In this document: positions 1 through 64,000 of the stretch, piece by piece
Numbering within the stretch: the first letter of the stretch is position 1
Layout: each line of letters starts with the position of its first letter
Origin: Pseudoalteromonas sp. MM1
GTDB lineage: Bacteria; Pseudomonadota; Gammaproteobacteria; Enterobacterales; Alteromonadaceae
DNA length: 64,000 nucleotides
Direction of reading: 5' to 3'
Assembly: GCF_030296835.1 (NCBI RefSeq)
Contig: NZ_AP027922.1
Location: 2,232,001-2,296,000 of the forward strand
Notes under the pieces: model-generated
What the model was told of the DNA's origin: nothing
Seen by the model: the letters and a program-made list of their open reading frames with translations, nothing else
Database searches by the model: none
Program-made: the position numbers and the translations under genes

Positions 1-462
1 TTTACCGATATGCAGGAAATATTTTTACTTTCTATGTTTATTGGTGGCTTATCTGAATTTATTCGTATTAACGGCGGCCTTGATTTTCTGGCACAAAAAA
101 TTCAAGCCATTACAAAAGTGATTGCCAAGTGGCACCGCAAAGTAGCTGATCAGCTTGGTATAGCTGCCTTGGTATTAACCAGTAACGTGTGTATAGCCAA
201 TAACACGGTATCAATTATTGTTGCAGGTCCTATTGCTAAAAAGCTTGCTGATGATGGCGAAATAAGTGGTAAACGCTCTGCAAGCTTACTCGATATTTTT
301 GCTTGTGTTACGCAAGGCTCACTGCCCTATGGTGCGCAAGCATTACTGTTAGGAGCTACGTTTAAAATTAGCCCGTGGGAAGTATCAACGTCATCTTACT
401 ACTGCTTTATTTTAGCTTTTACTGCCATTGCCATTATTTGTTTGCGCCGTAACAAAGCCTAA
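1..462 (+). CDS. NhaC-type Na+/H+ antiporter, C-terminal fragment
   Basis: This is the last ~153 residues of an integral membrane protein; the frame is open to the left edge, so the true start lies outside the window. Three or four hydrophobic segments are visible. The stretch around SNVCIANNTVSIIVAGPIAK and the later CVTQGSLPYGAQ resemble the conserved C-terminal ion-path helices of NhaC-family antiporters, which exchange cytoplasmic Na+ for H+ and support pH and salt homeostasis. A Na+-coupled carrier fits a marine organism. The methionine at position 10 should not be taken as the start. A long perfect hairpin follows the stop. Family assignment is by recognition of motifs only; another ion-transporter-superfamily member is possible. 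Confidence 0.7.
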   Translation, partial: FTDMQEIFLLSMFIGGLSEFIRINGGLDFLAQKIQAITKVIAKWHRKVADQLGIAALVLTSNVCIANNTVSIIVAGPIAKKLADDGEISGKRSASLLDIFACVTQGSLPYGAQALLLGATFKISPWEVSTSSYYCFILAFTAIAIICLRRNKA

Positions 463-478
463 ATTTAGTGCAAAACCC

Positions 479-511
479 TATGTTGCAGCTTACTAAATAA
501 GCTGCAACATA
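479..511 (+). terminator. Perfect 14-bp hairpin after the antiporter gene
   Basis: Arms TATGTTGCAGCTTA (479-492) and TAAGCTGCAACATA (498-511) are perfectly complementary with a 5-nt loop. There is no T-tract, so it may be an RNA-stabilising 3' hairpin rather than a strong intrinsic terminator. It separates the antiporter from the porin promoter. Confidence 0.55.
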
Positions 512-543
512 TGTTAAAATAATAATCTACTAATCAACACCTT

Positions 544-553
544 GTGCTATAAT
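544..553 (+). promoter_or_regulatory. Extended -10 promoter of the Tsx-like porin
   Basis: TGC-TATAAT is a perfect -10 hexamer (548-553) with the TG extension. No good -35 is visible, which is usual for extended -10 promoters. Transcription would begin near 560, leaving a ~37-nt leader before the ATG at 597. Confidence 0.5.
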
Positions 554-596
554 GCGCGCTTTCGCGTGTCACCAAAATTATAGTTAAAAATAGATT

Positions 597-1385
597 ATGA
601 AATTTAAAAAATTACTTCCCCTCGTTACCCTTACTTCAATCGCTTTATCATCTTCTGCCCTTGCTGCAAATTGGAGCAGTACCGCATTACATGTTAATAA
701 TGGCGATCAAAAAAACCCATTTACCAAGCAAGAATCAGATACGACTGTTTACTCGCTGCAACATGCATCGGGCTATGATTACGGTGATAATTTTTTCTTT
801 ATTGATTACAGCAAAGACGATACAACCGATGGCTACCAAGATAGCGACTTTTACGGCGAATGGTATTCAACGCTAAGCTTATCGGCTATTAGCGGTGAGA
901 AAATTGGCACAGGTGCATTATTAGATGTAGGCCTCACTGGCGGAATTAACGTTGCCGGCGATGCCAAAATGATGAAATACCTGCCGGGTGTTAAATTAAG
1001 CTGGGATGTACCCGGGTTCAACTTTTTTCAAACACTTGTCACTGCCTATATTGACGACAGTGAAGGCGTAGCAAAAGGCGGGGCCCCTATTGAAACTAAC
1101 AGCTGGATGTTCGATGTAGCCTTTGAATATCCGTTTACCCTAGGCTCGCAAAAGTTTAGCTTTAAAGGGCACGCTGAGTACATCGCAGAGCGCGAAGATG
1201 AATTTGGTAACGACGTAGAAGCCTGGATACTCGCACAGCCTATTTTAGTGTGGGATATGGGCCATGCTTTAGAAATGAAAGAAAACACCCTATTATTGGG
1301 TATGGAATTACAATACTGGCACAACAAATTAGGTACCGAGGTAACTGAGTCGGTTCCACAAATACATGTTGAGTGGACATTTTAA
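597..1385 (+). CDS. Tsx/OmpK-like outer-membrane channel protein
   Basis: A 262-residue protein with a clear Sec signal peptide (MKFKKLLPLV to ALAA, cleavage near residue 23) followed by alternating aromatic/polar segments typical of a 12-strand beta-barrel. The protein ends in WTF, the C-terminal aromatic signature for outer-membrane insertion by BAM. The pattern of tyrosine- and tryptophan-rich strands matches the Channel_Tsx/OmpK family, whose E. coli member takes up nucleosides. The substrate here is not determined by sequence. It is a single gene with its own extended -10 promoter and a strong terminator just downstream. Family assignment is good; the nucleoside-specific role is inference. 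Confidence 0.75.
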   Translation: MKFKKLLPLVTLTSIALSSSALAANWSSTALHVNNGDQKNPFTKQESDTTVYSLQHASGYDYGDNFFFIDYSKDDTTDGYQDSDFYGEWYSTLSLSAISGEKIGTGALLDVGLTGGINVAGDAKMMKYLPGVKLSWDVPGFNFFQTLVTAYIDDSEGVAKGGAPIETNSWMFDVAFEYPFTLGSQKFSFKGHAEYIAEREDEFGNDVEAWILAQPILVWDMGHALEMKENTLLLGMELQYWHNKLGTEVTESVPQIHVEWTF

Positions 1386-1415
1386 GTAACCTCCTTGAGT
1401 TGAAATTGTATAAAC

Positions 1416-1441
1416 GGAGCGCTTTAAGGCGCTCCTTTTTT
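1416..1441 (+). terminator. Intrinsic terminator of the porin gene
   Basis: GGAGCGC (1416-1422) and GCGCTCC (1429-1435) form a 7-bp GC-rich stem with a 6-nt loop, followed by six T residues. Confidence 0.85.
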
Positions 1442-1536
1442 ATGCCATGAAAAGTATTTAATTGAACCCCTTTCAATACTTAGTTATTGTCGTACTTCTT
1501 TTAAGCCTATGGCTTGTCCTTTAAAGGAGTAACAAA

Positions 1537-2562
1537 ATGTCGCCAATTAAAGTTATATGTTTTTCTGCATTGTTAGCTTTAACTAATAATGCTTTAGCAA
1601 GTAGTGAAGTAAATACAGAGTCTCTATCTTACGATGCGCTTTTAAGCAGTTATCAATACGACTTTAAAGTAAATTACTTTAATATTGAGTCACAAAAGCA
1701 ATCACTAAAAATGGCATATATTTATTTAAAGCCGACTAAAGAAAGTATGCCAACCGTTACGCTAATGCACGGTAAAAACTTTAATGCCGACTACTGGAGC
1801 CCCACAGCACGTTACTTACAATCGCTTGGCTTTGGGGTGTTGATCCCCGATCAAATTGGTTTTGGTAAGTCTTCTAAACCCACTAACTATCAATATTCAT
1901 TTGCGGCGCTTGCGTACCATACCCATGCATTAATGGACTCGCTAAATTTACAAAAGTCGATTGTTGTAGGCCACTCTATGGGCGGAATGCTAGCGAGCCG
2001 TTTTGCATTAATGTACCCAAATACAACCTCTAAACTGATTTTGCTTAATCCAATAGGGCTTGAAAACTACCTACACTATGTAAAATACAAAGACACCAAC
2101 TTTTTTTATCAAAATGAGCTTAACAAAACCCCCGAGGGCGTTAAAAAATATCAGCAAAAAAACTATTACGATGGAAAGTGGAACGCCACCTACTCCGCTC
2201 TTACTGACTTTATAACAGGGCAAATACAAGGCCCAGATAAAGAGCAAATTGCCTGGGTTAACGCTAAAACCTACGATATGATTTTTACCCAACCGGTGAT
2301 CACTGAATTTAAAAACCTAGCCGTGCCAGTTAAATTAATTATTGGTACACGCGATAGAACCGGCCCTGGTCGAAACTGGAAAAAAGATGGGGTTAATTAC
2401 GAGCTGGGGCGTTACGACAAACTAGGTAAGCACGCTGCTGCGCTTATTCCTGATGCACAATTGTTTGAACTTGATAACTTAGGACATTTACCGCAAGTAG
2501 AAGATTTTGAGCGATTTAAAGCGGTGTTTAAACAGGCACTAAGTAATACCAATCCGCAATAA
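1537..2562 (+). CDS. Exported alpha/beta-fold hydrolase
   Basis: A 341-residue protein with an N-terminal signal peptide (to about residue 22, NNALA) and an alpha/beta-hydrolase fold. The nucleophile elbow GHSMGG places the catalytic serine at residue 147. An oxyanion-loop motif MHGKNFNADYW precedes it, and the acid (GTRDRTG) and base (NLGHLPQVED) motifs follow in the expected order. It is therefore probably an active periplasmic or secreted esterase-like enzyme; the substrate cannot be inferred. A good Shine-Dalgarno AAAGGAG precedes the ATG by 8 nt. The last five codons and the stop lie inside a palindromic repeat (2545-2707), so the native C-terminus has probably been replaced or altered. 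Single-gene transcription unit. Confidence 0.85.
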   Translation: MSPIKVICFSALLALTNNALASSEVNTESLSYDALLSSYQYDFKVNYFNIESQKQSLKMAYIYLKPTKESMPTVTLMHGKNFNADYWSPTARYLQSLGFGVLIPDQIGFGKSSKPTNYQYSFAALAYHTHALMDSLNLQKSIVVGHSMGGMLASRFALMYPNTTSKLILLNPIGLENYLHYVKYKDTNFFYQNELNKTPEGVKKYQQKNYYDGKWNATYSALTDFITGQIQGPDKEQIAWVNAKTYDMIFTQPVITEFKNLAVPVKLIIGTRDRTGPGRNWKKDGVNYELGRYDKLGKHAAALIPDAQLFELDNLGHLPQVEDFERFKAVFKQALSNTNPQ

Positions 2563-2707
2563 TATCTAATCATTTTGCGGGGCTAAACGTGTCGCTATCT
2601 GCGTTAAAAAATTCTCATTTAGAACAACTAAATAGCGAATTTTTTGCCTTGCTATCAACACGTTTATCCATCCTCAAAATAGATCACTTACTTATGCCGA
2701 TTAGTAT
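2545..2707 (-). repeat. MITE-like palindromic repeat, short form (copy C)
   Basis: A 163-bp element with terminal inverted repeats: AATACCAATCCGC at 2545-2557 and the degenerate complement GCCGATTAGTAT at 2696-2707. Internal halves are also inverted (CGTGTCGCTATC versus GATAGCAAGG plus flanks), so the single strand could fold into one long hairpin. The same sequence in opposite orientation recurs at 56144-56352 and, truncated, at 27444-27610. This copy lacks about 47 central bases that both others carry. It encodes no protein and would be mobilised in trans if at all. It overlaps the 3' end of the hydrolase gene. Confidence 0.8.
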
Positions 2708-2738
2708 GAGTAATAGCTTTATGCTTAATAAAATAAAG

Positions 2739-2771
2739 CCCCTGTAAGTAAACTGCTTACGGGGGTTTTTT
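2739..2771 (+). terminator. Terminator between hydrolase and M48 genes
   Basis: CCCCTGTAAG (2739-2748) pairs with CTTACGGGGG (2756-2765) with one G.U pair and a 7-nt loop; six T residues follow on the plus strand. On the minus strand it also ends in a T-rich run, so it may serve both convergent genes. Confidence 0.75.
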
Positions 2772-2785
2772 ATATAAAAACTAAT

Positions 2786-3583
2786 TTACAGCGTACATTG
2801 CGGGTTTTTACCCTGCGCTTTAGCCGTACTTTGCTCACTAAGTGCTTTACTCATTTGTGCTTGTAAATTTTTAATACGATTGCTCGGTGCAGGGTGAGTA
2901 GATAAAAACTCAGGTGTGCTACCACTGCCTGCTGCGCTCATATTTTGCCAAAGGGTTACCGACTCTTGTGGGTTAAAGCCTGCTTGCGCCATTAAATCTA
3001 AGCCAATGGTATCGGCCTCTGATTCGTGTGAACGGCTAAACGGTAAAACTACACCGTATTGGGCCCCTAAGCCTAAACCTTGCATAATTTCGTTGCGGTA
3101 TTGTACGTTGCCCATTTCAAGCGCAGCGCTGCCTAATTGCATACCGGTATCTAAAATTGAGCTTTGTGATACACGTTCATTTGAATGCTCTGCTATAACG
3201 TGGCCCACTTCATGCCCTAATACTGTTGCAAGCTGATCTTGATTGGTGGCTATTTTCAATAATCCTGTATGCACACCTATATAACCACCTGGTAGTGCAA
3301 AGGCATTAGCCGACTCATCTTCAAATACCACAACTTCCCAATTTTGCGACGCATATTCTTTAGGTAAAACAGCTACAACCTTATCAGCAATGCAATTTAC
3401 ATACGCATTGGTTTTCGCATCTTTATTAATTGGCTGTGATTCTTTCATTTGAGCAAAACTGGCTGTGCCCATTTCACTCATTTGCTGATCTGAATACAGC
3501 GCTATTTGTGTACGCCCTGTTGGCGATGTTTTACAACCTGCTAAAACTGCAGTTGCGATTAGGGCAAGGGCAAGCTTTTTCAT
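2786..3583 (-). CDS. M48-family metalloprotease lipoprotein
   Basis: A 265-residue predicted lipoprotein: lipobox LAGC puts the lipidated cysteine at residue 17. The zinc-binding motif HEVGH (residues 124-128) and the downstream ESEAD glutamate motif mark an M48 peptidase of the LoiP/YcaL/YggG type. These proteases act on misfolded outer-membrane proteins in the periplasm. The FALPGGYIGVHTGLL segment preceding HEVGH is the conserved substrate-binding strand of this family. All catalytic residues are present. It is transcribed alone, convergent with the hydrolase gene. The residue after the lipid cysteine is Lys, not the Asp inner-membrane retention signal, so outer-membrane anchoring is likely (inference). 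Confidence 0.87.
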   Translation of the reverse strand: MKKLALALIATAVLAGCKTSPTGRTQIALYSDQQMSEMGTASFAQMKESQPINKDAKTNAYVNCIADKVVAVLPKEYASQNWEVVVFEDESANAFALPGGYIGVHTGLLKIATNQDQLATVLGHEVGHVIAEHSNERVSQSSILDTGMQLGSAALEMGNVQYRNEIMQGLGLGAQYGVVLPFSRSHESEADTIGLDLMAQAGFNPQESVTLWQNMSAAGSGSTPEFLSTHPAPSNRIKNLQAQMSKALSEQSTAKAQGKNPQCTL

Positions 3584-3777
3584 GGTGTTTCCTTTAAATC
3601 TTTATTTTTTATTAGGTGTAGAATAGCAAACACAGTGCCAATTTAGAATCATTGCTGTTTATTGCTTAGCTCTTTATTTTTAATAAATAAATTAATTTCA
3701 CGAGTAATCTCAGTTTATACCTTTACATAGCCCTGTTACACTATAAACCCTGTTTTTAGTGATTGTTGAGTGACTAC

Positions 3778-4977
3778 ATGGATGCCTCGGCTTCTTCTTT
3801 TAATACCCGAATATTATTACCTTTATTAGCCAGTATTGTTGCCATTACCCCTTTGGCCATAGACATGTATTTACCCGCCATGTTAGTGATTGCGAACGAT
3901 TTACAAACCACTATGCCAAATGTACAAATTTCGCTAAGTATTTATTTAGCTGGCTACTCGTTAGGCATGTTATTTTTTGGCCCTATTGCCGATCAACTCG
4001 GACGACGAAAACTAGCCCGAATTGGCTTAACCTTGTTTGGTGCAAGTTCATTTGCGTTGGCATTTACCAGTGAAATACACACTTTTTGGGCACTTAGAGC
4101 TGCACAGGCATTCACCGGCGCCGCTGCCACAGTTATTGTACCTGGGGTAATTAGGCATATTTATCAAAAAAACACAGCTAAAGGTATGTCGTATGTGTCA
4201 ATGATTATGATGGTAGCGCCTTTAGTGGCGCCTTCTGTTGGGTCTTTTATTTTAGGGTTCTCTGTTTGGTCTACCATATTTATAGTGCTCGCAGCATACA
4301 GTTTTATGATACTTGGATTTGTGCAGGTGTATTTGATTGATATCCCTATTCACACAAACGAGAAAAAAGGCCTCGCTTTATTTTTTGACAGTTATAAAAC
4401 CGTGCTGAGTAATAAAGATGCGCGGGCAGATATTTTAAGCTCTATGTTCGTCTCGTTTGGCTTTTTCTGTTTTTTAACCTCAGTGCCTTTTGTATACCTA
4501 GATTTATATAATGTGTCTGAGCAATTGTTTGGCATTTTATTTGCCTTCAATGTTATGGCTCTGATGTTTGGTAACTTTTTAAATACCCGAATAGTACCTA
4601 GGATTGGCTCTCGTAAAATGCTCTATATAGGGCTTACGTGCGGTTTTATATCGGGGCTGTCGTTATTAACCTTTAGCTTATTACATCTATCGTTATATTA
4701 CATTGTAGCGGCCATTGCGCCTTTAATGATGAGCCTAGGGGTAACAGCGAGTAATGCGGATTCATTAATATTAATCAAGTTTGAAAAAAATACTGGGACC
4801 GCCACCGCCGTTATTGGCACACTGCGCTTTGGTAGTGGCGCACTAGTCGGCCCTCTACTTGCAGTTATGCATGCAAAAAGTGCTGTGCCGTTTTCAAGCT
4901 TAATGTTTAGCGCCGTGCTACTAACTATGCTGGTGCAGTTAATCCACTATAAAATAGACAAAAAAAATGCCTCATAA
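3778..4977 (+). CDS. Bcr/CflA-type multidrug MFS transporter
   Basis: A 399-residue, 12-helix major-facilitator protein. The motif PLAIDMYLPAM in helix 1 and the loop GPIADQLGRRKLARIG between helices 2 and 3 (MFS motif A) are characteristic of the Bcr/CflA drug:H+ antiporter subgroup (E. coli Bcr exports bicyclomycin; MdtL and EmrD are relatives). A TTG lies upstream in frame at 3763, but the ATG at 3778 is preferred because family members begin just before the first helix. The last codons form one arm of the terminator and the TAA stop sits in its loop. Substrate unknown. Confidence 0.85.
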   Translation: MDASASSFNTRILLPLLASIVAITPLAIDMYLPAMLVIANDLQTTMPNVQISLSIYLAGYSLGMLFFGPIADQLGRRKLARIGLTLFGASSFALAFTSEIHTFWALRAAQAFTGAAATVIVPGVIRHIYQKNTAKGMSYVSMIMMVAPLVAPSVGSFILGFSVWSTIFIVLAAYSFMILGFVQVYLIDIPIHTNEKKGLALFFDSYKTVLSNKDARADILSSMFVSFGFFCFLTSVPFVYLDLYNVSEQLFGILFAFNVMALMFGNFLNTRIVPRIGSRKMLYIGLTCGFISGLSLLTFSLLHLSLYYIVAAIAPLMMSLGVTASNADSLILIKFEKNTGTATAVIGTLRFGSGALVGPLLAVMHAKSAVPFSSLMFSAVLLTMLVQLIHYKIDKKNAS

Positions 4978-4989
4978 TGAGGCATTTTT
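4963..4989. terminator. Bidirectional terminator shared by MFS gene and grpE
   Basis: AAAAATGCCTCA (4963-4974) and TGAGGCATTTTT (4978-4989) are perfectly complementary. The 3-nt loop TAA (4975-4977) is exactly the stop codon of the MFS gene. U-tracts exist on both strands, so it can end transcription of both convergent units. Confidence 0.85.
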
Positions 4990-5004
4990 ATAAACAGTGA
5001 CTAA

Positions 5005-5619
5005 TTAAGCGTCTGCTTCTTTAGATACCATAACCATTGCAGGGCGTAATAAACGACCATTTAATGTGTAGCCTTTTTGCATTACTGCAAGTACTGTGTT
5101 TGGTGAAACATCGTTACTTGGCTGGATAGACATTGCTTGGTGGAATTCTGGATTAAATTGCTCACCTTGTGGGTTAACAATTTCAACGCCAAACTTTGCA
5201 ACCGCATCGTTAAAGCTTTTAACTGTCATATCAATACCTTCAAGCAATGGCTTTAAGGTTTCGTTTTCTTTATCAGAAAACTCAATAGCGCGCTCTAGGT
5301 TATCGATTACTGGTAGTAGTTCGTTAGCAAACTTCTCCAGTGCAAATTTATGTGCTTTTTCTACATCTTGTGCTGCGCGACGACGAATATTGTCAACGTC
5401 GGCTGCTGCACGTACTACACTGTCTTTTTGATCTGCGATGGTTTGTTTTGCAGCTTCAAGCTCTGCGTATAGCATCGCAATTTCAGCTTCAGGGCTTTGC
5501 TCTTGGTCTGCTTCGTGTTGCTCTGCAGCTTCTACTGCTGCTTCAACATCTGCTTCCATTTGAGCTACTTCTTCGTTTAGTTCTACTTCTTGCTCTGGGT
5601 TTTGTGTCTGCTCAGACAT
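5005..5619 (-). CDS. grpE: Nucleotide exchange factor GrpE
   Basis: A 204-residue cytoplasmic co-chaperone that releases ADP from DnaK. Residues 1-60 are very acidic and helical, leading into the long dimerising coiled coil. The core motif [12 protein letters not shown] (about residues 100-111) and the C-terminal beta-domain motif [15 protein letters not shown] identify GrpE clearly. Length is normal (E. coli 197). A sigma32-type promoter lies directly upstream, overlapping the end of the hrcA-like gene, so grpE can be induced independently by heat. dnaK and dnaJ are not adjacent in this window. Confidence 0.97.
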
Positions 5620-5653
5620 AAAATACGTGCTCCAATTCTTTACAACTGCGGTA

Positions 5654-5682
5654 ATTATGGGGGTTGAATAAAAAGATTCAAG
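5654..5682 (-). promoter_or_regulatory. Sigma32-type heat-shock promoter of grpE
   Basis: On the minus strand CTTGAAT (5682-5676), a 13-nt spacer, then CCCCATAAT (5662-5654) match the sigma32 consensus CTTGAAA-N(11-17)-CCCCAT. The -35 element overlaps the stop codon of the hrcA-like gene. The htpG promoter (30461-30489) has the same boxes and the same spacing. Confidence 0.8.
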
Positions 5683-6643
5683 AGTTAGATGGCTCTAATA
5701 ATTTAAATTCTTGGATTAATTGTTCAATTTGCGCCGATTTAGGGCAAATTACGCAAAAGCGGCTTTGATACTCTTGGTTTTGAAAGTACGGCACACTAAT
5801 TACTATCAGCTCATTACACTCTGTGAAGGGTAAATTTTCAGTGTTTAAAACTGATACACCATTTTTAAATGCGAGTTTATCTTCAACAAAGTTTAAAAAT
5901 GAAACACCAATATTTAAGCTTTGTTCGCAGTCTATTTTTTTATATAAATAGTTTTCGCCCACTACAATGCTGTTATCTGATCCTAATTTTTGACTAAGCT
6001 GGCGCGTCCATTGTGTGAGTGAATCATGACAATTACGCGGTGCGGTATTTGCCATAGCTTGCATGCGGTACAAACCTTCCATTAAGGTTTGTTGGCTAAA
6101 TACCGTGTTTAACCAAGTCGCAAATTGATAACGTACGGCATCTGAAGAATCATCAGGTTTGTTGATACAAATGTTATGGCTTTGTCCTGCTCTGTCTATA
6201 AGTAGTACCAGCCAATCTTTAGAATCAAACTCTAGCACTTCTACTCTAAACACTTGCTGCGAGCTTGCTTGGGGTAAGCCTACACAACAACATACTTGAT
6301 ACTTTTTACTTAAGCCATGGGCCAGCTCTACAAGTTGTGCTTGCTCTGGTTGCCAGTAATTAGCTATGTCAGCTAGCGGAAAAAATTCATCAAACCAATA
6401 ATCAAACCCTTGGTTTGTTGGTACACGACCTGCCGATGTATGAGGGGAATATAACAAGCCTACTTTTTCAAGTCGTGCCATCGCATTTCGAACAGTGGCA
6501 GAACACACTGCCATGCCTTTTTGCTTGGCTATTTTTGTTGATGGAACGGGTAACCCTTCACCATTACAATAAAGGCTCATTACTGCTGAAAAAATTTGTT
6601 GATCTCGCGGGTTTATATTCATGTTATCTACATCTTGTTGCAT
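5678..6643 (-). CDS. HrcA-like transcriptional regulator
   Basis: A ~320-residue protein whose N-terminus matches the HrcA heat-shock repressor: a winged helix ([36 protein letters not shown], split here across residues ~45-80) with the diagnostic HTSAGR-PT motif. The remaining 240 residues are a divergent GAF-like ligand domain. HrcA normally binds CIRCE operators in front of groE/dnaK genes; I find no CIRCE palindrome here. It is placed directly upstream of grpE, as in hrcA-grpE-dnaK operons of other phyla, while the rest of the locus follows the E. coli order. Two starts are possible: ATG 6643 or ATG 6622 (MNINPRDQQ), neither with a strong SD. Most relatives of E. coli rely on sigma32 alone, so its target is uncertain. 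Confidence 0.75.
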
Positions 6644-6922
6644 GAAAGAGATATCGGGGCAGTTAAAATAAATTCAAGCCTAAAGCACGCTTTAAGTGAA
6701 TATGTTGCTGCATGCATTACAGCAAAATACTGCTACCGCTATTTTTAAACATTAAATACAAAAGTTAAACCTGTGATTGAATTTGTTAGACCAACAAACA
6801 GTACTTACCTTTATAATATGCAGGCTTAATTGAATCATTATCATATTGGTAATTCTGTGTTTTCAAACACTTCTATTTTGAGTTACCCTACAAAAATATT
6901 ATCTCTTTTAACTGCAGCCGTT

Positions 6923-7807
6923 ATGCATTCACCGTTTAAAATTATTGGCCTTATAGGTAAACCAAACCACCCTAAAGCTGCGGCTACGTTACAGCGTTTA
7001 CATACTTTTTTATCGGCACTTGGCTTTACTGTGATTGTAGAAAAGCGCACCGGCGGGCAATTATCTGACGTCCCTGAAGCTCATCAAGTTGACCTTGTTA
7101 GCTTAGGCGAGCAAGCCGACTTGGCTATTGTTGTAGGGGGTGATGGCAATATGCTTGGTGCAGCACGGGTTTTGGCACGCTTTGATGTAGCAGTAATAGG
7201 CGTAAACAGAGGTAACTTAGGGTTTTTAACCGATTTAAACCCAGAAGGCTTTGAAGGTAGCTTAGAGCAAGTATTAAGCGGCGAATATTTAGAGGAAAAA
7301 CGCTTTTTGCTTGAAGTAGAAGTATATCGCCATGGTGAACTGAAAAGCGCAAATTCAGCCGTTAACGAAGCCGTGCTACATGCAGACAAAGTTGCCCACA
7401 TGATCGAGTTTGAAGCTTTTATCAATAACGACTTTGTGTTTTCTCAGCGCTCTGATGGTTTAATTGTATCAACCCCTACTGGCTCTACAGCTTATTCTTT
7501 GTCCGGTGGCGGGCCCATTTTAACGCCTGAGCTAAATGCCATATCGTTAGTGCCAATGTTTCCGCATACATTATCGAGCAGACCCTTAGTTGTTGATGCC
7601 GATAACGAGGTGCGCTTAAAGTTAAGCCTTGAGAACACCGACAGCTTACAAGTAAGTTGCGACAGCCATGTAGTGCTTGCCGTTTTACCTGGGGATGAAG
7701 TGGTTATTAAAAAAGCCGACAGAAAACTGCGCTTAATTCACCCAAAAAACTACTCTTACTACAACGTTTTACGTACTAAACTTAATTGGGGCAGCCGTTT
7801 ATACTAA
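6923..7807 (+). CDS. nadK: NAD kinase
   Basis: A 294-residue cytoplasmic enzyme that phosphorylates NAD+ to NADP+ using ATP. The signature [13 protein letters not shown] (residues 72-84, catalytic Asp74) is intact, as are the NEAVLHADK and [23 protein letters not shown] motifs of the NAD-binding domain. The frame is open back to a TTG at 6830, but family members begin directly at [14 protein letters not shown], so ATG 6923 is chosen; length then agrees with E. coli NadK (292). It is divergent from the hrcA-like/grpE unit and followed by a small unknown gene and recN, conserving the grpE-nadK-recN neighbourhood. Confidence 0.96.
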
Positions 7808-7882
7808 TTTTATTGCCATGTGTAGTGCTTTAGCGCAAAATACAAAACAAATAAAAATTAATTAAACTAGGAATATCTAGCA

Positions 7883-8449
7883 ATGACGTATGTTGTTATC
7901 TTTGCTTTGTTATTACTTATCACTTTGCTTGGCGCTTATATTAGGGTTGAAAACAACAGAAAAAAAGCCTTAGAAACCAAGAAAAAACAATTTAACGAAC
8001 GTGTTGCTCAAGTGAACACTCGCCTAAAAGCTAAACTTAATAGCTTATTAGAAGCCAAAATAATAAGACCTAAATATGTAGCGCAAATTCAGGCAATTGT
8101 GACCAATTTTTTTGTGGTTCAGCCTCATACTGATGAAAACCTTCAACATTTAGAAGATGTTAGCGACAGCCTAGTGAGCACGCTTTCGATTGAGTTTCAA
8201 AAAGCACTGCAAAGTGAAAACGCCCAAGCACTACAAGATAATATACAGTACTTTGTGAGTGAGTTACCCCAGCAAGGCATACTCTATAATAAGGCGTTTT
8301 ATCACGAAATTTTACCCTCATTAATAGTACAAATTAAAACTGATACACCGGTAAACCCAAGTGAAAGCCTTGAAAACACTGACGAACCCCCTTCTGATGA
8401 AAGTACTGATGCGGATACGCAGTTTTCTCAAAATACCAGTGTTGCTTAA
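7883..8449 (+). CDS. Unknown single-pass membrane protein with coiled coil
   Basis: I do not recognise this 188-residue protein. Residues 2-20 form one transmembrane helix, followed by a strongly basic segment (NRKKALETKKKQF) that predicts an N-out/C-in topology. Residues 30-60 look like a coiled coil, and the rest is a soluble helical domain ending in an acidic, Asp/Glu/Ser-rich tail. It sits between nadK and recN with the same direction; the SOS box is downstream of it, so it is not part of the recN regulon. An ordinary ATG with AGGAATATCTAGCA upstream gives a modest SD. Confidence 0.6.
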   Translation: MTYVVIFALLLLITLLGAYIRVENNRKKALETKKKQFNERVAQVNTRLKAKLNSLLEAKIIRPKYVAQIQAIVTNFFVVQPHTDENLQHLEDVSDSLVSTLSIEFQKALQSENAQALQDNIQYFVSELPQQGILYNKAFYHEILPSLIVQIKTDTPVNPSESLENTDEPPSDESTDADTQFSQNTSVA

Positions 8450-8483
8450 AAAGTAAAAAATTAATTTGCAAAAAACCTAAACA

Positions 8484-8499
8484 CTGTATAAATTAACAG
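8484..8499 (+). promoter_or_regulatory. LexA (SOS) box of recN
   Basis: CTGTATAAATTAACAG matches the LexA consensus CTGT-N8-ACAG exactly. It ends 25 nt before the recN start, where a LexA dimer would cover the promoter. E. coli recN is likewise one of the strongest SOS genes. Confidence 0.88.
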
Positions 8500-8524
8500 T
8501 TAATTCACTGGATGGATGAACAGT

Positions 8525-10198
8525 ATGTTAATTGGTTTAGAAATTAAAAATTTTGCAATTGTAAGTAACTTAAGCACTGAATGGCACAGCGGTATGACGG
8601 CGATAACGGGTGAAACCGGCGCAGGTAAATCGATTGCCATTGATGCACTTTCTCTGTGTTTAGGCGAGCGTGCTGAAGCATCGGCGGTTCGCCCTGGCAC
8701 TGATAAAGCAGAAGTGTGCGCACAATTTGATTTAACTGCCCTTCCTCTTGCTAAAGCATTTTTAGAGCAACACATGCTAACAAGTAACGACAACGAATGC
8801 TTACTCAGACGCGTTGTATGTAAAAATGGCCGCAGTAAGAGCTATATTAATGGCAGCGCTGTTACTGCTGCCCAACTTAAAGAGCTAGGCCAGTATTTAA
8901 TTTCTATACACGGACAGCATGCCCATCAGCACCTTTTAAAAGCTGAACACCAGTTGCAACTGCTTGATGCGTACGCAGGCCACAATCAGCTTGTAAAAGC
9001 GGTGAGTCAAAGCTTTAAATTATATGCAAACCTGCAAAAAGAATTTAAACAACTTGAGCAACAGCAATTACAACAAGCTGCTCAAAAACAATTACTCGAA
9101 TACCAAGTTGCCGAATTAGACGAATTTGCCTTACAAGAGGGCGAGTTTGAACAAATAGAAGCCGAGCATTACAAGCTAAGTAATAGTCAAACCATTTTAG
9201 AAGCCTGTCAGCGTGAACTTCAACACCTTTACGAAAGTGATGAGCAAAATGCCTGTTCAATGCTTCAACACAGCGCTCAGCAGTTTGCCGAGCTTGCAAA
9301 TTATGACGAAAGTTTAGCAAGTGTAGCCGCATTACTAGATGAAGCCGCAGTTCAAGTTGAAGAAGCAAGTAGAGAAGTAAGAAACTACGCAGAGCAAGCC
9401 GACTTAGACCCCGCTCGATTAACAGAAGTAGAAGCGCGCTTAAGTGGGGCAATGGACTTAGCCCGTAAGCATCATATAAAGCCTCAAGAGCTGGTTGAGT
9501 TTCACCAAGGTTTAGCACAAGAGCTTGAGTCAATTAGTAACAATAGCTCACGTTTGGCGCAATTAGACGATGAAATAAGCAATGCGCTAAGCGCGTATCA
9601 GCACGCCAGTGATCAGCTAAGTGAAAGTCGCCACAAATACGCTAATACATTAAATCAATTAATTAGTGAAAGTATGGCTAATTTATCGATGGAAAATGGA
9701 GTATTTGAAATTCAGCTTACCCAAGAAGCTGATCGCCAGCCTAACGCACTGGGTTTTGATAGTGTCTCGTTTTTGGTCTCTACTAATCCTGGGCAACCAT
9801 TACAACCTTTAGCCAAAGTAGCATCGGGCGGTGAGCTTTCGCGTATTAGCCTAGCCATACAGGTTATTATTGCCCAAAAAGTGACAACACCAACGCTTAT
9901 ATTTGACGAGGTGGATGTCGGCATATCAGGCCCAACCGCTTCCTCTGTTGGGAAGCTACTACGCCAACTAGGAAAATCAACACAGGTTATTTGTGTAACC
10001 CACTTACCACAAGTAGCGAGTAGTGCTCATCAGCAGTTTTTTGTAGCAAAAGAAATAGCACAAGGCGAAACCTTTACCCAAATGCTCAGCCTAAACAAAG
10101 ACGGCCGTATTAATGAAATTGCACGCTTACTTGGTGGCGATAATATAAGTAAAACCGCTAAAGCAAATGCTAAAGAGCTTATTATGGCTCACGCCTAA
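8525..10198 (+). CDS. recN: DNA repair protein RecN
   Basis: A 557-residue SMC-like ATPase that acts early in double-strand-break repair. Walker A GETGAGKS is at residues 29-36; the ABC signature ASGGELSRISLAIQ and Walker B PTLIFDEVDVGISG lie near the C-terminus, separated by a long glutamine-rich coiled coil (about residues 150-370). Length matches E. coli RecN (553). ATG 8525 is chosen over ATG 8516 because the SD GGA at 8514-8516 is correctly spaced and relatives begin at the equivalent of MLIGLEIKNFAIV. A consensus LexA box upstream shows SOS control. Confidence 0.97.
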   Translation: MLIGLEIKNFAIVSNLSTEWHSGMTAITGETGAGKSIAIDALSLCLGERAEASAVRPGTDKAEVCAQFDLTALPLAKAFLEQHMLTSNDNECLLRRVVCKNGRSKSYINGSAVTAAQLKELGQYLISIHGQHAHQHLLKAEHQLQLLDAYAGHNQLVKAVSQSFKLYANLQKEFKQLEQQQLQQAAQKQLLEYQVAELDEFALQEGEFEQIEAEHYKLSNSQTILEACQRELQHLYESDEQNACSMLQHSAQQFAELANYDESLASVAALLDEAAVQVEEASREVRNYAEQADLDPARLTEVEARLSGAMDLARKHHIKPQELVEFHQGLAQELESISNNSSRLAQLDDEISNALSAYQHASDQLSESRHKYANTLNQLISESMANLSMENGVFEIQLTQEADRQPNALGFDSVSFLVSTNPGQPLQPLAKVASGGELSRISLAIQVIIAQKVTTPTLIFDEVDVGISGPTASSVGKLLRQLGKSTQVICVTHLPQVASSAHQQFFVAKEIAQGETFTQMLSLNKDGRINEIARLLGGDNISKTAKANAKELIMAHA

Positions 10199-10235
10199 GT
10201 TATACTTTTGCTGCAAAAGTGGAGAGACGTTTTAA

Positions 10236-10547
10236 ATGCAAAGCATGCTGATAAATTTTTGCCATGTTATTGGGTGGCTACTTGTTGTTTTGAGCTTTTT
10301 GCTCATCGGTTTTAGTAAGTTTAAGCACGCAGAATTTAAGCTAAAACTTTTTAGCTTTTTAAAACTGATATTGGTTTATCAAGTAACGGTGAGTGTTTGG
10401 CAGTGGTTTATTATTGGCAACATAGTGGCTAATAACCAATGGTTACTTTTATTAGCACAAATACTTTGTAGTGTAATGTGCTATTTAAGTGTGCAGCGGC
10501 GAAAAAGTAAAAGTCGCCCCAACCTTGATAGTTTTTCTATGGATTAA
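10236..10547 (+). CDS. Small unknown three-helix membrane protein
   Basis: A 103-residue protein with about three transmembrane helices (residues 8-26, 38-58, 66-84) and a basic cytoplasmic tail (QRRKSKSRP). The SD GGAGAG at 10221-10226 is well spaced. It resembles many uncharacterised small inner-membrane proteins of Alteromonadales, but I recognise no domain. It follows recN by 37 nt and may be co-transcribed, although a short hairpin (ACTTTTG/CAAAAGT, 10204-10220) intervenes. It is convergent with the diguanylate cyclase gene, whose 3' end contains the likely terminator. Confidence 0.6.
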   Translation: MQSMLINFCHVIGWLLVVLSFLLIGFSKFKHAEFKLKLFSFLKLILVYQVTVSVWQWFIIGNIVANNQWLLLLAQILCSVMCYLSVQRRKSKSRPNLDSFSMD

Positions 10548-10559
10548 CTAACATAAGCG

Positions 10560-11579
10560 TTAAGAGCAAGTTCTATTTTTACCTTGCTCTTTTGCTTTGT
10601 ATAAGCGTTCGTCGGCCAGCTTTATGTCTTGGGCTATGGTTGTATCTAACTGGCTTTGCACAAGCCCTATACTTAGAGTTAATACCACCGATTTTCCATT
10701 CATGCGCACTGGGTGTTTTTGTAATTCCGCATGAATTTTTTCTGCAATACTTTGCCCCTGCTCTTTGTTGCTGTGTGGTAATGCCATTAAAAATTCTTCA
10801 CCGCCCCACCGAGAAGCAATACCTTGTTTTGGCATGCTCTTTTTTAAAATGGTGGCAAGTTGTGTTAACGCTTCATCACCAAAGTCGTGACCGAAGTTGT
10901 CATTAATTTTTTTGAAATTATCAACATCAGCTAACAAAACTACATACGGCTGCTTAGTTTTTTTATGAAGATGTTTAAGCTCGTCAAGCTCTTTCATCAT
11001 AAAACGACGATTAGGTAAATCAGTTAGGTGATCGATTGTAGCAAGACGTTCATTTTTTTGACTCAGCGCAACTATTTTTTCATTGTATTTTTCGCGTGAA
11101 CGCTCATAAAATCCACTTAATAACGCAACAATAATAAAAGAAATGACCACCCTAAGTGGAAGTTCCGCCGGTTGATAATCATAAATATTAAAGTTATCTG
11201 TAATAAAAAAACCAGCGATTACGGCACATAAAAAAACAACAATATCTACCGTTCCTTTTTTAAGGCCTCTAATGGAGTAAGTTACCGGGGATACGATAAA
11301 TATCCAGATCGGTCCAGTCCCTTCAGCTCCACCTGAGATCACTAAATACAGCATTAAACAGTAAAGGTTATATAATATAGTGGTCGCTGATTTTTCGACT
11401 GCACGATAGAGACTAAATGCCCACGCATAAAACCCCGCAGAAACTAACAACATAATACCAAGCACTGTATTAGCATTAGATAATGCATTACACGCCATAA
11501 CGAAGGTAGCTATAAATCCGATGGTCGAAAAAAAGCGAACAATTAGCTTTTTTTCTTTGTTGTCTGAGTATGCATTCAT
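10560..11579 (-). CDS. Membrane-bound diguanylate cyclase (GGDEF)
   Basis: A 339-residue protein with an N-terminal membrane region of about six helices (residues 15-165), a short coiled coil, and a C-terminal GGDEF domain (about 175-339). The active-site loop is RWGGEEF, a catalytically competent variant, and the substrate motif LADVDNFKKINDNFGHDFGDEAL is intact, so it should make c-di-GMP from two GTP. The RxxD inhibitory site five residues before the loop is absent (the sequence there is PKQG), so product feedback inhibition is not expected. The membrane domain is unidentified and presumably sensory. Monocistronic and convergent with the small membrane gene. Confidence 0.88.
   Translation of the reverse strand: MNAYSDNKEKKLIVRFFSTIGFIATFVMACNALSNANTVLGIMLLVSAGFYAWAFSLYRAVEKSATTILYNLYCLMLYLVISGGAEGTGPIWIFIVSPVTYSIRGLKKGTVDIVVFLCAVIAGFFITDNFNIYDYQPAELPLRVVISFIIVALLSGFYERSREKYNEKIVALSQKNERLATIDHLTDLPNRRFMMKELDELKHLHKKTKQPYVVLLADVDNFKKINDNFGHDFGDEALTQLATILKKSMPKQGIASRWGGEEFLMALPHSNKEQGQSIAEKIHAELQKHPVRMNGKSVVLTLSIGLVQSQLDTTIAQDIKLADERLYKAKEQGKNRTCS
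10562..10591 (+). terminator. Hairpin terminator inside the 3' end of the GGDEF gene
   Basis: AAGAGCAAG (10562-10570) and CTTGCTCTT (10583-10591) are perfectly complementary, followed by TTGCTTTG on the plus strand. It probably ends transcription from recN and the small membrane gene while coding for the last residues of the convergent cyclase. Confidence 0.55.
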
Positions 11580-11743
11580 ATTATTATTTTTTTCGAGCTA
11601 GCGGTAAAGGCTCATTATTTAGAAATATAAAAAAGAGGATAGAAACTAGTTTGTACTGAAATAGTATTTTAAGCAAGATTTACACGTTAATTATTAGTTA
11701 ATAGTAACTGTTTAATACTTTTTTCATTTGAAAACAGTAAAAA

Positions 11744-11769
11744 AAAAGCAAGCCAATTGGCTTGCTTTT
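11744..11769. terminator. Terminator of gltBD
   Basis: AAAAGCAAGCC (11744-11754) and GGCTTGCTTTT (11759-11769) form a perfect stem with an AATT loop. On the minus strand, reading out of gltD, a run of T residues follows. Confidence 0.88.
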
Positions 11770-11796
11770 ATTAAATTTTAAAACTTAACGAGGTAA

Positions 11797-13221
<1,425 letters not shown>

Positions 13222-16200
13222 TTATTGCGCTTGAACACGAAGTTCTGCGCTACTGCGAGCGCGGTGCCCGAGTAAACTTTTTACGTCACTTGATTTTGGT
13301 TTAACTAGTTTGAACATAGGTAAGTACAGTTCAAAATTAGCTAAAATGGTTTCTGCTCTACATGAACCCGTAAGCTCTAAATGCTCAGCAATTAAGCCAC
13401 GCAAATGCTCTTGGTGCGAACTTAAATCATCAAGTGTTACTACTTCTACAAGCTCTGGATTAATGCGTTTTTCAAAGTCATTTCGTTCATCTAAAATATA
13501 AGCAAAGCCACCTGTCATACCCGCGCCAAAGTTAACGCCTACATTACCCAGCACACATACTACGCCGCCAGTCATGTATTCACAGCCGTTATCACCTACG
13601 CCTTCAACAACGGCTTGCACGCCAGAGTTACGCACTGCAAAACGCTCACCAGCACAGCCTGCGGCAAATAACTTACCACCCGTAGCACCGTACAAACACG
13701 TGTTACCAGCAATAGTGGCTTTATGGCTTTCAAACGATGAGCCCAGTGGCGGGCGAATAACAAGCTTACCGCCAGCCATACCTTTACCCACGTAGTCGTT
13801 TGCATCGCCAATAAGCGTCATTTCAAGGCCACCAGCATTCCAAACACCAAATGATTGCCCTGCAGTACCATGTAGCTCAATTGCAACAGGATCAGCAGCC
13901 ATACCTTGATTACCGTGTTTAGATGCAATGTAACCTGACAACATTGCCCCAACTGAGCGGTCTGTATTACATATGCGGCTTACTAGCGAAATACCCGATG
14001 AGGTATCAATCGCTTGTTGCGCTTTACCTAATAACGTTTCGTTAAGTTCACCTAAATAGTGCGAGCTATTTGGTGCGCTACAAAACAATGTCTCACCCGT
14101 TGGGTTATTAGGCTGAGCAATCACAGATGATAAATCTATTTTCTTTTGCTTCGCTGTTTTACCTTCAATTGCTTCAAGTAAATCTAAACGACCAATTAAG
14201 TCAGTTAGATTTGCAACACCTAAGCTTGCCATAATTTCACGTGCTTCTTGGGCAATAAACTTGAAGTAGTTCATCGCCATTTCTGGTAAGCCGTGGTAAT
14301 GCTTTTGACGAAGTGTTTCATCTTGCGTTGCCACACCGGTCGCACAGTTATTTAAATGACAAATACGTAAGTATTTACAACCAAGCGCAACCATTGGGCC
14401 TGTACCAAAGCCAAAGCTTTCTGCACCTAAAATAGCCGCTTTAATAATGTCTAAACCTGTTTTTAAGCCACCATCTGTTTGCAAACGAATACGATGACGA
14501 AGACCATTTTCAACAAGCGCTTGCTGAGTTTCTGCAAGGCCAAGCTCCCAAGGACTACCTGCGTATTTAACTGACGTTAATGGGCTTGCACCGGTACCAC
14601 CATCATAACCTGAGATGGTAATTAAGTCGGCATACGCTTTAGCTACACCTGTGGCAATTGTACCTACACCTGGCTCTGACACTAACTTCACCGATATCAT
14701 CGCTTCTGGGTTTACTTGTTTTAAATCGAATATTAGCTGAGCTAAATCTTCAATCGAGTAAATATCGTGATGCGGTGGTGGTGATATTAGTGTTACACCC
14801 GGGACTGAATAACGAAGTTTAGCAATATAAGGCGTTACTTTTTCACCCGGTAATTGCCCACCTTCGCCTGGTTTAGCACCCTGCGCCACTTTAATTTGAA
14901 TTACGTCGGCATTACGAAGGTAATGCGGCGTTACACCAAAGCGACCCGAGGCAACTTGTTTAATACGTGAGTTTTTCTCTGTGTTGTAGCGTAGCTTATC
15001 TTCACCACCTTCACCTGAATTTGAACACCCACCTAAGCGGTTCATCGCTATAGCTAACGCTTCGTGTGCCTCAGGAGAAAGTGCGCCAATACTCATCGCA
15101 GCTGAATCAAAACGTTTATATAGGTTTTCAGCCGGCTCAACATCATCGATACTAATGCCTTTTGCAGGTAACTTAAGCGCCAGCATATCGCGTAAAGTGG
15201 CAATTGGACGGTTATTAACTAAGTCGGCGTATGCACCATAGTCTTTATAATCACCAGAGCGCACGGCCTTTTGTAGCGTTTGAATAACATCTGGGTTGTA
15301 AGCGTGGTATTCCCCACCGTGAACATATTTTAATAAGCCGCCATGGCTCAGTAATTTACGCTTACTAAAAGCAAGTTTATGTAGCTTTTGCTGATCACCA
15401 TCAAAGTCACTAAAACACGCGCCTTTAATACGACTTGCCACCCCTTTAAAGCACATTTCTACCATAGCATCAGATAGACCAACCGCTTCAAAAAGCATTG
15501 AACAACGATACGATGCAACCGTACTTATGCCCATTTTAGACATAATTTTGTACAAGCCTTTATTAATGGCTTTTCGGTACGAAAGCGTCACTTCGCAGTA
15601 CGACTTATCAATCACTTTACTGTCGCTCATCGCAACCAGTGACTCGTAGGCAAGGTATGGATAAATCGCTGTTGCACCAAACCCAAGTAATACGGCAAAT
15701 TGGTGTGCATCGCGTACGCTGCCCGTTTCAATAATAATATTAGACTCACAACGTAAGTTGTTATCTACTAAACGTTTTTGTACAGCACCTACCGCCATAG
15801 CAGCAGGAATCGGTAATTGGGTTTCGCTAAAGTTGCGGTCAGATAAGATAAGCATTACACAACCCGCAGCTGCTTTTTCTTGTGCAGCGTCGCAAATACG
15901 TGCAACCGCTTTTTCTAAACCTTCTTCTGCTGTGTACGTAATATCAATTTTACAGTAGCTGTAATGCTCGTCATCGGCATTGAGTAGCTGCTGCATGTCT
16001 GCATACATTAAAATTGGCGTATCAAACTGTAGGCGCTTAGCGTGGCCTGTGGTTTCATTAAATACGTTTTGCTCACTACCAATACACGTTGCCAGTGACA
16101 TTACGTGGTTTTCACGCAGCGGGTCGATTGGCGGATTAGTCACTTGCGCAAACTTTTGGCGGAAGTAATCGTACAATGAACGATGCCCTTCGCTGAGTAC

Positions 16201-17679
16201 TGCAAATGGTGTGTCATCACCCATTGAGCCTGTTGCTTCTTGGCCGTTTTCACCCATTACACGAATAACACTATCTAGCTCTTCATTAGTATAGCCAAAC
16301 ATTTTTTGGTACTTAGCAAGCGTTTCGTCATCAAACGAGCGATTACCCGCATCTTGCTCTGTAAGCTCTTCAAACGGGGTTAGGCGTTTAACGTTTTCTT
16401 CAAGCCATGATTTATAAGGATGACGCGATTTTAAATCTTGGTCGATTTCATCTGAGTGCCAGATTTTGCCAAGCTTTGTATCAATTACTAAAAGCTCACC
16501 TGGTCCTACACGGCCTTTTTCAACCACTTCATCTGCAGTGTAATCCCAAATCCCTACCTCAGAGGCAAGTGTAATAAAGCCATCTTGGGTAATAACATAG
16601 CGCGCTGGACGCAGGCCATTTCTATCAAGATTACAGGCTGCAAAGCGCCCATCAGACATAACAATGCCTGCAGGGCCATCCCACGGCTCCATGTGCATAG
16701 AGTTAAAGTCGTAAAATGCACGTAAATCATCATCCATTGCACGGTTTTTTTGCCATGCAGGTGGCACAAGCATGCGCATAGCACGGAATAAATCCATACC
16801 ACCGGCTAAAAATAGCTCAAGCATGTTATCTAAGCTTGATGAGTCAGAGCCTGTTTCGTTTACAAACGGTGCTGCGCTTTGTAAATCAGGGATAAGTGGC
16901 GATGAAAACTTGTACGAACGGGCACGAGCCCATTGGCGATTACCTTCAATAGTATTAATTTCACCATTGTGCGCTAAATACCTAAATGGTTGTGCTAAAG
17001 GCCAACGCGGCTGAGTATTAGTAGAAAAACGCTGATGGAATACACAAATAGCGCTGGTCATACGAATATCAGCTAAGTCTAAATAAAAGTTAGGCAAATC
17101 TGCAGGCATCATAAGGCCTTTATAGATAGTTACTAACCCCGATAAACTCGCAATATAAAACGACTCATCCTCTGCTAAACGCTTTTCTGCACGACGACGT
17201 GCTACGTATAAACGGCGTTCTAAATCTTTAGAGCGCCAGCCTTCAGGCGCACTAACAAAAATCTGCTCAAAGCCAGGTAATTGCTGTGTAGCAATTGGCC
17301 CTAGCATTGAAGGGTCAGTAGGCACTTCACGCCAACCGAGTATTTTAAGTGTTTCTTGTTCTAATTCTTCACATAAAACCTGTTTTGCAGCTTGTGCTAA
17401 AACGGGATCTGAATTTAAGAAAACCATGCCTACGGCGTAATTTTTACCTAAGTGCCAATTATGCTCACTAGCAATAGCGCGGAAAAAACTGTCAGGTTTT
17501 TGTAGTAATAAACCACAGCCGTCACCTGTTTTACCATCGGCAGAAATACCACCGCGGTGCTGCATGCGATCAAGTCCAGTAATAGCTGTACGAATAAGCC
17601 GATGACTAGCCTGACCATTAACTTGGGCTATTAAGCCAAAGCCACAATTATCTTTTTCTAATGTTGAGTCGTATAACAT
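13222..17679 (-). CDS. gltB: Glutamate synthase large (alpha) subunit
   Basis: A 1485-residue iron-sulfur flavoprotein. The class II amidotransferase domain begins at Cys12 (KDNCGFG), so an 11-residue propeptide must be removed to expose the nucleophile, as in known GltB proteins. The central and FMN-binding synthase domains follow, including the 3Fe-4S cysteines in [15 protein letters not shown]. The C-terminal third is the glycine-rich right-handed beta-helix (GXXG repeats). With GltD it forms the GS-GOGAT ammonium-assimilation route. The 660-bp upstream region contains two consensus ARG boxes and further palindromes, suggesting arginine/nitrogen control. Confidence 0.97.
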
Positions 17680-17781
17680 AGACCCCTCCCTTGCTGCACT
17701 GTTAACGTGAATGAACTGCTCGACGATTTGCTAACAGACGCACAAAACTAGCCTCTATAGTAAATAGAGTCAATATTATTT

Positions 17782-17795
17782 TGAATACATATTCA
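17782..17795. promoter_or_regulatory. ARG box 1 upstream of gltB
   Basis: TGAATACATATTCA fits the ArgR box core TGAAT-N4-ATTCA. A degenerate second half-match (TGAATATTTCTCA) starts 20 bp further on, close to the 21-bp pairing seen in natural ARG operators. It lies about 105 bp upstream of the gltB ATG. ArgR control of gltBD is known in E. coli; here it is inferred. Confidence 0.6.
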
Positions 17796-17884
17796 CATTC
17801 TTGAATATTTCTCACTTCAAGGCAAGATTTCTTTTTTACTCATAATTGTTAACAATTAGCGCTTATTTACGCGTTATTTTTTTA

Positions 17885-17898
17885 TGACACTGGTGTCA
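17885..17898. promoter_or_regulatory. Palindromic operator-like site
   Basis: TGACAC-TG-GTGTCA is a perfect 6-bp inverted repeat with a 2-bp centre. It has the size and symmetry of a dimeric repressor site, but I cannot name the regulator. Confidence 0.4.
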
Positions 17899-17938
17899 AT
17901 TTTAACACTTTGTAAAAACAAAGGCGTCAAAGCGATAC

Positions 17939-17958
17939 CCTTTACGTAAACGTAAAGG
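17939..17958. promoter_or_regulatory. 20-bp palindrome, possibly LiuR-like
   Basis: CCTTTACGT-AA-ACGTAAAGG has perfect 9-bp arms around AA. From memory it resembles sites proposed for LiuR, a MerR-family regulator of branched-chain amino acid catabolism in Alteromonadales; this identification is tentative. It lies about 260 bp upstream of gltB. Confidence 0.45.
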
Positions 17959-17968
17959 TGGATTTAAA

Positions 17969-17982
17969 TGAATAAATATTCA
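17969..17982. promoter_or_regulatory. ARG box 2 upstream of gltB
   Basis: TGAATAAATATTCA is a perfect match to TGAAT-WWWW-ATTCA, with a symmetric extension (AATGAATA/TATTCATT). It is 187 bp from ARG box 1, so a DNA loop held by an ArgR hexamer is conceivable. An ATG within the box starts a 12-codon frame that I do not consider a gene. Confidence 0.6.
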
Positions 17983-18220
17983 TTAAACCCCTATGGATTC
18001 AGTTAACATTTAGATAGTTTAATGCGTTTTAAATAGATTAGAGGTTTAGGATCACGCTTTTTTTGCGTTCATTAGTATAGTTATTAATTACTATGTCATT
18101 TTTAGTGCAGATTGAGTGAATTTTTATTTAAAGTACATACTTTCATTAAAGCTTGCGCTTACATAAGCAGTTTTGTTGTTTACTGATAGTTACTGCGTGC
18201 ATCTAAACAAGGAGCGAGGG

Positions 18221-18260
18221 AGCTGTTCAGCTGTTCAGCTGTTCAGCTGTTCAGCTGTTC
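18221..18260. repeat. Octamer tandem repeat, 5 x AGCTGTTC
   Basis: Five exact, uninterrupted copies of AGCTGTTC occupy 40 bp. AGCTGTTCAGCT also contains overlapping PvuII-like CAGCTG palindromes at each junction. Perfect short tandem repeats are prone to slipped-strand copy-number change. Confidence 0.95.
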
Positions 18261-18292
18261 AAGAAATTAAAACGTAATAAATAACACAGGTA

Positions 18293-18322
18293 CAAAAAAA
18301 CCACGTAAAACGTGGCTTTAAT
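18293..18322 (-). terminator. Terminator of grxD
   Basis: CCACGT (18301-18306) and ACGTGG (18310-18315) form the stem; reading out of grxD on the minus strand seven T residues follow. Confidence 0.75.
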
Positions 18323-18339
18323 AGTTTAGCAAAGTAGTA

Positions 18340-18678
18340 TTACTCTGCGTCAGCTTCTTTATATTTAGCTGCTGTTTCAGTGATCAGTGGTTGTAATTCA
18401 CCACGTTGAAACATTTCAATAATAATGTCACAACCACCTACTAATTCGCCCTCAACCCAAAGCTGTGGGAAAGTAGGCCAATTTGCGTATGCTGGTAACT
18501 CAGCGCGAATATCTGGATTAAGTAAAATATCAACATAGGCAAATGGTTCGCCACACGACATTAGAGCTTGCGACGCTTGTGAAGAAAACCCACAATTAGG
18601 TAATTTTGGTGACCCTTTCATGTAAAGGATAATTGGATTTTCTGAAATCTGCTGTTTAATTTTATCAATGGTTTCCAT
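18340..18678 (-). CDS. grxD: Monothiol glutaredoxin GrxD (Grx4)
   Basis: A 112-residue cytoplasmic protein of the CGFS glutaredoxin class. The motif NCGFSSQA (Cys29) is the Fe-S/glutathione ligand, preceded by the characteristic KGSPKLP loop; the WPTFPQLWVEGELVGGCDII segment forms the GSH-binding site. Members deliver 2Fe-2S clusters with BolA partners. Length is standard (E. coli 115). It is divergent from sodB; the palindromes between the two genes could affect both. Confidence 0.95.
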   Translation of the reverse strand: METIDKIKQQISENPIILYMKGSPKLPNCGFSSQASQALMSCGEPFAYVDILLNPDIRAELPAYANWPTFPQLWVEGELVGGCDIIIEMFQRGELQPLITETAAKYKEADAE

Positions 18679-18819
18679 CTACAACCTCAAAATGACGATA
18701 GCTTGATATACCTAGGGCTTGAAAATAAATCATTGTGGCCACAGATATATAACTTAAAATGGGCAAATAAAGCCGCAATTGAAATAGTCTTTAGCAATAG
18801 CATTGCTGTTTGCTTAAAC

Positions 18820-18836
18820 TTGAGTAGAATACTCAA
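18820..18836 (+). promoter_or_regulatory. Palindrome enclosing the sodB -10 box
   Basis: TTGAGTA-GAA-TACTCAA is a perfect 7-bp inverted repeat whose centre contains TAGAAT (18825-18830), a one-mismatch -10 hexamer with TTGCTG at 18803-18808 as a weak -35. A second palindrome, TATAGT-AAC-ACTATA (18841-18855), follows exactly 20 bp centre to centre. A closely similar palindrome encloses the tpx -10 box at 26798-26816. Confidence 0.55.
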
Positions 18837-18944
18837 CAATTATAGTAACACTATATTTTCGTTTGGTATAGGTAAGTGGTCTGTTCTATCAGGCATTACG
18901 TACTATCAAGCGAGTTATCAACCAAAAGAAAATGGAGATAAAAA

Positions 18945-19526
18945 ATGGCATTTGAACTACCGTCACTACCTTATGCAATTGATGCACTTGAGCCTCATAT
19001 TTCACAAGAAACTCTTGAGTATCACCACGGCAAGCACCACAACACTTACGTTGTTAAATTAAACGGTTTAATTCCAGGTACTGAGTTTGAAAACAAATCT
19101 TTAGAAGAGATTGTTTGTTCATCTGAAGGTGGCGTGTTTAATAACGCAGCACAAATTTGGAACCACACTTTCTACTGGAACAGCCTATCTCCAAATGGCG
19201 GCGGCGAGCCAACTGGTGCTATTGCTGACGCTATTAACGCTAAATGGGGCTCATTTGACGCGTTTAAAGATGCATTAAACGACAAAGCTGTTAATAACTT
19301 TGGTTCTAGCTGGACATGGTTAGTTAAGCTAGCTGACGGTACATTAGATATCGTAAACACGTCTAACGCAGCTACGCCGCTTACAGACGAAGGCGTTACA
19401 CCAATCCTAACTGTGGATTTATGGGAACACGCTTACTACATTGATTACCGTAACGTTCGTCCTGATTACCTTAAAGGTTTTTGGGCGCTTGTTAACTGGG
19501 AATTCGCGAACGCTAACTTCGCTTAA
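18945..19526 (+). CDS. sodB: Iron superoxide dismutase
   Basis: A 193-residue cytoplasmic enzyme converting superoxide to O2 and H2O2. Metal ligands are His27, His74, Asp158 and His162 (DLWEHAYY). The Fe-specific active-site context [11 protein letters not shown] with Gln70, and FGSSWTWLV, favour the iron over the manganese type. Length equals E. coli SodB (193). SD GGAGAT is 6 nt from the ATG. The ~110-nt leader and the palindromic promoter suggest transcriptional control by a dedicated regulator; a strong terminator follows. Confidence 0.97.
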
Positions 19527-19547
19527 TTAGCCATTATACGCTGATTT

Positions 19548-19573
19548 AAAAAGACGCCTCGGCGTCTTTTTTT
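19548..19573 (+). terminator. Terminator of sodB
   Basis: AAAAAGACGCC (19548-19558) and GGCGTCTTTTT form a stem with a TC loop, followed by further T residues. Confidence 0.9.
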
Positions 19574-19735
19574 ATGCCTTTATAAAATTATAACCGCCTT
19601 TATACGCGATAAATTGCTAATTTAGCCTCATGATCTTTTTTCACTTAAATTTTTAATTTTATTGCACAAAAATAGTAATCTCTGACTAAACTTTAAAAAG
19701 TAAGCACCTTTTTAAAGCGGGTTTCGGAGGTTATT

Positions 19736-21658
19736 ATGACTATTTTTGAGCACTACCAAGCACGATACGAAGCAGCACAAGAAGAAGAATACAGCATTAG
19801 CGAATTTCTAGAAATTTGTAAAAATGACAAATCAGCTTATGCCAGCGCCCCTGAGCGTTTACTCATGGCAATAGGCGAGCCGCAAATGGTTGATACTGCA
19901 ACCGATGCACGTTTAAGCCGGTTATTTTCTAATAGAGTGGTTGCACGCTACCCTGCCTTTGCAGATTTTTACGGCATGGAAGATGCCATAGAACAAATTG
20001 TCTCTTATTTAAAGCATGCGGCTCAAGGCCTAGAAGAATGTAAACAAGTTCTTTATTTACTCGGCCCTGTAGGGGGCGGTAAGTCATCTATTGCAGAAAA
20101 ACTAAAGTATTTAATGCAACAAGTGCCTATTTATTCAATTAAAGGCTCTCCGGTAAACGATCACCCGCTCAGTTTGTTTGATCCAGTTGAAGATGCCAAA
20201 GTGCTTGAGCAAGAATACGGTATTAAACCCCGTTATTTAAAAACGATTATGTCGCCATGGGCTGGTAAACGATTAAAAGAATTTAACGGCGATATTAGCC
20301 AATTCAGAGTCGTTAAACGCTATCCCTCTATTTTAAACCAAATTGGTATTGCCAAAACCGAACCCGGTGATGAAAACAACCAAGATATTTCTGCATTAGT
20401 GGGCAAAGTAGATATTCGCCAGCTTGAGCATTTTGCACAAAATGACCCTGATGCTTACGCTTATTCGGGGTCATTATGCCTTGCAAACCAAGGGCTAATG
20501 GAATTTGTAGAGATGTTTAAAGCACCAATAAAAGTGCTACACCCTTTACTTACAGCCACACAAGAAGGTAATTACAACGGCACCGAAGGCATTAGCGCCC
20601 TTCCGTTTAATGGTATGATTTTAGCCCACTCAAATGAGTCAGAATGGCAAACATTTAAAAATAACAAAAACAACGAAGCGTTTTTAGATCGGGTTTATAT
20701 TGTAAAGGTCCCTTATTGTTTGCGCGTCACCGAAGAAATAAAAATATACGATAAACTTATTCAACATAGTGAACTTGCCAGTGCGCCGTGTGCACCAGGT
20801 ACGCTTAAAGCATTAGCACAGTTTACTACCTTATCTAGATTAAAAGAGCCTGAAAACTCTAGTATTTACTCAAAAATGCGGGTCTATGATGGTGAAACCC
20901 TAAAAGATACCGACCCTAAAGCAAAGTCTTATCAGGAGTACCGTGATTATGCAGGAGTAGATGAGGGTATGACCGGCCTTTCCACTCGTTTTGCTTTTAA
21001 GATTTTGTCGCGCGTATTTAATTTTGACACCACCGAGGTTGCAGCTAATCCAGTGCATTTATTTTATGTTTTGGAGCAACAAATAGAGCGTGAACAGTTT
21101 AGCGCCGAAGTAGAAGAGCGCTATTTAAGTTTTTTAAAAGGCTATTTAATTCCGCAATATGTTGAGTTTATTGGTAAAGAACTACAAACCGCGTATTTAG
21201 AGTCATACTCTGAATATGGCCAAAACATTTTTGACCGCTATGTGATTTATGCTGATTTTTGGATACAAGATCAAGAATACAGAGACCCAGATACAGGACA
21301 GTTATTTGACCGCGCCTCGTTAAATGCAGAACTAGAAAAAATAGAAAAGCCGGCCGGCATTTCTAATCCCAAAGATTTTAGGAACGAAATAGTTAACTTT
21401 GTATTACGTGCACGCGCTCACAATAATGGTAAAAACCCGTTATGGACAAGCTACGAAAAACTACGCACTGTGATTGAGAAAAAAATGTTCTCAAATACCG
21501 AAGATCTACTCCCTGTTATTTCCTTTAATACAAAAACCTCCGCTGAGGATCAACAAAAACACGAGGACTTTGTTAACCGCATGGTTGAAAAAGGCTACAC
21601 GCAAAAACAAGTGCGTTTACTTTCTGAGTGGTATTTACGGGTTAGAAAATCGCAGTAA
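19736..21658 (+). CDS. yeaG: PrkA-type serine protein kinase (YeaG)
   Basis: A 640-residue cytoplasmic kinase. The N-terminal AAA-like PrkA domain carries the P-loop GPVGGGKS at residues 110-117; the C-terminal half is the PrkA kinase domain. E. coli YeaG (644 residues) is RpoS-dependent and linked to nitrogen starvation and stationary-phase adaptation; Bacillus PrkA acts in sporulation. The SD GGAGG is well spaced. It is the first gene of the conserved yeaG-yeaH-ycgB trio (26 and 17 nt gaps), which suggests that the three proteins act in one stress pathway. Confidence 0.94.
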   Translation: MTIFEHYQARYEAAQEEEYSISEFLEICKNDKSAYASAPERLLMAIGEPQMVDTATDARLSRLFSNRVVARYPAFADFYGMEDAIEQIVSYLKHAAQGLEECKQVLYLLGPVGGGKSSIAEKLKYLMQQVPIYSIKGSPVNDHPLSLFDPVEDAKVLEQEYGIKPRYLKTIMSPWAGKRLKEFNGDISQFRVVKRYPSILNQIGIAKTEPGDENNQDISALVGKVDIRQLEHFAQNDPDAYAYSGSLCLANQGLMEFVEMFKAPIKVLHPLLTATQEGNYNGTEGISALPFNGMILAHSNESEWQTFKNNKNNEAFLDRVYIVKVPYCLRVTEEIKIYDKLIQHSELASAPCAPGTLKALAQFTTLSRLKEPENSSIYSKMRVYDGETLKDTDPKAKSYQEYRDYAGVDEGMTGLSTRFAFKILSRVFNFDTTEVAANPVHLFYVLEQQIEREQFSAEVEERYLSFLKGYLIPQYVEFIGKELQTAYLESYSEYGQNIFDRYVIYADFWIQDQEYRDPDTGQLFDRASLNAELEKIEKPAGISNPKDFRNEIVNFVLRARAHNNGKNPLWTSYEKLRTVIEKKMFSNTEDLLPVISFNTKTSAEDQQKHEDFVNRMVEKGYTQKQVRLLSEWYLRVRKSQ

Positions 21659-21684
21659 CCTTCATGTAGTTTAGGGGGAACAGT

Positions 21685-22968
21685 ATGGCGCATTTTATAG
21701 ATAGACGCTTAAATGGTAAAAACAAAAGCACGCTTAATCGTCAGCGCTTTATTAGGCGCTATAAAAAACAAATAAAAGAAGCAGTGTCTGATGCGGTTAA
21801 TAAACGCAGCGTTACCGATTCAAGTTCAGGGGAGAGTATATCTATCCCACAACAAGATATTAGCGAGCCCATTTTTCACCAAGGTAAAGGGGGCGACAGA
21901 GAACAAATTCACCCTGGCAATGATCAATTTTCAACAGGTGACAAAATTGAGCGCCCTAAAGGCGGCCAAGGTGGTGGCGTAGGCGATGGCGATGCAAGTG
22001 ATTCAGGCGAAGGCCAGGACGACTTTGTGTTTTCTATTTCGAAAGATGAATACCTTGATTTACTCTTTGAAGACCTAGAGCTGCCCAACTTACAAGAAAA
22101 TCAGCTAGATAAGCTTGTACAAATGAAAACGCACCGTGCTGGTTTTTGTAGCGATGGTATGCCCAGTAATATTGATATAGTACGCTCATTACAGGGCTCA
22201 CTTGCCAGAAGAGTCGCCATGAGTGCGGGTAAAAAAAGGCGCCTAGCAGAGCTTGAAGGCCAACTTGCGATGGAGCGTGAGCAAGATGACTGCGACCAAG
22301 CCATCATTGCGTTATTACAAGAGGAAATTGAGCAACTTAAACAGCAAATAAAAGCCGTACCATTTATTGATAATTACGACTTACGCTTTCGCAACTACGA
22401 AAAGCGCCCCCACCCCACCAGCAAAGCCGTTATGTTTTGTATTATGGATGTATCAGGCTCAATGGATCAGGCCACAAAAGATATGGCAAAGCGTTTTTAC
22501 ATTTTGCTGTATCAATTTTTGACCCGAAGCTATAAAGACATTGAGGTGGTGTATATACGCCACCACACACAAGCTAAAGAGGTCGACGAACAAGAGTTTT
22601 TTTATTCTCAAGAAACTGGCGGCACTATTGTCTCCAGTGCCCTTAAATTAATGAACGAAATAATAAAAGAGCGCTATGATTCAGAGCAGTGGAATATATA
22701 CGCAGCGCAAGCATCCGATGGCGATAACTGGGCAGACGATACTCCACACTGCGGTGAAATATTGCGTAATAAGCTACTTAATGCGGTACGCTACTTTGCC
22801 TATATAGAAATTACCACGCGTGCGCATCAAAGCTTGTGGCGCGAATACCAAAATATCACCCAAACCCATAGCAACTTTGCAATACAACATATTCAAAGTG
22901 TTGAAGACATTTACCCTATGTTTAGGGAGCTATTTAAAAAAAATCGTCAACAACAAGGGGCTGCTTAG
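21685..22968 (+). CDS. yeaH: DUF444/YeaH-like von Willebrand A-type protein
   Basis: A 427-residue protein of the YeaH/YhbH family. The N-terminal third is basic then glycine-rich and low in complexity ([18 protein letters not shown] near residues 93-110); the C-terminal half has a VWA-like fold with the metal-site motif DVSGSM near residue 254 and a GGTIVSSAL turn. YeaH always accompanies YeaG and SpoVR-type genes and may be a substrate or regulator of the kinase; its biochemical role is not known. SD AGGGGG precedes the ATG. Length equals E. coli YeaH (427). Confidence 0.92.
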
Positions 22969-22985
22969 CCTAAGCGAGGTTTACT

Positions 22986-24500
22986 ATGAGCACTGAACGA
23001 ATTAGCGATGGCCCAGACTGGACCTTTGAGCTGCTTGAGCAATACCAAACTGAAATAGCCCGTGTTGCAGCGCATTACCGGTTGGACACTTACCCTAACC
23101 AAATTGAGGTAATAACAGCTGAGCAAATGATGGATGCTTATTCAAGCGTAGGCATGCCTATAGGCTACAGCCATTGGTCATATGGTAAAAAATTCATTCA
23201 AACCGAACAAAATTATAAGCGTGGGCAAATGGGGCTGGCTTACGAAATTGTGATTAATTCAAACCCCTGTATTGCTTATTTGATGGAAGAAAACACACTC
23301 CCTATGCAGGCACTGGTTATGGCGCATGCCTGTTATGGCCATAACTCATTTTTTAAAGGAAACTACTTATTTAAAACATGGACTGATGCTGACTCCATCA
23401 TAGATTACTTAGTATTTGCTAAAAATTACATTAGTCGCTGCGAAGAAAAATACGGTATAACACAAGTAGAAAGTTTAATTGATTCGTGTCACGCATTAAT
23501 GAATTACGGCGTAGATAGATATAAACGCCCACAGCAAATATCCCTTTTTGAAGAACAAAAACGTCAAAAAGAGCGTGAAGACTACATGCAGTCTCAAGTA
23601 AACGAGCTATGGCGCACTATCCCCGCTCAACAGCAAGAAGCTAAAAAGCATGAAAGGCATTTCCCGCAAGAGCCACAAGAAAACATTTTATACTTTATTG
23701 AGAAAAATGCGCCTTTATTAGAGTCTTGGCAACGAGAAATAATACGTATTGTGCGAAAGATATCGCAATATTTTTATCCGCAAAAACAAACCCAAGTGAT
23801 GAACGAAGGCTGGGCGACTTTTTGGCACTACACCATTTTGAACCATTTGTATGATGAAGGTAAATTAACCGACTCCTTCATGATGGAGTTTTTGCAAAGC
23901 CATACCAATGTGGTTTACCAGCCACCTTATAACAGCAATTACTATTCAGGTATAAACCCGTATGCATTGGGCTTTAATATGATGGTGGATATTCGCCGTA
24001 TTTGCGAAAACCCAACAGATGAGGATAGACGCTGGTTTCCTGAGTATGCGGGGACTGATTGGCTAGACACACTGCATTTTGCGATGGAAAACTTTAAAGA
24101 TGAAAGCTTCATAAGCCAGTTTTTATCACCTAAGTTGATTCGTGATTTTAAGTTATTTACTATTGTCGATCACAGCCGTAATCCACATTTAGAGGTAGGC
24201 GCAATACATGATGATAGCGGTTATCAGGCTGTACGCGAAGCACTTTCAGCGCAATATAATTTGAGTAATCACGAACCTAACATTCAAGTGTATAATGTTG
24301 ATATTAGAGGCGACCGTTCTTTAACGTTGCGTTATGTTCCTCACAATAACATCCCCCTTGCTGACTCGCATAAAGAAGTGCTAAAACACCTATACAGGTT
24401 ATGGGGATTCAAGGTTCAATTACAACAAGAGGCAAGTACAGGCGATGTTTCTACTCTTTGCCAATGCCCAGCAGATGATACTCGCCATACTACAGAGTAA
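22986..24500 (+). CDS. ycgB: SpoVR-family protein (YcgB)
   Basis: A 504-residue cytoplasmic protein of the SpoVR family (E. coli YcgB 510). Conserved motifs include MAHACYGHNSFFKGNYLFKTW (residues spanning ~110-130) and NEGWATFWHYTI, both rich in possible metal or active-site His/Glu, and NPYALGFNMM. In Bacillus SpoVR affects cortex formation; in E. coli the gene is RpoS-regulated. Molecular function is unknown. It closes the yeaG-yeaH-ycgB operon, with a terminator 140 nt downstream. The C-terminal 20 residues (CQCPADDTRHTTE) are poorly conserved in character. Confidence 0.92.
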   Translation: MSTERISDGPDWTFELLEQYQTEIARVAAHYRLDTYPNQIEVITAEQMMDAYSSVGMPIGYSHWSYGKKFIQTEQNYKRGQMGLAYEIVINSNPCIAYLMEENTLPMQALVMAHACYGHNSFFKGNYLFKTWTDADSIIDYLVFAKNYISRCEEKYGITQVESLIDSCHALMNYGVDRYKRPQQISLFEEQKRQKEREDYMQSQVNELWRTIPAQQQEAKKHERHFPQEPQENILYFIEKNAPLLESWQREIIRIVRKISQYFYPQKQTQVMNEGWATFWHYTILNHLYDEGKLTDSFMMEFLQSHTNVVYQPPYNSNYYSGINPYALGFNMMVDIRRICENPTDEDRRWFPEYAGTDWLDTLHFAMENFKDESFISQFLSPKLIRDFKLFTIVDHSRNPHLEVGAIHDDSGYQAVREALSAQYNLSNHEPNIQVYNVDIRGDRSLTLRYVPHNNIPLADSHKEVLKHLYRLWGFKVQLQQEASTGDVSTLCQCPADDTRHTTE

Positions 24501-24640
24501 ATAAAACGGCTGATAAAAATGGCACTTTAACCAAGCCCTTGTTAAGTATTTACTACCAAGGCGTACGGCGCAATTAGCTGTACAGATGGTTACTTAAATT
24601 TAGGACTAATATTAGCGCTGCCTTAATTTTAACAGCGCAT

Positions 24641-24668
24641 AAAAAATGACGCTTATGCGTCATTTTTT
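24641..24668. terminator. Bidirectional terminator of ycgB and GGDEF genes
   Basis: AAAAAATGACGC (24641-24652) and GCGTCATTTTTT (24657-24668) pair perfectly with a TTAT loop. The loop includes the complement of the TAA stop of the convergent GGDEF gene, so its last codons form an arm. Confidence 0.88.
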
Positions 24669-25624
24669 ATATCCTCAAAATCGGTTACTCTGTTACGCCC
24701 ATGCTCTTTTGAGTGATACAAGGCTTTGTCAGCGGCTTCAATCCACCGCTCATGTTTTGCAAAGTCAGGGCTATTTCCTGCAAAGCCAACACTTACGGTC
24801 ATCTCTATTTTTATGTTTTTATAAACAAAAGGGTTGGCTTCAATTAATGCTCTTATGCGCTCAGCAAATATTGCTGCGCCTTGCTTGTCGGTATCAAGTA
24901 AAGTAACAACAAACTCCTCCCCACCATAACGCCCTGCTATATCGGTTTCTCGAAGTGTCGTTCGAAGCAGCTCTGAAAGATGGCGTAATGCTTCATCGCC
25001 ACAGCTATGGCCATGCTCATCATTAATTTTTTTAAAGTGGTCAATATCAAACATCAATAATGTACTGCTGCCACCGCTGCGCTTAACACGTAAAAACTCT
25101 TGGTGCAGTGTACTTTCCCAATGCCCTCGGTTAAATAGTTGCGTTAAGCTGTCGGTTTGGCTTACTTGCTCTAAACGCTTATTTAAATCTTCTAATTCTT
25201 TTTTATTGACCGCCACATCGGTAACATCATAAATAATAATACAAATATGACTTACCTCGCCCAATGTGTTGGTAAGTGGAATAAAGGTCGCATTTTGGTA
25301 CATGTAATCCGCTTTACCGGTAATGGGACGATAGTTTTTAAAACGAAAGATGTAAGGTTGCTGCTCCCAGATGGTAAAAGAGCGGTTTTTAAGTACAAAT
25401 ACAGACTCTGATTTACTTCTAAACCATTTTTCATCAATTGAAGGGAATAAATCAAATAGGTCTTTGTCTTTTACAGCACTTGGTAATAGCCCAGAATGGT
25501 TTTCCATAAAGCCATTCCACACACACACTTTATAATTTCTATCCAGTACAACCAGGCCCACATCAACCGTGTTAAACATATCCATTAACCAATGGATCTC
25601 ATTCATTTCTAAATCAGCGGCCAT
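24653..25624 (-). CDS. PAS-GGDEF diguanylate cyclase
   Basis: A 323-residue soluble protein: an N-terminal PAS domain (about residues 10-135, with MFNTVDVGLVVLDRNYKVCVWNG), a short linker coiled coil, and a GGDEF domain (about 155-320). The active loop is RYGGEEF and the RxxD product-inhibition site is present (RETD, five residues upstream). It should synthesise c-di-GMP under feedback control. It starts 3 nt after the response regulator gene and probably functions with it; it lacks a receiver domain of its own, so the pair may be a split response regulator/cyclase system. Confidence 0.88.
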   Translation of the reverse strand: MAADLEMNEIHWLMDMFNTVDVGLVVLDRNYKVCVWNGFMENHSGLLPSAVKDKDLFDLFPSIDEKWFRSKSESVFVLKNRSFTIWEQQPYIFRFKNYRPITGKADYMYQNATFIPLTNTLGEVSHICIIIYDVTDVAVNKKELEDLNKRLEQVSQTDSLTQLFNRGHWESTLHQEFLRVKRSGGSSTLLMFDIDHFKKINDEHGHSCGDEALRHLSELLRTTLRETDIAGRYGGEEFVVTLLDTDKQGAAIFAERIRALIEANPFVYKNIKIEMTVSVGFAGNSPDFAKHERWIEAADKALYHSKEHGRNRVTDFEDIKNDA

Positions 25625-25627
25625 AAC

Positions 25628-26632
25628 TTAGTCTTCTAATAGGTAAGCAACTTTGTATTTCAAAGTTTTGAGTGAATCTTCGGTAAATAACAGCATAAGA
25701 TCGCAGTTAATATCGTGGTTTTCGATACCGTAGCTTATTTCTATCGCTAAGGTTCTTTGCCAACGAGATTTATTTGATTTAACCAATTCAGATACATCGC
25801 GATGTTGACCAAGTACAATGGGATGACCTTGGCTAAAAGACATATCTAGCTGTTTAGAAAGCCCCGTTAAAATTGAGCCTATTAAAATATTACTAATATC
25901 CATTAGTAGCTCAAGCTCAACTTTGTCGTTCAGCTCACCGTCGTACTTCATCAGTGACGCAATTTCTTTAAAGCTTGAGTCGTTTAGTAAAAGTAATGCC
26001 TCGCCCGATACGCCACCGCCAATAAAGCCTTGGCAAACCCCTGAGGTGGCAGCATTATTGTCGATTGACTGCAATGCCATATCCAGCTCATTAACTTCAA
26101 GCACATTCACATTCGGAATTGGCAACTCTACAAACACATTTAAAAGCCGAGCAAGCAAATCGCCAGCTTGGCCCATAGCAACATTTGTAAGCTCTTGGTA
26201 TATATCGCGTACATCTGGGTCTACTTGCTCTCCTAAAGAGTGGGCAAGACGCTCACGCATGGCTTTATCTTTAATGCCATGATGTTCGATAATATCGGCA
26301 AGTTTTTCTGGTGAGCAAGGTTTTTGGATAAAATCAATGGCACCTAATTCAAGTACGCGTTGGTGCGCATTTGGCTGAATATCGCCAGATACCACCACGG
26401 TTAGAATATTAAGGCCTTGCTCTTTCATGGCCATAAGAACTTCGTAACCGTCCATTTCAGGCATATTTAAATCAAGAAAAAGGATTTCGGGCTCGATTAT
26501 TTTTAGTTTTTTGATGCAATCAACACCATCTTGAGCAAACTCTACTTTAATATCCCAGTCATCTGGTAAAGAGCGAGCTAGCTGGCGCCTCGCTAATTTT
26601 GAGTCGTCACATATTAATACGGATGTTGACAT
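25628..26632 (-). CDS. Response regulator with CheC-like domain
   Basis: A 334-residue protein. Residues 1-120 are a receiver domain with acidic pocket Asp9/Asp10, phospho-acceptor Asp54 (FLDLNMPEMDG) and the conserved Lys in FIQKP. Residues ~140-330 resemble CheC/CheX-type phosphatase domains, with two E/D-xxx-N helices (ELTNVAMGQAGDLL and LLMDISNILIGSIL). Such fusions could dephosphorylate their own or a partner receiver, giving a short-lived signal. No kinase gene is nearby. The translationally close PAS-GGDEF gene suggests an output through c-di-GMP. Confidence 0.82.
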   Translation of the reverse strand: MSTSVLICDDSKLARRQLARSLPDDWDIKVEFAQDGVDCIKKLKIIEPEILFLDLNMPEMDGYEVLMAMKEQGLNILTVVVSGDIQPNAHQRVLELGAIDFIQKPCSPEKLADIIEHHGIKDKAMRERLAHSLGEQVDPDVRDIYQELTNVAMGQAGDLLARLLNVFVELPIPNVNVLEVNELDMALQSIDNNAATSGVCQGFIGGGVSGEALLLLNDSSFKEIASLMKYDGELNDKVELELLMDISNILIGSILTGLSKQLDMSFSQGHPIVLGQHRDVSELVKSNKSRWQRTLAIEISYGIENHDINCDLMLLFTEDSLKTLKYKVAYLLED

Positions 26633-26797
26633 ACTATCTCTCTATTATTTAACCCAATGATGTCAATAGGCCTTATGACTTTATTAAAGATACATTTTGT
26701 AACTATATGTTAATAAAAGTTCTTACAGTTTACAATTTATATATCACAGAACTTATTGTTACTTTTACAGTGATATTTAATCGCTTGGTCAGTGATA

Positions 26798-26816
26798 TTG
26801 AGTATAATACACTCAA
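26798..26816 (+). promoter_or_regulatory. Palindrome enclosing the tpx -10 box
   Basis: TTGAGT-ATAATAC-ACTCAA contains a perfect TATAAT (26803-26808) between 6-bp inverted arms. It lies 32 nt before the tpx ATG, a normal promoter distance. The arms are identical to those of the sodB palindrome (TTGAGT...ACTCAA), with a 7-nt instead of 5-nt centre. Confidence 0.6.
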
Positions 26817-26848
26817 ACCTATTGCGTTAATTTAAAAGGAAATAACCT

Positions 26849-27436
26849 ATGGTACGCTCTCTTATTTTTGCATTAAGCACACTGGCTTTGAGCTCAGTTG
26901 GCTATGCATCACAGCTCCAAGAAAACACACTTGATGCAGGTAAAGTCTCTGCTCAAGGTAAACCTGTTACTCTATTAGGTAAAGGTGTAAGTGTAGGTGA
27001 TAACGCGCCAGACTTTAAAGTAGTTGATGGAGGCTTTACGCCCGTAAACCTTGATGATTATAAAGGGCAAGCTGTATTAATCAGCGTAGTGCCGAGTTTA
27101 GATACTGGCATTTGTAGTTTACAAACTAAGCATTTTAACGAAAAAGTCGCAACGCAATTTCCTGCTATCGCAATACTGACCATCAGTGCCGATTTACCTT
27201 TTGCTCAAAAACGCTTTTGTAATGCTGAGAACATCGACAAAGTAACCGCCCTTTCTGACTCTGTATGGCGAGACTTTGGCCAAAAATATGGCTTAATAAT
27301 AAAAGATATGGGGCTACTAACCCGCGCTGTGCTTATTTTAGATAAAAGCCATACAGTGATATACAAACAACTCGTGTCTAATTTATCTACCGAGCCAAAC
27401 TACGACCCAGTAATAGAAAAGCTAAAAACGTTGTAG
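26849..27436 (+). CDS. tpx: Exported thiol peroxidase (Tpx)
   Basis: A 195-residue peroxiredoxin of the Tpx class. PSLDTGICSLQTKHFN holds the peroxidatic Cys89 and LPFAQKRFCNAEN the resolving Cys124, at the usual ~35-residue spacing. The protein carries a signal peptide (residues 1-20, ending SVGYA), which E. coli Tpx (168 residues) lacks, so it is expected to act in the periplasm and draw electrons from a periplasmic thiol carrier. SD AAAGGA is suitably spaced. Its promoter shares a palindrome with sodB, suggesting co-regulation. A palindromic repeat follows 7 nt after the stop. Confidence 0.92.
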   Translation: MVRSLIFALSTLALSSVGYASQLQENTLDAGKVSAQGKPVTLLGKGVSVGDNAPDFKVVDGGFTPVNLDDYKGQAVLISVVPSLDTGICSLQTKHFNEKVATQFPAIAILTISADLPFAQKRFCNAENIDKVTALSDSVWRDFGQKYGLIIKDMGLLTRAVLILDKSHTVIYKQLVSNLSTEPNYDPVIEKLKTL

Positions 27437-27443
27437 GTAACAG

Positions 27444-27610
27444 GGCGTGTAGATAGCTAGGCAAAAAATTTGCTTTTAGTTGTTCTCGGCAATTGCGCCT
27501 GCATTGCTCTACCTTCTGCATCCATGCAGTCGTAAATAAGAGTTTTTTAACGCAGGTAGCGACACGTTTGGCCTCGCCAACATGATTAAGTATTATTGCT
27601 GATTGGTATT
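27444..27610 (+). repeat. MITE-like palindromic repeat, 5'-truncated (copy A)
   Basis: About 167 bp matching copy B (56144-56352) from its internal GCGTGT-AGATAGC segment to the right terminal repeat CTGATTGGTATT. The left ~50 bp, including the left terminal inverted repeat, are missing where the tpx gene ends. It includes the ~47-bp central segment (with ATTGCTCTACCTTCTGCATC) that copy C lacks. Confidence 0.8.
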
Positions 27611-27626
27611 AAAAGCTAATAAATAC

Positions 27627-27652
27627 AAAAAACCGCCCGAGGGCGGTTTTTT
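27627..27652. terminator. Terminator of adk, bidirectional
   Basis: AAAAAACCGCCC (27627-27638) and GGGCGGTTTTTT (27641-27652) form a perfect stem with U-tracts on both strands; it lies between convergent tpx and adk. Confidence 0.9.
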
Positions 27653-27678
27653 AATACCTTAGCTGTGTTTAGATTATA

Positions 27679-28347
<669 letters not shown>

Positions 28348-28430
28348 TTATTTTAAAGCCTGAATTCTTCCACAAGCGCTGCAGATACTCAAGCAACTTA
28401 TACTAATTGCCTACTTTAGAGCGCATAAAA

Positions 28431-28452
28431 AAAGGAAGCATACGCTTCCTTT
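28431..28452 (-). terminator. Terminator downstream of htpG
   Basis: AAAGGAAGC (28431-28439) and GCTTCCTTT (28444-28452) pair perfectly; seven T residues follow on the minus strand, giving a strong intrinsic terminator for htpG. Confidence 0.85.
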
Positions 28453-28471
28453 ATAATTATGGTTATAATTT

Positions 28472-28498
28472 AGGCTCTTTTAGTAATTAAAAGAGCCT
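28472..28498 (-). terminator. Second hairpin immediately after htpG
   Basis: AGGCTCTTTTA (28472-28482) and TAAAAGAGCCT (28488-28498) are perfectly complementary with a GTAAT loop. There is no T-tract; it probably protects the htpG mRNA 3' end, with the terminator at 28431-28452 doing the actual termination. Confidence 0.55.
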
Positions 28499-28505
28499 GT
28501 TAGCC

Positions 28506-30419
28506 TTACTTATTTAAATCAAGCATTAACTTGTTTAAACGTGTTACGAACCCAGTAGGATCTTTTAATGTTCCACGTTCAGCAAGTAAAGCTTGGTCAA
28601 GTAATACATGAGACCACTGTGCAAACTTATCTTCGTCTTGCTCATCGTTTAAGTGCTTAACTAATTGGTGCTCAGGGTTAAGCTCAAACACTGGCTTGGC
28701 CTCTGGAACAGATTGACCTACCGACTCCATAAGTTTTTGCATTTGCGAGCTCATGTCGTTGTCATCGCTCACAACACAAGCTGGAGAATCTGTTAAGCGA
28801 TGCGTAAAGCGCACTTCTTTAACCTCTTCGCCAAGCGCTGTTTTAATGCGCTCAATTAAGCCTGCGACTTCTTTTTCAGACTCTTCTTGTGCTTTTTTCG
28901 TTTCTTCGTCGTCAAGTTTACCTAAATCAAGGTCGCCACGTGTAATTGACTGGAACGATTTTTCGTTAAACTCAGTTAAGTGGCTCATCATCCACTCATC
29001 AACACGGTCACTTAGTAATAATACTTCGATGCCTTTTTTGCGGAAGATTTCTAAGTGTGGCGAGTTTTTAGCCGCTGTAAACGAATCTGCAACAACGTAG
29101 TAAATTTTATCTTGCTCATCGTTCATACGCTCAATGTATTGCTCAAGCGATACATCTTGTGTTTCTGAGTCGGTATGTGTTGATGAGAAGCGTAACAATT
29201 TAGCAATGGCTTCTTTATTTGCAGTATCTTCTGCAGGTCCTTCTTTGATCACTTGGCCAAATTCATTCCAAAATGTTTGGTAATCTTCAGCTTTGTTTTT
29301 AGCCATACGCTCAAGCATTTTTAATATGCGTGATGTGCACCCTTTACGAATTGCTTGCGTTACTTTGTTATCTTGTAAAATTTCGCGCGATACATTTAGC
29401 GGTAAATCGTTTGAATCAAGTAAGCCTTTTACAAAGCGTAGGTAGCTTGGCATAAACTGCTCAGCGTCATCCATAATAAAGACACGTTGAACATACAGTT
29501 TTAAACCACTTTGGCGCTCACGGTTCCATAAATCGAACGGCGCTTTTTTAGGGATATACAATAAGCTTGTGTACTCAGTTTTACCTTCTACTTTATTGTG
29601 CGCCCAGTTTAGCGGCTCTTCCCAATCATGGCTTACATGCTTGTAAAACTCTTTGTATTCTTCATCAGAAACCTCTGATTTATCACGTGTCCATAAAGCA
29701 GTTGCACGGTTAATGCTTTCCCACTCACCTGGAACTGCTGGGATTTTTTCGCCGTCTTCGCCTTCAGACTCAGGCACTTCTGCTTTATACATTTGTACAG
29801 GCGTAGAAATATGATCTGAGTATTTAGTAACGATGCTACGTAAACGGTATTCATCCGCATATTCTTTTTCTTCTTCACGCAGGTGTAAAATAATATCCGT
29901 ACCACGGCCTTCTTTTTCAATTTCTTGTAACGTGTACTCACCTTCACCTTGTGATTGCCACTCGTATGCTTGTGTTTCACCCGCTTTACGCGTGCGTACT
30001 GTCACTTCATCAGCCACTATAAATGCTGAGTAAAAACCAACACCAAATTGACCAATTAATTGCGAGTCTTTGCTTTGGTCGCCGGTTAAGTTTTTGAAAA
30101 ATTCAGCAGTACCCGACTTCGCAATAGTCCCTAAAGAGCTAATTACCTCTTCACGTGTCATACCAATACCATTATCAGAAATGGTAATTGTGTTCGCCTC
30201 TTTATCTGCGCTAATACGTACACGTAAATCGGCATCACCTTGGTAAAGATCGCCATTAGAAAGCGCTAAAAAGCGTAGCTTATCGGCAGCATCTGATGCA
30301 TTTGATACAAGCTCACGTAAAAATATTTCTTTATTCGAATATAACGAATGAATCATTAAGTTTAATAGTTGTTTTACTTCTGTTTGAAAGCCTAATGTTT
30401 CTTTTTGTGCTGCAGTCAT
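28506..30419 (-). CDS. htpG: Heat-shock chaperone HtpG (Hsp90)
   Basis: A 637-residue cytoplasmic Hsp90-family chaperone. The N-terminal GHKL ATPase domain has [16 protein letters not shown], the DNGIGMT nucleotide motif and [11 protein letters not shown]; middle and C-terminal dimerisation domains are complete. Length is close to E. coli HtpG (624). A near-consensus sigma32 promoter lies 42-70 nt upstream, so expression should rise on heat shock. SD TTGGAGATA precedes the ATG. Confidence 0.98.
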
Positions 30420-30460
30420 TTATGTATCTCCAATTAGCAAAGTGTCTGCGTTATGCACTT

Positions 30461-30489
30461 AATATGGGGTGAGGTGGAGTAACTTCAAG
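30461..30489 (-). promoter_or_regulatory. Sigma32-type heat-shock promoter of htpG
   Basis: On the minus strand CTTGAAG (30489-30483), a 13-nt spacer, then CCCCATATT (30469-30461) match the sigma32 consensus closely. Spacing and boxes are the same as at grpE. Confidence 0.88.
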
Positions 30490-30529
30490 GGAAAAATTTA
30501 AAAAAGCAGCGTTTGTGCTTACATAAATA

Positions 30530-30555
30530 AAAAGCCACATAGAAATGTGGCTTTT
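30530..30555 (-). terminator. Terminator of the MFS-acyltransferase gene
   Basis: AAAAGCCACAT (30530-30540) and ATGTGGCTTTT (30545-30555) form a perfect stem with a 4-nt loop and a T-rich 3' flank on the minus strand. Confidence 0.85.
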
Positions 30556-30564
30556 AGCGTTAAA

Positions 30565-32469
30565 TTACGGCGTATTTTTAGCGTACTGGTCTTTTAAAGC
30601 GCTAACTTGTTCGTGTAAATAATTAGCACTTACCTGCTCAGCTTCAATCGACTCTCCCACACTCACCGATACTAATGACCATTTAAGGCGTGGTAGTTGC
30701 CATTTGGCTTTACGGCTAAATATACTGCCCCACAAGCCACCTAAGTGAACGGGCACAACAGGCACTGGTGTACGCGCTATTATACGCTCAATGCCACGCC
30801 TAAACATGTCCATTTCACCGTTACTGGTAAGTTTTCCTTCAGGAAAGATCCCCACCAATTCACCACGTTCAAGCGCTGCGGCAACCTCATCAAATGCTTT
30901 TGCAAACGCTTTTGGGTTAGCTTTTTCGCTATCAATTGGAATAGCTTTTGCCATTTTAAATAACCAATGCAGTGCTTTTGAATGATAAATGGGCGCAAAC
31001 ACCATAAAGCGTATAGGCCTTGGCGAGGTGGCTAAAATAAACATCCAATCTACAAAGCTAACATGGTTAGCTACAATAACTGCTGCGCCTTCGCTTGGAA
31101 TATTTTCATGCCCTTTTGTGCGCACACGATACATGCATATAGCTAAAATATAGATAACAAAGCGTAAGAAAAACTCCGGCACCTTAGTGTAAATATAAAT
31201 AGAGATAAGCAGGTTAAGCCCCGCCAAAAGTAACAGTAACGACGAGATATGCCACTGTAAAACAGAGAGCGTTACAATACTTAATATGGCACTGCCAACC
31301 ATAAAGAGCGCATTAAGCACGTTATTAGCAGCAATCACCCGCGAACGACTTGCCTCCTCGGTACGCTGCTGAATAAGCGCATACAGCGGCACAGTATAAA
31401 AACCAGATGCAATACCAATACCGGCCATCCAAACAAAATGCCATACCATATCGCCCGTATTGAGTACTTGCTTAAGCGTTAATAAGTTTTCAGAGGGCGC
31501 GATATACACACTAATAGCAGGCTCTTGGCTCAATAAATACAAAAATAGCGTAATTAAAATAGCGCCAAAAGGAACGATTCCCAGCTCAATACGTGAGCGC
31601 GAAAGCTTTTCGCACAACAAAGAGCCTACGGCAATGCTTAGCGAAAACACCACCAGCGCACTGGTTACTACGAGTTCATCGCCACCCATTACATGCTTAA
31701 CATAATTAGGCAATGCAGTTAAAATAACCGCGCCTATTAGCCAAAACCAGCTTATGCCCAACACCGATTTACCAACCGATTCTGTTTGAGCATTAAGCGC
31801 TTTGAATACATTTTTAGTGGATGAAAAAATATTATAAGTAAAGTGCAAATTAGGATTATTGGCTTGGCTTATAGGAATAAAGCGGCTGGCAAAAAAGCCA
31901 AGTACCGCAAGTATCAGCACTGCAATACTAATAATTGTTGGGCCTGTTGTTTGAGTAATGTAATAGGTGCCAAAAATAGTCCCCATTAAAATAGCCACAA
32001 AAGTGGCAGACTCAACCAAACCATTGGCTTTTGTTAATTCGTTAGGCGCCACATGCTGCGGTAATATCGAATACTTAAGCGGGCCAAAAAAAGTACTTTG
32101 CAAGCCCATAAAAAACATGGTGGTCAGCATTAGCCACACATATTGCGTAAAAATAGAGGCTGCACCAATAACCATAATTGGTATTTCGCAAAATTTAACA
32201 AGCCGGATCAATTTTGATTTTTCGGTCTTTTCGGCAAGTTGCCCTGCCATTCCTGAAAATAAAAAAAACGGTAATATAAATAAGCCCGCTGCAAGGTTTG
32301 AATACAGCGCACCATCGCAAAGGCTTGCAGCTTGAAACACTAACAATATAAGCACAGATTGCTTATACACATTATCATTCATAGCTGACAAAAACTGTGT
32401 TACAAATAGCGGTAAAAAGCGTTTACTACTGAGTAAACCACCTTTATTGTCGTGTTTATTATTTTGCAT
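30565..32469 (-). CDS. MFS (LplT-like)-PlsC acyltransferase fusion
   Basis: A 634-residue inner-membrane protein. Residues ~15-420 form a 12-helix MFS domain resembling the lysophospholipid flippase LplT (FLPLFVTQFLSAMNDNVYKQ). Residues ~435-634 are a 1-acylglycerol-3-phosphate acyltransferase-type domain with the catalytic motif NHVSFVD (H-X4-D) and FPEGKLTSNG. Together it could flip lysophospholipid inward and re-acylate it, a lipid-repair role. In E. coli, LplT and Aas are separate proteins and Aas also has an acyl-ACP synthetase domain, which is missing here, so the acyl donor would have to be activated elsewhere. Monocistronic. Confidence 0.85.
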   Translation of the reverse strand: MQNNKHDNKGGLLSSKRFLPLFVTQFLSAMNDNVYKQSVLILLVFQAASLCDGALYSNLAAGLFILPFFLFSGMAGQLAEKTEKSKLIRLVKFCEIPIMVIGAASIFTQYVWLMLTTMFFMGLQSTFFGPLKYSILPQHVAPNELTKANGLVESATFVAILMGTIFGTYYITQTTGPTIISIAVLILAVLGFFASRFIPISQANNPNLHFTYNIFSSTKNVFKALNAQTESVGKSVLGISWFWLIGAVILTALPNYVKHVMGGDELVVTSALVVFSLSIAVGSLLCEKLSRSRIELGIVPFGAILITLFLYLLSQEPAISVYIAPSENLLTLKQVLNTGDMVWHFVWMAGIGIASGFYTVPLYALIQQRTEEASRSRVIAANNVLNALFMVGSAILSIVTLSVLQWHISSLLLLLAGLNLLISIYIYTKVPEFFLRFVIYILAICMYRVRTKGHENIPSEGAAVIVANHVSFVDWMFILATSPRPIRFMVFAPIYHSKALHWLFKMAKAIPIDSEKANPKAFAKAFDEVAAALERGELVGIFPEGKLTSNGEMDMFRRGIERIIARTPVPVVPVHLGGLWGSIFSRKAKWQLPRLKWSLVSVSVGESIEAEQVSANYLHEQVSALKDQYAKNTP

Positions 32470-32559
32470 AGTACTCCTTACTAATCAGATAAAATCCTGA
32501 TGTTTGCTTATACCAACTAGCGCCATATTTTTAGGGCGCGTGAGCCGTGCCACCTTCAC

Positions 32560-32592
32560 GTTATAAATTGTTGTAAGCCAACAATTTATAAC
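32560..32592. repeat. Perfect 14-bp inverted repeat upstream of the MFS-PlsC gene
   Basis: GTTATAAATTGTTG (32560-32573) and CAACAATTTATAAC (32579-32592) with a TAAGC loop. It lies about 100 bp upstream of the gene start, with no T-tract on either strand. It may be an operator or a remnant of a mobile hairpin; I see no second copy in the window. Confidence 0.6.
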
Positions 32593-32680
32593 ACAATGTC
32601 GCTAAATTTAACTCATTTATTAATTTAATATGATTAATAACCGCTCACACACGTTATACGGTAATTAAATAGCAAACACA

Positions 32681-32716
32681 AAAAAGCCCACATATTTTAC
32701 TATGTAGGCTTTTAAA
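32681..32716 (-). terminator. Terminator of the dnaX-ybaB-recR unit
   Basis: AAAAAGCCCACATA and TATGTAGGCTTTT pair with one mismatch around TTTTAC; a T-rich run follows on the minus strand. It lies 20 nt after recR. Confidence 0.7.
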
Positions 32717-32735
32717 ACGATTTCAGACAGTCGTA

Positions 32736-33344
32736 TTAGTCCTGCATAACAGCTCGTCGGCCACTAAATGCATGCATTAACGTTGTGCCATCTACTAAAT
32801 CAAGCTCACCACCAACAGGTATACCATGCGCTATACGCGAGGCCCCTACTTTATATTTATGGCAAAGCTGGGCAATGTAATGTGCAGTGGTCTCGCCCTC
32901 AACCGTGGGGTTGGTAGCTAAAATCACTTCGTTAATACCGCCGTGCGAGAGCTTTTGTTCAAGTATATCAAGGCCAATTTCTTTAGGGCCAATACCATCA
33001 ATGGGCGATAAATGCCCCATCAGTACAAAATATAAACCAAGGTACTGACCTGTTTGCTCTATTGCCAACACATCCGTAGGCGATTCAACAACACAAAGCA
33101 CACCAGTGTCTTGGCGTTTTGTACTTAAGCAAATATCACATTGTGCCTGCTCAGTAAAAGTACGACACGACTGACAATGCCCAACCGCGCTCATGGCTTT
33201 GGTCAATGCGTTACCAAGCTGAGTGCCCCCTTTACGGTCACGCTCTAATAAATGAAACGCAATGCGCTGAGCAGACTTAGGACCTATACCCGGTTGACAG
33301 CGAAGTGCTTCTATAAGCTGTGTTAGACTATCTGAAAGTTGCAT
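32736..33344 (-). CDS. recR: Recombination protein RecR
   Basis: A 202-residue DNA-repair protein that, with RecO and RecF, loads RecA on SSB-coated gaps. N-terminal helix-hairpin-helix ([19 protein letters not shown]), a four-cysteine zinc finger ([16 protein letters not shown]), and a Toprim domain ([32 protein letters not shown]) are all present. Length matches E. coli RecR (201). It is the last gene of the apt-dnaX-ybaB-recR order conserved in gammaproteobacteria, 5 nt after ybaB. Confidence 0.97.
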
Positions 33345-33349
33345 ATTTA

Positions 33350-33676
33350 TTAGAACGGCATTTTCATACCTGGTGGTAATTGCATACCGCCAGTCACTTT
33401 ACTCATACGCTCTTGCGTTTCGTCAGCTACGCGACGAACGGCGTCATTACATGCTGCAGCAAGTAAATCTTCAATCATGTCTTTGTCATCTTCCATGAGG
33501 CTTTCATCAAGCTCAACACGACGCACATTATGATTACCAAGCATGGTTACTTTTACAAGGCCTGCGCCGGCTTCGCCAACAACTTCCATCGTCGCGATTT
33601 CGTCTTGGGCCTTTTGCATGCGCTCTTGCATTTGCTGCGCCTGCTTCATCATGTTACCCATTCCACCTTTAAACAT
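33350..33676 (-). CDS. ybaB: YbaB/EbfC nucleoid-associated protein
   Basis: A 108-residue DNA-binding protein of the YbaB/EbfC family, which forms tweezers-like dimers and coats [21 protein letters not shown], the central coiled region and the Met/Pro-rich C-terminus ([13 protein letters not shown]) are diagnostic. Length close to E. coli YbaB (109). SD AAAGAGAG precedes the ATG; tightly linked to dnaX and recR. Confidence 0.96.
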
Positions 33677-33735
33677 AATTTTCTCTCTTTCTTTTAAACT
33701 CTAATTGTCATGAAGATAAGGGCGATTGTATTTAA

Positions 33736-36168
33736 TTACAATGCCTGAATACTGTTTTCGTCAATTTCGGCGCTAAATAGCTGCTGAAATTGTACTATGT
33801 TTTCATCAGCTGTGATCACATCAATTGCTTGCTGGTGCCGTCCTGCATCTATTTTTTGCTGAATTAAATAAGGCGAGTCAATCACCCCTTTTGCAAAGTT
33901 AATACTCAGCGAAACGTTATGACCATATATGCTTGATAACGCCGCATCGAGCTTTTGCCTAAGCATAGGGGTATCTAAGTGTTTTTGTGATTCATCCACG
34001 TCAATATGTAAACTGTCGCCTTGCTTGGTAAAAATCGAGTGTAATGCAAATTGGCGCATCCGCCCACCAAGTCCCATGCGCTTAATTAAATAAGCCCACT
34101 CATCTTGCTGATGCGCAAATTTAATCTCGCTAATTGGGCTTTGAAAGTCATCGGGAACCGGTATAGCGGGCTCTTGCTCTATTACCTCAGGCTTTTTTTG
34201 CGGGTTAATTTGCTCAAGCAACTCAGGGGCTAAGTTTTCTGTAATCGTTTGGTGCTTTTGTTGAAAATCAACCTTACGCGCTGGCTGGCTTTGCGTTACT
34301 GGCTCAGCTGGCGTTTGGCTCCCTGTTACTGGGAGCGTTGGCTTTTTTTCGCTATCGCCTTGCGGATGGTCTTGCCATGGCGGTGAATCGTTTTGTGACT
34401 CACTCGCTTGCATGCTTGTATCGTGTGGCTTTGCTTGGTTGTCAGGCGTAGCTTGAGCAGGTGTTTTTGATGTTTGCGCTTGCTCAGGGGTATTTACACT
34501 CTCCCCTGAAAGCCTACCTGCACCCGATATATTTCTATCCCGTAAAATTCGCGCAATTGCTGATTGTGCTTGGGCTTCTTGTTCACGCACAGTGATATTT
34601 TCATCATCGGCTATGCCTGGCTCGTGTTGTTCTACAGGTGTAGGGTTATAACCTTGATCTACAGCACTGCTCATAACATCATCAAATTGTGCCGCTAAAT
34701 TTTGCTCCATATTACTGTGTTGCAGGTAAGCGTCGTCTTCACTTTGACGCTCAGCAGCTTCATCAGTTTTGGCCATTTTCTCGCCTTGCTGCACAGAGCT
34801 GGACGTATCGTTTGGAGTGTTTTGAACCGTAGAAGGTGCGCTGTTGTTGTCTTGTTCATTCGGCGAACTTGTTGGCGGCGCTGCGGGTTCATCAATTTTT
34901 TGGTTTTGCGCAGGGCTTTGCTCAACCATTGCTTGTGTAGCAGAGGTTTCGTTTTGCGACGGTGTTTTATTCTTATTTAATATATCGCGCAGCGCATCGG
35001 CACGGCCTTTACTACTGGTAGGCGCAGGCGTTGCTGTACTCGGTGTGTCACTAGGCTCAGGATGTGAATGAGCATAGGTTGTACCTGCCGATTCAAATGC
35101 TAACAATCGCAGCATTATCATTTCAAAGCCTAAACGAGGCTCTGGCGCCCATTGTAAGTCTTTTTTACCGTTTAATAGTAACTGGTAATAAATCTGTATT
35201 TGTTGAGCCTGGGTGTGCTGTGCAACATGGCTTATATAATCGGCATTTTTATCATCAAGTTGCGCGGCTTGAGGGACAAGCTGAGTTAATTGAACAAGGT
35301 GAGTTAATGCAATTAAATCATCAAGTAGGGCAATATAGTTAGGGTTACGGCTCGCTACTTGGGCTATTTCATCCATGAGTGCACCACCGTCTTGTGCTAA
35401 CAAAGCAGCAAGCAAACTTTGGCTATAATGTGTGTCCATTAAACCAAGCATGGCTTGCACGGCTTGATTGTTTATGTCGCCGTTGGTTTGCGCAATAGCT
35501 TGATCTGTTAAGCTCAAGGCGTCTCGCATACTGCCATCAGCGGCTTTTGCAATAATACTTAGTGCATCTTTATCAAAGTTTAGTTGCTCTTGAGTAAGTA
35601 CGTGTTCAAGCTGAGTTTTAATTTCACTTTGCGAAAGTGCATTTAAGTTAAACTGTAAGCAGCGCGATAAAATGGTAACAGGTAACTTTTGCGGATCGGT
35701 GGTTGCCAGTAAAAATTTCACATGCTCAGGCGGCTCTTCTAACGTTTTTAATAACGCATTAAAGCTATGCTTAGAAAGCATGTGCACTTCATCTATTAGG
35801 TATACTTTATAACGTCCGCGTGTTGGTGCGTATTGAACGTTATCAAGAATTTCACGAGTATCTTCGACTTTGGTGCGAGAAGCGGCATCAATTTCAAGTA
35901 AGTCAATGTATCGCCCTGACTCGATGTCAGTACAACTACTACATTGCCCACATGGAGATGCCGATATACCTTCGTCACAATTTAAGCTTTTAGCAAAAAT
36001 GCGTGCAATGGTGGTTTTACCCACACCACGGGTTCCAGTGAATAAATAAGCGTGATGCAGTCTATTTTGTGTAAGCGCATTAACAAGCGCTTGCTTTACA
36101 TGAGACTGGCCAACCAATTCATGAAAGGTTTGCGGACGCCATTTTCTAGCTAGAACCTGATAACTCAT
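33736..36168 (-). CDS. dnaX: DNA polymerase III tau subunit (gamma by frameshift?)
   Basis: An 810-residue clamp-loader ATPase, longer than E. coli DnaX (643) because of a ~300-residue Gln/Pro/Ser-rich linker. Walker A GTRGVGKTT is at residues 45-53, the zinc cysteines near 64-79 (CGQCSSC), Walker B-like LIDEVHML, and SRC (LSRCLQF). The C-terminal ~140 residues (from FAHQQDEWAYLIKRMG, near 680) are the alpha/DnaB-interacting domain V. ATG 36168 is used; the frame also opens 3 nt upstream at a TTG. An A-AAA-AAG heptamer at codons 657-659 would produce a gamma-like ~660-residue product. The gene starts 4 nt after the apt stop. Confidence 0.96.
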   Translation of the reverse strand: MSYQVLARKWRPQTFHELVGQSHVKQALVNALTQNRLHHAYLFTGTRGVGKTTIARIFAKSLNCDEGISASPCGQCSSCTDIESGRYIDLLEIDAASRTKVEDTREILDNVQYAPTRGRYKVYLIDEVHMLSKHSFNALLKTLEEPPEHVKFLLATTDPQKLPVTILSRCLQFNLNALSQSEIKTQLEHVLTQEQLNFDKDALSIIAKAADGSMRDALSLTDQAIAQTNGDINNQAVQAMLGLMDTHYSQSLLAALLAQDGGALMDEIAQVASRNPNYIALLDDLIALTHLVQLTQLVPQAAQLDDKNADYISHVAQHTQAQQIQIYYQLLLNGKKDLQWAPEPRLGFEMIMLRLLAFESAGTTYAHSHPEPSDTPSTATPAPTSSKGRADALRDILNKNKTPSQNETSATQAMVEQSPAQNQKIDEPAAPPTSSPNEQDNNSAPSTVQNTPNDTSSSVQQGEKMAKTDEAAERQSEDDAYLQHSNMEQNLAAQFDDVMSSAVDQGYNPTPVEQHEPGIADDENITVREQEAQAQSAIARILRDRNISGAGRLSGESVNTPEQAQTSKTPAQATPDNQAKPHDTSMQASESQNDSPPWQDHPQGDSEKKPTLPVTGSQTPAEPVTQSQPARKVDFQQKHQTITENLAPELLEQINPQKKPEVIEQEPAIPVPDDFQSPISEIKFAHQQDEWAYLIKRMGLGGRMRQFALHSIFTKQGDSLHIDVDESQKHLDTPMLRQKLDAALSSIYGHNVSLSINFAKGVIDSPYLIQQKIDAGRHQQAIDVITADENIVQFQQLFSAEIDENSIQAL
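34187..34198 (-). other. Candidate -1 programmed frameshift site in dnaX
   Basis: On the minus strand A-AAA-AAG (34198-34192) is in the correct phase (CAA AAA AAG). After a -1 slip the next codons are GCC TGA, giving immediate termination. A stem GGT(A)ATAG/CTATACC can form 5 nt downstream. The same heptamer makes the gamma subunit in E. coli. No upstream SD-like stimulator is seen. Confidence 0.6.
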
Positions 36169-36171
36169 CAA

Positions 36172-36717
36172 TTACTCGCCTTCAAACTCAACCAGTTTTA
36201 AGATTTTAATACCCATTTTTTCTATACGATGCTCACCACCAAGCTCTGGTAATGAAACAACAAACGCAGCATCAGTGGCTGTGCCGCCTAATTTTGCAAC
36301 TAGCTTTGCTGTGGCTTCAATTGTGCCACCGGTAGCTAATAAATCATCAACTAATAATACTTTGTCGCCTGGGACAATAGCATCAACATGAAGCTCTAAT
36401 GTGTCTTCACCGTATTCAAGTAGGTAATCTTGGCGAATCACTTCGCGCGGTAGCTTGCCTGGCTTACGAACAGGAATAAAAGGGATCCCTAACGCGTAAG
36501 ATAGCGGCGCACCAAAAATAAAGCCGCGAGATTCTGTACCAATAATTTTTGTAAAGCCTTGGTTTTTATATTCGTTTATAAAAGCATCAATTGTTGCTTT
36601 AAAGGCTTCTGGATTTGCCATTAGTGTTGTTACATCACGAAACATAATGCCTGGTTTAGGATAGTCGGCAATGGTTGCGATACTGTTTTTAATAATAGCG
36701 GGTGTTACTTGAGTCAT
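36172..36717 (-). CDS. apt: Adenine phosphoribosyltransferase
   Basis: A 181-residue purine-salvage enzyme converting adenine and PRPP to AMP. The PRPP-binding motif [16 protein letters not shown] and the flexible-loop region [15 protein letters not shown] are intact; [13 protein letters not shown] matches Apt. Length fits E. coli Apt (183). First gene of the apt-dnaX-ybaB-recR cluster. Confidence 0.97.
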
Positions 36718-36847
36718 AAGTTTAATTGCTCAATAGTTTATATTTCAAAGCAGCTGATTATAACCTTAACTGACGTTAAAATGCGAGTTTGCTGTCATTA
36801 ATACCGAGGTGGTTTGAAAATTATAAGGGTGGAGGAGGAAAAGAAGC

Positions 36848-36875
36848 TTAAGGCTGATATAAACAACAGCCTTAA
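36848..36875 (-). terminator. Hairpin after the 40-residue membrane gene
   Basis: TTAAGGCTG (36848-36856) and CAGCCTTAA (36867-36875) are perfectly complementary around a 10-nt loop. Reading on the minus strand it follows the small gene by 14 nt, with CTTCTTTTCCT downstream as a weak U-rich tail. Confidence 0.55.
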
Positions 36876-36889
36876 TAAAGCAAGGAGCT

Positions 36890-37012
36890 TTAGGTTAGGC
36901 TTGTGATCCAGCCTAAAATCGCATTTAAACAGCCAATACCCACAAAAACTGCTAAAAAAGCAATAAAGTAGGTAGCATTAAACGGATCTTTAAAGTCTTT
37001 ATCATCTGACAT
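36890..37012 (-). CDS. Unlisted 40-residue single-pass membrane peptide
   Basis: A short frame, MSDDKDFKDPFNATYFIAFL followed by a hydrophobic stretch and the end GWITSLT. The first ~12 residues are acidic and hydrophilic, and residues 15-36 form one transmembrane helix containing a single Cys28. An SD-like AAAGG precedes the ATG by 9 nt and a hairpin follows the stop. It starts 71 nt after the DUF2063 gene on the same strand, so it may be the distal gene of the RiPP cluster, in the place where DoxX-type genes occur in related loci, or it may be independent. I do not recognise a family. Confidence 0.6.
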   Translation of the reverse strand: MSDDKDFKDPFNATYFIAFLAVFVGIGCLNAILGWITSLT

Positions 37013-37083
37013 TGGTATAACCTTTTTTAAGCACGACAAATAAGGCTGCCATGATAGACGAAGTAAAAAAATCTATAAAGCCC

Positions 37084-37836
37084 TTAATGTTGATTTTTTG
37101 TCACGATAATCCCGCGCTCGCACATTGCATTGAGCGTACTTAATGCTCCATGTGCAATTTGTTGTTGAGTAAAATTAGGCGCATGAGCTAAAACCTGTTG
37201 GCATACACTCTCAAAGTCAATGCCTGTATTTGACTCTATTATAGAAAGTAGTAAAGCGGTCATTGCATTGGTGGCTAAAAACTGTACGTCGTCGTTATTA
37301 TCTCTATAAACCACAAAGTAATTGGGCTGCTCTGATGGCACGCTAGGTTTATATTCTGTACTAATATTTTGAACTGCATACTGGTAGCTTAAATTACGTG
37401 CTACACTCGACAAGTAAAGCTCGGCACTAGTCAGTTCGGTACTTTTTAAGCGTTGATCATTAACGTCTTCATTAGCCACCGAAACATCAAGCTCAATCCA
37501 CTCATAATGTGCCAGCTCCAACATAAATGGGTAATCGTACTCTTGCATTGTATAGCCGTTCGATAAGTAATTAATAAACTCCCCTGCAATATCTAAAAAA
37601 TAAGGCGACTTACAGTCGTGCTCATTAAAAAATGTTCTTACTAATTTTTGCCATTGCTGCTGTGTGTATAACGTTTTGAGTACCGGAAAACCAGATGAAA
37701 TAAACCCGGCAATATTGTTAAAAAATAAATCGCGGTAAATCGCCATGCGCCTATCTTCGATATCTTTAGGCTTTTGGTTGAGCTGAGGCTCACGAATGTG
37801 CGCCATAAATTCGTTTTGCGTGTCAATAAAGTTCAT
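37084..37836 (-). CDS. DUF2063 partner of MNIO enzyme (BufC/HvfC-type)
   Basis: A 250-residue cytoplasmic protein. The N-terminal ~95 residues match the DUF2063 domain (QNEFMAHIREP; RMAIYRDLFFNNIAGFISSGFPVLK), and the C-terminal part is a helical/winged domain with QQIAHGALSTLNAMCERGIIV. In bufferin and oxazolin systems this partner binds the precursor leader and presents it to the DUF692 enzyme. The gene is 13 nt downstream of the DUF692 gene and clearly co-expressed. Function is inferred from this association. Confidence 0.85.
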   Translation of the reverse strand: MNFIDTQNEFMAHIREPQLNQKPKDIEDRRMAIYRDLFFNNIAGFISSGFPVLKTLYTQQQWQKLVRTFFNEHDCKSPYFLDIAGEFINYLSNGYTMQEYDYPFMLELAHYEWIELDVSVANEDVNDQRLKSTELTSAELYLSSVARNLSYQYAVQNISTEYKPSVPSEQPNYFVVYRDNNDDVQFLATNAMTALLLSIIESNTGIDFESVCQQVLAHAPNFTQQQIAHGALSTLNAMCERGIIVTKNQH

Positions 37837-37849
37837 TTACCTTCCTTAT

Positions 37850-38707
37850 TTACGCTGTTTGCTGAGTAAGCGTTGAACTTGCGTTTTTATTTTGTAAATC
37901 GTGAATAATATCAAGCTCTTTTGTTAGTGTATTTATGCTTGGAATATTAAAGTCACGCTCCAATAAGGTAGGAAACACCCCATGCGCTTGGTATGCTTTA
38001 TCAAGCAAGTCCCAAACGGGGTCTATAACATCAGCGCCATGGGTATCAACAATTAAATCATCGGCTTCATTGTAGTGACCTGCTACGTGCCCATATGCAA
38101 TTCTGTTTGTAGGTAGCCCTAATAAAAACGCATCTGCATTGTAACCATGATTAATTGAATTAACATAAATATTATTTACATCAAGTAGTAGTTTACAATC
38201 AGCTTGCTCTAAAATCGCATTAGTAAATTCAAGCTCAGATAACTGCTGGCCAGGCGCTGCATAATAAGAGACATTTTCGATGGCTATTTGGCGCTCTAAA
38301 ATATCTTGCACTTGTTTGATCCGAGGTACAACGTGTGCAATGGCATCTTCAGTAAAAGGGATTGGCATTAAATCGTACATATGTCCTTTACCCGAGCAGT
38401 AACTAAGGTGTTCACTAAATAGTTTAATATTGTGTTGATCAAAAAACGTTTTTAGCGATTTAACAAAGTCAATATCAAGAGGTTCAGGCGAACCGATAGA
38501 AAGCGATAAACCATGGCAAACAAAATTATTGGCGTCAGTTAATGTTTTAAATTGTTTTTTAAAGCGGCCTCCTAGCTTAAGCCAGTTTTCAGGCGCCACT
38601 TCCATAAAATCAATTTGCTTGGGTATATGCACTAGTAATTCATCAAGCATCTCTCGACGAAGGCCTAAGCCAACCATCCCAAATGCTGAGTTTTGTGAAG
38701 CTTTCAT
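37850..38707 (-). CDS. DUF692 multinuclear iron oxidase (MNIO; BufB/HvfB-type)
   Basis: A 285-residue TIM-barrel enzyme of the DUF692/MNIO family. Expected motifs are in order: GLGLR, FMEVAPENW, CHGLSLSIGS, SEHLSYCSG, IENVSYY, LLLDVNNIYVNSINHG, AGH, DTHGADV and LLERD, which supply the His/Asp/Glu ligands of two or three iron ions. MNIO enzymes use O2 to remodel cysteine residues in RiPP precursors, here probably those in the EGKCG repeats of the adjacent precursor. Two ATGs overlap; the second (38707) is 6 nt from the SD AGGAG and preferred. It is preceded by a hairpin that separates it from the precursor gene. Confidence 0.9.
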   Translation of the reverse strand: MKASQNSAFGMVGLGLRREMLDELLVHIPKQIDFMEVAPENWLKLGGRFKKQFKTLTDANNFVCHGLSLSIGSPEPLDIDFVKSLKTFFDQHNIKLFSEHLSYCSGKGHMYDLMPIPFTEDAIAHVVPRIKQVQDILERQIAIENVSYYAAPGQQLSELEFTNAILEQADCKLLLDVNNIYVNSINHGYNADAFLLGLPTNRIAYGHVAGHYNEADDLIVDTHGADVIDPVWDLLDKAYQAHGVFPTLLERDFNIPSINTLTKELDIIHDLQNKNASSTLTQQTA

Positions 38708-38725
38708 CATTATCTCCTAAAACAA

Positions 38726-38745
38726 AAAGGGCCTTTTGGCCCTTT
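38726..38745 (-). terminator. Intercistronic hairpin between precursor and MNIO genes
   Basis: AAAGGGCC (38726-38733) and GGCCCTTT (38738-38745) form an 8-bp stem with a TTTT loop, followed on the minus strand by TTTGTTTTAG. It sits just before the SD of the DUF692 gene. Partial termination here would give abundant precursor mRNA and little enzyme mRNA. Confidence 0.7.
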
Positions 38746-38789
38746 AGCATAACGTATATCTGAGTAACTCAGGTAGTTAAGTCAGCGTG

Positions 38790-39275
38790 TTATTGGCCAC
38801 CACATTTACCTTCGCCGCACTTACCTTCTTTTTTACCTTTTGCGTCGCCACCACATTTGCCTTCGCCGCATTTACCTTCTTTTTTACCTTTTGCGTCGCC
38901 GCCACATTTGCCTTCGCCGCATTTACCTTCTTTTTTACCCTTTGCGTCGCCGCCACATTTGCCTTCGCCGCATTTACCTTCTTTTTTACCTTTTGCGTCG
39001 CCGCCACATTTACCTTCGCCGCATTTACCTTCTTTTTTACCTTTTGCGTCGCCGCCACATTTGCCTTCGCCGCATTTACCTTCTTTTTTACCTTTTGCGT
39101 CGCCGCCACATTTACCTTCACCGCATTTACCTTCTGCAGCATCAAGTTGATAACCCGTCACTAGCTGTTGGAATTCAAATGGGTTTGCTTGTGCATCTGC
39201 AGAGGCAAAACTTGCAGAGCCAACAACTACTGCACCTAAGGTTAACGCGATTGAATTTTTCTTTACTGTGTTCAT
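38790..39275 (-). CDS. Multi-EGKCG RiPP precursor (bufferin/HvfA-type)
   Basis: A 161-residue exported peptide precursor. Residues 1-~28 are a Sec signal peptide (ALTLGAVVVGSASFASADA). A short linker (NPFEFQQLVTGYQLDAA) leads to a core of six 17-residue units EGKCGEGKCGGDAKGKK plus one final EGKCGEGKCGGQ, i.e. 14 EGKCG motifs and 14 cysteines, with no other cysteine in the mature region. In characterised bufferins and HvfA, the EGKCG cysteine is converted by the DUF692 enzyme to a copper-binding heterocycle. This protein should thus be an unusually multivalent periplasmic metal-binding peptide. A -35/-10 pair lies just upstream. Confidence 0.9.
   Translation of the reverse strand: MNTVKKNSIALTLGAVVVGSASFASADAQANPFEFQQLVTGYQLDAAEGKCGEGKCGGDAKGKKEGKCGEGKCGGDAKGKKEGKCGEGKCGGDAKGKKEGKCGEGKCGGDAKGKKEGKCGEGKCGGDAKGKKEGKCGEGKCGGDAKGKKEGKCGEGKCGGQ
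38797..39138 (-). repeat. 51-bp tandem repeat array in the precursor gene
   Basis: Six complete 51-bp units plus a 36-bp partial unit, differing from each other by only a few mostly synonymous bases (for example CCA/CCG and ACC/GCC on the plus strand). The near identity implies recent duplication or ongoing homogenisation. Open frames on the other strand and frames are by-products of this repetition. Confidence 0.95.
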
Positions 39276-39300
39276 TGTATGACTCTCTTATATAAGTATT

Positions 39301-39327
39301 AAAATAATGCAAGCTAATTATTGTCAA
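39301..39327 (-). promoter_or_regulatory. Possible promoter of the RiPP precursor gene
   Basis: On the minus strand a perfect TTGACA (39327-39322) is followed after 15 nt by TATTTT (39306-39301). Spacing is short of the ideal 17, so an activator may be needed. The leader would be about 20 nt. No metal-regulator box is obvious. Confidence 0.4.
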
Positions 39328-39497
39328 TTATGCGTTGCTTGTATGATTAAATAGACCTGATAGAAAATAAAAACTTTCATTTATTTTCATTTTTTTTACT
39401 TTTAAATTTGTACAAACAAATATGGACTGTAATTTAGGTTTTATCAAACCATACTTTGCAGGTACACTACGCACCCGTTTTTCAATAAACATACTTT

Positions 39498-40478
39498 ATG
39501 AAACTTGTTTTAGCGCCTATGGAAGGTGTTGTTGATTTTAAAATGCGCCAACTTCTTACTAATATTGGTGGCTTTGACCTATGCGTAACTGAATTTGTTA
39601 GAGTAATTGATAAACGTTTACCGGCTAAAGTTTTTCATCGCTATTGCCCTGAGCTCAATAATGATGGTTTAACAAAAGCTGGGACTCCTGTGCGCATACA
39701 GTTGTTAGGGCAAGTGGCAGACGTATTAGCAGAAAATGCGGTTAGAGCTATCGAATTAGGCTCTCACGGTATAGATCTTAATTTTGGCTGCCCTGCAAAA
39801 ACAGTAAATAAAAGTCGTGGTGGTGCTGTACTGCTAAAAGACCCTGATCATATGTATAACATAATCAAAGCGGTAAGGGATGCGGTAGATAGTAAACAAC
39901 AAGTAAGCGCTAAAATACGCTTAGGCTTTGATGATGATAGCAATAGCCAAGAGATTGTAGATGCAGTTGTAAGCGCCGGCGCAGATAGTATTGCAATACA
40001 TGCCCGTACCAAGCGTGACGGTTATAACCCTCCTGCATATTGGGAAAAAATACCTCCGCTAATAAAAGGTAAAAACATAGCAGTGGTTGCCAACGGTGAA
40101 ATTTGGCAAGTAGAAGATGCGCTACTTTGCCAAACACGCAGCCAGTGTAGCGATTTAATGCTAGGGCGCGGTGCGCTTTCTCACCCTGATTTAGCGAAAA
40201 AAATTAAAGCTCATGTTAATAATGAACAATACAATGGCCTAGAGTGGGAACATATAATTTATCATTTAATTCATTCTGCTATTCATCAAGACCCCACACA
40301 AGATGAAAAATATTTTGCCTCGCGAACTAAACAATGGCTTGGCTATCTTAAACGCCAATACCCACAAGCAAATGTACTCTTTGATGAAATAAGACGTCTT
40401 AAAGTAAAAAGTGATGTAGCCGAGGTTTTAAAAAAATATGCTAAGTCTCCGCAACTTGATTCAAATCATAACGTATAA
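39498..40478 (+). CDS. dusC: tRNA-dihydrouridine(16) synthase DusC
   Basis: A 326-residue FMN enzyme that reduces U16 of tRNA. It opens with LAPMEGVVDFKMR and the DusC-type TEFVRVIDKRLPAKVFHRYCPEL; the active-site Cys98 is in NFGCPAKTVN. FMN phosphate motifs VVANGEIW and LMLGRGAL are present. DusC rather than DusA/B is assigned from the N-terminal PMEGV-D and VFHR signatures. Length is close to E. coli DusC (315). The SD is weak. Confidence 0.93.
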   Translation: MKLVLAPMEGVVDFKMRQLLTNIGGFDLCVTEFVRVIDKRLPAKVFHRYCPELNNDGLTKAGTPVRIQLLGQVADVLAENAVRAIELGSHGIDLNFGCPAKTVNKSRGGAVLLKDPDHMYNIIKAVRDAVDSKQQVSAKIRLGFDDDSNSQEIVDAVVSAGADSIAIHARTKRDGYNPPAYWEKIPPLIKGKNIAVVANGEIWQVEDALLCQTRSQCSDLMLGRGALSHPDLAKKIKAHVNNEQYNGLEWEHIIYHLIHSAIHQDPTQDEKYFASRTKQWLGYLKRQYPQANVLFDEIRRLKVKSDVAEVLKKYAKSPQLDSNHNV

Positions 40479-40535
40479 GCAGCACAGCTCAGATAATACA
40501 GGTATAACGAAACGCTAAATAAAGGTTATACCAAC

Positions 40536-40868
40536 ATGCTTTATCAGCAACAACTGCACAGTGAAGTAGCACACGTTAAATCAACAATATTAGCAATGTT
40601 GAGCCAATCTGCACACCCTGCCCATCTTAAGCTACATGACGTTATACTGACTAGCCTGCATAATGAATGGCTTGACACAGCCACGCACAACTTAGGTGCC
40701 GAATATCAAACCTTAGTAAATAGACTAACAGAATTAGAAGCGGCAATCAGCCAAATTGAAATTGGCCAATACGGCTATTGTTGCGATTGTGAAGAAGCAA
40801 TCTCAGAGCAGTTACTTAAACAAGACCCTGCAACACAACGTTGTGAAATGTGCGCTAAGCGCACATAA
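40536..40868 (+). CDS. DksA/TraR-like zinc-finger protein
   Basis: A 110-residue protein with an N-terminal helical region and a C-terminal C4 zinc finger: Cys82-x2-Cys85-x17-Cys103-x2-Cys106 (YGYCCDCEEAI ... QRCEMC). This is the DksA/TraR fold, whose members bind the RNA polymerase secondary channel. It is shorter than DksA (151) and lacks the DxxDxA tip motif in a canonical form, so it may be a modulator with a different effect. A GGTATAAC/GTTATACC inverted repeat (40501-40532) surrounds its SD. Downstream gene is convergent. Confidence 0.85.
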   Translation: MLYQQQLHSEVAHVKSTILAMLSQSAHPAHLKLHDVILTSLHNEWLDTATHNLGAEYQTLVNRLTELEAAISQIEIGQYGYCCDCEEAISEQLLKQDPATQRCEMCAKRT

Positions 40869-40872
40869 GCTA

Positions 40873-41916
40873 TTAAAGTGTTAAGAGTTGCTCGGCAAAA
40901 CTAAAAGCGAGTGCAGGGTAAAGTACACTATCTTCAACCAAATATTGGGCGTTGCGCTCTGAAATAGCTAATCGTTTTACTAAGTTCACTTTTGCCTGAG
41001 ATAAAGTCCATGCATGGTAGTGTATACCCACATCGGTCTCCATCAGCGCAAGCATTAGCCTCTTATCTTCTGGACTTAGCTGGCTATTTTTAGCCATAGC
41101 TGGCAATAGCATGTAATCAGTTTGCCAATCAATCCCTTTTATTTTAGGCGCCTTGCTTAAATATTGGCTAATAAACGAAGTATGATGGGTCATGCTGTAG
41201 TTCAAATTAGGTGCCGTGTATGAATCACTGTGAATGTGCTGATTAATAATATCAACCCATTGCAGCGGTGACTTAACTGCCCCACTGAAGTAATTTAGTT
41301 TACTTTGATACCATTCACTGCCATTAGCAAGCCCTCTTAAACCAATGCTTCCCCTTGGTTTGTACTTGGCCAAGTAATCATTAAACTCTGCAATCTGGGC
41401 TTTTAAATCGTTTGCGCTAGCGTGTTTTAATAGTGATGTTTTTAAGTACCCCTGTAAAAGATTTAATTCAACCTTGTTCAATCTTAAATTGCTTTGCAGC
41501 GCACTGTCTAATTGATCTTGTGTAAACTTAAGCCACTCAATGACCTCGCTAGACTGAGTACTTTGCATTTGCGCTGAGAATAAGTTGTCTAACACATTGA
41601 CTTGGGCAGGCCAGCTAAAAAACCGCTCAGGAAAACGCTCAGCAATAATTAAGTAATTTAGCTGCTGCGTTTGCGCGTTTGAAAGTGTCATCGCTTGTAG
41701 GCGCTGATACATCTGGTGACGAAGAGATAAATATGCTGAGGAAAAAGGCAATACCTGTTCAGTGGATACACGTGTAGTGCCCGCAGGTTTTAGCGCGGTG
41801 TTTAAACTTTTGATGCTTAGTTGTGCAGCATCATAAGATTCAAAAGGCAATGGTTGTTTTGAGCAGGCAACCAAAAACAGACTAAATAGAACAGAAAAAA
41901 GGTGCATTTTCTTCAT
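40873..41916 (-). CDS. Lipoprotein related to the C-terminal part of DUF885
   Basis: A 347-residue predicted lipoprotein (MKKMHLFSVLFSLFLVACSK, lipid Cys). The C-terminal region ALMETDVGIHYHAWTLSQAKVNLVKR followed by YPALAFSF resembles the end of DUF885 proteins (TGLHAKGWSREQA). The HExxPGHH zinc motif usual in DUF885 is missing; only an HHTS remains near residue 248, so peptidase activity is doubtful. The frame opens upstream to 41943 inside a terminator, and ATG 41916, with GGA 8 nt before it, is the better start. Role unknown. It may be an inactive binding protein. (Residue stretches quoted are split across the repeat-like region.). Confidence 0.65.
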   Translation of the reverse strand: MKKMHLFSVLFSLFLVACSKQPLPFESYDAAQLSIKSLNTALKPAGTTRVSTEQVLPFSSAYLSLRHQMYQRLQAMTLSNAQTQQLNYLIIAERFPERFFSWPAQVNVLDNLFSAQMQSTQSSEVIEWLKFTQDQLDSALQSNLRLNKVELNLLQGYLKTSLLKHASANDLKAQIAEFNDYLAKYKPRGSIGLRGLANGSEWYQSKLNYFSGAVKSPLQWVDIINQHIHSDSYTAPNLNYSMTHHTSFISQYLSKAPKIKGIDWQTDYMLLPAMAKNSQLSPEDKRLMLALMETDVGIHYHAWTLSQAKVNLVKRLAISERNAQYLVEDSVLYPALAFSFAEQLLTL

Positions 41917-41931
41917 TATAGATTCCAATAA

Positions 41932-41954
41932 AAAAAGCCCCAAAGGGGCTTTTT
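41932..41954 (-). terminator. Terminator of the TonB2 cluster
   Basis: AAAAAGCCCC (41932-41941) and GGGGCTTTTT (41945-41954) form a strong stem with an AAA loop; T-rich on both sides. It ends the DUF3450-to-TPR operon. Confidence 0.9.
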
Positions 41955-41979
41955 ATATAATTGCTAAAACAAATTAAAG

Positions 41980-43239
41980 TTAAATTTTAACACCGTTGCG
42001 AGCGGCTTTATCTTTAATAAATGTTGACCAACCTTTAGCAAACTTACGTGTGCGCGGGTCGTCCATTGCTTTAGTAATAGCAGCATAAGCTTGCTTGTAT
42101 TTAGCTTGGTAGTAGTACGCTTCTGCTAAATCTGAATAAATTGTGCCCTTTTTGTCAGAGCCAAGCTCTAACGCTTTGTTCAAACGAACAACAGCAGCAC
42201 TAAAGTTCTCAGATTGTAAAAGTAACGAACCTGCTTTGCGGTAAAGCTCTGCATCGTCGTCAAATTTAGCAGCTTCTTCGTAGTACTTAGCAGCTTTTTC
42301 GATGTCTTTAGAACGGTGGTAGTTACTAGCAATTGCGTTAACATTTTGCTTAGTACGCTTAACTTTGTCTTCTTTAATTGCATTTTCAAGGGTTTTAGCC
42401 GCTTTAAATGGAATTTCGTTTAAAGAGTAAAAGTTAGAAAGTACTTTGTAATCTACTTCCGCTTCAAAATAGCCATTTTTGAATGCTACTTCCATGGTCG
42501 CTAAACCTTTAGAGTAGTCTTCGGTTTGTAGGTAGTATTTACCTAAACTAACCCAGGCTTTTTTGTCATCTGGCCAAACTCTAACAATTTCTTCACCAAT
42601 TTTCACCATGTTGGAGTAATCTTTAAGTTCAAAGTAAGAACCTAATTTTAATTGGTAAGGGGCCTTATTAGGCTCCTTTTGTAAAGAGATTGCTTTGTCT
42701 GCAGGTTCAAAAACATCACGAAACTGACCTAACTGATAGTTAGCTTGTGCAATACGAGTGTACACTTTAGGGTCTTCTTCGCCGGTGAAGTCCATCCAAG
42801 CTGTATAAGCTTTTTTGGCTTCTTGGAACTTTTCAGTACCTGCGTATAAATCACCTAATAGCTTTAAAGTTTGCTCGTGATCTGCGAAGTTTAAAATATC
42901 AGGGGCAACAGCTTGTCTAGAGTATTTAATCGCTTCATCGTACTTCTCTTTTTGCGCGTACATGCTACCTAAGTAACGATTTACAGTCGCTTTATCGAAG
43001 TCGTTAGATGCGTCAATCTCTTTTAACAAGGCAATTGCTTCATCAACTTTGTCTTCATTGTACAAGTCAAACGCTTTAATTACCTTTTTACCAGTACGCT
43101 CGCCCATGATTTTAGTCTTGGCTTTCTTACGCTCTTCAATTTTAGCGTAATCTGGCGCTGCTAATACAGGTGCAGTAATAGCTGCACCTGACACAGACAT
43201 AAGAATTGCAAGAGCAGTTACTTTAGATAAATTTCTCAT
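41980..43239 (-). CDS. TPR-repeat protein of the TonB2 system
   Basis: A 419-residue exported protein with a signal peptide (to about residue 27, AAPVLA) and about 9-10 tetratricopeptide repeats (for example DKATVNRYLGSMYAQKEKYDEAIKYSRQ, seen in fragments near residues 78-105). Such TPR proteins close TonB2-type operons in Vibrio, Shewanella and Pseudoalteromonas and probably organise the periplasmic complex. SD AGGAGG is ideal. 11 nt after tonB. Confidence 0.85.
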   Translation of the reverse strand: MRNLSKVTALAILMSVSGAAITAPVLAAPDYAKIEERKKAKTKIMGERTGKKVIKAFDLYNEDKVDEAIALLKEIDASNDFDKATVNRYLGSMYAQKEKYDEAIKYSRQAVAPDILNFADHEQTLKLLGDLYAGTEKFQEAKKAYTAWMDFTGEEDPKVYTRIAQANYQLGQFRDVFEPADKAISLQKEPNKAPYQLKLGSYFELKDYSNMVKIGEEIVRVWPDDKKAWVSLGKYYLQTEDYSKGLATMEVAFKNGYFEAEVDYKVLSNFYSLNEIPFKAAKTLENAIKEDKVKRTKQNVNAIASNYHRSKDIEKAAKYYEEAAKFDDDAELYRKAGSLLLQSENFSAAVVRLNKALELGSDKKGTIYSDLAEAYYYQAKYKQAYAAITKAMDDPRTRKFAKGWSTFIKDKAARNGVKI

Positions 43240-43250
43240 TACTCGCCTCC

Positions 43251-43865
43251 TTAGCCTTGGTTAAGTTTAAAGTCTAGTTGAACTTGTAAACCAACTTGTT
43301 TCTGTGGTTTACCGTCAATAATTTTAGGACGGTATTTCCACTTGCGCAGTGCACGTTTAGCTTCACGGTCAAAGATACGTTTTGGTTCTGCGTCAATAAC
43401 TTCAACGTCAGTTACGCCACCTAACTCATCAATTGTGAACGAAAGTTGTACCCAACCTTCTTTGCCATCACGCGCTGCTTGCGTTGGATATTTTGGTTCA
43501 ATACGAACGATAGGTGTCGCATCACCATCTCGTCCAAATGCACCTGGACCACTTAGCCCACCAGCCGAACTTCCTACATCAATGCTACCCATGTTAAATG
43601 ACATAGCACCAGGATTAGGATTGTTATTCTCCGGCTGTGGCGGCTGCGGTTTAGGCGGCTGCTTTGGCGGTGGCGGAGGCGGAGGCGGAACACGCTTCCT
43701 CTCCTGCACCTTAGATTCAGGCGGATTCGTCATTATTTCGACTATGATCTGCTCTTTTTGTTCAGTATTACGGTCAGCCCCACCAGAGATGAGGTAAGCC
43801 ATGAAGTAGAACAAGCCGAAAGTAACTGCCCCACCTGCAATCAGTGAAAACAGAAAACGAATCAT
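43251..43865 (-). CDS. tonB: TonB2-type energy transducer
   Basis: A 204-residue protein: one N-terminal transmembrane helix (residues 5-27), a proline-rich spacer (PPPPPPPPKQPPKPQPPQP, about 59-78), and a C-terminal TonB box-binding domain (YPTQAARDGKEGWVQLSFT ... KWKYRP). It is shorter than E. coli TonB (239) and of the TonB2 type. It spans the periplasm to drive outer-membrane receptors. Its ATG overlaps the exbD stop (TAATG), implying translational coupling. Confidence 0.93.
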   Translation of the reverse strand: MIRFLFSLIAGGAVTFGLFYFMAYLISGGADRNTEQKEQIIVEIMTNPPESKVQERKRVPPPPPPPPKQPPKPQPPQPENNNPNPGAMSFNMGSIDVGSSAGGLSGPGAFGRDGDATPIVRIEPKYPTQAARDGKEGWVQLSFTIDELGGVTDVEVIDAEPKRIFDREAKRALRKWKYRPKIIDGKPQKQVGLQVQLDFKLNQG

Positions 43866-44269
43866 TACTGATCTCCAGCTATTGAAATTCTCAGGTTGTC
43901 ACCCGTCGCTTTGATCTGGTCCATAACTTTAACCACTACACCGTGTTTTGCTTCTTTATCAGCTTGCAAAATCACAACGTCAGTAGGTTGTTCTGCTAAT
44001 AAACTTTCGATTTTTGCTGAAACACGTTCAACATCAACTTGCTGTTTATCAATCCAGATAGCACCATCACTGCGAATAGCAACAAAAATGTTAGCATTTT
44101 TTTGCTTCGTAGCTTGGGCCGCTTTAGGTTTATTGACCTCGATACCAGCCTCTTTAACGAACGATGTAGTTACGATAAAGAAAATAAGCATGATAAATAC
44201 GATGTCAAGCATTGGCGTCATATCTACCGCTGCTTCTTCTTCTTCACGAAAACGTTGTTTACGTGCCAT
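43865..44269 (-). CDS. exbD: ExbD-type biopolymer transport protein
   Basis: A 134-residue protein with one transmembrane helix (MTPMLDIVFIMLIFFIVTTSF) bearing the essential Asp used for proton translocation, and a periplasmic domain. Operon position between exbB and tonB. SD GAGAGAG is upstream. Length matches ExbD2. Confidence 0.94.
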   Translation of the reverse strand: MARKQRFREEEEAAVDMTPMLDIVFIMLIFFIVTTSFVKEAGIEVNKPKAAQATKQKNANIFVAIRSDGAIWIDKQQVDVERVSAKIESLLAEQPTDVVILQADKEAKHGVVVKVMDQIKATGDNLRISIAGDQ

Positions 44270-44283
44270 ATTTAATTCTCTCT

Positions 44284-44808
44284 CTAGTGATGAGGCATGC
44301 TATCTACAAGTTTGGCTTTCACCATTCTCGCTCTTGCCTCAAGGCGTGAGCTAAAGAAAACTCCAGATAGTGCCGCAACCATTCCAGCCATTGTTGGGAT
44401 TGTTGCCATTGAAATACCTGATGCCATTAAACGTGCATTACCAGTACCTTGAGTTGCCATGGTTTCGAAAACCGCGATCATACCCGTTACAGTTCCAAGT
44501 AAGCCAATTAAAGGACAAACAGCTACTAATGTTTTAATCAACAACATACGCTGATCTAATTTTTCAGACGCTTCAGAAATCCATGCTTCACGGATTCTGT
44601 GTGCGTACCAAGACGTAGTGTCTTGGCGGGCATCCCACTTCGCTACAATATCCTTCGTCAAACGAGGAAATTCAGCAAGTAGGAACCAATAGCGCTCAAT
44701 CATTAAAACCCACATAAGAAAGAGTGCTATCGCGACCACGTATAATACCTGGCCGCCTGTGCCAACAAAATCCCTGATAGATTCCCATATCTCCATCAGG
44801 ACTAGCAT
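44284..44808 (-). CDS. exbB: ExbB2 proton channel subunit
   Basis: A 174-residue MotA/TolQ/ExbB-family protein with three transmembrane helices; CPLIGLLGTVTGMIAVFETM is the family signature. Short ExbB2 form. Its ATG overlaps the stop of ttpC (TAATG), giving tight coupling; an alternative ATG lies 12 nt downstream. With ExbD it uses the proton motive force to energise TonB. Confidence 0.93.
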   Translation of the reverse strand: MLVLMEIWESIRDFVGTGGQVLYVVAIALFLMWVLMIERYWFLLAEFPRLTKDIVAKWDARQDTTSWYAHRIREAWISEASEKLDQRMLLIKTLVAVCPLIGLLGTVTGMIAVFETMATQGTGNARLMASGISMATIPTMAGMVAALSGVFFSSRLEARARMVKAKLVDSMPHH

Positions 44809-46172
44809 TAGGCTTTCTCCTTCTCCGCGTGAGTAGCAACGATACCCGCGCTTTGCTCATCAAGGATATGTAATACTGACTTACTACGACCTGCAACAAT
44901 TGAATGAAGTAGGATAAGTGGTAGTGCAGCAATTAGACCTAGCGCTGTAGTTACAAGAGCTAGAGAGATGTTACCAGCCATGATCTTCGGATCGCCCGTA
45001 CCGAACAATGTGATTGTTTGGAACGTTAAGATCATACCGATTACTGTACCTAGTAGACCAAGTAACGGTGCGATTGCAGCAAGAATCTTGATGATATTGA
45101 TACCAGCTTCAACACGTGGCGTTTCACGTAGGATAGCTTCATCAAGTTTAAGCTCAAGGTTTTCAACGTCTTGGCTCTTGTTGTCATGGTACACTTTAAG
45201 AATACGACCCAGTGGGTTGTTTGTATTCGGTGTAGACAAGTTTTTAAGCTGAGACTTGATCTTAGAAGTAGTAAGCGCTAAGTCAACGAAACGTACTAAG
45301 AAGATTAGTAGACCAACAGCTAATAAAACTGTGATGATGTAACCAACTTCAGCACCTTGCTCGTAGTATTCCATAAGCGTTTTCTTCTGCGTGTTGATAC
45401 GTAAGATTGCACCACGAGTCGGGTCAATGTATACGCCAGCGTAATTATCAGAAGAAGTACCTTCAAGAGCAGAGATACCATCTAAAATGTAGCTATCAGG
45501 TTGTTTACCTAAAGGCTGAATAGATTTTGTCTCTGGCGAGTAGATTAAGTAACCTTCGTCAGTAACTAAGTTAAAGTTACCAATACGTGTTACTTGCTTA
45601 ACTGTAGAGTTACCGTCAAGACCTGACACTTCAGTTTCAAAAGTAGATACTTTTGCTGATTCAGTCATTTCTGTTTGAAGTGCAATCCAAAGTTCTTCTA
45701 GTTCACGAACTGTTGGAAGTTCTTTAGCTGCTGCTAATGAACGAAGTACTTCTGCACGGCCTGGCTTTTCAGCACTAACTAGTGAAGCTTCGATAGAACC
45801 GATAGCGTCTTGCGCTGCACGACGTACAACACCAAACATTTCACCAAGAGTACCTTGTGCGTTTTGAAGCGCTTGCTCTTTTTCAGCTAATGTATTTTCG
45901 TTTTGTGCATATTGCTTAGCTAAGCTGTCACCGCGTGCTTTTTCAGACGCTAATTGGCTTTTTGCTTTGTTAAGTAATGCTTGTTTGTCAGCACGTTCTG
46001 ATAAGAACTCTTGCTCACGTTGCTTATTGATTTTACCTTCAGAGATACGTTCTTGCTTTACTTGCTCAAGAATTTTATCTAAAGCACCAGTATTTGCATG
46101 TGCATTAAGCGCGGTACCTGCAGAAACAGATAGTACTGCTGCAACAGCAAAACCTTTAAATAGTTTCTTCAT
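44808..46172 (-). CDS. ttpC: TtpC: large ExbB-like protein with coiled coil
   Basis: A 454-residue protein with a signal peptide (to ~24, LNAHA), a periplasmic coiled coil (about residues 40-130, rich in Lys/Glu/Gln) and a C-terminal MotA/TolQ/ExbB channel domain (NIIKILAAIAPLLGLLGTVI). TtpC is an additional protein required by TonB2 systems in Vibrio. The frame opens to 46211, but MKKLFKGFAV at 46172 is the credible start. Confidence 0.88.
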   Translation of the reverse strand: MKKLFKGFAVAAVLSVSAGTALNAHANTGALDKILEQVKQERISEGKINKQREQEFLSERADKQALLNKAKSQLASEKARGDSLAKQYAQNENTLAEKEQALQNAQGTLGEMFGVVRRAAQDAIGSIEASLVSAEKPGRAEVLRSLAAAKELPTVRELEELWIALQTEMTESAKVSTFETEVSGLDGNSTVKQVTRIGNFNLVTDEGYLIYSPETKSIQPLGKQPDSYILDGISALEGTSSDNYAGVYIDPTRGAILRINTQKKTLMEYYEQGAEVGYIITVLLAVGLLIFLVRFVDLALTTSKIKSQLKNLSTPNTNNPLGRILKVYHDNKSQDVENLELKLDEAILRETPRVEAGINIIKILAAIAPLLGLLGTVIGMILTFQTITLFGTGDPKIMAGNISLALVTTALGLIAALPLILLHSIVAGRSKSVLHILDEQSAGIVATHAEKEKA

Positions 46173-46179
46173 TATTCGA

Positions 46180-46950
46180 TTACTCCGCGCCAAAGATTGG
46201 TAGTTTAACAAGTTCTAGTGTCGCTTGCTTACGCGCCATACGAATCACTTCTTTAACTGGTTTTAGGTATTCTTCACCTAATTCTTTCCACTCTTTAGTG
46301 TTGTTGTCCCACACCCAAGCGTGTTTTAAGTCAAAAGATTGTGCTACGTAAGTGATACGACCTAAACGACCGATATCAACGTTAATGTTTTTACCATTAA
46401 CTTCTAAAGTGCCTTGAGAAGCAGTTACAGCCGAGCTGTAAGCAGTTTCAACTGTGTATGCTTCAAGAACTTGGCGGAATTTCTCAGACGTCGTAACAGA
46501 CGCAGAAGCCATGATTTCACGAAGTCTTTCTACACGGGCAAGACGAGAATCAAGATTGAACGGAACGTCCGCTTTGATGAATTGCTCAAGCGTATCGATC
46601 ATGCGATACATCAAAGGCACAACGTTTTGTTTAGTGTTGTCGATAGTAGCGATTTGACGGTCAAACGATTCGATTGACGCATTTTGGTCAGCGACCAAAC
46701 GTGCTACGTGATCGTTGTACACTTTCATAAGTTCAGTCTCATCAACAATACTACGGTACTCAGCGATTAGCTCTTGAGTTTGACCGTATACGTTGTCAAT
46801 TTTAGTTTGAGACTTAACAGCAGCCTTTTGAATTTGCTGACCTGCTTTTTGCACGTCATTCAAAGGATCTGCAATCACATTGCTGCTTGCAAATGCAAAA
46901 GCGCCAACCAACGCAGATGCTACAAGACTCTTTCTGATTTTAACAGACAT
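46180..46950 (-). CDS. DUF3450 periplasmic protein of the TonB2 cluster
   Basis: A 256-residue exported protein of the DUF3450 family: signal peptide to ~29 (ASSNVIA), then a long helical coiled coil and a C-terminal beta-rich part. Always found as the first gene of TtpC-ExbB2-ExbD2-TonB2 clusters; presumably a periplasmic component. The start ATG 46950 is preferred over the in-frame TTG at 46959. Three TRWCAACCCT direct repeats precede it. Confidence 0.88.
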   Translation of the reverse strand: MSVKIRKSLVASALVGAFAFASSNVIADPLNDVQKAGQQIQKAAVKSQTKIDNVYGQTQELIAEYRSIVDETELMKVYNDHVARLVADQNASIESFDRQIATIDNTKQNVVPLMYRMIDTLEQFIKADVPFNLDSRLARVERLREIMASASVTTSEKFRQVLEAYTVETAYSSAVTASQGTLEVNGKNINVDIGRLGRITYVAQSFDLKHAWVWDNNTKEWKELGEEYLKPVKEVIRMARKQATLELVKLPIFGAE

Positions 46951-46991
46951 AGTTCCCAACCAATTAAGTAATGTTACTTTTATAATTTAAT

Positions 46992-47045
46992 TATCAACCC
47001 TAGTAAGGATGACAACCCTGATATCTTTTAATAGATATCAACCCT
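46992..47045 (-). repeat. Three direct repeats upstream of the TonB2 cluster
   Basis: TATCAACCCT (46992-47001), TGACAACCCT (47010-47019) and TATCAACCCT (47036-47045), minus strand AGGGTTGWYA, at 18- and 26-bp spacing. An 8-bp inverted repeat TGATATCT/AGATATCA (47019-47040) overlaps the last two. Possible regulator binding sites for the operon promoter. No Fur box is visible. Confidence 0.5.
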
Positions 47046-47748
47046 CCAATAATGCTAAATGCAATACGCCCTGTCAACTTGATGTTAGCTATTCTAAGTA
47101 AATAAATACCTTGAAAAAGCTAAAACTAAAGTATTACAAAAAATACTGTTAACATAAATGCAACCAACATTAGGCCGCTTTAGTATTATATAGCCCCTTT
47201 AAAATTAAACACTAGTTAAAAATTAGACACTTACATGAAACAAAAATGCAACATCTAAACAAAACTGAATTGCACCTTAAAAAAAAACAAAAATAATAAA
47301 AATGTGAAAAATTGATGAACTAAAGTTGGTAAAATTAGGCTAAAAATACAGCTTAACTTGTAAATTAAGCGCTTCATCGTATAAAAATACAACAACACCC
47401 TGCTTGTTACACCATGATGTATAAATATTACTGCAATTAAGTTAATAGCTTTAACTTTACTAAGCCTAACTTAAGCCTTATCAGAGCCAGTAAAGCACTG
47501 TTAACTACAAGGTTTAGTGGTACACACTATGCAAGTGGTTAATGTATGATTTAAGCTTGTTAGAAGTATGCTGATTATGCGCTGCTAACGTATTAAAGCG
47601 GCGTTGCTATATACTGAGGTTATTAACTAGTAAAATAGGAAGTAGGTTAATCGTGTTTGAAGCTATAGCGTTAAGTAAAATATAAAAGTTAAACGATTGG
47701 CTGTATTAAGGAGAGTATAAATAATGGGGAAATATTTTGAGGAATTAT

Positions 47749-47772
47749 GGTGAAACAGAAAACTGCTTCACC
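47749..47772 (-). terminator. Hairpin downstream of the cold-shock gene
   Basis: On the minus strand GGTGAAGCAG and CTGTTTCACC pair (one G.U) with a TTTT loop, about 30 nt after the csp stop. No T-tract follows, so it is a likely 3' end or stabiliser. Confidence 0.5.
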
Positions 47773-47801
47773 AAGATGAACTAAGGTTCACATAATTAAA
47801 A

Positions 47802-48005
47802 TTATGCTACTTCTACGTTCTCAGCTTCAGGGCCTTTTTGACCTTGTTTGATGCTGAAAGTCACTGCTTGACCTTCGCTAAGAGTGCGAAAACCAGAACC
47901 AGAGATTGCGCTGAAGTGTACAAACACGTCAGGACCGTTTTCTTGTTCAATGAAACCAAAGCCTTTAGCTTCGTTGAAAAATTTTACTTTACCAGTAACC
48001 GACAT
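47802..48005 (-). CDS. Cold-shock domain protein (CspA family)
   Basis: A 67-residue single-domain nucleic-acid-binding protein. The RNP1 motif KGFGFI and RNP2 VFVHFS are intact, with the aromatic residues that stack on RNA. It acts as an RNA chaperone. SD AGGA is 9 nt from the ATG. A hairpin in the leader (48041-48058) and the 460-bp upstream gap fit a long, structured 5' UTR typical of cold-inducible csp genes. Whether it is cold-inducible cannot be told from sequence. Confidence 0.95.
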
Positions 48006-48040
48006 ACTAAATTTTCCTGTAAGTCAATAATTAAAATTCA

Positions 48041-48058
48041 GCCATATTATTATGGCTA
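48041..48058 (-). promoter_or_regulatory. Leader hairpin of the cold-shock gene
   Basis: AGCCATA (48041-48047) and TATGGCT (48052-48058) with a TTAT loop, 36 nt upstream of the start. It could act in temperature-dependent translation or mRNA stability. Confidence 0.4.
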
Positions 48059-48416
48059 TATCCTCCCTGAGTCAGTGCCCAAAATTCTGGAGGTATAGTA
48101 CAGGAACAAGTTTTAACCTAACCGGTAACCTTAAACGCAGCACAATATCCGTAAATTCAATACGCAAAAACTCAAAGCAAGTTAAGGTTAACACATTAAT
48201 ATTTTTTTGGCTCTATTAATTGAGATTTATTTGCTAAGAACAAAGATAATTAAAGAGATAAACATAAGTGGTTATTTTTAAAGCTTAAATTGCTTAATAA
48301 ACAGTAAATTTTTAACTTGTAATTGTAACAAATCGTGTTTGGGTAGTCAGCTTTGCAAATAAAGAGAGTTGCAAGTAGCGTTAAGAAGAGTGCAAAGGCT
48401 AAATTACAAGCAAAAA

Positions 48417-48444
48417 AAGGCCGTACAGCAAGCTATACGGCCTT
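48417..48444 (-). terminator. Terminator of pyrC
   Basis: AAGGCCGTA (48417-48425) and TACGGCCTT (48436-48444) form the stem; seven T residues follow on the minus strand. Confidence 0.88.
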
Positions 48445-48468
48445 ATTATAATATACATTTAATGTACT

Positions 48469-49518
48469 TTATTTAACCTGCCAGTCAATTGTAGCTTCTG
48501 CCTTAATAGGCACAACTTTCGAGTCACCAAGAGTATAGCTAGCAGGTACTTGCCAAGGGCTTTTCTCTAAGGTAATAGTATCGGTGTTACGAGCAAGGCC
48601 GTAAAAGTCAGGGCCAAAATGACTTGCAAATCCTTCCAGTTTATCCAGCGCCCCTGCTTCTTCAAAAGCCTCTGCGTAAAGCTCAATAGCAGCATGGGCT
48701 GTATAGGCGCCAGCACAACCACAAGCAGCTTCTTTTTTATCTTTATAGTGCGGTGCTGAGTCAGTGCCTAAGAAGAACTTTTTATTACCACTTACCGCAG
48801 CAGCCATTAAAGCTTGTTGATGAATATTACGTTTTAGGATAGGCAAACAGTAATAATGTGGGCGTATGCCACCTGCTAACATATGGTTACGGTTATACAA
48901 TAAGTGATGCGCGGTAATCGTTGCGGCTACATTTTGTGGAGCGGCTGTTACAAAATCAACAGCATCTTTTGTTGTAATGTGCTCTAGCACTATTTTTAGA
49001 TTTGGAAAGTCTGCTACAACATCGCCTAAAATTGTCTCTAAAAATACTTTTTCACGGTCAAAAATATCTATTGATGAATCAGTCACCTCGCCATGCACTA
49101 ATAATAGCATGCCCACTTCTTGCATCGCTTCTAATACAGGATAAATATTCTTTACTGAGGTAACCCCTGAGTCTGAGTTAGTGGTTGCCCCAGCAGGGTA
49201 AAGCTTTGCAGCAACAATTTTACCGGTTGCTTTGGCTTTTTTGATTTCTTCAGGTGTGGTTTTATCAGTTAGGTAAAGTACCATTAGCGGTTCAAAGTTG
49301 CCTTGCGGCTGCGCTGCCATAATTCGCTCCCGATAAGCTAGCGCTAAATCTGTGCTGGTTGCTGGCGGTACTAGGTTTGGCATTATGATGGCGCGGCCCA
49401 TGTAGCGGCTAATATCGCGTACTGTATCTTTAAGTTGCTCACCATCGCGTAAATGGACATGCCAGTCATCAGGACGAGTTATGGTTAATGTGTTTTTTAA
49501 ATTACTATTAATGCTCAT
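48469..49518 (-). CDS. pyrC: Dihydroorotase
   Basis: A 349-residue zinc amidohydrolase that cyclises N-carbamoyl-aspartate in pyrimidine synthesis. HVHLRDG is the first metal motif; [11 protein letters not shown] contains the carboxylated bridging Lys; LVHGEV and EHITT supply further His ligands, and GTDSAPH the catalytic Asp. Type II enzyme, length close to E. coli PyrC (348). Monocistronic. Confidence 0.97.
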
Positions 49519-49731
49519 TACTTTTTTCCACGGCTGAATTTATCCGATCATAGGCATATGAGAAGATCTAGTAAAGTGTTATCTAATTTATTCCCTTCTA
49601 TGAGGCTGCAAAATACGATTGGGTTTAAGTTTAACGACGAATACCGCCATTTAAGCGTTTTATTTTGAACCTGCCTTAAATTTGGGTTAACTTATCACTG
49701 CTAATACAAATAAAAAGAATAAAACTACCTT

Positions 49732-52101
49732 ATGTCGAATCACCTCGATACTTATAAAGCGCTCGAAATTAAAACCGAGCAGCTAAGCATAATCAATCAG
49801 TTCTCTTCTAGCTTGTTACAGCTCGATACCTTAGAAGAATTATTTGAGTATGTAACCACTCAAGTAGTTAACCGCCTCGGGTTTGTTGATTGCGTGATTT
49901 ACCTGGCTGATGAAACGCGCCTACTGCTCAATCAAGTTGCCTCTATGGGTATAACTCATGCAAGAGACAAGTACCAAGCGGAGCGCAAAATAATAGGCTT
50001 TAACGAAGGTATAACCGGTTATGTAGCCCGTACGGGCACCGCTATTATTATTGGTGACGTAACGCAAGACCCCCGCTACATTGCTGATGAGCGCCCTGCC
50101 CAGTCGGAGCTGTGCGTGCCACTTATATACAAAGATCAAGTTTTAGGGGTGATTGATTGTGAACACCCAATAAAAAACTATTTCACAAACGCCCACTTGG
50201 AAATTTTAACCACGGTTGCGCATTTGCTCAGTGCAAAACTAAATCAAGTAAACACAGTTAATAGCTTAAAGCACACAGTAAATCAGTTAAACGACGCCCA
50301 AAAGCTTGAAAACAGTTTACTGCAAATAGCTAATTTAACGTATAAAGCCAGTAACCTAGATACCTTTTTTGAATCACTCCACAACATAATAAATAGCTTA
50401 CTGCCTGCTGATAACTTTTTTATTGCTCTTTACGATAAGCAAATAGACATACTCGATTTGGTTTACATTGTTGAAGAAGGCATACAAACGCATGCACATA
50501 AAAAAATATCAAAAGAACAATTAAAAGATACAGCTTCGTATTATTTATTAAAATCAGACAGTGCACTGCTATTAAACCAAAACGATTATCAGCAACATAT
50601 AGACAATGGCGACTTTAAACTTGTAGGTCGTCTTTCAGAATCCTGGCTTGGTGTACCATTTAAAGCAAATAATAGAATAAGCGGTGTGATTGTTGTTCAA
50701 AGTTACGACAAAAAGTTGCATTATAACGAACACGACAGCGCCCTTTTAACCTACGTAAGTAGGCAAATTAGTATGGCCATAGATAGGCAGCTTGCAAGGC
50801 AGGAGCTTGAACACAAAGCATTGCATGATGAGTTAACGGGTCTGGCTAATCGCTCGTTACTCATTGAGCGTATTAAACATGCAATTTTGCGTTTATCACG
50901 TGTCAAAAAAGGCACCAGCCATGCCCTGCTTTATTTAGATTTTGATCGATTTAAAAGTATAAATGATTCGCTTGGGCATGAGGTTGGCGATCACTTTTTA
51001 ATTAAAATTTGTGAGCTAATAAAAAGCACCGTTAGAAACACCGATACGTTTGCACGCCTTGGCGGCGACGAATTCGCCATTTTTATGGAAAACATCACAC
51101 ACCGAAATCAGGTTAGCGAAGCGCTAAAACGAATAAACATAGCTCTTGCTAAGCCACTTAATGTGGATAGTCATTTATTGCAAGCATCAACCAGCATTGG
51201 CATCGCTTTTACTGAAAGCTGTGACGATAAAGCCTATTTGCTATTACAGCAAGCCGATGCTGCCATGTACGAAGCTAAATCAAGCGGGCGTGGCCAAGTT
51301 AAGTTTTTTAATAACACCATGCGTAAAAAACTTAAAACCCATGCAGATATAGAAAACGACTTACAACACGGTATTGAGCACAACGAGTTTGAACTTTATT
51401 TTCAGCCTATTTTTACTATCGCGACAAGCGAAGTTGTCGGCTTTGAGGCATTGGTAAGGTGGCACCATCCTAAAAAAGGGTTTGTATCGCCAAATGAGTT
51501 TATCCCGATAGCCGAAACCACTGGGCAAATTATTAACCTCGACTTGCACTTACTTGAACTCGCTGCGCAACATATTGCGCATTGGCACAAACTAGGTCAT
51601 CGCTTTTTAAAAGTAACGGTCAATGTATCGTCGCGTCATTTTGCCAGCCTCGACTTTGTTGCTCAAGTTCACGCATTGTATAATAAATACCAACTACCTT
51701 TAGGATCATTATGCCTAGAAATCACTGAGTCCGGGCTCATTGCAAACCTTGACTTAGCAACTCAAATAATAGAAGGGCTTGCCCCACTTAAAGTGAAATT
51801 ATGCTTAGATGATTTTGGTACTGGATACTCAGCGCTTGGTTACTTACACCAATTACCTATTCATATTTTAAAAATTGATAAAAGCTTTATCGATCACCTC
51901 AATAAAACCAATAACCCGTTAGTAGAGGCCATTCTCTCATTAGCGCAATCACTAAACTTTGAAGTTGTGGCTGAGGGGATCGAAACCCAAGAGCAACTCA
52001 ATATTTTACAAGCCACCCAATGTAATTACGGACAAGGCTTTTTAAAGTCAAAACCCGTTACAGCCCAACGCGCTATTCAACTTATCAATAAACCTCTGTA
52101 G
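49732..52101 (+). CDS. GAF-GAF-GGDEF-EAL c-di-GMP enzyme
   Basis: A 789-residue soluble protein: a GAF domain (about 20-170), a second, more divergent GAF-like region (about 190-345), GGDEF (about 360-520) and EAL (about 535-785). The cyclase loop is RLGGDEF with an RxxD inhibitory site (RNTD); the EAL domain has EALVRW, EITES, LDDFGTGYSAL, KIDKSFI and AEGIET, all the Mg2+ and catalytic residues. So both cyclase and phosphodiesterase activities are possible, with the balance set by the GAF ligands. Stand-alone gene. Confidence 0.92.
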   Translation: MSNHLDTYKALEIKTEQLSIINQFSSSLLQLDTLEELFEYVTTQVVNRLGFVDCVIYLADETRLLLNQVASMGITHARDKYQAERKIIGFNEGITGYVARTGTAIIIGDVTQDPRYIADERPAQSELCVPLIYKDQVLGVIDCEHPIKNYFTNAHLEILTTVAHLLSAKLNQVNTVNSLKHTVNQLNDAQKLENSLLQIANLTYKASNLDTFFESLHNIINSLLPADNFFIALYDKQIDILDLVYIVEEGIQTHAHKKISKEQLKDTASYYLLKSDSALLLNQNDYQQHIDNGDFKLVGRLSESWLGVPFKANNRISGVIVVQSYDKKLHYNEHDSALLTYVSRQISMAIDRQLARQELEHKALHDELTGLANRSLLIERIKHAILRLSRVKKGTSHALLYLDFDRFKSINDSLGHEVGDHFLIKICELIKSTVRNTDTFARLGGDEFAIFMENITHRNQVSEALKRINIALAKPLNVDSHLLQASTSIGIAFTESCDDKAYLLLQQADAAMYEAKSSGRGQVKFFNNTMRKKLKTHADIENDLQHGIEHNEFELYFQPIFTIATSEVVGFEALVRWHHPKKGFVSPNEFIPIAETTGQIINLDLHLLELAAQHIAHWHKLGHRFLKVTVNVSSRHFASLDFVAQVHALYNKYQLPLGSLCLEITESGLIANLDLATQIIEGLAPLKVKLCLDDFGTGYSALGYLHQLPIHILKIDKSFIDHLNKTNNPLVEAILSLAQSLNFEVVAEGIETQEQLNILQATQCNYGQGFLKSKPVTAQRAIQLINKPL

Positions 52102-52555
52102 TAGCTGCTATCCGCGGGCTTACTTTTTTCAAGGTCACAAAGATGTAAAAAGTAAGCCCCGTAATACCCATTCGTTTACTTAAGCGCTCAGCTTTTTAGC
52201 AATAAAAATAGGTTGTTACTGTTTAAACTTTAGCCCATTAAAACATACCTGTTATTGCGGGTTGGTATAATCACTTATCCTTCTTAAAAACCAATGTCAT
52301 TTATGAAGCTGCCCTGCTCGAAACGCTGCTTTACACAGCAACTGCACAACCCAACAAGCAACTTGAGCTAAACTCATAGCAAACTCATCAAACCAGTAGC
52401 AAATATAGTACCCACATTAGTTAATTTAACTTTAAGGGGATGTTTTAGTAATTAACAGATTATTTTAGCCATCTAGACGTTGAAACGTTTTTTATAAAGG
52501 CGTAGTATGTAGTCAATCTGAGCCAAACTCACTTTTCCCTTGAGAATTATTAAAG
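52102..52555. other. 454-bp gap with hairpin and repeat fragment
   Basis: Contains a 13-bp perfect inverted repeat at 52116-52159 and a short fragment ATTGCGGGTTGGTAT (near 52253-52267) resembling the right end of the MITE-like repeat. A 22-codon frame from ATG 52301 has no SD and is not credited. The rest is unremarkable. Confidence 0.5.
52116..52159 (+). terminator. Long hairpin after the GAF-GGDEF-EAL gene
   Basis: GGGCTTACTTTTT (52116-52128) and AAAAAGTAAGCCC (52147-52159) pair perfectly around an 18-nt loop, 15 nt after the stop. Likely the 3' end structure of the upstream gene, though no T-tract follows. Confidence 0.55.
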
Positions 52556-53443
52556 ATGATTGATATAAAACACCTTAAAACTATTGCGACATTAAAAGAC
52601 ACCGGATCGTTAGTTAATACAGCCCGCGAATTATTTTTAACGCAATCAGCTTTATCTCATCAAATTAAAGACTTAGAAAACAAATTAGACTGCCAATTAT
52701 TTGAAAGAAAAACGCAGCCTGTGCGCTTTACACCTCAAGGAATGCTTTTACTTGAACTTGCTAACGACGTTTTGCCAAAAGTAGAAGCCACGAAGTGCCG
52801 CTTAAAAGAAAGCCTGAATCAACCAATTTCTCAACTACGCTTAAGTGTTGAATGCCATGCGTGTTTTCATTGGCTGCTTCCAACAATTAAAGAATTTAAT
52901 AATTTTTGGCCAGACATCAAAATTGACTACGAACGCGGCTTTAGCTACGACGCTATACCAGATTTACTCAATGATGAGCTCGACTTAGTATTAACTTCAG
53001 ATATACGCGAGCCTGATAAGCTTGAATACGCTCACTTATTTGATTTTAAATTAAAGCTTATTGTCGCCCCTGATCACGACCTAGCTAAAAAAGCATATGT
53101 AACGGCGCTTGATTTAAAAAACGAAACCATCATTTCGTACCCTATTCCGCGCGAGCGGCAAGATATATTTAAACACTTTATTCAAAACGCCCGCTTTGAC
53201 GGCACACTTAAAAATGTTGATCAAGGCTTATTAATTTTTCAGCTAGTGAGTGCAGGAATGGGTGTAGCAGCGCTGCCTGATTGGTTGGTTACACCTTATG
53301 AAAGTCAAGGTTTAATCAAATCAATTCCACTTGGTGCACTTGGCCTAACCCGCCCTATGTACCTAGCAATGAAAAAAGACATGAAAGACAACCCCGTTTA
53401 TCGCCACTTTTTAAATACCTGTAAGCAAAATAACGGTCGATAA
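52556..53443 (+). CDS. metR: LysR-type regulator MetR
   Basis: A 295-residue LysR-family regulator. The N-terminal HTH (MIDIKHLKTI ... TQSALSHQIKDLENKL) and the effector domain (VECHACFHWLLP, DLVLTSDI, IVAPDHDLAKK, GMGVAALPDWLV) match MetR throughout, which activates metE/metH and other methionine genes with homocysteine as co-activator. Length is typical (E. coli 317). No adjacent met gene is seen, and no perfect TGAA-N5-TTCA box could be found in its own promoter. Confidence 0.9.
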   Translation: MIDIKHLKTIATLKDTGSLVNTARELFLTQSALSHQIKDLENKLDCQLFERKTQPVRFTPQGMLLLELANDVLPKVEATKCRLKESLNQPISQLRLSVECHACFHWLLPTIKEFNNFWPDIKIDYERGFSYDAIPDLLNDELDLVLTSDIREPDKLEYAHLFDFKLKLIVAPDHDLAKKAYVTALDLKNETIISYPIPRERQDIFKHFIQNARFDGTLKNVDQGLLIFQLVSAGMGVAALPDWLVTPYESQGLIKSIPLGALGLTRPMYLAMKKDMKDNPVYRHFLNTCKQNNGR

Positions 53444-53453
53444 ATTACAGACG

Positions 53454-53494
53454 AATAAGTAACATAAGGCCTATTGTGCTTTATGTTACTTATT
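53454..53494 (+). terminator. Perfect 14-bp hairpin abutting the ElyC-like start
   Basis: AATAAGTAACATAA (53454-53467) and TTATGTTACTTATT (53481-53494) pair perfectly; the ATG at 53495 begins at the next base. It lies 10 nt after metR. It may be a metR terminator, a translational control hairpin for the next gene, or both. Confidence 0.6.
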
Positions 53495-54259
53495 ATGTTT
53501 GAATTAAAAAAATTATTAGGTGGCTTGATTATGCCGCTACCGCTATTTGGTTTACTTACCTTTGTAATGCTAGCTTTGGCGTTTCGTGGACGTAAACCTG
53601 CTTTAGTGCTCGCAAGTTTGAGTATATTGGCACTTTTAGTGTTAAGTACACCGTTTGCTGCGCATCAACTTATTAAACACAATGAGCCCGTTTCATTGGC
53701 ATTTAATGCCTTAAAACACCCAACCCTTGATAAAATTGTTGTGCTGGGTTGCGATATAAACCCAAACCCCGCTTTAAGCGCTAATAATCAGCTAGGAAAC
53801 TGTGCGCTTACTCGCTTGGTAGAAGGGGTCAAACTTGCAAAAAAATACCCTAATGCAACGCTTTTCGTATCTGGCGGTGGCTATAACAAAGTAACAAATA
53901 GCGCATTAATGAGCCAAACAGCAATAAATTTAGGGGTGAGTAAAAGCCGTATAAAACAAAACCCACAGGCAATGGATACCGCCGCAGAAGCCAAACTCCT
54001 CGCGCCTAAACTCGTTGATTTTAAGGTTGCACTGGTTACGTCTGTACTGCACATGCCTCGCGCAAAAAACTTGTTTAATGCCCAAGGCATTGAGGTAATT
54101 CCTGCCGCTACGGATTATCACAATTTTGCGGCTTTACCTTTGTATAAACAATTTATACCAAATGCTGAGGCATTACGTGTAGTAACGCAATACATGCATG
54201 AAGTGATTGGGAGTGCTTGGATAAGCATGCGCCGCCGGATAAACCCAGAGGCGCTTTAG
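53495..54259 (+). CDS. ElyC/YdcF-like DUF218 membrane protein
   Basis: A ~254-residue inner-membrane protein: two N-terminal helices (about residues 12-28 and 34-52) and a periplasmic DUF218 domain (VVLGCDINPNP ... LFVSGGGYNKV ... LHMPRA). The N-terminus MFELKKLLGG...PLPLFG aligns with E. coli ElyC, which is needed for normal peptidoglycan and envelope integrity at low temperature. Start is uncertain: ATG 53495 aligns best, but ATG 53483 or TTG 53474 (with AAGG upstream) are possible, both inside the hairpin. Confidence 0.82.
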   Translation: MFELKKLLGGLIMPLPLFGLLTFVMLALAFRGRKPALVLASLSILALLVLSTPFAAHQLIKHNEPVSLAFNALKHPTLDKIVVLGCDINPNPALSANNQLGNCALTRLVEGVKLAKKYPNATLFVSGGGYNKVTNSALMSQTAINLGVSKSRIKQNPQAMDTAAEAKLLAPKLVDFKVALVTSVLHMPRAKNLFNAQGIEVIPAATDYHNFAALPLYKQFIPNAEALRVVTQYMHEVIGSAWISMRRRINPEAL

Positions 54260-54262
54260 GCT

Positions 54263-54280
54263 ATAAATAAGTTTATTTAT
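54263..54280. terminator. AT-rich hairpin between elyC-like and nif3-like genes
   Basis: ATAAATAA (54263-54270) and TTATTTAT (54273-54280), enclosed by a longer-range AACCCAG/CTGGGTT pair (54242-54248, 54282-54288). It overlaps both 3' ends of the convergent genes. Confidence 0.4.
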
Positions 54281-55029
54281 ACTGGGTTATCTATATCTAT
54301 AAAGCTCACGTCAAAGCCATGTTCTTTGGTAAGTAGTTCACCAAGCGCTTTAATTCCGTAACGCTCGGTTGCATGGTGCCCTGCCGCAAAAAAGTCTATA
54401 TTTTGCTCACGCGAGCTATGAATAGTTTGCTCAGAGGCCTCGCCTGTTAAGTATGCATCAATTCCTTGCTCTGCTGCTAAATCGATATAACCTTGCCCGC
54501 CTCCAGTACACAGCGCAATGGTGTTAATTTTTTCATCGCGTACAACACTACGTAATGGTTCACGGTTTAAAACTTTAGCTATTTTATTTGCAAACTCGCT
54601 ACCTGTAAGCGGAGTTTTTAACCGTCCTTTCATAGCAACGCTGTTAGCAACAGGTTCAAGCCCTGCTTCTATTTCAATATCAAGTAAATTAGCAAGCTGG
54701 GCGTTATTACCTACAACGGGGTGAATATCAAGCGGTAAATGATAAGCAAATAAATTAATATCATGCGTTAACAAAGCCCCTATACGACGTTTTTTCATGC
54801 CTGTAATAGGTTGTGATTCACCTTTCCAAAAATAACCATGATGAACCAAAATAGCATCGGCTTTTTTTTCTATCGCTGCATCTATGAGTGCTTGGCTTGC
54901 TGTCACCCCTGTTACAATAGTGGTGATGTCATCTCTACCTTCGACTTGCAACCCATTAGGGCAAAAATCTTTAATTGTGTGAGGTTTTAAAATGTCGTTT
55001 AACAGTTGGTTAAATTCTCTTCGTTGCAT
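54277..55029 (-). CDS. NIF3-like dinuclear metal protein (YbgI family)
   Basis: A 250-residue protein of the NIF3/YbgI/DUF34 family. Metal ligands appear in HHGYFWKG and GHHATERYG; the LCTGGGQGYIDLA motif is conserved. E. coli YbgI forms a toroidal hexamer with a dinuclear site of unknown physiological reaction; a GTP cyclohydrolase-type activity has been suggested for relatives. ATG 55029, with AAGG 8 nt upstream, is chosen over the in-frame 55050 start. Confidence 0.9.
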   Translation of the reverse strand: MQRREFNQLLNDILKPHTIKDFCPNGLQVEGRDDITTIVTGVTASQALIDAAIEKKADAILVHHGYFWKGESQPITGMKKRRIGALLTHDINLFAYHLPLDIHPVVGNNAQLANLLDIEIEAGLEPVANSVAMKGRLKTPLTGSEFANKIAKVLNREPLRSVVRDEKINTIALCTGGGQGYIDLAAEQGIDAYLTGEASEQTIHSSREQNIDFFAAGHHATERYGIKALGELLTKEHGFDVSFIDIDNPV

Positions 55030-55179
55030 TATTGTTACCTTACTCAGCACTGAATTTTGTGCAAATTTTGGCGTTTATGGGGCTAAAATGGAAGGAAAAT
55101 CGCAAAAAATTGAAAAACAGTTGGAAAATAGGTATAAATACGGCTTCTTTATCTGTGTTCACAACGTATAGGGTCTCTG

Positions 55180-55548
55180 ATGAGCAAACTAGACAAAACA
55201 GAAGTTTTATCTGCCTTTGAAGCTGCATATGAAGCTGCTAATGGTAAAAAACCTGAAATCACTACAAAACCTGGCTGGTACAGCATCGATGGCGGCAAAA
55301 ACTTACGCCTAGCTGATGTAGCGGAGCTAACGAAAGAATTAGTCTCTGGCAAACCAGCTGCACAAGCTGAACAAAAAGCGCCTGCGAAAAAAACTAAAAC
55401 AAAAACTGCTGCGCCTGTTAAAGCAAATAAAACAGCGCCGTTTACTGTTGTAACACAAAGCGAAGACGGCTACACAGCTGAAGAGCTTTGGATTGTTGAG
55501 CTTGCAAGCAAAGATCACGATTGTCGTTTACCACGCGGTGTTGTTTAA
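55180..55548 (+). CDS. Unknown small basic protein
   Basis: A 122-residue protein I do not recognise. Two conserved-looking blocks flank an Ala/Lys-rich linker (APAKKTKTKTAAPVKANK near 68-85): an N-terminal MSKLDKTEVLSAFEAAYEAA helix with PGWYSIDGGKNLRLADVA, and a C-terminal EDGYTAEELWIVELA. The basic linker resembles that of histone-like proteins, but no DNA-binding domain is evident. It is divergent from the NIF3-like gene and followed by a terminator, so it is a genuine expressed unit. Confidence 0.6.
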   Translation: MSKLDKTEVLSAFEAAYEAANGKKPEITTKPGWYSIDGGKNLRLADVAELTKELVSGKPAAQAEQKAPAKKTKTKTAAPVKANKTAPFTVVTQSEDGYTAEELWIVELASKDHDCRLPRGVV

Positions 55549-55565
55549 ACATCATGTGATAAATA

Positions 55566-55589
55566 AAAAAGCCGCGTTAAGCGGTTTTT
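55566..55589. terminator. Bidirectional terminator with stop codon in its loop
   Basis: AAAAAGCCGC and GCGGTTTTTT pair (one G.U) around GTTAA. The loop contains the complement of the TAA stop of the convergent HPP gene (55577-55579). Confidence 0.75.
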
Positions 55590-56053
55590 TTATGCCTGCT
55601 ATTTAGTAATTGGACATCTAACCATTTAGCTAAAAATCCGCACAATACAATAAATACTGTGCCTAGCAAAACCGGCATCACTAAAAACCCCCAGCTTTGT
55701 CCAGATACAATAATTAGAATAGGGTTTGCACCAGCTGCAGGATGAACTGTTTTAGTCAACATCATTAGCGTAATTGCAAGGCCTACAGCTATCGCAATCG
55801 ACGTACTGCTATCTCCCACATAAGTTACAAACACAACACCAACTAAGGCTGTTATTAAATGCCCTATAATTATGTTCCTAGGCTGTGCAAGTGGGCTATC
55901 TGGAATACCAAATACAAGTACAGCCGTTGCGCCAAACGGTGCCATTAGCCAAATACCGTAATCACCTAAATGATTAAGCCATGCTAGAAACCCTATCACT
56001 AACATAGAAAAGACTCCTGCGATGCAAGCAAAACGAATATCTTCACACTTCAT
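55577..56053 (-). CDS. HPP-family membrane protein
   Basis: A 158-residue protein with four transmembrane helices of the HPP family. The motif PFGATAVLVFGIPDSPLAQPRN and KTVHPAAGANPIL (the H-P-P-like motif) are diagnostic. Plant and cyanobacterial relatives transport nitrite; in bacteria the substrate is often unknown. The frame opens to 56122, but ATG 56053 with GGAGG 5 nt upstream is the start. Two TetR-type operators overlap its promoter, so the divergent TetR gene is the likely repressor. Confidence 0.85.
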   Translation of the reverse strand: MKCEDIRFACIAGVFSMLVIGFLAWLNHLGDYGIWLMAPFGATAVLVFGIPDSPLAQPRNIIIGHLITALVGVVFVTYVGDSSTSIAIAVGLAITLMMLTKTVHPAAGANPILIIVSGQSWGFLVMPVLLGTVFIVLCGFLAKWLDVQLLNSRHKKTA

Positions 56054-56068
56054 AAAACCTCCACAAAA

Positions 56069-56086
56069 GTAGACCGACTTGTCTAC
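56069..56086. promoter_or_regulatory. TetR-type operator 1 at the HPP promoter
   Basis: GTAGAC-CGACTT-GTCTAC, an 18-bp perfect palindrome in its arms, at the expected transcription start of the HPP gene. It shares TAGAC-N6-GTCTA with operator 2. Confidence 0.7.
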
Positions 56087-56092
56087 ACCAGT

Positions 56093-56122
56093 AATATAGA
56101 CAACTTGGTCTACCTCTGTCAA
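56093..56122 (-). promoter_or_regulatory. Sigma70 promoter of the HPP gene
   Basis: TTGACA (56122-56117), an 18-nt spacer, and TATATT (56098-56093) on the minus strand. Operator 2 lies in the spacer and operator 1 near +1, a classic repression layout. Confidence 0.75.
56097..56112. promoter_or_regulatory. TetR-type operator 2 at the HPP promoter
   Basis: TAGAC-AACTTG-GTCTA lies between the -35 and -10 boxes; its centre is 27 bp from that of operator 1. Confidence 0.65.
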
Positions 56123-56143
56123 TATATACTTAACGAGTCAAAC

Positions 56144-56352
56144 AATACCAATCCGCCTAATTAAGTGATCTATTTTGAGGATGGAAAAGCGTGTTGATAG
56201 CAAGGCAAAAATTTCGCTATTTAGTTGTTCTCGGCAATTGCTCCTGCATTGCTCTACCTTCTGCATCAATGCAGTCGTAAATGAGAATTTTTTAACGCAG
56301 ATAGCGACACGTTTAGCCCATAAAAATGATTAAGTATTATTGCGAATAAAAA
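56144..56352 (+). repeat. MITE-like palindromic repeat, full-length (copy B)
   Basis: About 207 bp beginning AATACCAATCCGCC (left terminal repeat) and ending TATTATTGCGAATAAAAA (degenerate right end). Internally inverted segments make it foldable into a hairpin. It is the most complete of three copies in the window and sits between the HPP promoter and the tetR start, so it lengthens the divergent control region. Confidence 0.82.
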
Positions 56353-56363
56353 TAAGGTGACGT

Positions 56364-56936
56364 GTGAGCAAACGAGAAAAAATTATAAATACAGCACTTA
56401 CGCTTTTTTATAACAAAGGAATTCACGCCGTAGGGATTAATGAGATTTTAACGGTGTCGGGGATAGCTAAAAAAACGCTTTATAATCATTTTGAAAGTAA
56501 AGATGAGCTAATTGTTGCTTGTTTAAAACAGCGTGATGCCACTTTTAATCAATGGTTAGAGCAAATATGTGACAAACCAAATGCTATTGGTGTTGCCAGT
56601 GCGCTTTTTGACGGTTTAAACCAATGGTTTAATAATGAAGTATCAGAATTGGGCAATTTCAACGGATGCTTTTTTATAAATGCTGCGGCTGAATACCCCA
56701 ACGACTCACACCCTATTGCAATTCAGTGCAAAACCCATAAACAAGAAGCACTGAATATCGTTTTTAATGCTCTGCTTACCACTGAAGAGCTAAAAAATGA
56801 TAAAAACAAAGCCCTATATATTGCGCATTTGCTATTTACCATAAAAGAAGGGCTTATATGTCAAGCTCGTGTAATGCATACAACTACTCTTAAAATGCCA
56901 AGTTCATCGCTGATACAACACTTGTTACAAAACTAA
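56364..56936 (+). CDS. TetR-family transcriptional repressor
   Basis: A 190-residue TetR protein with an N-terminal HTH (HAVGINEILTVSGIAKKTLYNHFESKDELI, in two parts near 25-55) and a C-terminal ligand domain. GTG start with AAGGTGA upstream. Divergent from the HPP gene, whose promoter has two TAGAC-N6-GTCTA operators; it probably represses that gene. The ligand is unknown. A terminator follows. Confidence 0.87.
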   Translation: MSKREKIINTALTLFYNKGIHAVGINEILTVSGIAKKTLYNHFESKDELIVACLKQRDATFNQWLEQICDKPNAIGVASALFDGLNQWFNNEVSELGNFNGCFFINAAAEYPNDSHPIAIQCKTHKQEALNIVFNALLTTEELKNDKNKALYIAHLLFTIKEGLICQARVMHTTTLKMPSSSLIQHLLQN

Positions 56937-56937
56937 A

Positions 56938-56958
56938 AAAGCGGCTAATAGCCGCTTT
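56938..56958. terminator. Terminator between tetR and amidohydrolase genes
   Basis: AAAGCGGCT (56938-56946) and AGCCGCTTT (56950-56958) pair perfectly with a 3-nt loop, with T or A runs on both flanks; bidirectional between convergent genes. Confidence 0.85.
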
Positions 56959-56974
56959 AAGTAAGTGTAAGCAA

Positions 56975-59900
56975 TTATAGCTTTTCAAAATAAAGCGCTT
57001 TACGCTGCTTTTTACCCACTTCATTCATGGTACTTGCATCAAATAAACGACCATTAATCATAGTGTAATCGACTTTATCTGAATCACGAATATTTTTCAG
57101 CGGATCGCCATCAATAACCATTAAATCGGCAAGCTTACCGACTTCTAACGAGCCTATATTTTTATCAAGCCCTAAGTATTTAGCAGGGTCAAGCGTAGAG
57201 GCTCTAATTGCTTCAAGTGAACTCATACCGCCTTGAGCAAACATCCACATTTCCCAGTGGGCACCTAAGCCCTCACGTTGCCCATGCGCACCTAAATTTA
57301 CCAGTACACCTAAATCTTGCAGCTCTTTAGCGACACGGGCGTTATTAAAGTGGTTATAGTGATGATCGGGCGCTTTTACTCGGCGCATTGAACGCGGTAA
57401 TAATTGATTTTTAGGCACAAACTTACTTAAACGCGGATGATTCCACACATCGGTTTTGTCATACCAGTAGTTTTCCCCCCAAATTCCGCCATAGGCGACA
57501 ACAAGCGTTGGTGTGTAACCTACATCACTTTGCGACCATAATTGTTTTATATCATCGTAAATATTCTCAACCGGAATTGAGTGCTCAATGCCCGTATGCC
57601 CATCAACAACCATGCTTAAATTATGTTGTAACAGTGAGCCGCCCTCTGGCACTATCATCATTTCAAGCTCTCGCCCTGCTTCAATAACTTGTTGGCGTTG
57701 CTCGCGGCGCGGCTGGTTATACGATTTAACACTAAAGGCTCCAACCTTTTTAAGGCGCTCTAAATGAAATTTAGCATCGTCTAAGGAGTCAATGTGCGAG
57801 GTGTAACCAGGCATATTTGCTCCATATAAAATAGTGCCGGTAGAAAAAATTCGTGGCCCTACAATCATGCCGGCCTTTTGCATTTCACTGGCAGTAAATA
57901 TCTCTGATGTATCGTTTGATGGGTCATGAATTGTGGTAACACCGAGCGCTAAACCTGCGAAGTTTTTCCAGTTTTGCTGTGGGATTATTTCATCACTTGC
58001 CTGAGAGCCATGTGCGTGCGCATCAACAATCCCAGGCATAATTGTTTTACCTGTAACATCAATAACATCGGCATCTCTAGGAATAGTAACCTCACCCACT
58101 TTGCCAATCGATTTAATGTGTTTACCATCGGTAATTATAACGCCGTTTTCAATGACCTGTTCGCCATTCATGGTAATAATGTTTGCACCTTTTAAAGCAA
58201 TCATACCTTTTGGCTCGGCCATTTTTTTACTAAAGCTAATGTTTTCGCCACTTTTAACTTTAAAGTCGGCCTCGCCTGCATTGTTTATAGCAAACATGCC
58301 ATCAAGGCTTGCATGGTATAGCTCGGGGCCTAAGCTCCAGTACAGCTTATTACTATTAGCACTCCAGCTTATATTTTCACCCGCACGTACAGACAGCTGC
58401 TCAATAGGAAACTGATTATCTTTAGGGCTTATTGTAATAGGTGAACCGCTTTGCACCAGCGGGGTAACAAATACTTTAAAACGCTCTGCAAACGCTAAGT
58501 ATTTACCATCTGGTGAGACTCTAAATTCAGTGGCATGCTCCGACTCATAAAGCTTGCGTATCTTTTTACTCTCAAGCTCCACAACACTTAAGGTAGGCTT
58601 AGGCCACGGGCTCATGATAAATACACGGTCATTGGTACTACCAAACTGAGGTTGATAACCACTTTTAGAAATAAGCTCGCTCTCTCCCCCTTTTGCACTT
58701 ACTTTATAAACGCCCGGGTTAAGCGACCACTTAGGATTTAAAATACTTCCGCCGGTGGCTTTACGATAAACGATTGTTTTGCCGTCAGGGCTAAACGTAG
58801 GCTCTACATACTTACCCGGTTGCGTTGTAATAGTATCACCACGACCACTGCGCGCAGAGACCACACGCACAGTGCCTTGCTTACTGTCATTCCAAGTGGT
58901 GTAAACAATCTTTTTACCGTCGCGGGAGTACTGCGGGAACAGCTCATAATGATCGGTTTGTTTAGTTAAGCGCTTAATTTTACCTGAGTCTAAATCGCGT
59001 TTATAAATATACCCTAATGCTTCAAAAATAGCGGTTTCGCCATCGGGGCTAACCTGTACGTTACGCAACATTTTTACGTCAAACTCATCGGTATCTAAAT
59101 CTTGTGTAAAGCGTACTGCCTTTTGAATCTTTTTAGTGGTTTGTACTTTAAAGTCAATTGGGGCGACTGTTTTATCATCAACGGCTAATTTATGAATTGT
59201 ACCGCCAGCCCAAAACACAAGCTCTTCGTTATCTGGGGTCCAAGCAATTGTCGGGTACACTCCATGAATAGCCCAGGTTTCTTGCATATCGCGTTCAAGC
59301 TTGTCGTAGAGCTTAGTGTGCTCGCCACTGGTTAGGTCGTATAGGTACAAGCTGGTTTGAAAATCATCACGTCTTATATAGGCAAGCTTTTTACCATCAG
59401 GTGAAGGAGTCGGTCTTATTGCACCGCCCATTCCTTCAATAATTGTTTCAATGTCGCCGGTTTGTCGGTCAAAGCGCTTAATTTTATAAATACCGGCAAC
59501 AGAATCTTTAGAGTAGTGAAAGGTTTTACCAGGCGTTGCATCATGAGAAAAGTAAACATAGCGCCCATCTGGCGAGAACATTGGCTCACCTAAGTCTTTT
59601 TGGTCGTTCTCGCGTTTAGTAAGCTGAACACCTTTACCACCGGCTTTGTGATAAAGCCACACTTCTCCAGCCCCTAGTGAGCGACTAGCGGTAAAGTGTT
59701 TGCGTGCGACAAGGTAATCGCCATCAGGACTCCATGCGGGGCTGTTTAAAAGTCTAAAGGTTTCATCAGTCACCGCTCGCTGATTACTACCATCAATATC
59801 CATTACCCATATATTATCGCCACCGCCTTGATCCGAGGTAAACGCAATGTGTTTACCATCTGGGCTAAAGCGAGGTTGCATTTGCCAAGCAATATCGGAT

Positions 59901-60151
59901 GTAAGTTTAGTTGCTTCACCGCCACTAATGGGCATAGCGTATATATCGCCAAGTAAATCAAACACCAATGTTTTACCATCAGGGCTCACATCAATATTCA
60001 TCCATGTGCCTTGCTGCACGCTAATTGTTGCGTCTGCAAATTTGCCTTTAGGTGAATCAACCTGCCACTTAGCTTGCTCTTCGCTTGCATGCGCGTGACC
60101 GATTGCCAATGACACTGATAATGCCAGTGCAGTGTGAAGCATTTTTTTCAT
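56975..60151 (-). CDS. Exported TolB-propeller/amidohydrolase fusion
   Basis: A ~1058-residue periplasmic protein: signal peptide (MKKMLHTALALSVSLAIGHA), a WD40-like TolB/DPP-type beta-propeller (about residues 30-620, with repeated SPDGK-hydrophobic motifs), and an amidohydrolase domain (about 640-1040) with the zinc motif VDAHAHGS, GHTGIEH, and LGAHGQREGLG. Such fusions act as imidazolonepropionase- or prolidase-like enzymes; the substrate is not known. The frame opens to 60193, but ATG 60151 starts the signal peptide. Monocistronic. Confidence 0.87.
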   Translation of the reverse strand: MKKMLHTALALSVSLAIGHAHASEEQAKWQVDSPKGKFADATISVQQGTWMNIDVSPDGKTLVFDLLGDIYAMPISGGEATKLTSDIAWQMQPRFSPDGKHIAFTSDQGGGDNIWVMDIDGSNQRAVTDETFRLLNSPAWSPDGDYLVARKHFTASRSLGAGEVWLYHKAGGKGVQLTKRENDQKDLGEPMFSPDGRYVYFSHDATPGKTFHYSKDSVAGIYKIKRFDRQTGDIETIIEGMGGAIRPTPSPDGKKLAYIRRDDFQTSLYLYDLTSGEHTKLYDKLERDMQETWAIHGVYPTIAWTPDNEELVFWAGGTIHKLAVDDKTVAPIDFKVQTTKKIQKAVRFTQDLDTDEFDVKMLRNVQVSPDGETAIFEALGYIYKRDLDSGKIKRLTKQTDHYELFPQYSRDGKKIVYTTWNDSKQGTVRVVSARSGRGDTITTQPGKYVEPTFSPDGKTIVYRKATGGSILNPKWSLNPGVYKVSAKGGESELISKSGYQPQFGSTNDRVFIMSPWPKPTLSVVELESKKIRKLYESEHATEFRVSPDGKYLAFAERFKVFVTPLVQSGSPITISPKDNQFPIEQLSVRAGENISWSANSNKLYWSLGPELYHASLDGMFAINNAGEADFKVKSGENISFSKKMAEPKGMIALKGANIITMNGEQVIENGVIITDGKHIKSIGKVGEVTIPRDADVIDVTGKTIMPGIVDAHAHGSQASDEIIPQQNWKNFAGLALGVTTIHDPSNDTSEIFTASEMQKAGMIVGPRIFSTGTILYGANMPGYTSHIDSLDDAKFHLERLKKVGAFSVKSYNQPRREQRQQVIEAGRELEMMIVPEGGSLLQHNLSMVVDGHTGIEHSIPVENIYDDIKQLWSQSDVGYTPTLVVAYGGIWGENYWYDKTDVWNHPRLSKFVPKNQLLPRSMRRVKAPDHHYNHFNNARVAKELQDLGVLVNLGAHGQREGLGAHWEMWMFAQGGMSSLEAIRASTLDPAKYLGLDKNIGSLEVGKLADLMVIDGDPLKNIRDSDKVDYTMINGRLFDASTMNEVGKKQRKALYFEKL

Positions 60152-60248
60152 GCATTTCTCGCTTGTTATTATTACAGTTAAATTCTCTAACACGATTGCA
60201 ACAAAAACAGCACTAACATGCCAGTGTTATCAGACCAAGTGCCGAAAA

Positions 60249-61082
60249 TTAATGCCAAACAATGGGATCAAATTGATAATACTCCACCAGCAAGCGGTAA
60301 ATTTCAGGGTCGTATTGGCGCAGCTCGCTTGGCTTTTCTAAAAAAGTCTCGGTGATCACAGCAAAAAATTCAGCTTCATTTGTTGCTCCATAACTATGAA
60401 TAACATGGGGCATATTATACGCAACATGGCTTTTTAATTGAGTAAACGCACGGCTAAACACACGGGCCCACTCTTTATAAGCATTGGGGGTTTTTAATAA
60501 TGGTGTACCGCTAGTTTGGCCAGTTTCTTGGTCTAACTGGTGGGCAAATTCATGAAATACTAAATTATGGCCATCGCTTGGTAAACGGTTGCCTTCTAGT
60601 ACATCATGCCAACTCAGCACTAATGTACCACCAGGCCATGACTCACCTAAGCGCACTGCGTTGTGGTAACTGACCAGCCCAGCACTATCGCGTGTTGATT
60701 GCGGCGCATAATACGCACTAGGGTAGAGTAAAATTTCTTTCACGTTTTTATAAAGTGGCCAAGGTTTATTAAGCACTAACACACAGGCATCGGCTGCAAC
60801 TATCAGCTTCATGGCGGGGGTTAGCTTTAGAGCATCGCGGCCTAAAAAGCGCTTTTCATTGAGAAACCATATTATGTGGCGCTCAAGCTTGGCTCTGTCG
60901 CTATCCGTCATCTTTTTATAGATAGGCATGCAACGAAGGAGTATTTCTTTTTGTTGAGAGTTTAATACAGCGTTTTTATATTTTTTATTCCAAAGCCAGT
61001 TTTGTATTATTGGCCAGCGCCAATAGGTAATAACAAAAACAGCTAATACGGTAATTAGTAGCCCATTTATCATTAAGGACAT
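60249..61082 (-). CDS. mtfA: MtfA-type peptidase (Mlc titration factor A)
   Basis: A 277-residue protein of the MtfA/M90 family: an N-terminal membrane helix (residues 1-25) and the zinc motif HEFAHQLD near residue 165-172 with downstream Glu (NEAEFFAVITE). E. coli MtfA binds the glucose repressor Mlc and has zinc-aminopeptidase activity. E. coli MtfA (265) lacks the strong N-terminal helix seen here, so this one is likely membrane-anchored. Mlc is not in this window. Confidence 0.9.
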   Translation of the reverse strand: MSLMINGLLITVLAVFVITYWRWPIIQNWLWNKKYKNAVLNSQQKEILLRCMPIYKKMTDSDRAKLERHIIWFLNEKRFLGRDALKLTPAMKLIVAADACVLVLNKPWPLYKNVKEILLYPSAYYAPQSTRDSAGLVSYHNAVRLGESWPGGTLVLSWHDVLEGNRLPSDGHNLVFHEFAHQLDQETGQTSGTPLLKTPNAYKEWARVFSRAFTQLKSHVAYNMPHVIHSYGATNEAEFFAVITETFLEKPSELRQYDPEIYRLLVEYYQFDPIVWH

Positions 61083-61132
61083 CCAAAATAAGTTAGTCCC
61101 TTATTAATATGTGCGCATGGGCTTATTTTCAA

Positions 61133-64000
61133 TCAGATAATTTCTGTACAATTTCGCCCACTATTTTTAGCTTTGTATAAGGCTTGATCTGCTCGCGATA
61201 AAAGGCGGTCGTAATCACCTACGTTGGTTGAATCAGACAAGCCAAAGCTTGCTGTTACACTTAACCCCTCACCAATGGCCGAAAAGTCATATTGTGCAAT
61301 GCTCTCGCGCAGTGCTTCACATATTATTTTTGCTTCAATAGCGGTTTTGTCAGCAAAAACTATCGTAAACTCTTCGCCGCCCCATCGTGCTATGTGTTGG
61401 TTTTCTTGGCAGCCATTTTTAAGCAGCTCTGCAATTGTACAAATCACTTTGTCGCCAATAATATGCGACCAGTTATCATTGATACGCTTAAAGTGATCAA
61501 TATCTAGTATAGCTATGGCTAACGGTCGGTTTTGTTGTTTGTAAGTGGCAAAGTTATGGGCAAGCCAGCTATCAAAAGCACGCCTATTAGGCATATCGGT
61601 AAGTTGGTCGTGTGTTGCTTGATACGCAAACGCATTGGCCTGCGTTTGTAAGTCTTGCGTTTGTTTCTCTACTCGGTTTGTAAGCTCTATTTCTATTTTT
61701 TTATAGTGGTATAAACGGTATTTGTATATGGCAAAAATAATCATTAAAAATAAAACAAATACTGCAAACTTAAACTGCGCTTTTTGCCAAAAAAATGACT
61801 GAATAACAATATTTACAGCTTGCTGATTATCTTGCCAATGTGCGTTAGGGTAACTTGCTCGTACCATAAAGGTATACTCCCCAGGCGGTAAATTGGTGTA
61901 CTCAGCACTGGTCATATTTTGACGGTTAACCCATTTATCGTTAAAGCCCTTTAATTGGGTTTGAAAATTTAATCGCTGCGGCATAATAAAGCTCAGCCCT
62001 GCATAATGAAATGATAAACGAGAAACCCCTGGCGGTAAAAATACCGACTCCCCTTTAAGCGGAAGCGCAATAGGCTTACCGTCTACAAAAATATTTTCAA
62101 TTATCGTCGGCAAGGCAATTTGAGTTGATGCTTGTAAGCGCGCAGGTTGTACGGTACTCACCCCCTTTGCGGTTGCAAACCAAATACTCCCATCGTTATG
62201 TGTTACAGCCGAAGGGGTTGATCCTCCATTAGCCTGCGCACTTAACATGCCATCGCCTTCATCGTAAAGTTGATAGTTAAGCACGGGTGCTTTAGCGGAG
62301 GCAGGAGCATCGAGGATTTGCTGTATATGATTTTTATCAATTTGAATAATGCCCCGATTGCTCGAGAGCCAAAATGAGCCATTGTGCGGCACCACTTGAA
62401 ATAGCTTGTCGATAGGTAAACCTTGCTCTAAACCAAGCATTGCCATTTTTGCGCTTGTTAGCTCATAGCGCACTAAGCCTCTATCTGTGGCCATCCAGGT
62501 ATAGGTATCATCAATATAAAAACCAAATGCATATTGAGCAGAAAACGCACGTGGAAATTCAACGGTTGTAAATTGCTCACTAACAATATCAAACACCACC
62601 ACCCCATTGCCGGTACCTACCCAAATATTGCCTGTATTATCTTCACTCAGCGCAAGTATAAACCCACTGGGTAAGTCTTTTTTATTTGTAAATTGATCTA
62701 AACTACCATCTTCATTGATGCGCGTTAGCCCCATAGCAGAGCCTATCCACAAACGGTTTTTAGAATCAAATAGTAAAGCCCTTACTTCGTTACTTCCAAG
62801 GCCAGTGCTACGATTAATAAACGGGGTAAAGGTATTATTAACTATTTTTAAAACGCCTGAGGTATATGTACCAGCCCACACGGTGCCATCGGGTGCCTCA
62901 TGCAAACTGAGAACTGAAAAAGGACTACTTTGTTTAGAGCCCGACACTACCGTCGCGCGGTTATTTTTTATTATATTTAAGCCAGAGCTTCCCCCCACCC
63001 ATAAACTACCATCTGAGTGAGAAAGCACTGTACGGGTATAATCCCCTGCTAAACCTCTTTTTTGGGTCCACGATGAAAACGGTGATTCACGTAGCCTAAA
63101 GAGACCTGCATTAGTGCCTATCCAGATACTATTTTCTCTATCTTGTAACAAAGATAAAATTCGGTTGGTGGGTAATCCGTTATTGGCATCTAATTGCTCT
63201 ACACCATCAGGCGATAACCTAAATACCCCTTTATTAATTGTGCCAAACCATAAATCACCATGATTATCTTCTAGTAGGCTAGAAATAGACTCATTTGCAA
63301 GCTGTTCATGTACCGGCTGAAACTGTGCATTGGTTTTGATCCACGCGCCTTTTTCGCTTCCCACAATCAGCGAGCCGCCACGGGTAATTAATAAGTTATA
63401 TACGGGCGCATTAGGTAAACCAAAATGTGGTGTCATTAAGGTAGGTATTTTATTGTGAATTTTATAAAGGCCCGCACTGGTTGCTGCCCAAATGATCCCA
63501 TCGCTATCTTCTATTACGCGATAAGCGCTGACATTTTTAATTATTGCAAGGTCGGTATCGCTGTTGTGCGCACGATAAAACACTCCATCGTTTTCAAGGG
63601 CTAACCATAAGCTTTTATCAGCACTTTCAATTAAATGATTAACCATAGTAGGCGCTGAACGCTTAGTATCCCACTGCCTATGTTGATATAAGCTAATTCC
63701 TCCGCGCGCGCCCGCTATATATAACCCTCCACTATTAGTCGGTGTTAGCGCCCTTAAACCTGAGTCGGGTAAGTTATTAATGTGGGCACGGGTTAGTATT
63801 GTAAACTCTTGCCCATTAAAACGCGCCAAACCTTCCCACGTAGCGACCCATAAGTAGCCATCTTTAGTTTGCGTAACACTGTTAATACTGTTGTGCGGTA
63901 ATCCAGAGCGAGTATTCCATGTTTCAGAAAAATAATCGCTTAACGGTAAACGGGTTTGCTCTTGAGCTTCACATAAAAACATGACGAAAAAAGAACATAT
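61133..64000 (-). CDS. Two-component-propeller GGDEF sensor (5' end outside window)
   Basis: At least 955 residues; the frame is open through the right edge (ICSFFV before the first ATG at 63982), so a signal peptide probably begins outside. Two periplasmic seven-bladed propellers of reg_prop repeats (GLPHNSINSVTQTKDGYLWV style), a Y_Y_Y domain (about residues 640-740), one transmembrane helix (FAVFVLFLMIIFAIY), a coiled coil and a GGDEF domain with RWGGEEF. No RxxD inhibitory site is seen (QENQ there). It couples an external ligand directly to c-di-GMP synthesis. Confidence 0.88.
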   Translation of the reverse strand: MCSFFVMFLCEAQEQTRLPLSDYFSETWNTRSGLPHNSINSVTQTKDGYLWVATWEGLARFNGQEFTILTRAHINNLPDSGLRALTPTNSGGLYIAGARGGISLYQHRQWDTKRSAPTMVNHLIESADKSLWLALENDGVFYRAHNSDTDLAIIKNVSAYRVIEDSDGIIWAATSAGLYKIHNKIPTLMTPHFGLPNAPVYNLLITRGGSLIVGSEKGAWIKTNAQFQPVHEQLANESISSLLEDNHGDLWFGTINKGVFRLSPDGVEQLDANNGLPTNRILSLLQDRENSIWIGTNAGLFRLRESPFSSWTQKRGLAGDYTRTVLSHSDGSLWVGGSSGLNIIKNNRATVVSGSKQSSPFSVLSLHEAPDGTVWAGTYTSGVLKIVNNTFTPFINRSTGLGSNEVRALLFDSKNRLWIGSAMGLTRINEDGSLDQFTNKKDLPSGFILALSEDNTGNIWVGTGNGVVVFDIVSEQFTTVEFPRAFSAQYAFGFYIDDTYTWMATDRGLVRYELTSAKMAMLGLEQGLPIDKLFQVVPHNGSFWLSSNRGIIQIDKNHIQQILDAPASAKAPVLNYQLYDEGDGMLSAQANGGSTPSAVTHNDGSIWFATAKGVSTVQPARLQASTQIALPTIIENIFVDGKPIALPLKGESVFLPPGVSRLSFHYAGLSFIMPQRLNFQTQLKGFNDKWVNRQNMTSAEYTNLPPGEYTFMVRASYPNAHWQDNQQAVNIVIQSFFWQKAQFKFAVFVLFLMIIFAIYKYRLYHYKKIEIELTNRVEKQTQDLQTQANAFAYQATHDQLTDMPNRRAFDSWLAHNFATYKQQNRPLAIAILDIDHFKRINDNWSHIIGDKVICTIAELLKNGCQENQHIARWGGEEFTIVFADKTAIEAKIICEALRESIAQYDFSAIGEGLSVTASFGLSDSTNVGDYDRLLSRADQALYKAKNSGRNCTEII

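Follow-up and report, generated by a model that had tools for sequence, protein, structure and literature searches.

Does a precursor peptide with 14 EGKCG motifs, encoded ahead of DUF692 and DUF2063 genes in Pseudoalteromonas sp. MM1, mark an exceptional system or the ordinary form of a known one? The locus lies in a window of 64,000 nucleotides (the whole stretch of DNA analysed, to which all positions refer), and its features are collected in Table 1. The preliminary description of this DNA had placed the motifs in 17-residue units, which we found in the hvfA reading frame, and both genes that follow it exceed curated cut-offs as hvfB and hvfC. The interval it gave (36890..39275) contains hvfABC, although its low end takes in the ORF of an unrelated 40-aa membrane protein.

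Table 1. Features of the hvf locus and its surroundings, in window coordinates.
Feature	Positions	Strand	Basis
apt, adenine phosphoribosyltransferase; neighbour, not part of the system	36172..36717	-	Profile match and synteny
40-aa single-TM protein (MSDDKDFKDPFN...LGW); not part of the system	36890..37009	-	Next to or near apt where hvf is absent
hvfC, DUF2063 partner protein, 250 aa	37084..37836	-	NF050145 301.5 bits (cut-off 142)
hvfB, MNIO (DUF692) maturase, 286 aa	37850..38710	-	NF003818 439 bits (cut-off 360)
hvfA, precursor, 161 aa, 14 EGKCG sites	38790..39275	-	ORF and translation
Tandem array in hvfA, 51-bp (17-residue) unit, 6.7 copies	38796..39135	-	Tandem Repeats Finder, 96% matches
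Promoter-like element TGAAAGTTTTTATTTTCTATCAGGTCTA (GAAAGTTTT, 12 nt, GGTCTA); proposed ECF-sigma promoter	39352..39379	-	104 nt from hvfA start
dusC-like tRNA dihydrouridine synthase; divergent neighbour, not part of the system	39498..40478	+	NCBIfam DusC 337 bits (under the 395 cut-off); Pfam Dus

HvfB also matches PF05114 (346 bits) and PDB entry 3bww (E 1.3e-74), and is the single match to an MNIO search of its own genome; HvfC further matches PF09836, PF22106 and PDB entry 3dee (E 5.9e-9). The locus had been described as a bufferin/oxazolin-type RiPP cluster, of which the oxazolin (HvfABC) half stands. A strict bufferin (Buf1 DUF2282 / Buf2 with BufB), which calls for a BufB equivalog and a DUF2282 or 6/12-Cys precursor, was rejected, as the BufB model NF050167 reaches 265.2 bits against a cut-off of 310 and a Pfam search of the precursor finds no domain. 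Methanobactin was likewise rejected, the MbnB equivalog TIGR04159 giving 39 bits against a cut-off of 325. An HvfB-type MNIO, an HvfC-type DUF2063/RRE partner and a precursor with repeated KCGExKCG all pass the tests for the family, and their membership is a plain observation. We are confident that this is an ordinary HvfABC (oxazolin / Buf_EGKCG / captophorin) RiPP metallophore operon, with the published mechanism and the usual size for its genus. The family is named in NCBIfam and the chemistry of relatives is in print, so the label of an under-described system has to be withdrawn.

Judged by eye, the HvfA leader (residues ~1-47) looks like a Sec-type signal with a Lys-containing start, a hydrophobic stretch and AQA-NPF, and carries NPF and GYQ motifs. 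It is followed by six EGKCGEGKCGGDAKGKK units and a final EGKCGEGKCGGQ. The repetition is not due to chance, given the period, copy number and match level reported by Tandem Repeats Finder (Table 1), and the seven 30-nt EGKCGEGKCG cores have a mean identity of 94.6%. HvfA passes the NF050137 model (KCGExKCG_twice; 135.6 bits in 6 stretches, cut-off 19.5) and narrowly misses the full-length HvfA equivalog NF050188 (87.2 bits, cut-off 95), plausibly because its array is longer. Matches to the KCGExKCG model in this genome are confined to one array, and a plasmid search for the locus returned no match. AlphaFold2 did not arrive at a fold for HvfA (mean pLDDT 35.5), so the beta-helix model published for a relative has no counterpart here.

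The closest published system is Buf_EGKCG/oxazolin type 1 (PMC12452194), whose architecture is identical and whose members include Pseudoalteromonas. Its 17-residue two-motif repeats are reported with up to 58 Cys, so there is no categorical difference and our precursor is mid-sized. HvfABC(X)/oxazolin of nontypeable Haemophilus influenzae is reported to have a Sec-type EGKCG precursor, as ours appears to be, together with the MNIO and the DUF2063/RRE partner, but has 6 modifiable Cys rather than 14 EGKCG sites and, unlike our locus, a DoxX-like gene in its operon. The EGKCG repeats of the captophorins fontiphorin and gonophorin are converted to 5-thiooxazole by an MNIO-PME1 pair (PMC13097082); FonA has 7 such sites, against 14 putative ones in HvfA. 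Microbulbifer mmrABC (PMC12538549) has the same three components in a different genus, with 5-8 EGKCG Cys in the precursor and 0 mentions of DoxX in the text.

Fourteen sites had been called exceptionally multivalent, a claim that fails once the genus is considered. We found hvfB in 107 of 108 Pseudoalteromonas genomes and counted sites in 95 of the 107 loci, leaving out nine arrays cut by a contig end, one locus lacking a precursor on its contig (L114), one with an N/X run (L041) and one with a false ORF near a contig end (L084). The median is 14 (range 4-58, with the maximum in genome G045): 27 arrays have exactly 14 sites, 44 have fewer and 24 have more, and the published 58-Cys case (PMC12452194) agrees. 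None of 53 loci outside Pseudoalteromonas, nine of them without a complete precursor, exceeds 14 KCG; 14 sites are therefore mid-sized within the genus yet the maximum outside it. What had seemed outstanding is what a precursor of this named and widespread family ordinarily looks like. The truncated arrays and the precursor lost off its contig in L114 could raise the suspicion that long arrays are assembly or annotation artefacts, but we give this hardly any credence, as the genome has 2 contigs, with the window on one of 3.69 Mb, and the same design recurs in 95 arrays from this and other genomes.

It had also been suggested that the array could vary in length between strains, and between close relatives it does vary: 14 of 19 locus pairs with HvfB at least 98% identical differ, and two genomes with identical HvfB have 18 and 13 sites. 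The site count drifts quickly, mostly via in-frame two-motif units. Other contrasts between close relatives (11 vs 27, 16 vs 58) offer natural material for asking whether metal capacity scales with sites. Synonymous identity between units is 0.904 within arrays and 0.878 between them; in 85 of 95 arrays the internal value lies above the mean of that array's comparisons with the others, but in only 12 does it top every other locus, and strong concerted evolution is not shown. Among the 120 of 6443 matches listed, P0004, P0037 and P0045 have leaders identical to that of HvfA with 8, 6 and 2 EGKCG motifs, although, coming as they do from short contigs or metagenome collections, these sequences may be truncated or wrongly assembled.

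The preliminary description correctly noted that no DoxX gene accompanies the operon, but this is ordinary here, as none was seen beside hvf at the 107 genus loci, in a survey (one of the two own DoxX as query, upstream ORFs from 97 loci, and on each side the 14 ORF clusters with most members) that could miss a lone DoxX in single loci. Both DoxX-family matches in this genome lie away from hvf. Outside the genus, three DoxX-like ORFs form one cluster (L189, L204 and L220, the latter two assigned by length and hydrophobicity). Published clusters combine their components variously (PMC12452194), and DoxX is common in them rather than obligatory. The surroundings are conserved, with apt and dnaX downstream in 100/107 loci and dusC upstream in 96/97 loci examined. 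A 40-aa membrane protein follows hvfC in at least 106 of the 107 (at L120 the regex gave another ORF), as might be expected if it stood in for DoxX. However, apt lies nearby in all 30 order-wide loci encoding this protein (L226-L255), of which 21 have no hvf within 1.5 kb on each side, and a natural deletion in genome G006 has removed hvfAB and most of hvfC while keeping it. We therefore reject the protein as a DoxX substitute, an idea that these data largely refute and that we hold to be very improbable. It matches no Pfam or NCBIfam family at cut-off, and belongs with apt.

Upstream of hvfA we found a two-block element, GAAA-N16-18-GGTC[TA], whose spacer sequence is free. On both strands of the window it occurs once, at hvfA, against five occurrences of the reversed control pattern. 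It lies within 260 bp upstream of hvfA in 94/95 genus loci (control 0/95), its first block reading TGAAA in 86 and CGAAA in eight, and in 38 of 44 loci from other genera (control 1/44); a stricter pattern with a further A is retained in 22 of these 44 (control 1). By chance it appears in 86/5350 random 260-bp stretches. Close msrA orthologues also carry it upstream (19/21 strictly, 21/21 with NGAAA), while remote MsrA do not (0/7), and the reversed control gives 0/30 over the MsrA set, in which the starts of seven remote and two broken genes are extrapolated positions. The MsrA that share the element look periplasmic. Across this genome and three others, the recurring intergenic matches are hvfA, msrA and cutA, the last followed here by dsbD, although conservation at cutA may partly reflect what we take to be a heat-shock promoter on the opposite strand towards fxsA. 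This promoter-like element, conserved at hvfA over several genera and present also at msrA and, in four genomes, at cutA, is new here. Beyond Haemophilus and Neisseria it connects the repair of methionine sulfoxide with the EGKCG metallophore, at a locus with neither DoxX nor a linked sigma gene.

How might such an operon work? The heterocycle of the EGKCG family has been assigned as 5-thiooxazole (PMC13097082, PMC13419390), and each EGKCG of a co-expressed HvfA is reported as fully modified (PMC13097082). Carrying chemistry, partner role and copper binding over from these relatives, HvfC would bind the HvfA leader and activate HvfB, an iron-dependent oxidase that would turn EGKCG cysteines into 5-thiooxazoles either ahead of Sec export or in the course of it. 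Once exported, the peptide would sequester copper through as many as 14 soft-metal ligands; we infer that all 14 sites are modified and that copper is the physiological metal. Envelope stress, oxidative and/or copper, would probably switch the operon on, from a conserved ECF-type promoter common to hvfA, periplasmic msrA and possibly cutA-dsbD. The locus is best read as a copper/oxidative envelope-stress metallophore. Copper binding could instead be secondary in an array that mainly serves as a thiol or oxidant sink or otherwise helps to repair the envelope under HOCl stress; that HOCl induces the H. influenzae operon (PMC7907618), and that periplasmic-looking msrA and perhaps cutA-dsbD share the element, fits such a role. 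We nevertheless consider it unlikely, as EGKCG relatives are reported to bind copper (PMC13097082, PMC13419390), bufferins give a growth benefit under copper (PMC12452194), and CutA1 is itself a named divalent-ion tolerance family.

The metallophore reading has regulatory precedents: meningococcal sigma-E governs the homologous operon and msrAB from a GTMAGBWTT - 12-13 nt - CGTCTAAH consensus (PMC2893595), and H. influenzae RpoE2 governs its hvf operon and msrAB (PMC7907618), one ECF sigma factor in each regulon. At our locus the regulatory evidence is the conserved element, a putative promoter. It agrees with the neisserial consensus at 8/9 positions of the -35 and 6/8 of the -10, with a 12-nt spacer. 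Over the genus hvfA sites the -35 median is 6/9, a score that 11% of random places reach, and over the 19 strict msrA sites it is 4/9, the random level; the median -10 agreement is 6/8. Layout and -10 block recall the meningococcal promoter, while -35 agreement is weak outside hvfA. We lean towards an ECF promoter. Less probably, the sequence acts in RNA or is an operator bound by an activator or repressor, for example one that responds to copper or redox state; this reading is favoured by the weak -35 agreement and by genome-wide counts near chance: nine matches against six reversed here, and 13/2, 4/6 and 8/4 in three other genomes. Two blocks 16-18 nt apart around a free spacer speak against an operator, as do the likeness of GGTCTA to the neisserial CGTCTA and the same target pair, EGKCG operon and msrA, in Neisseria and Haemophilus (PMC2893595, PMC7907618). 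Rfam finds no family at the gathering threshold in 36000-40500, which argues against an RNA element.

If the element is an ECF promoter, we tentatively suggest that the EGKCG metallophore operon of Pseudoalteromonas, Shewanella, Rheinheimera and relatives may form, together with periplasmic msrA and cutA-dsbD, a small regulon for envelope stress, placing thiooxazole arrays beside methionine-sulfoxide repair, with site number (4-58) as a fast-moving dose trait adjustable in frame. The ECF sigma factor is probably encoded away from the locus, whereas in Neisseria its gene lies inside the operon. The cognate factor was not found among the loci checked, a point that favours an operator: the element is missing upstream of all 15 PF08281 loci, not every one of which is a sigma factor, and of one additional TIGR02943 locus, and the TIGR02943 search gave no match past cut-off. 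At L268 there is a ZAS-bearing neighbour of larger size, presumably ChrR-like.

The hvf cluster of the window has the composition given in the preliminary description: a precursor gene with 14 EGKCG motifs in 17-residue units (hvfA), followed by a DUF692 (MNIO) gene (hvfB) and a DUF2063 gene (hvfC). The array consists of six copies of EGKCGEGKCGGDAKGKK and a terminal EGKCGEGKCGGQ, and its DNA repeats 6.7 times with a period of 51 bp (96% matches). Searches of the whole genome found this as the single MNIO match and confined KCGExKCG matches to the hvfA array. HvfB (439 bits vs an NCBIfam cut-off of 360), HvfC (301.5 vs 142) and the precursor (KCGExKCG_twice, 135.6 vs 19.5) all exceed their cut-offs; the precursor falls just short of the narrow HvfA equivalog (87.2 vs 95 bits), and the BufB cut-off is not reached (265 vs 310). 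Pfam agrees with NCBIfam on both enzymes and found no domain in the precursor, and the PDB relatives are 3bww (HvfB) and 3dee (HvfC). The cluster is thus of the oxazolin/HvfABC kind rather than a strict-sense bufferin, and only the oxazolin part of the earlier label "bufferin/oxazolin-type" stands. According to the accessible parts of two reports (PMC13097082, PMC13419390), 5-thiooxazole is the product group, co-expressed HvfA is fully modified at each EGKCG, and HvfC is required.

Features of the hvf locus and of a second locus carrying the promoter-like element
Feature	Position	Strand	Remarks
40-aa single-TM protein	36890-37009	-	MSDDKDFKDPFN...GCLNAILGW; highly conserved; upstream of apt
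hvfC (DUF2063)	37084-37836	-	same strand, after hvfA
hvfB (MNIO)	37850-38710	-	same strand, after hvfA
hvfA precursor ORF	38790-39275	-	161 aa, 14 EGKCG motifs; ORF reading
Element TGAAAGTTTTTATTTTCTATCAGGTCTA	39352-39379	-	104 nt ahead of hvfA start codon
Element before cutA-dsbD	L260 (fetched locus) 1501-1529	-	153 nt away; opposite strand carries fxsA (Pfam) and, judged by eye, groES/groEL-like genes

The hvf cluster is a member of a known family and of ordinary size. hvfB is present in 107 of 108 Pseudoalteromonas genomes; we fetched all 107 loci, read the precursor in each and kept 95, excluding nine whose array is cut by a contig end, one that lacks a precursor, one containing a run of N and one with a false ORF close to the end of its contig. 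Arrays hold a median of 14 EGKCG motifs (range 4-58): exactly 14 in 27, fewer in 44 and more in 24, with an even count in 79 and an odd one in 16, and 17 aa is the commonest period (54/95). The array that had been called exceptionally multivalent is thus average for its genus. At 53 loci outside the genus the KCG count is 14 or less, and the accessible text of PMC12538549 gives 5-8 such cysteines in Microbulbifer precursors. The maximum is a single precursor in genome G045 (locus L106) with spacer blocks of the KGKK and KGEK types; its 58 sites equal the 58 cysteines published for the longest precursor, from P. piscicida, in the part of PMC12452194 available. The same source describes a mid-size Pseudoalteromonas precursor modelled as a beta-helix. 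AlphaFold2, given an alignment of 30 sequences, returned a model of the window's precursor without secondary structure (mean pLDDT 35.5), which neither supports nor disproves a folded unmodified array in this member.

Array length changes fast. It was suggested earlier that it could vary between strains, and it does vary between close relatives: the KCG count differs in 14 of the 19 locus pairs whose HvfB proteins share at least 98% identity. Loci L134 and L136, with HvfB 100% identical over the aligned stretch, have 18 vs 13 sites, and L131 and L132 (genomes G101 and G037; HvfB 98.2% identical) have 11 vs 27 KCG. The latter two are variant arrays with EAKCG as the second motif. Overall, the count differs from that of the nearest neighbour in 73 of 95 loci, and HvfB identity hardly predicts the difference (Spearman -0.07). 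Some of these differences may be assembly effects, since nine of the 107 loci have a contig end within their repeats. DNA-level homogenisation of the units is weak.

Aligned hvfA upstream regions (30 loci) contain one strongly conserved feature, a two-block element that we propose as an ECF-sigma promoter. TGAAA-N16-18-GGTC[TA] occurs in 86 genus loci and a CGAAA form in eight (94/95 together; reversed control 0/95), L143 being the only locus without it. Outside the genus, GAAA-N16-18-GGTC[TA] is found in 38 of 44 complete loci and a stricter pattern with a further A in 22, each with one reversed control match. Random 260-bp stretches of genus loci, real sites included, contain the pattern in 86 of 5350 cases. 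Within the 64-kb window the element is the sole forward match vs five for the reversed control; it thus stands out by its conservation and position rather than by being rare. Literature titles and abstract openings, with subscription journals mostly outside coverage, yielded no description of it in Pseudoalteromonas or Shewanella.

The element also precedes other genes. TGAAA-N16-18-GGTCTA has nine matches in the MM1 genome vs six reversed controls. One of the nine lies 76 nt ahead of the gene for an MsrA that looks periplasmic (PF01625; signal peptide by eye). The 30 genus MsrA loci listed comprise 21 close full-length orthologues, two broken copies and seven remote proteins; the strict element precedes 19 of the 21 (all 21 in a relaxed NGAAA form), one of the two and none of the seven (reversed control 0/30). 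At L302 and L303, msrA is broken by an internal stop in G037 (a partial match) and split over two matches in G065. Three further genomes, G016, G101 and G105, contain 25 matches together (13, 4 and 8 vs 2, 6 and 4 reversed controls). Matches ahead of a gene recur in all four genomes at hvfA, msrA (in G016 within an artificially long ORF) and cutA, which in MM1 is followed by dsbD (Pfam CutA1, DsbD). The remaining recurring matches are intragenic, in what are probably rpoA and peroxiredoxin genes and in a 1.7-kb ORF. What this analysis adds is a cross-genus promoter-like element that, as we infer from sequence alone, links hvfA with msrA.

A similar pairing is known elsewhere. As far as the accessible text of PMC2893595 goes, meningococcal sigma-E has the consensus GTMAGBWTT - 12-13 nt - CGTCTAAH and controls an operon with homologous genes as well as msrAB. 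The corresponding stretch in the window is GAAAGTTTT - 12 nt - GGTCTATT, agreeing at 8/9 and 6/8 positions. Across the genus the medians are 6/9 for the -35 (range 4-8, with 6 or more at 11% of random places) and 6/8 for the -10, and the 19 msrA sites have a -35 median of 4/9, the random level. What is shared is therefore the spacing, the target pair and the -10 block, but not the -35. H. influenzae RpoE2 is likewise described, in the available part of PMC7907618, as controlling a DoxX/HvfABC operon and msrAB, with induction by HOCl. The Caulobacter sigma-F motif given in PMC3511200 (GTAACC-N16-CGAA) is a different one. PF08281 has 18 matches in the MM1 genome, and the element was upstream of none of the 15 with loci. 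TIGR02943, presumably the family of Neisseria-type sigma factors, has no match above cut-off in this genome, and an extra TIGR02943 locus has no element site.

The surroundings of the cluster are stable, with apt and dnaX downstream (each in 100 of 107 genus loci) and dusC upstream (96 of 97 examined). In at least 106 of the 107 genus loci, hvfC is followed by the gene for the 40-aa protein. Across the order, 66 of the 394 genomes encode this protein (E <= 0.001); it matches no Pfam or NCBIfam family at cut-off. At 30 loci fetched order-wide (L226-L255), apt is nearby in all 30; hvf is also present in nine, with none within the stretch examined in 21. The protein belongs with apt. G006, the sole genus member without hvfB, retains the 40-aa gene, apt and dusC; between dusC and the 40-aa gene its locus (L256) has, at about 2381-2590, a stretch found by eye to resemble the hvfA promoter region, near a C-terminal hvfC remnant, and looks like an hvf deletion.

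The usual DoxX-like gene is indeed missing from the cluster. No such family is among the listed ORF clusters flanking the 107 genus hvf loci, a search of these loci with one DoxX protein from MM1 found none, and both DoxX-family matches of MM1 lie away from hvf. A putative DoxX-like ORF follows hvfC in 3 of 80 named loci (27 of the 80 being Pseudoalteromonas), and "DoxX" has zero occurrences in the accessible text of PMC12538549. Among the matches listed, many genus members encode another, more divergent MNIO (34-38% identical to HvfB), which a genome search did not find in MM1. Elsewhere in the window, positions 18221-18261 hold 5.1 copies of a perfect 8-bp tandem repeat, AGCTGTTC.
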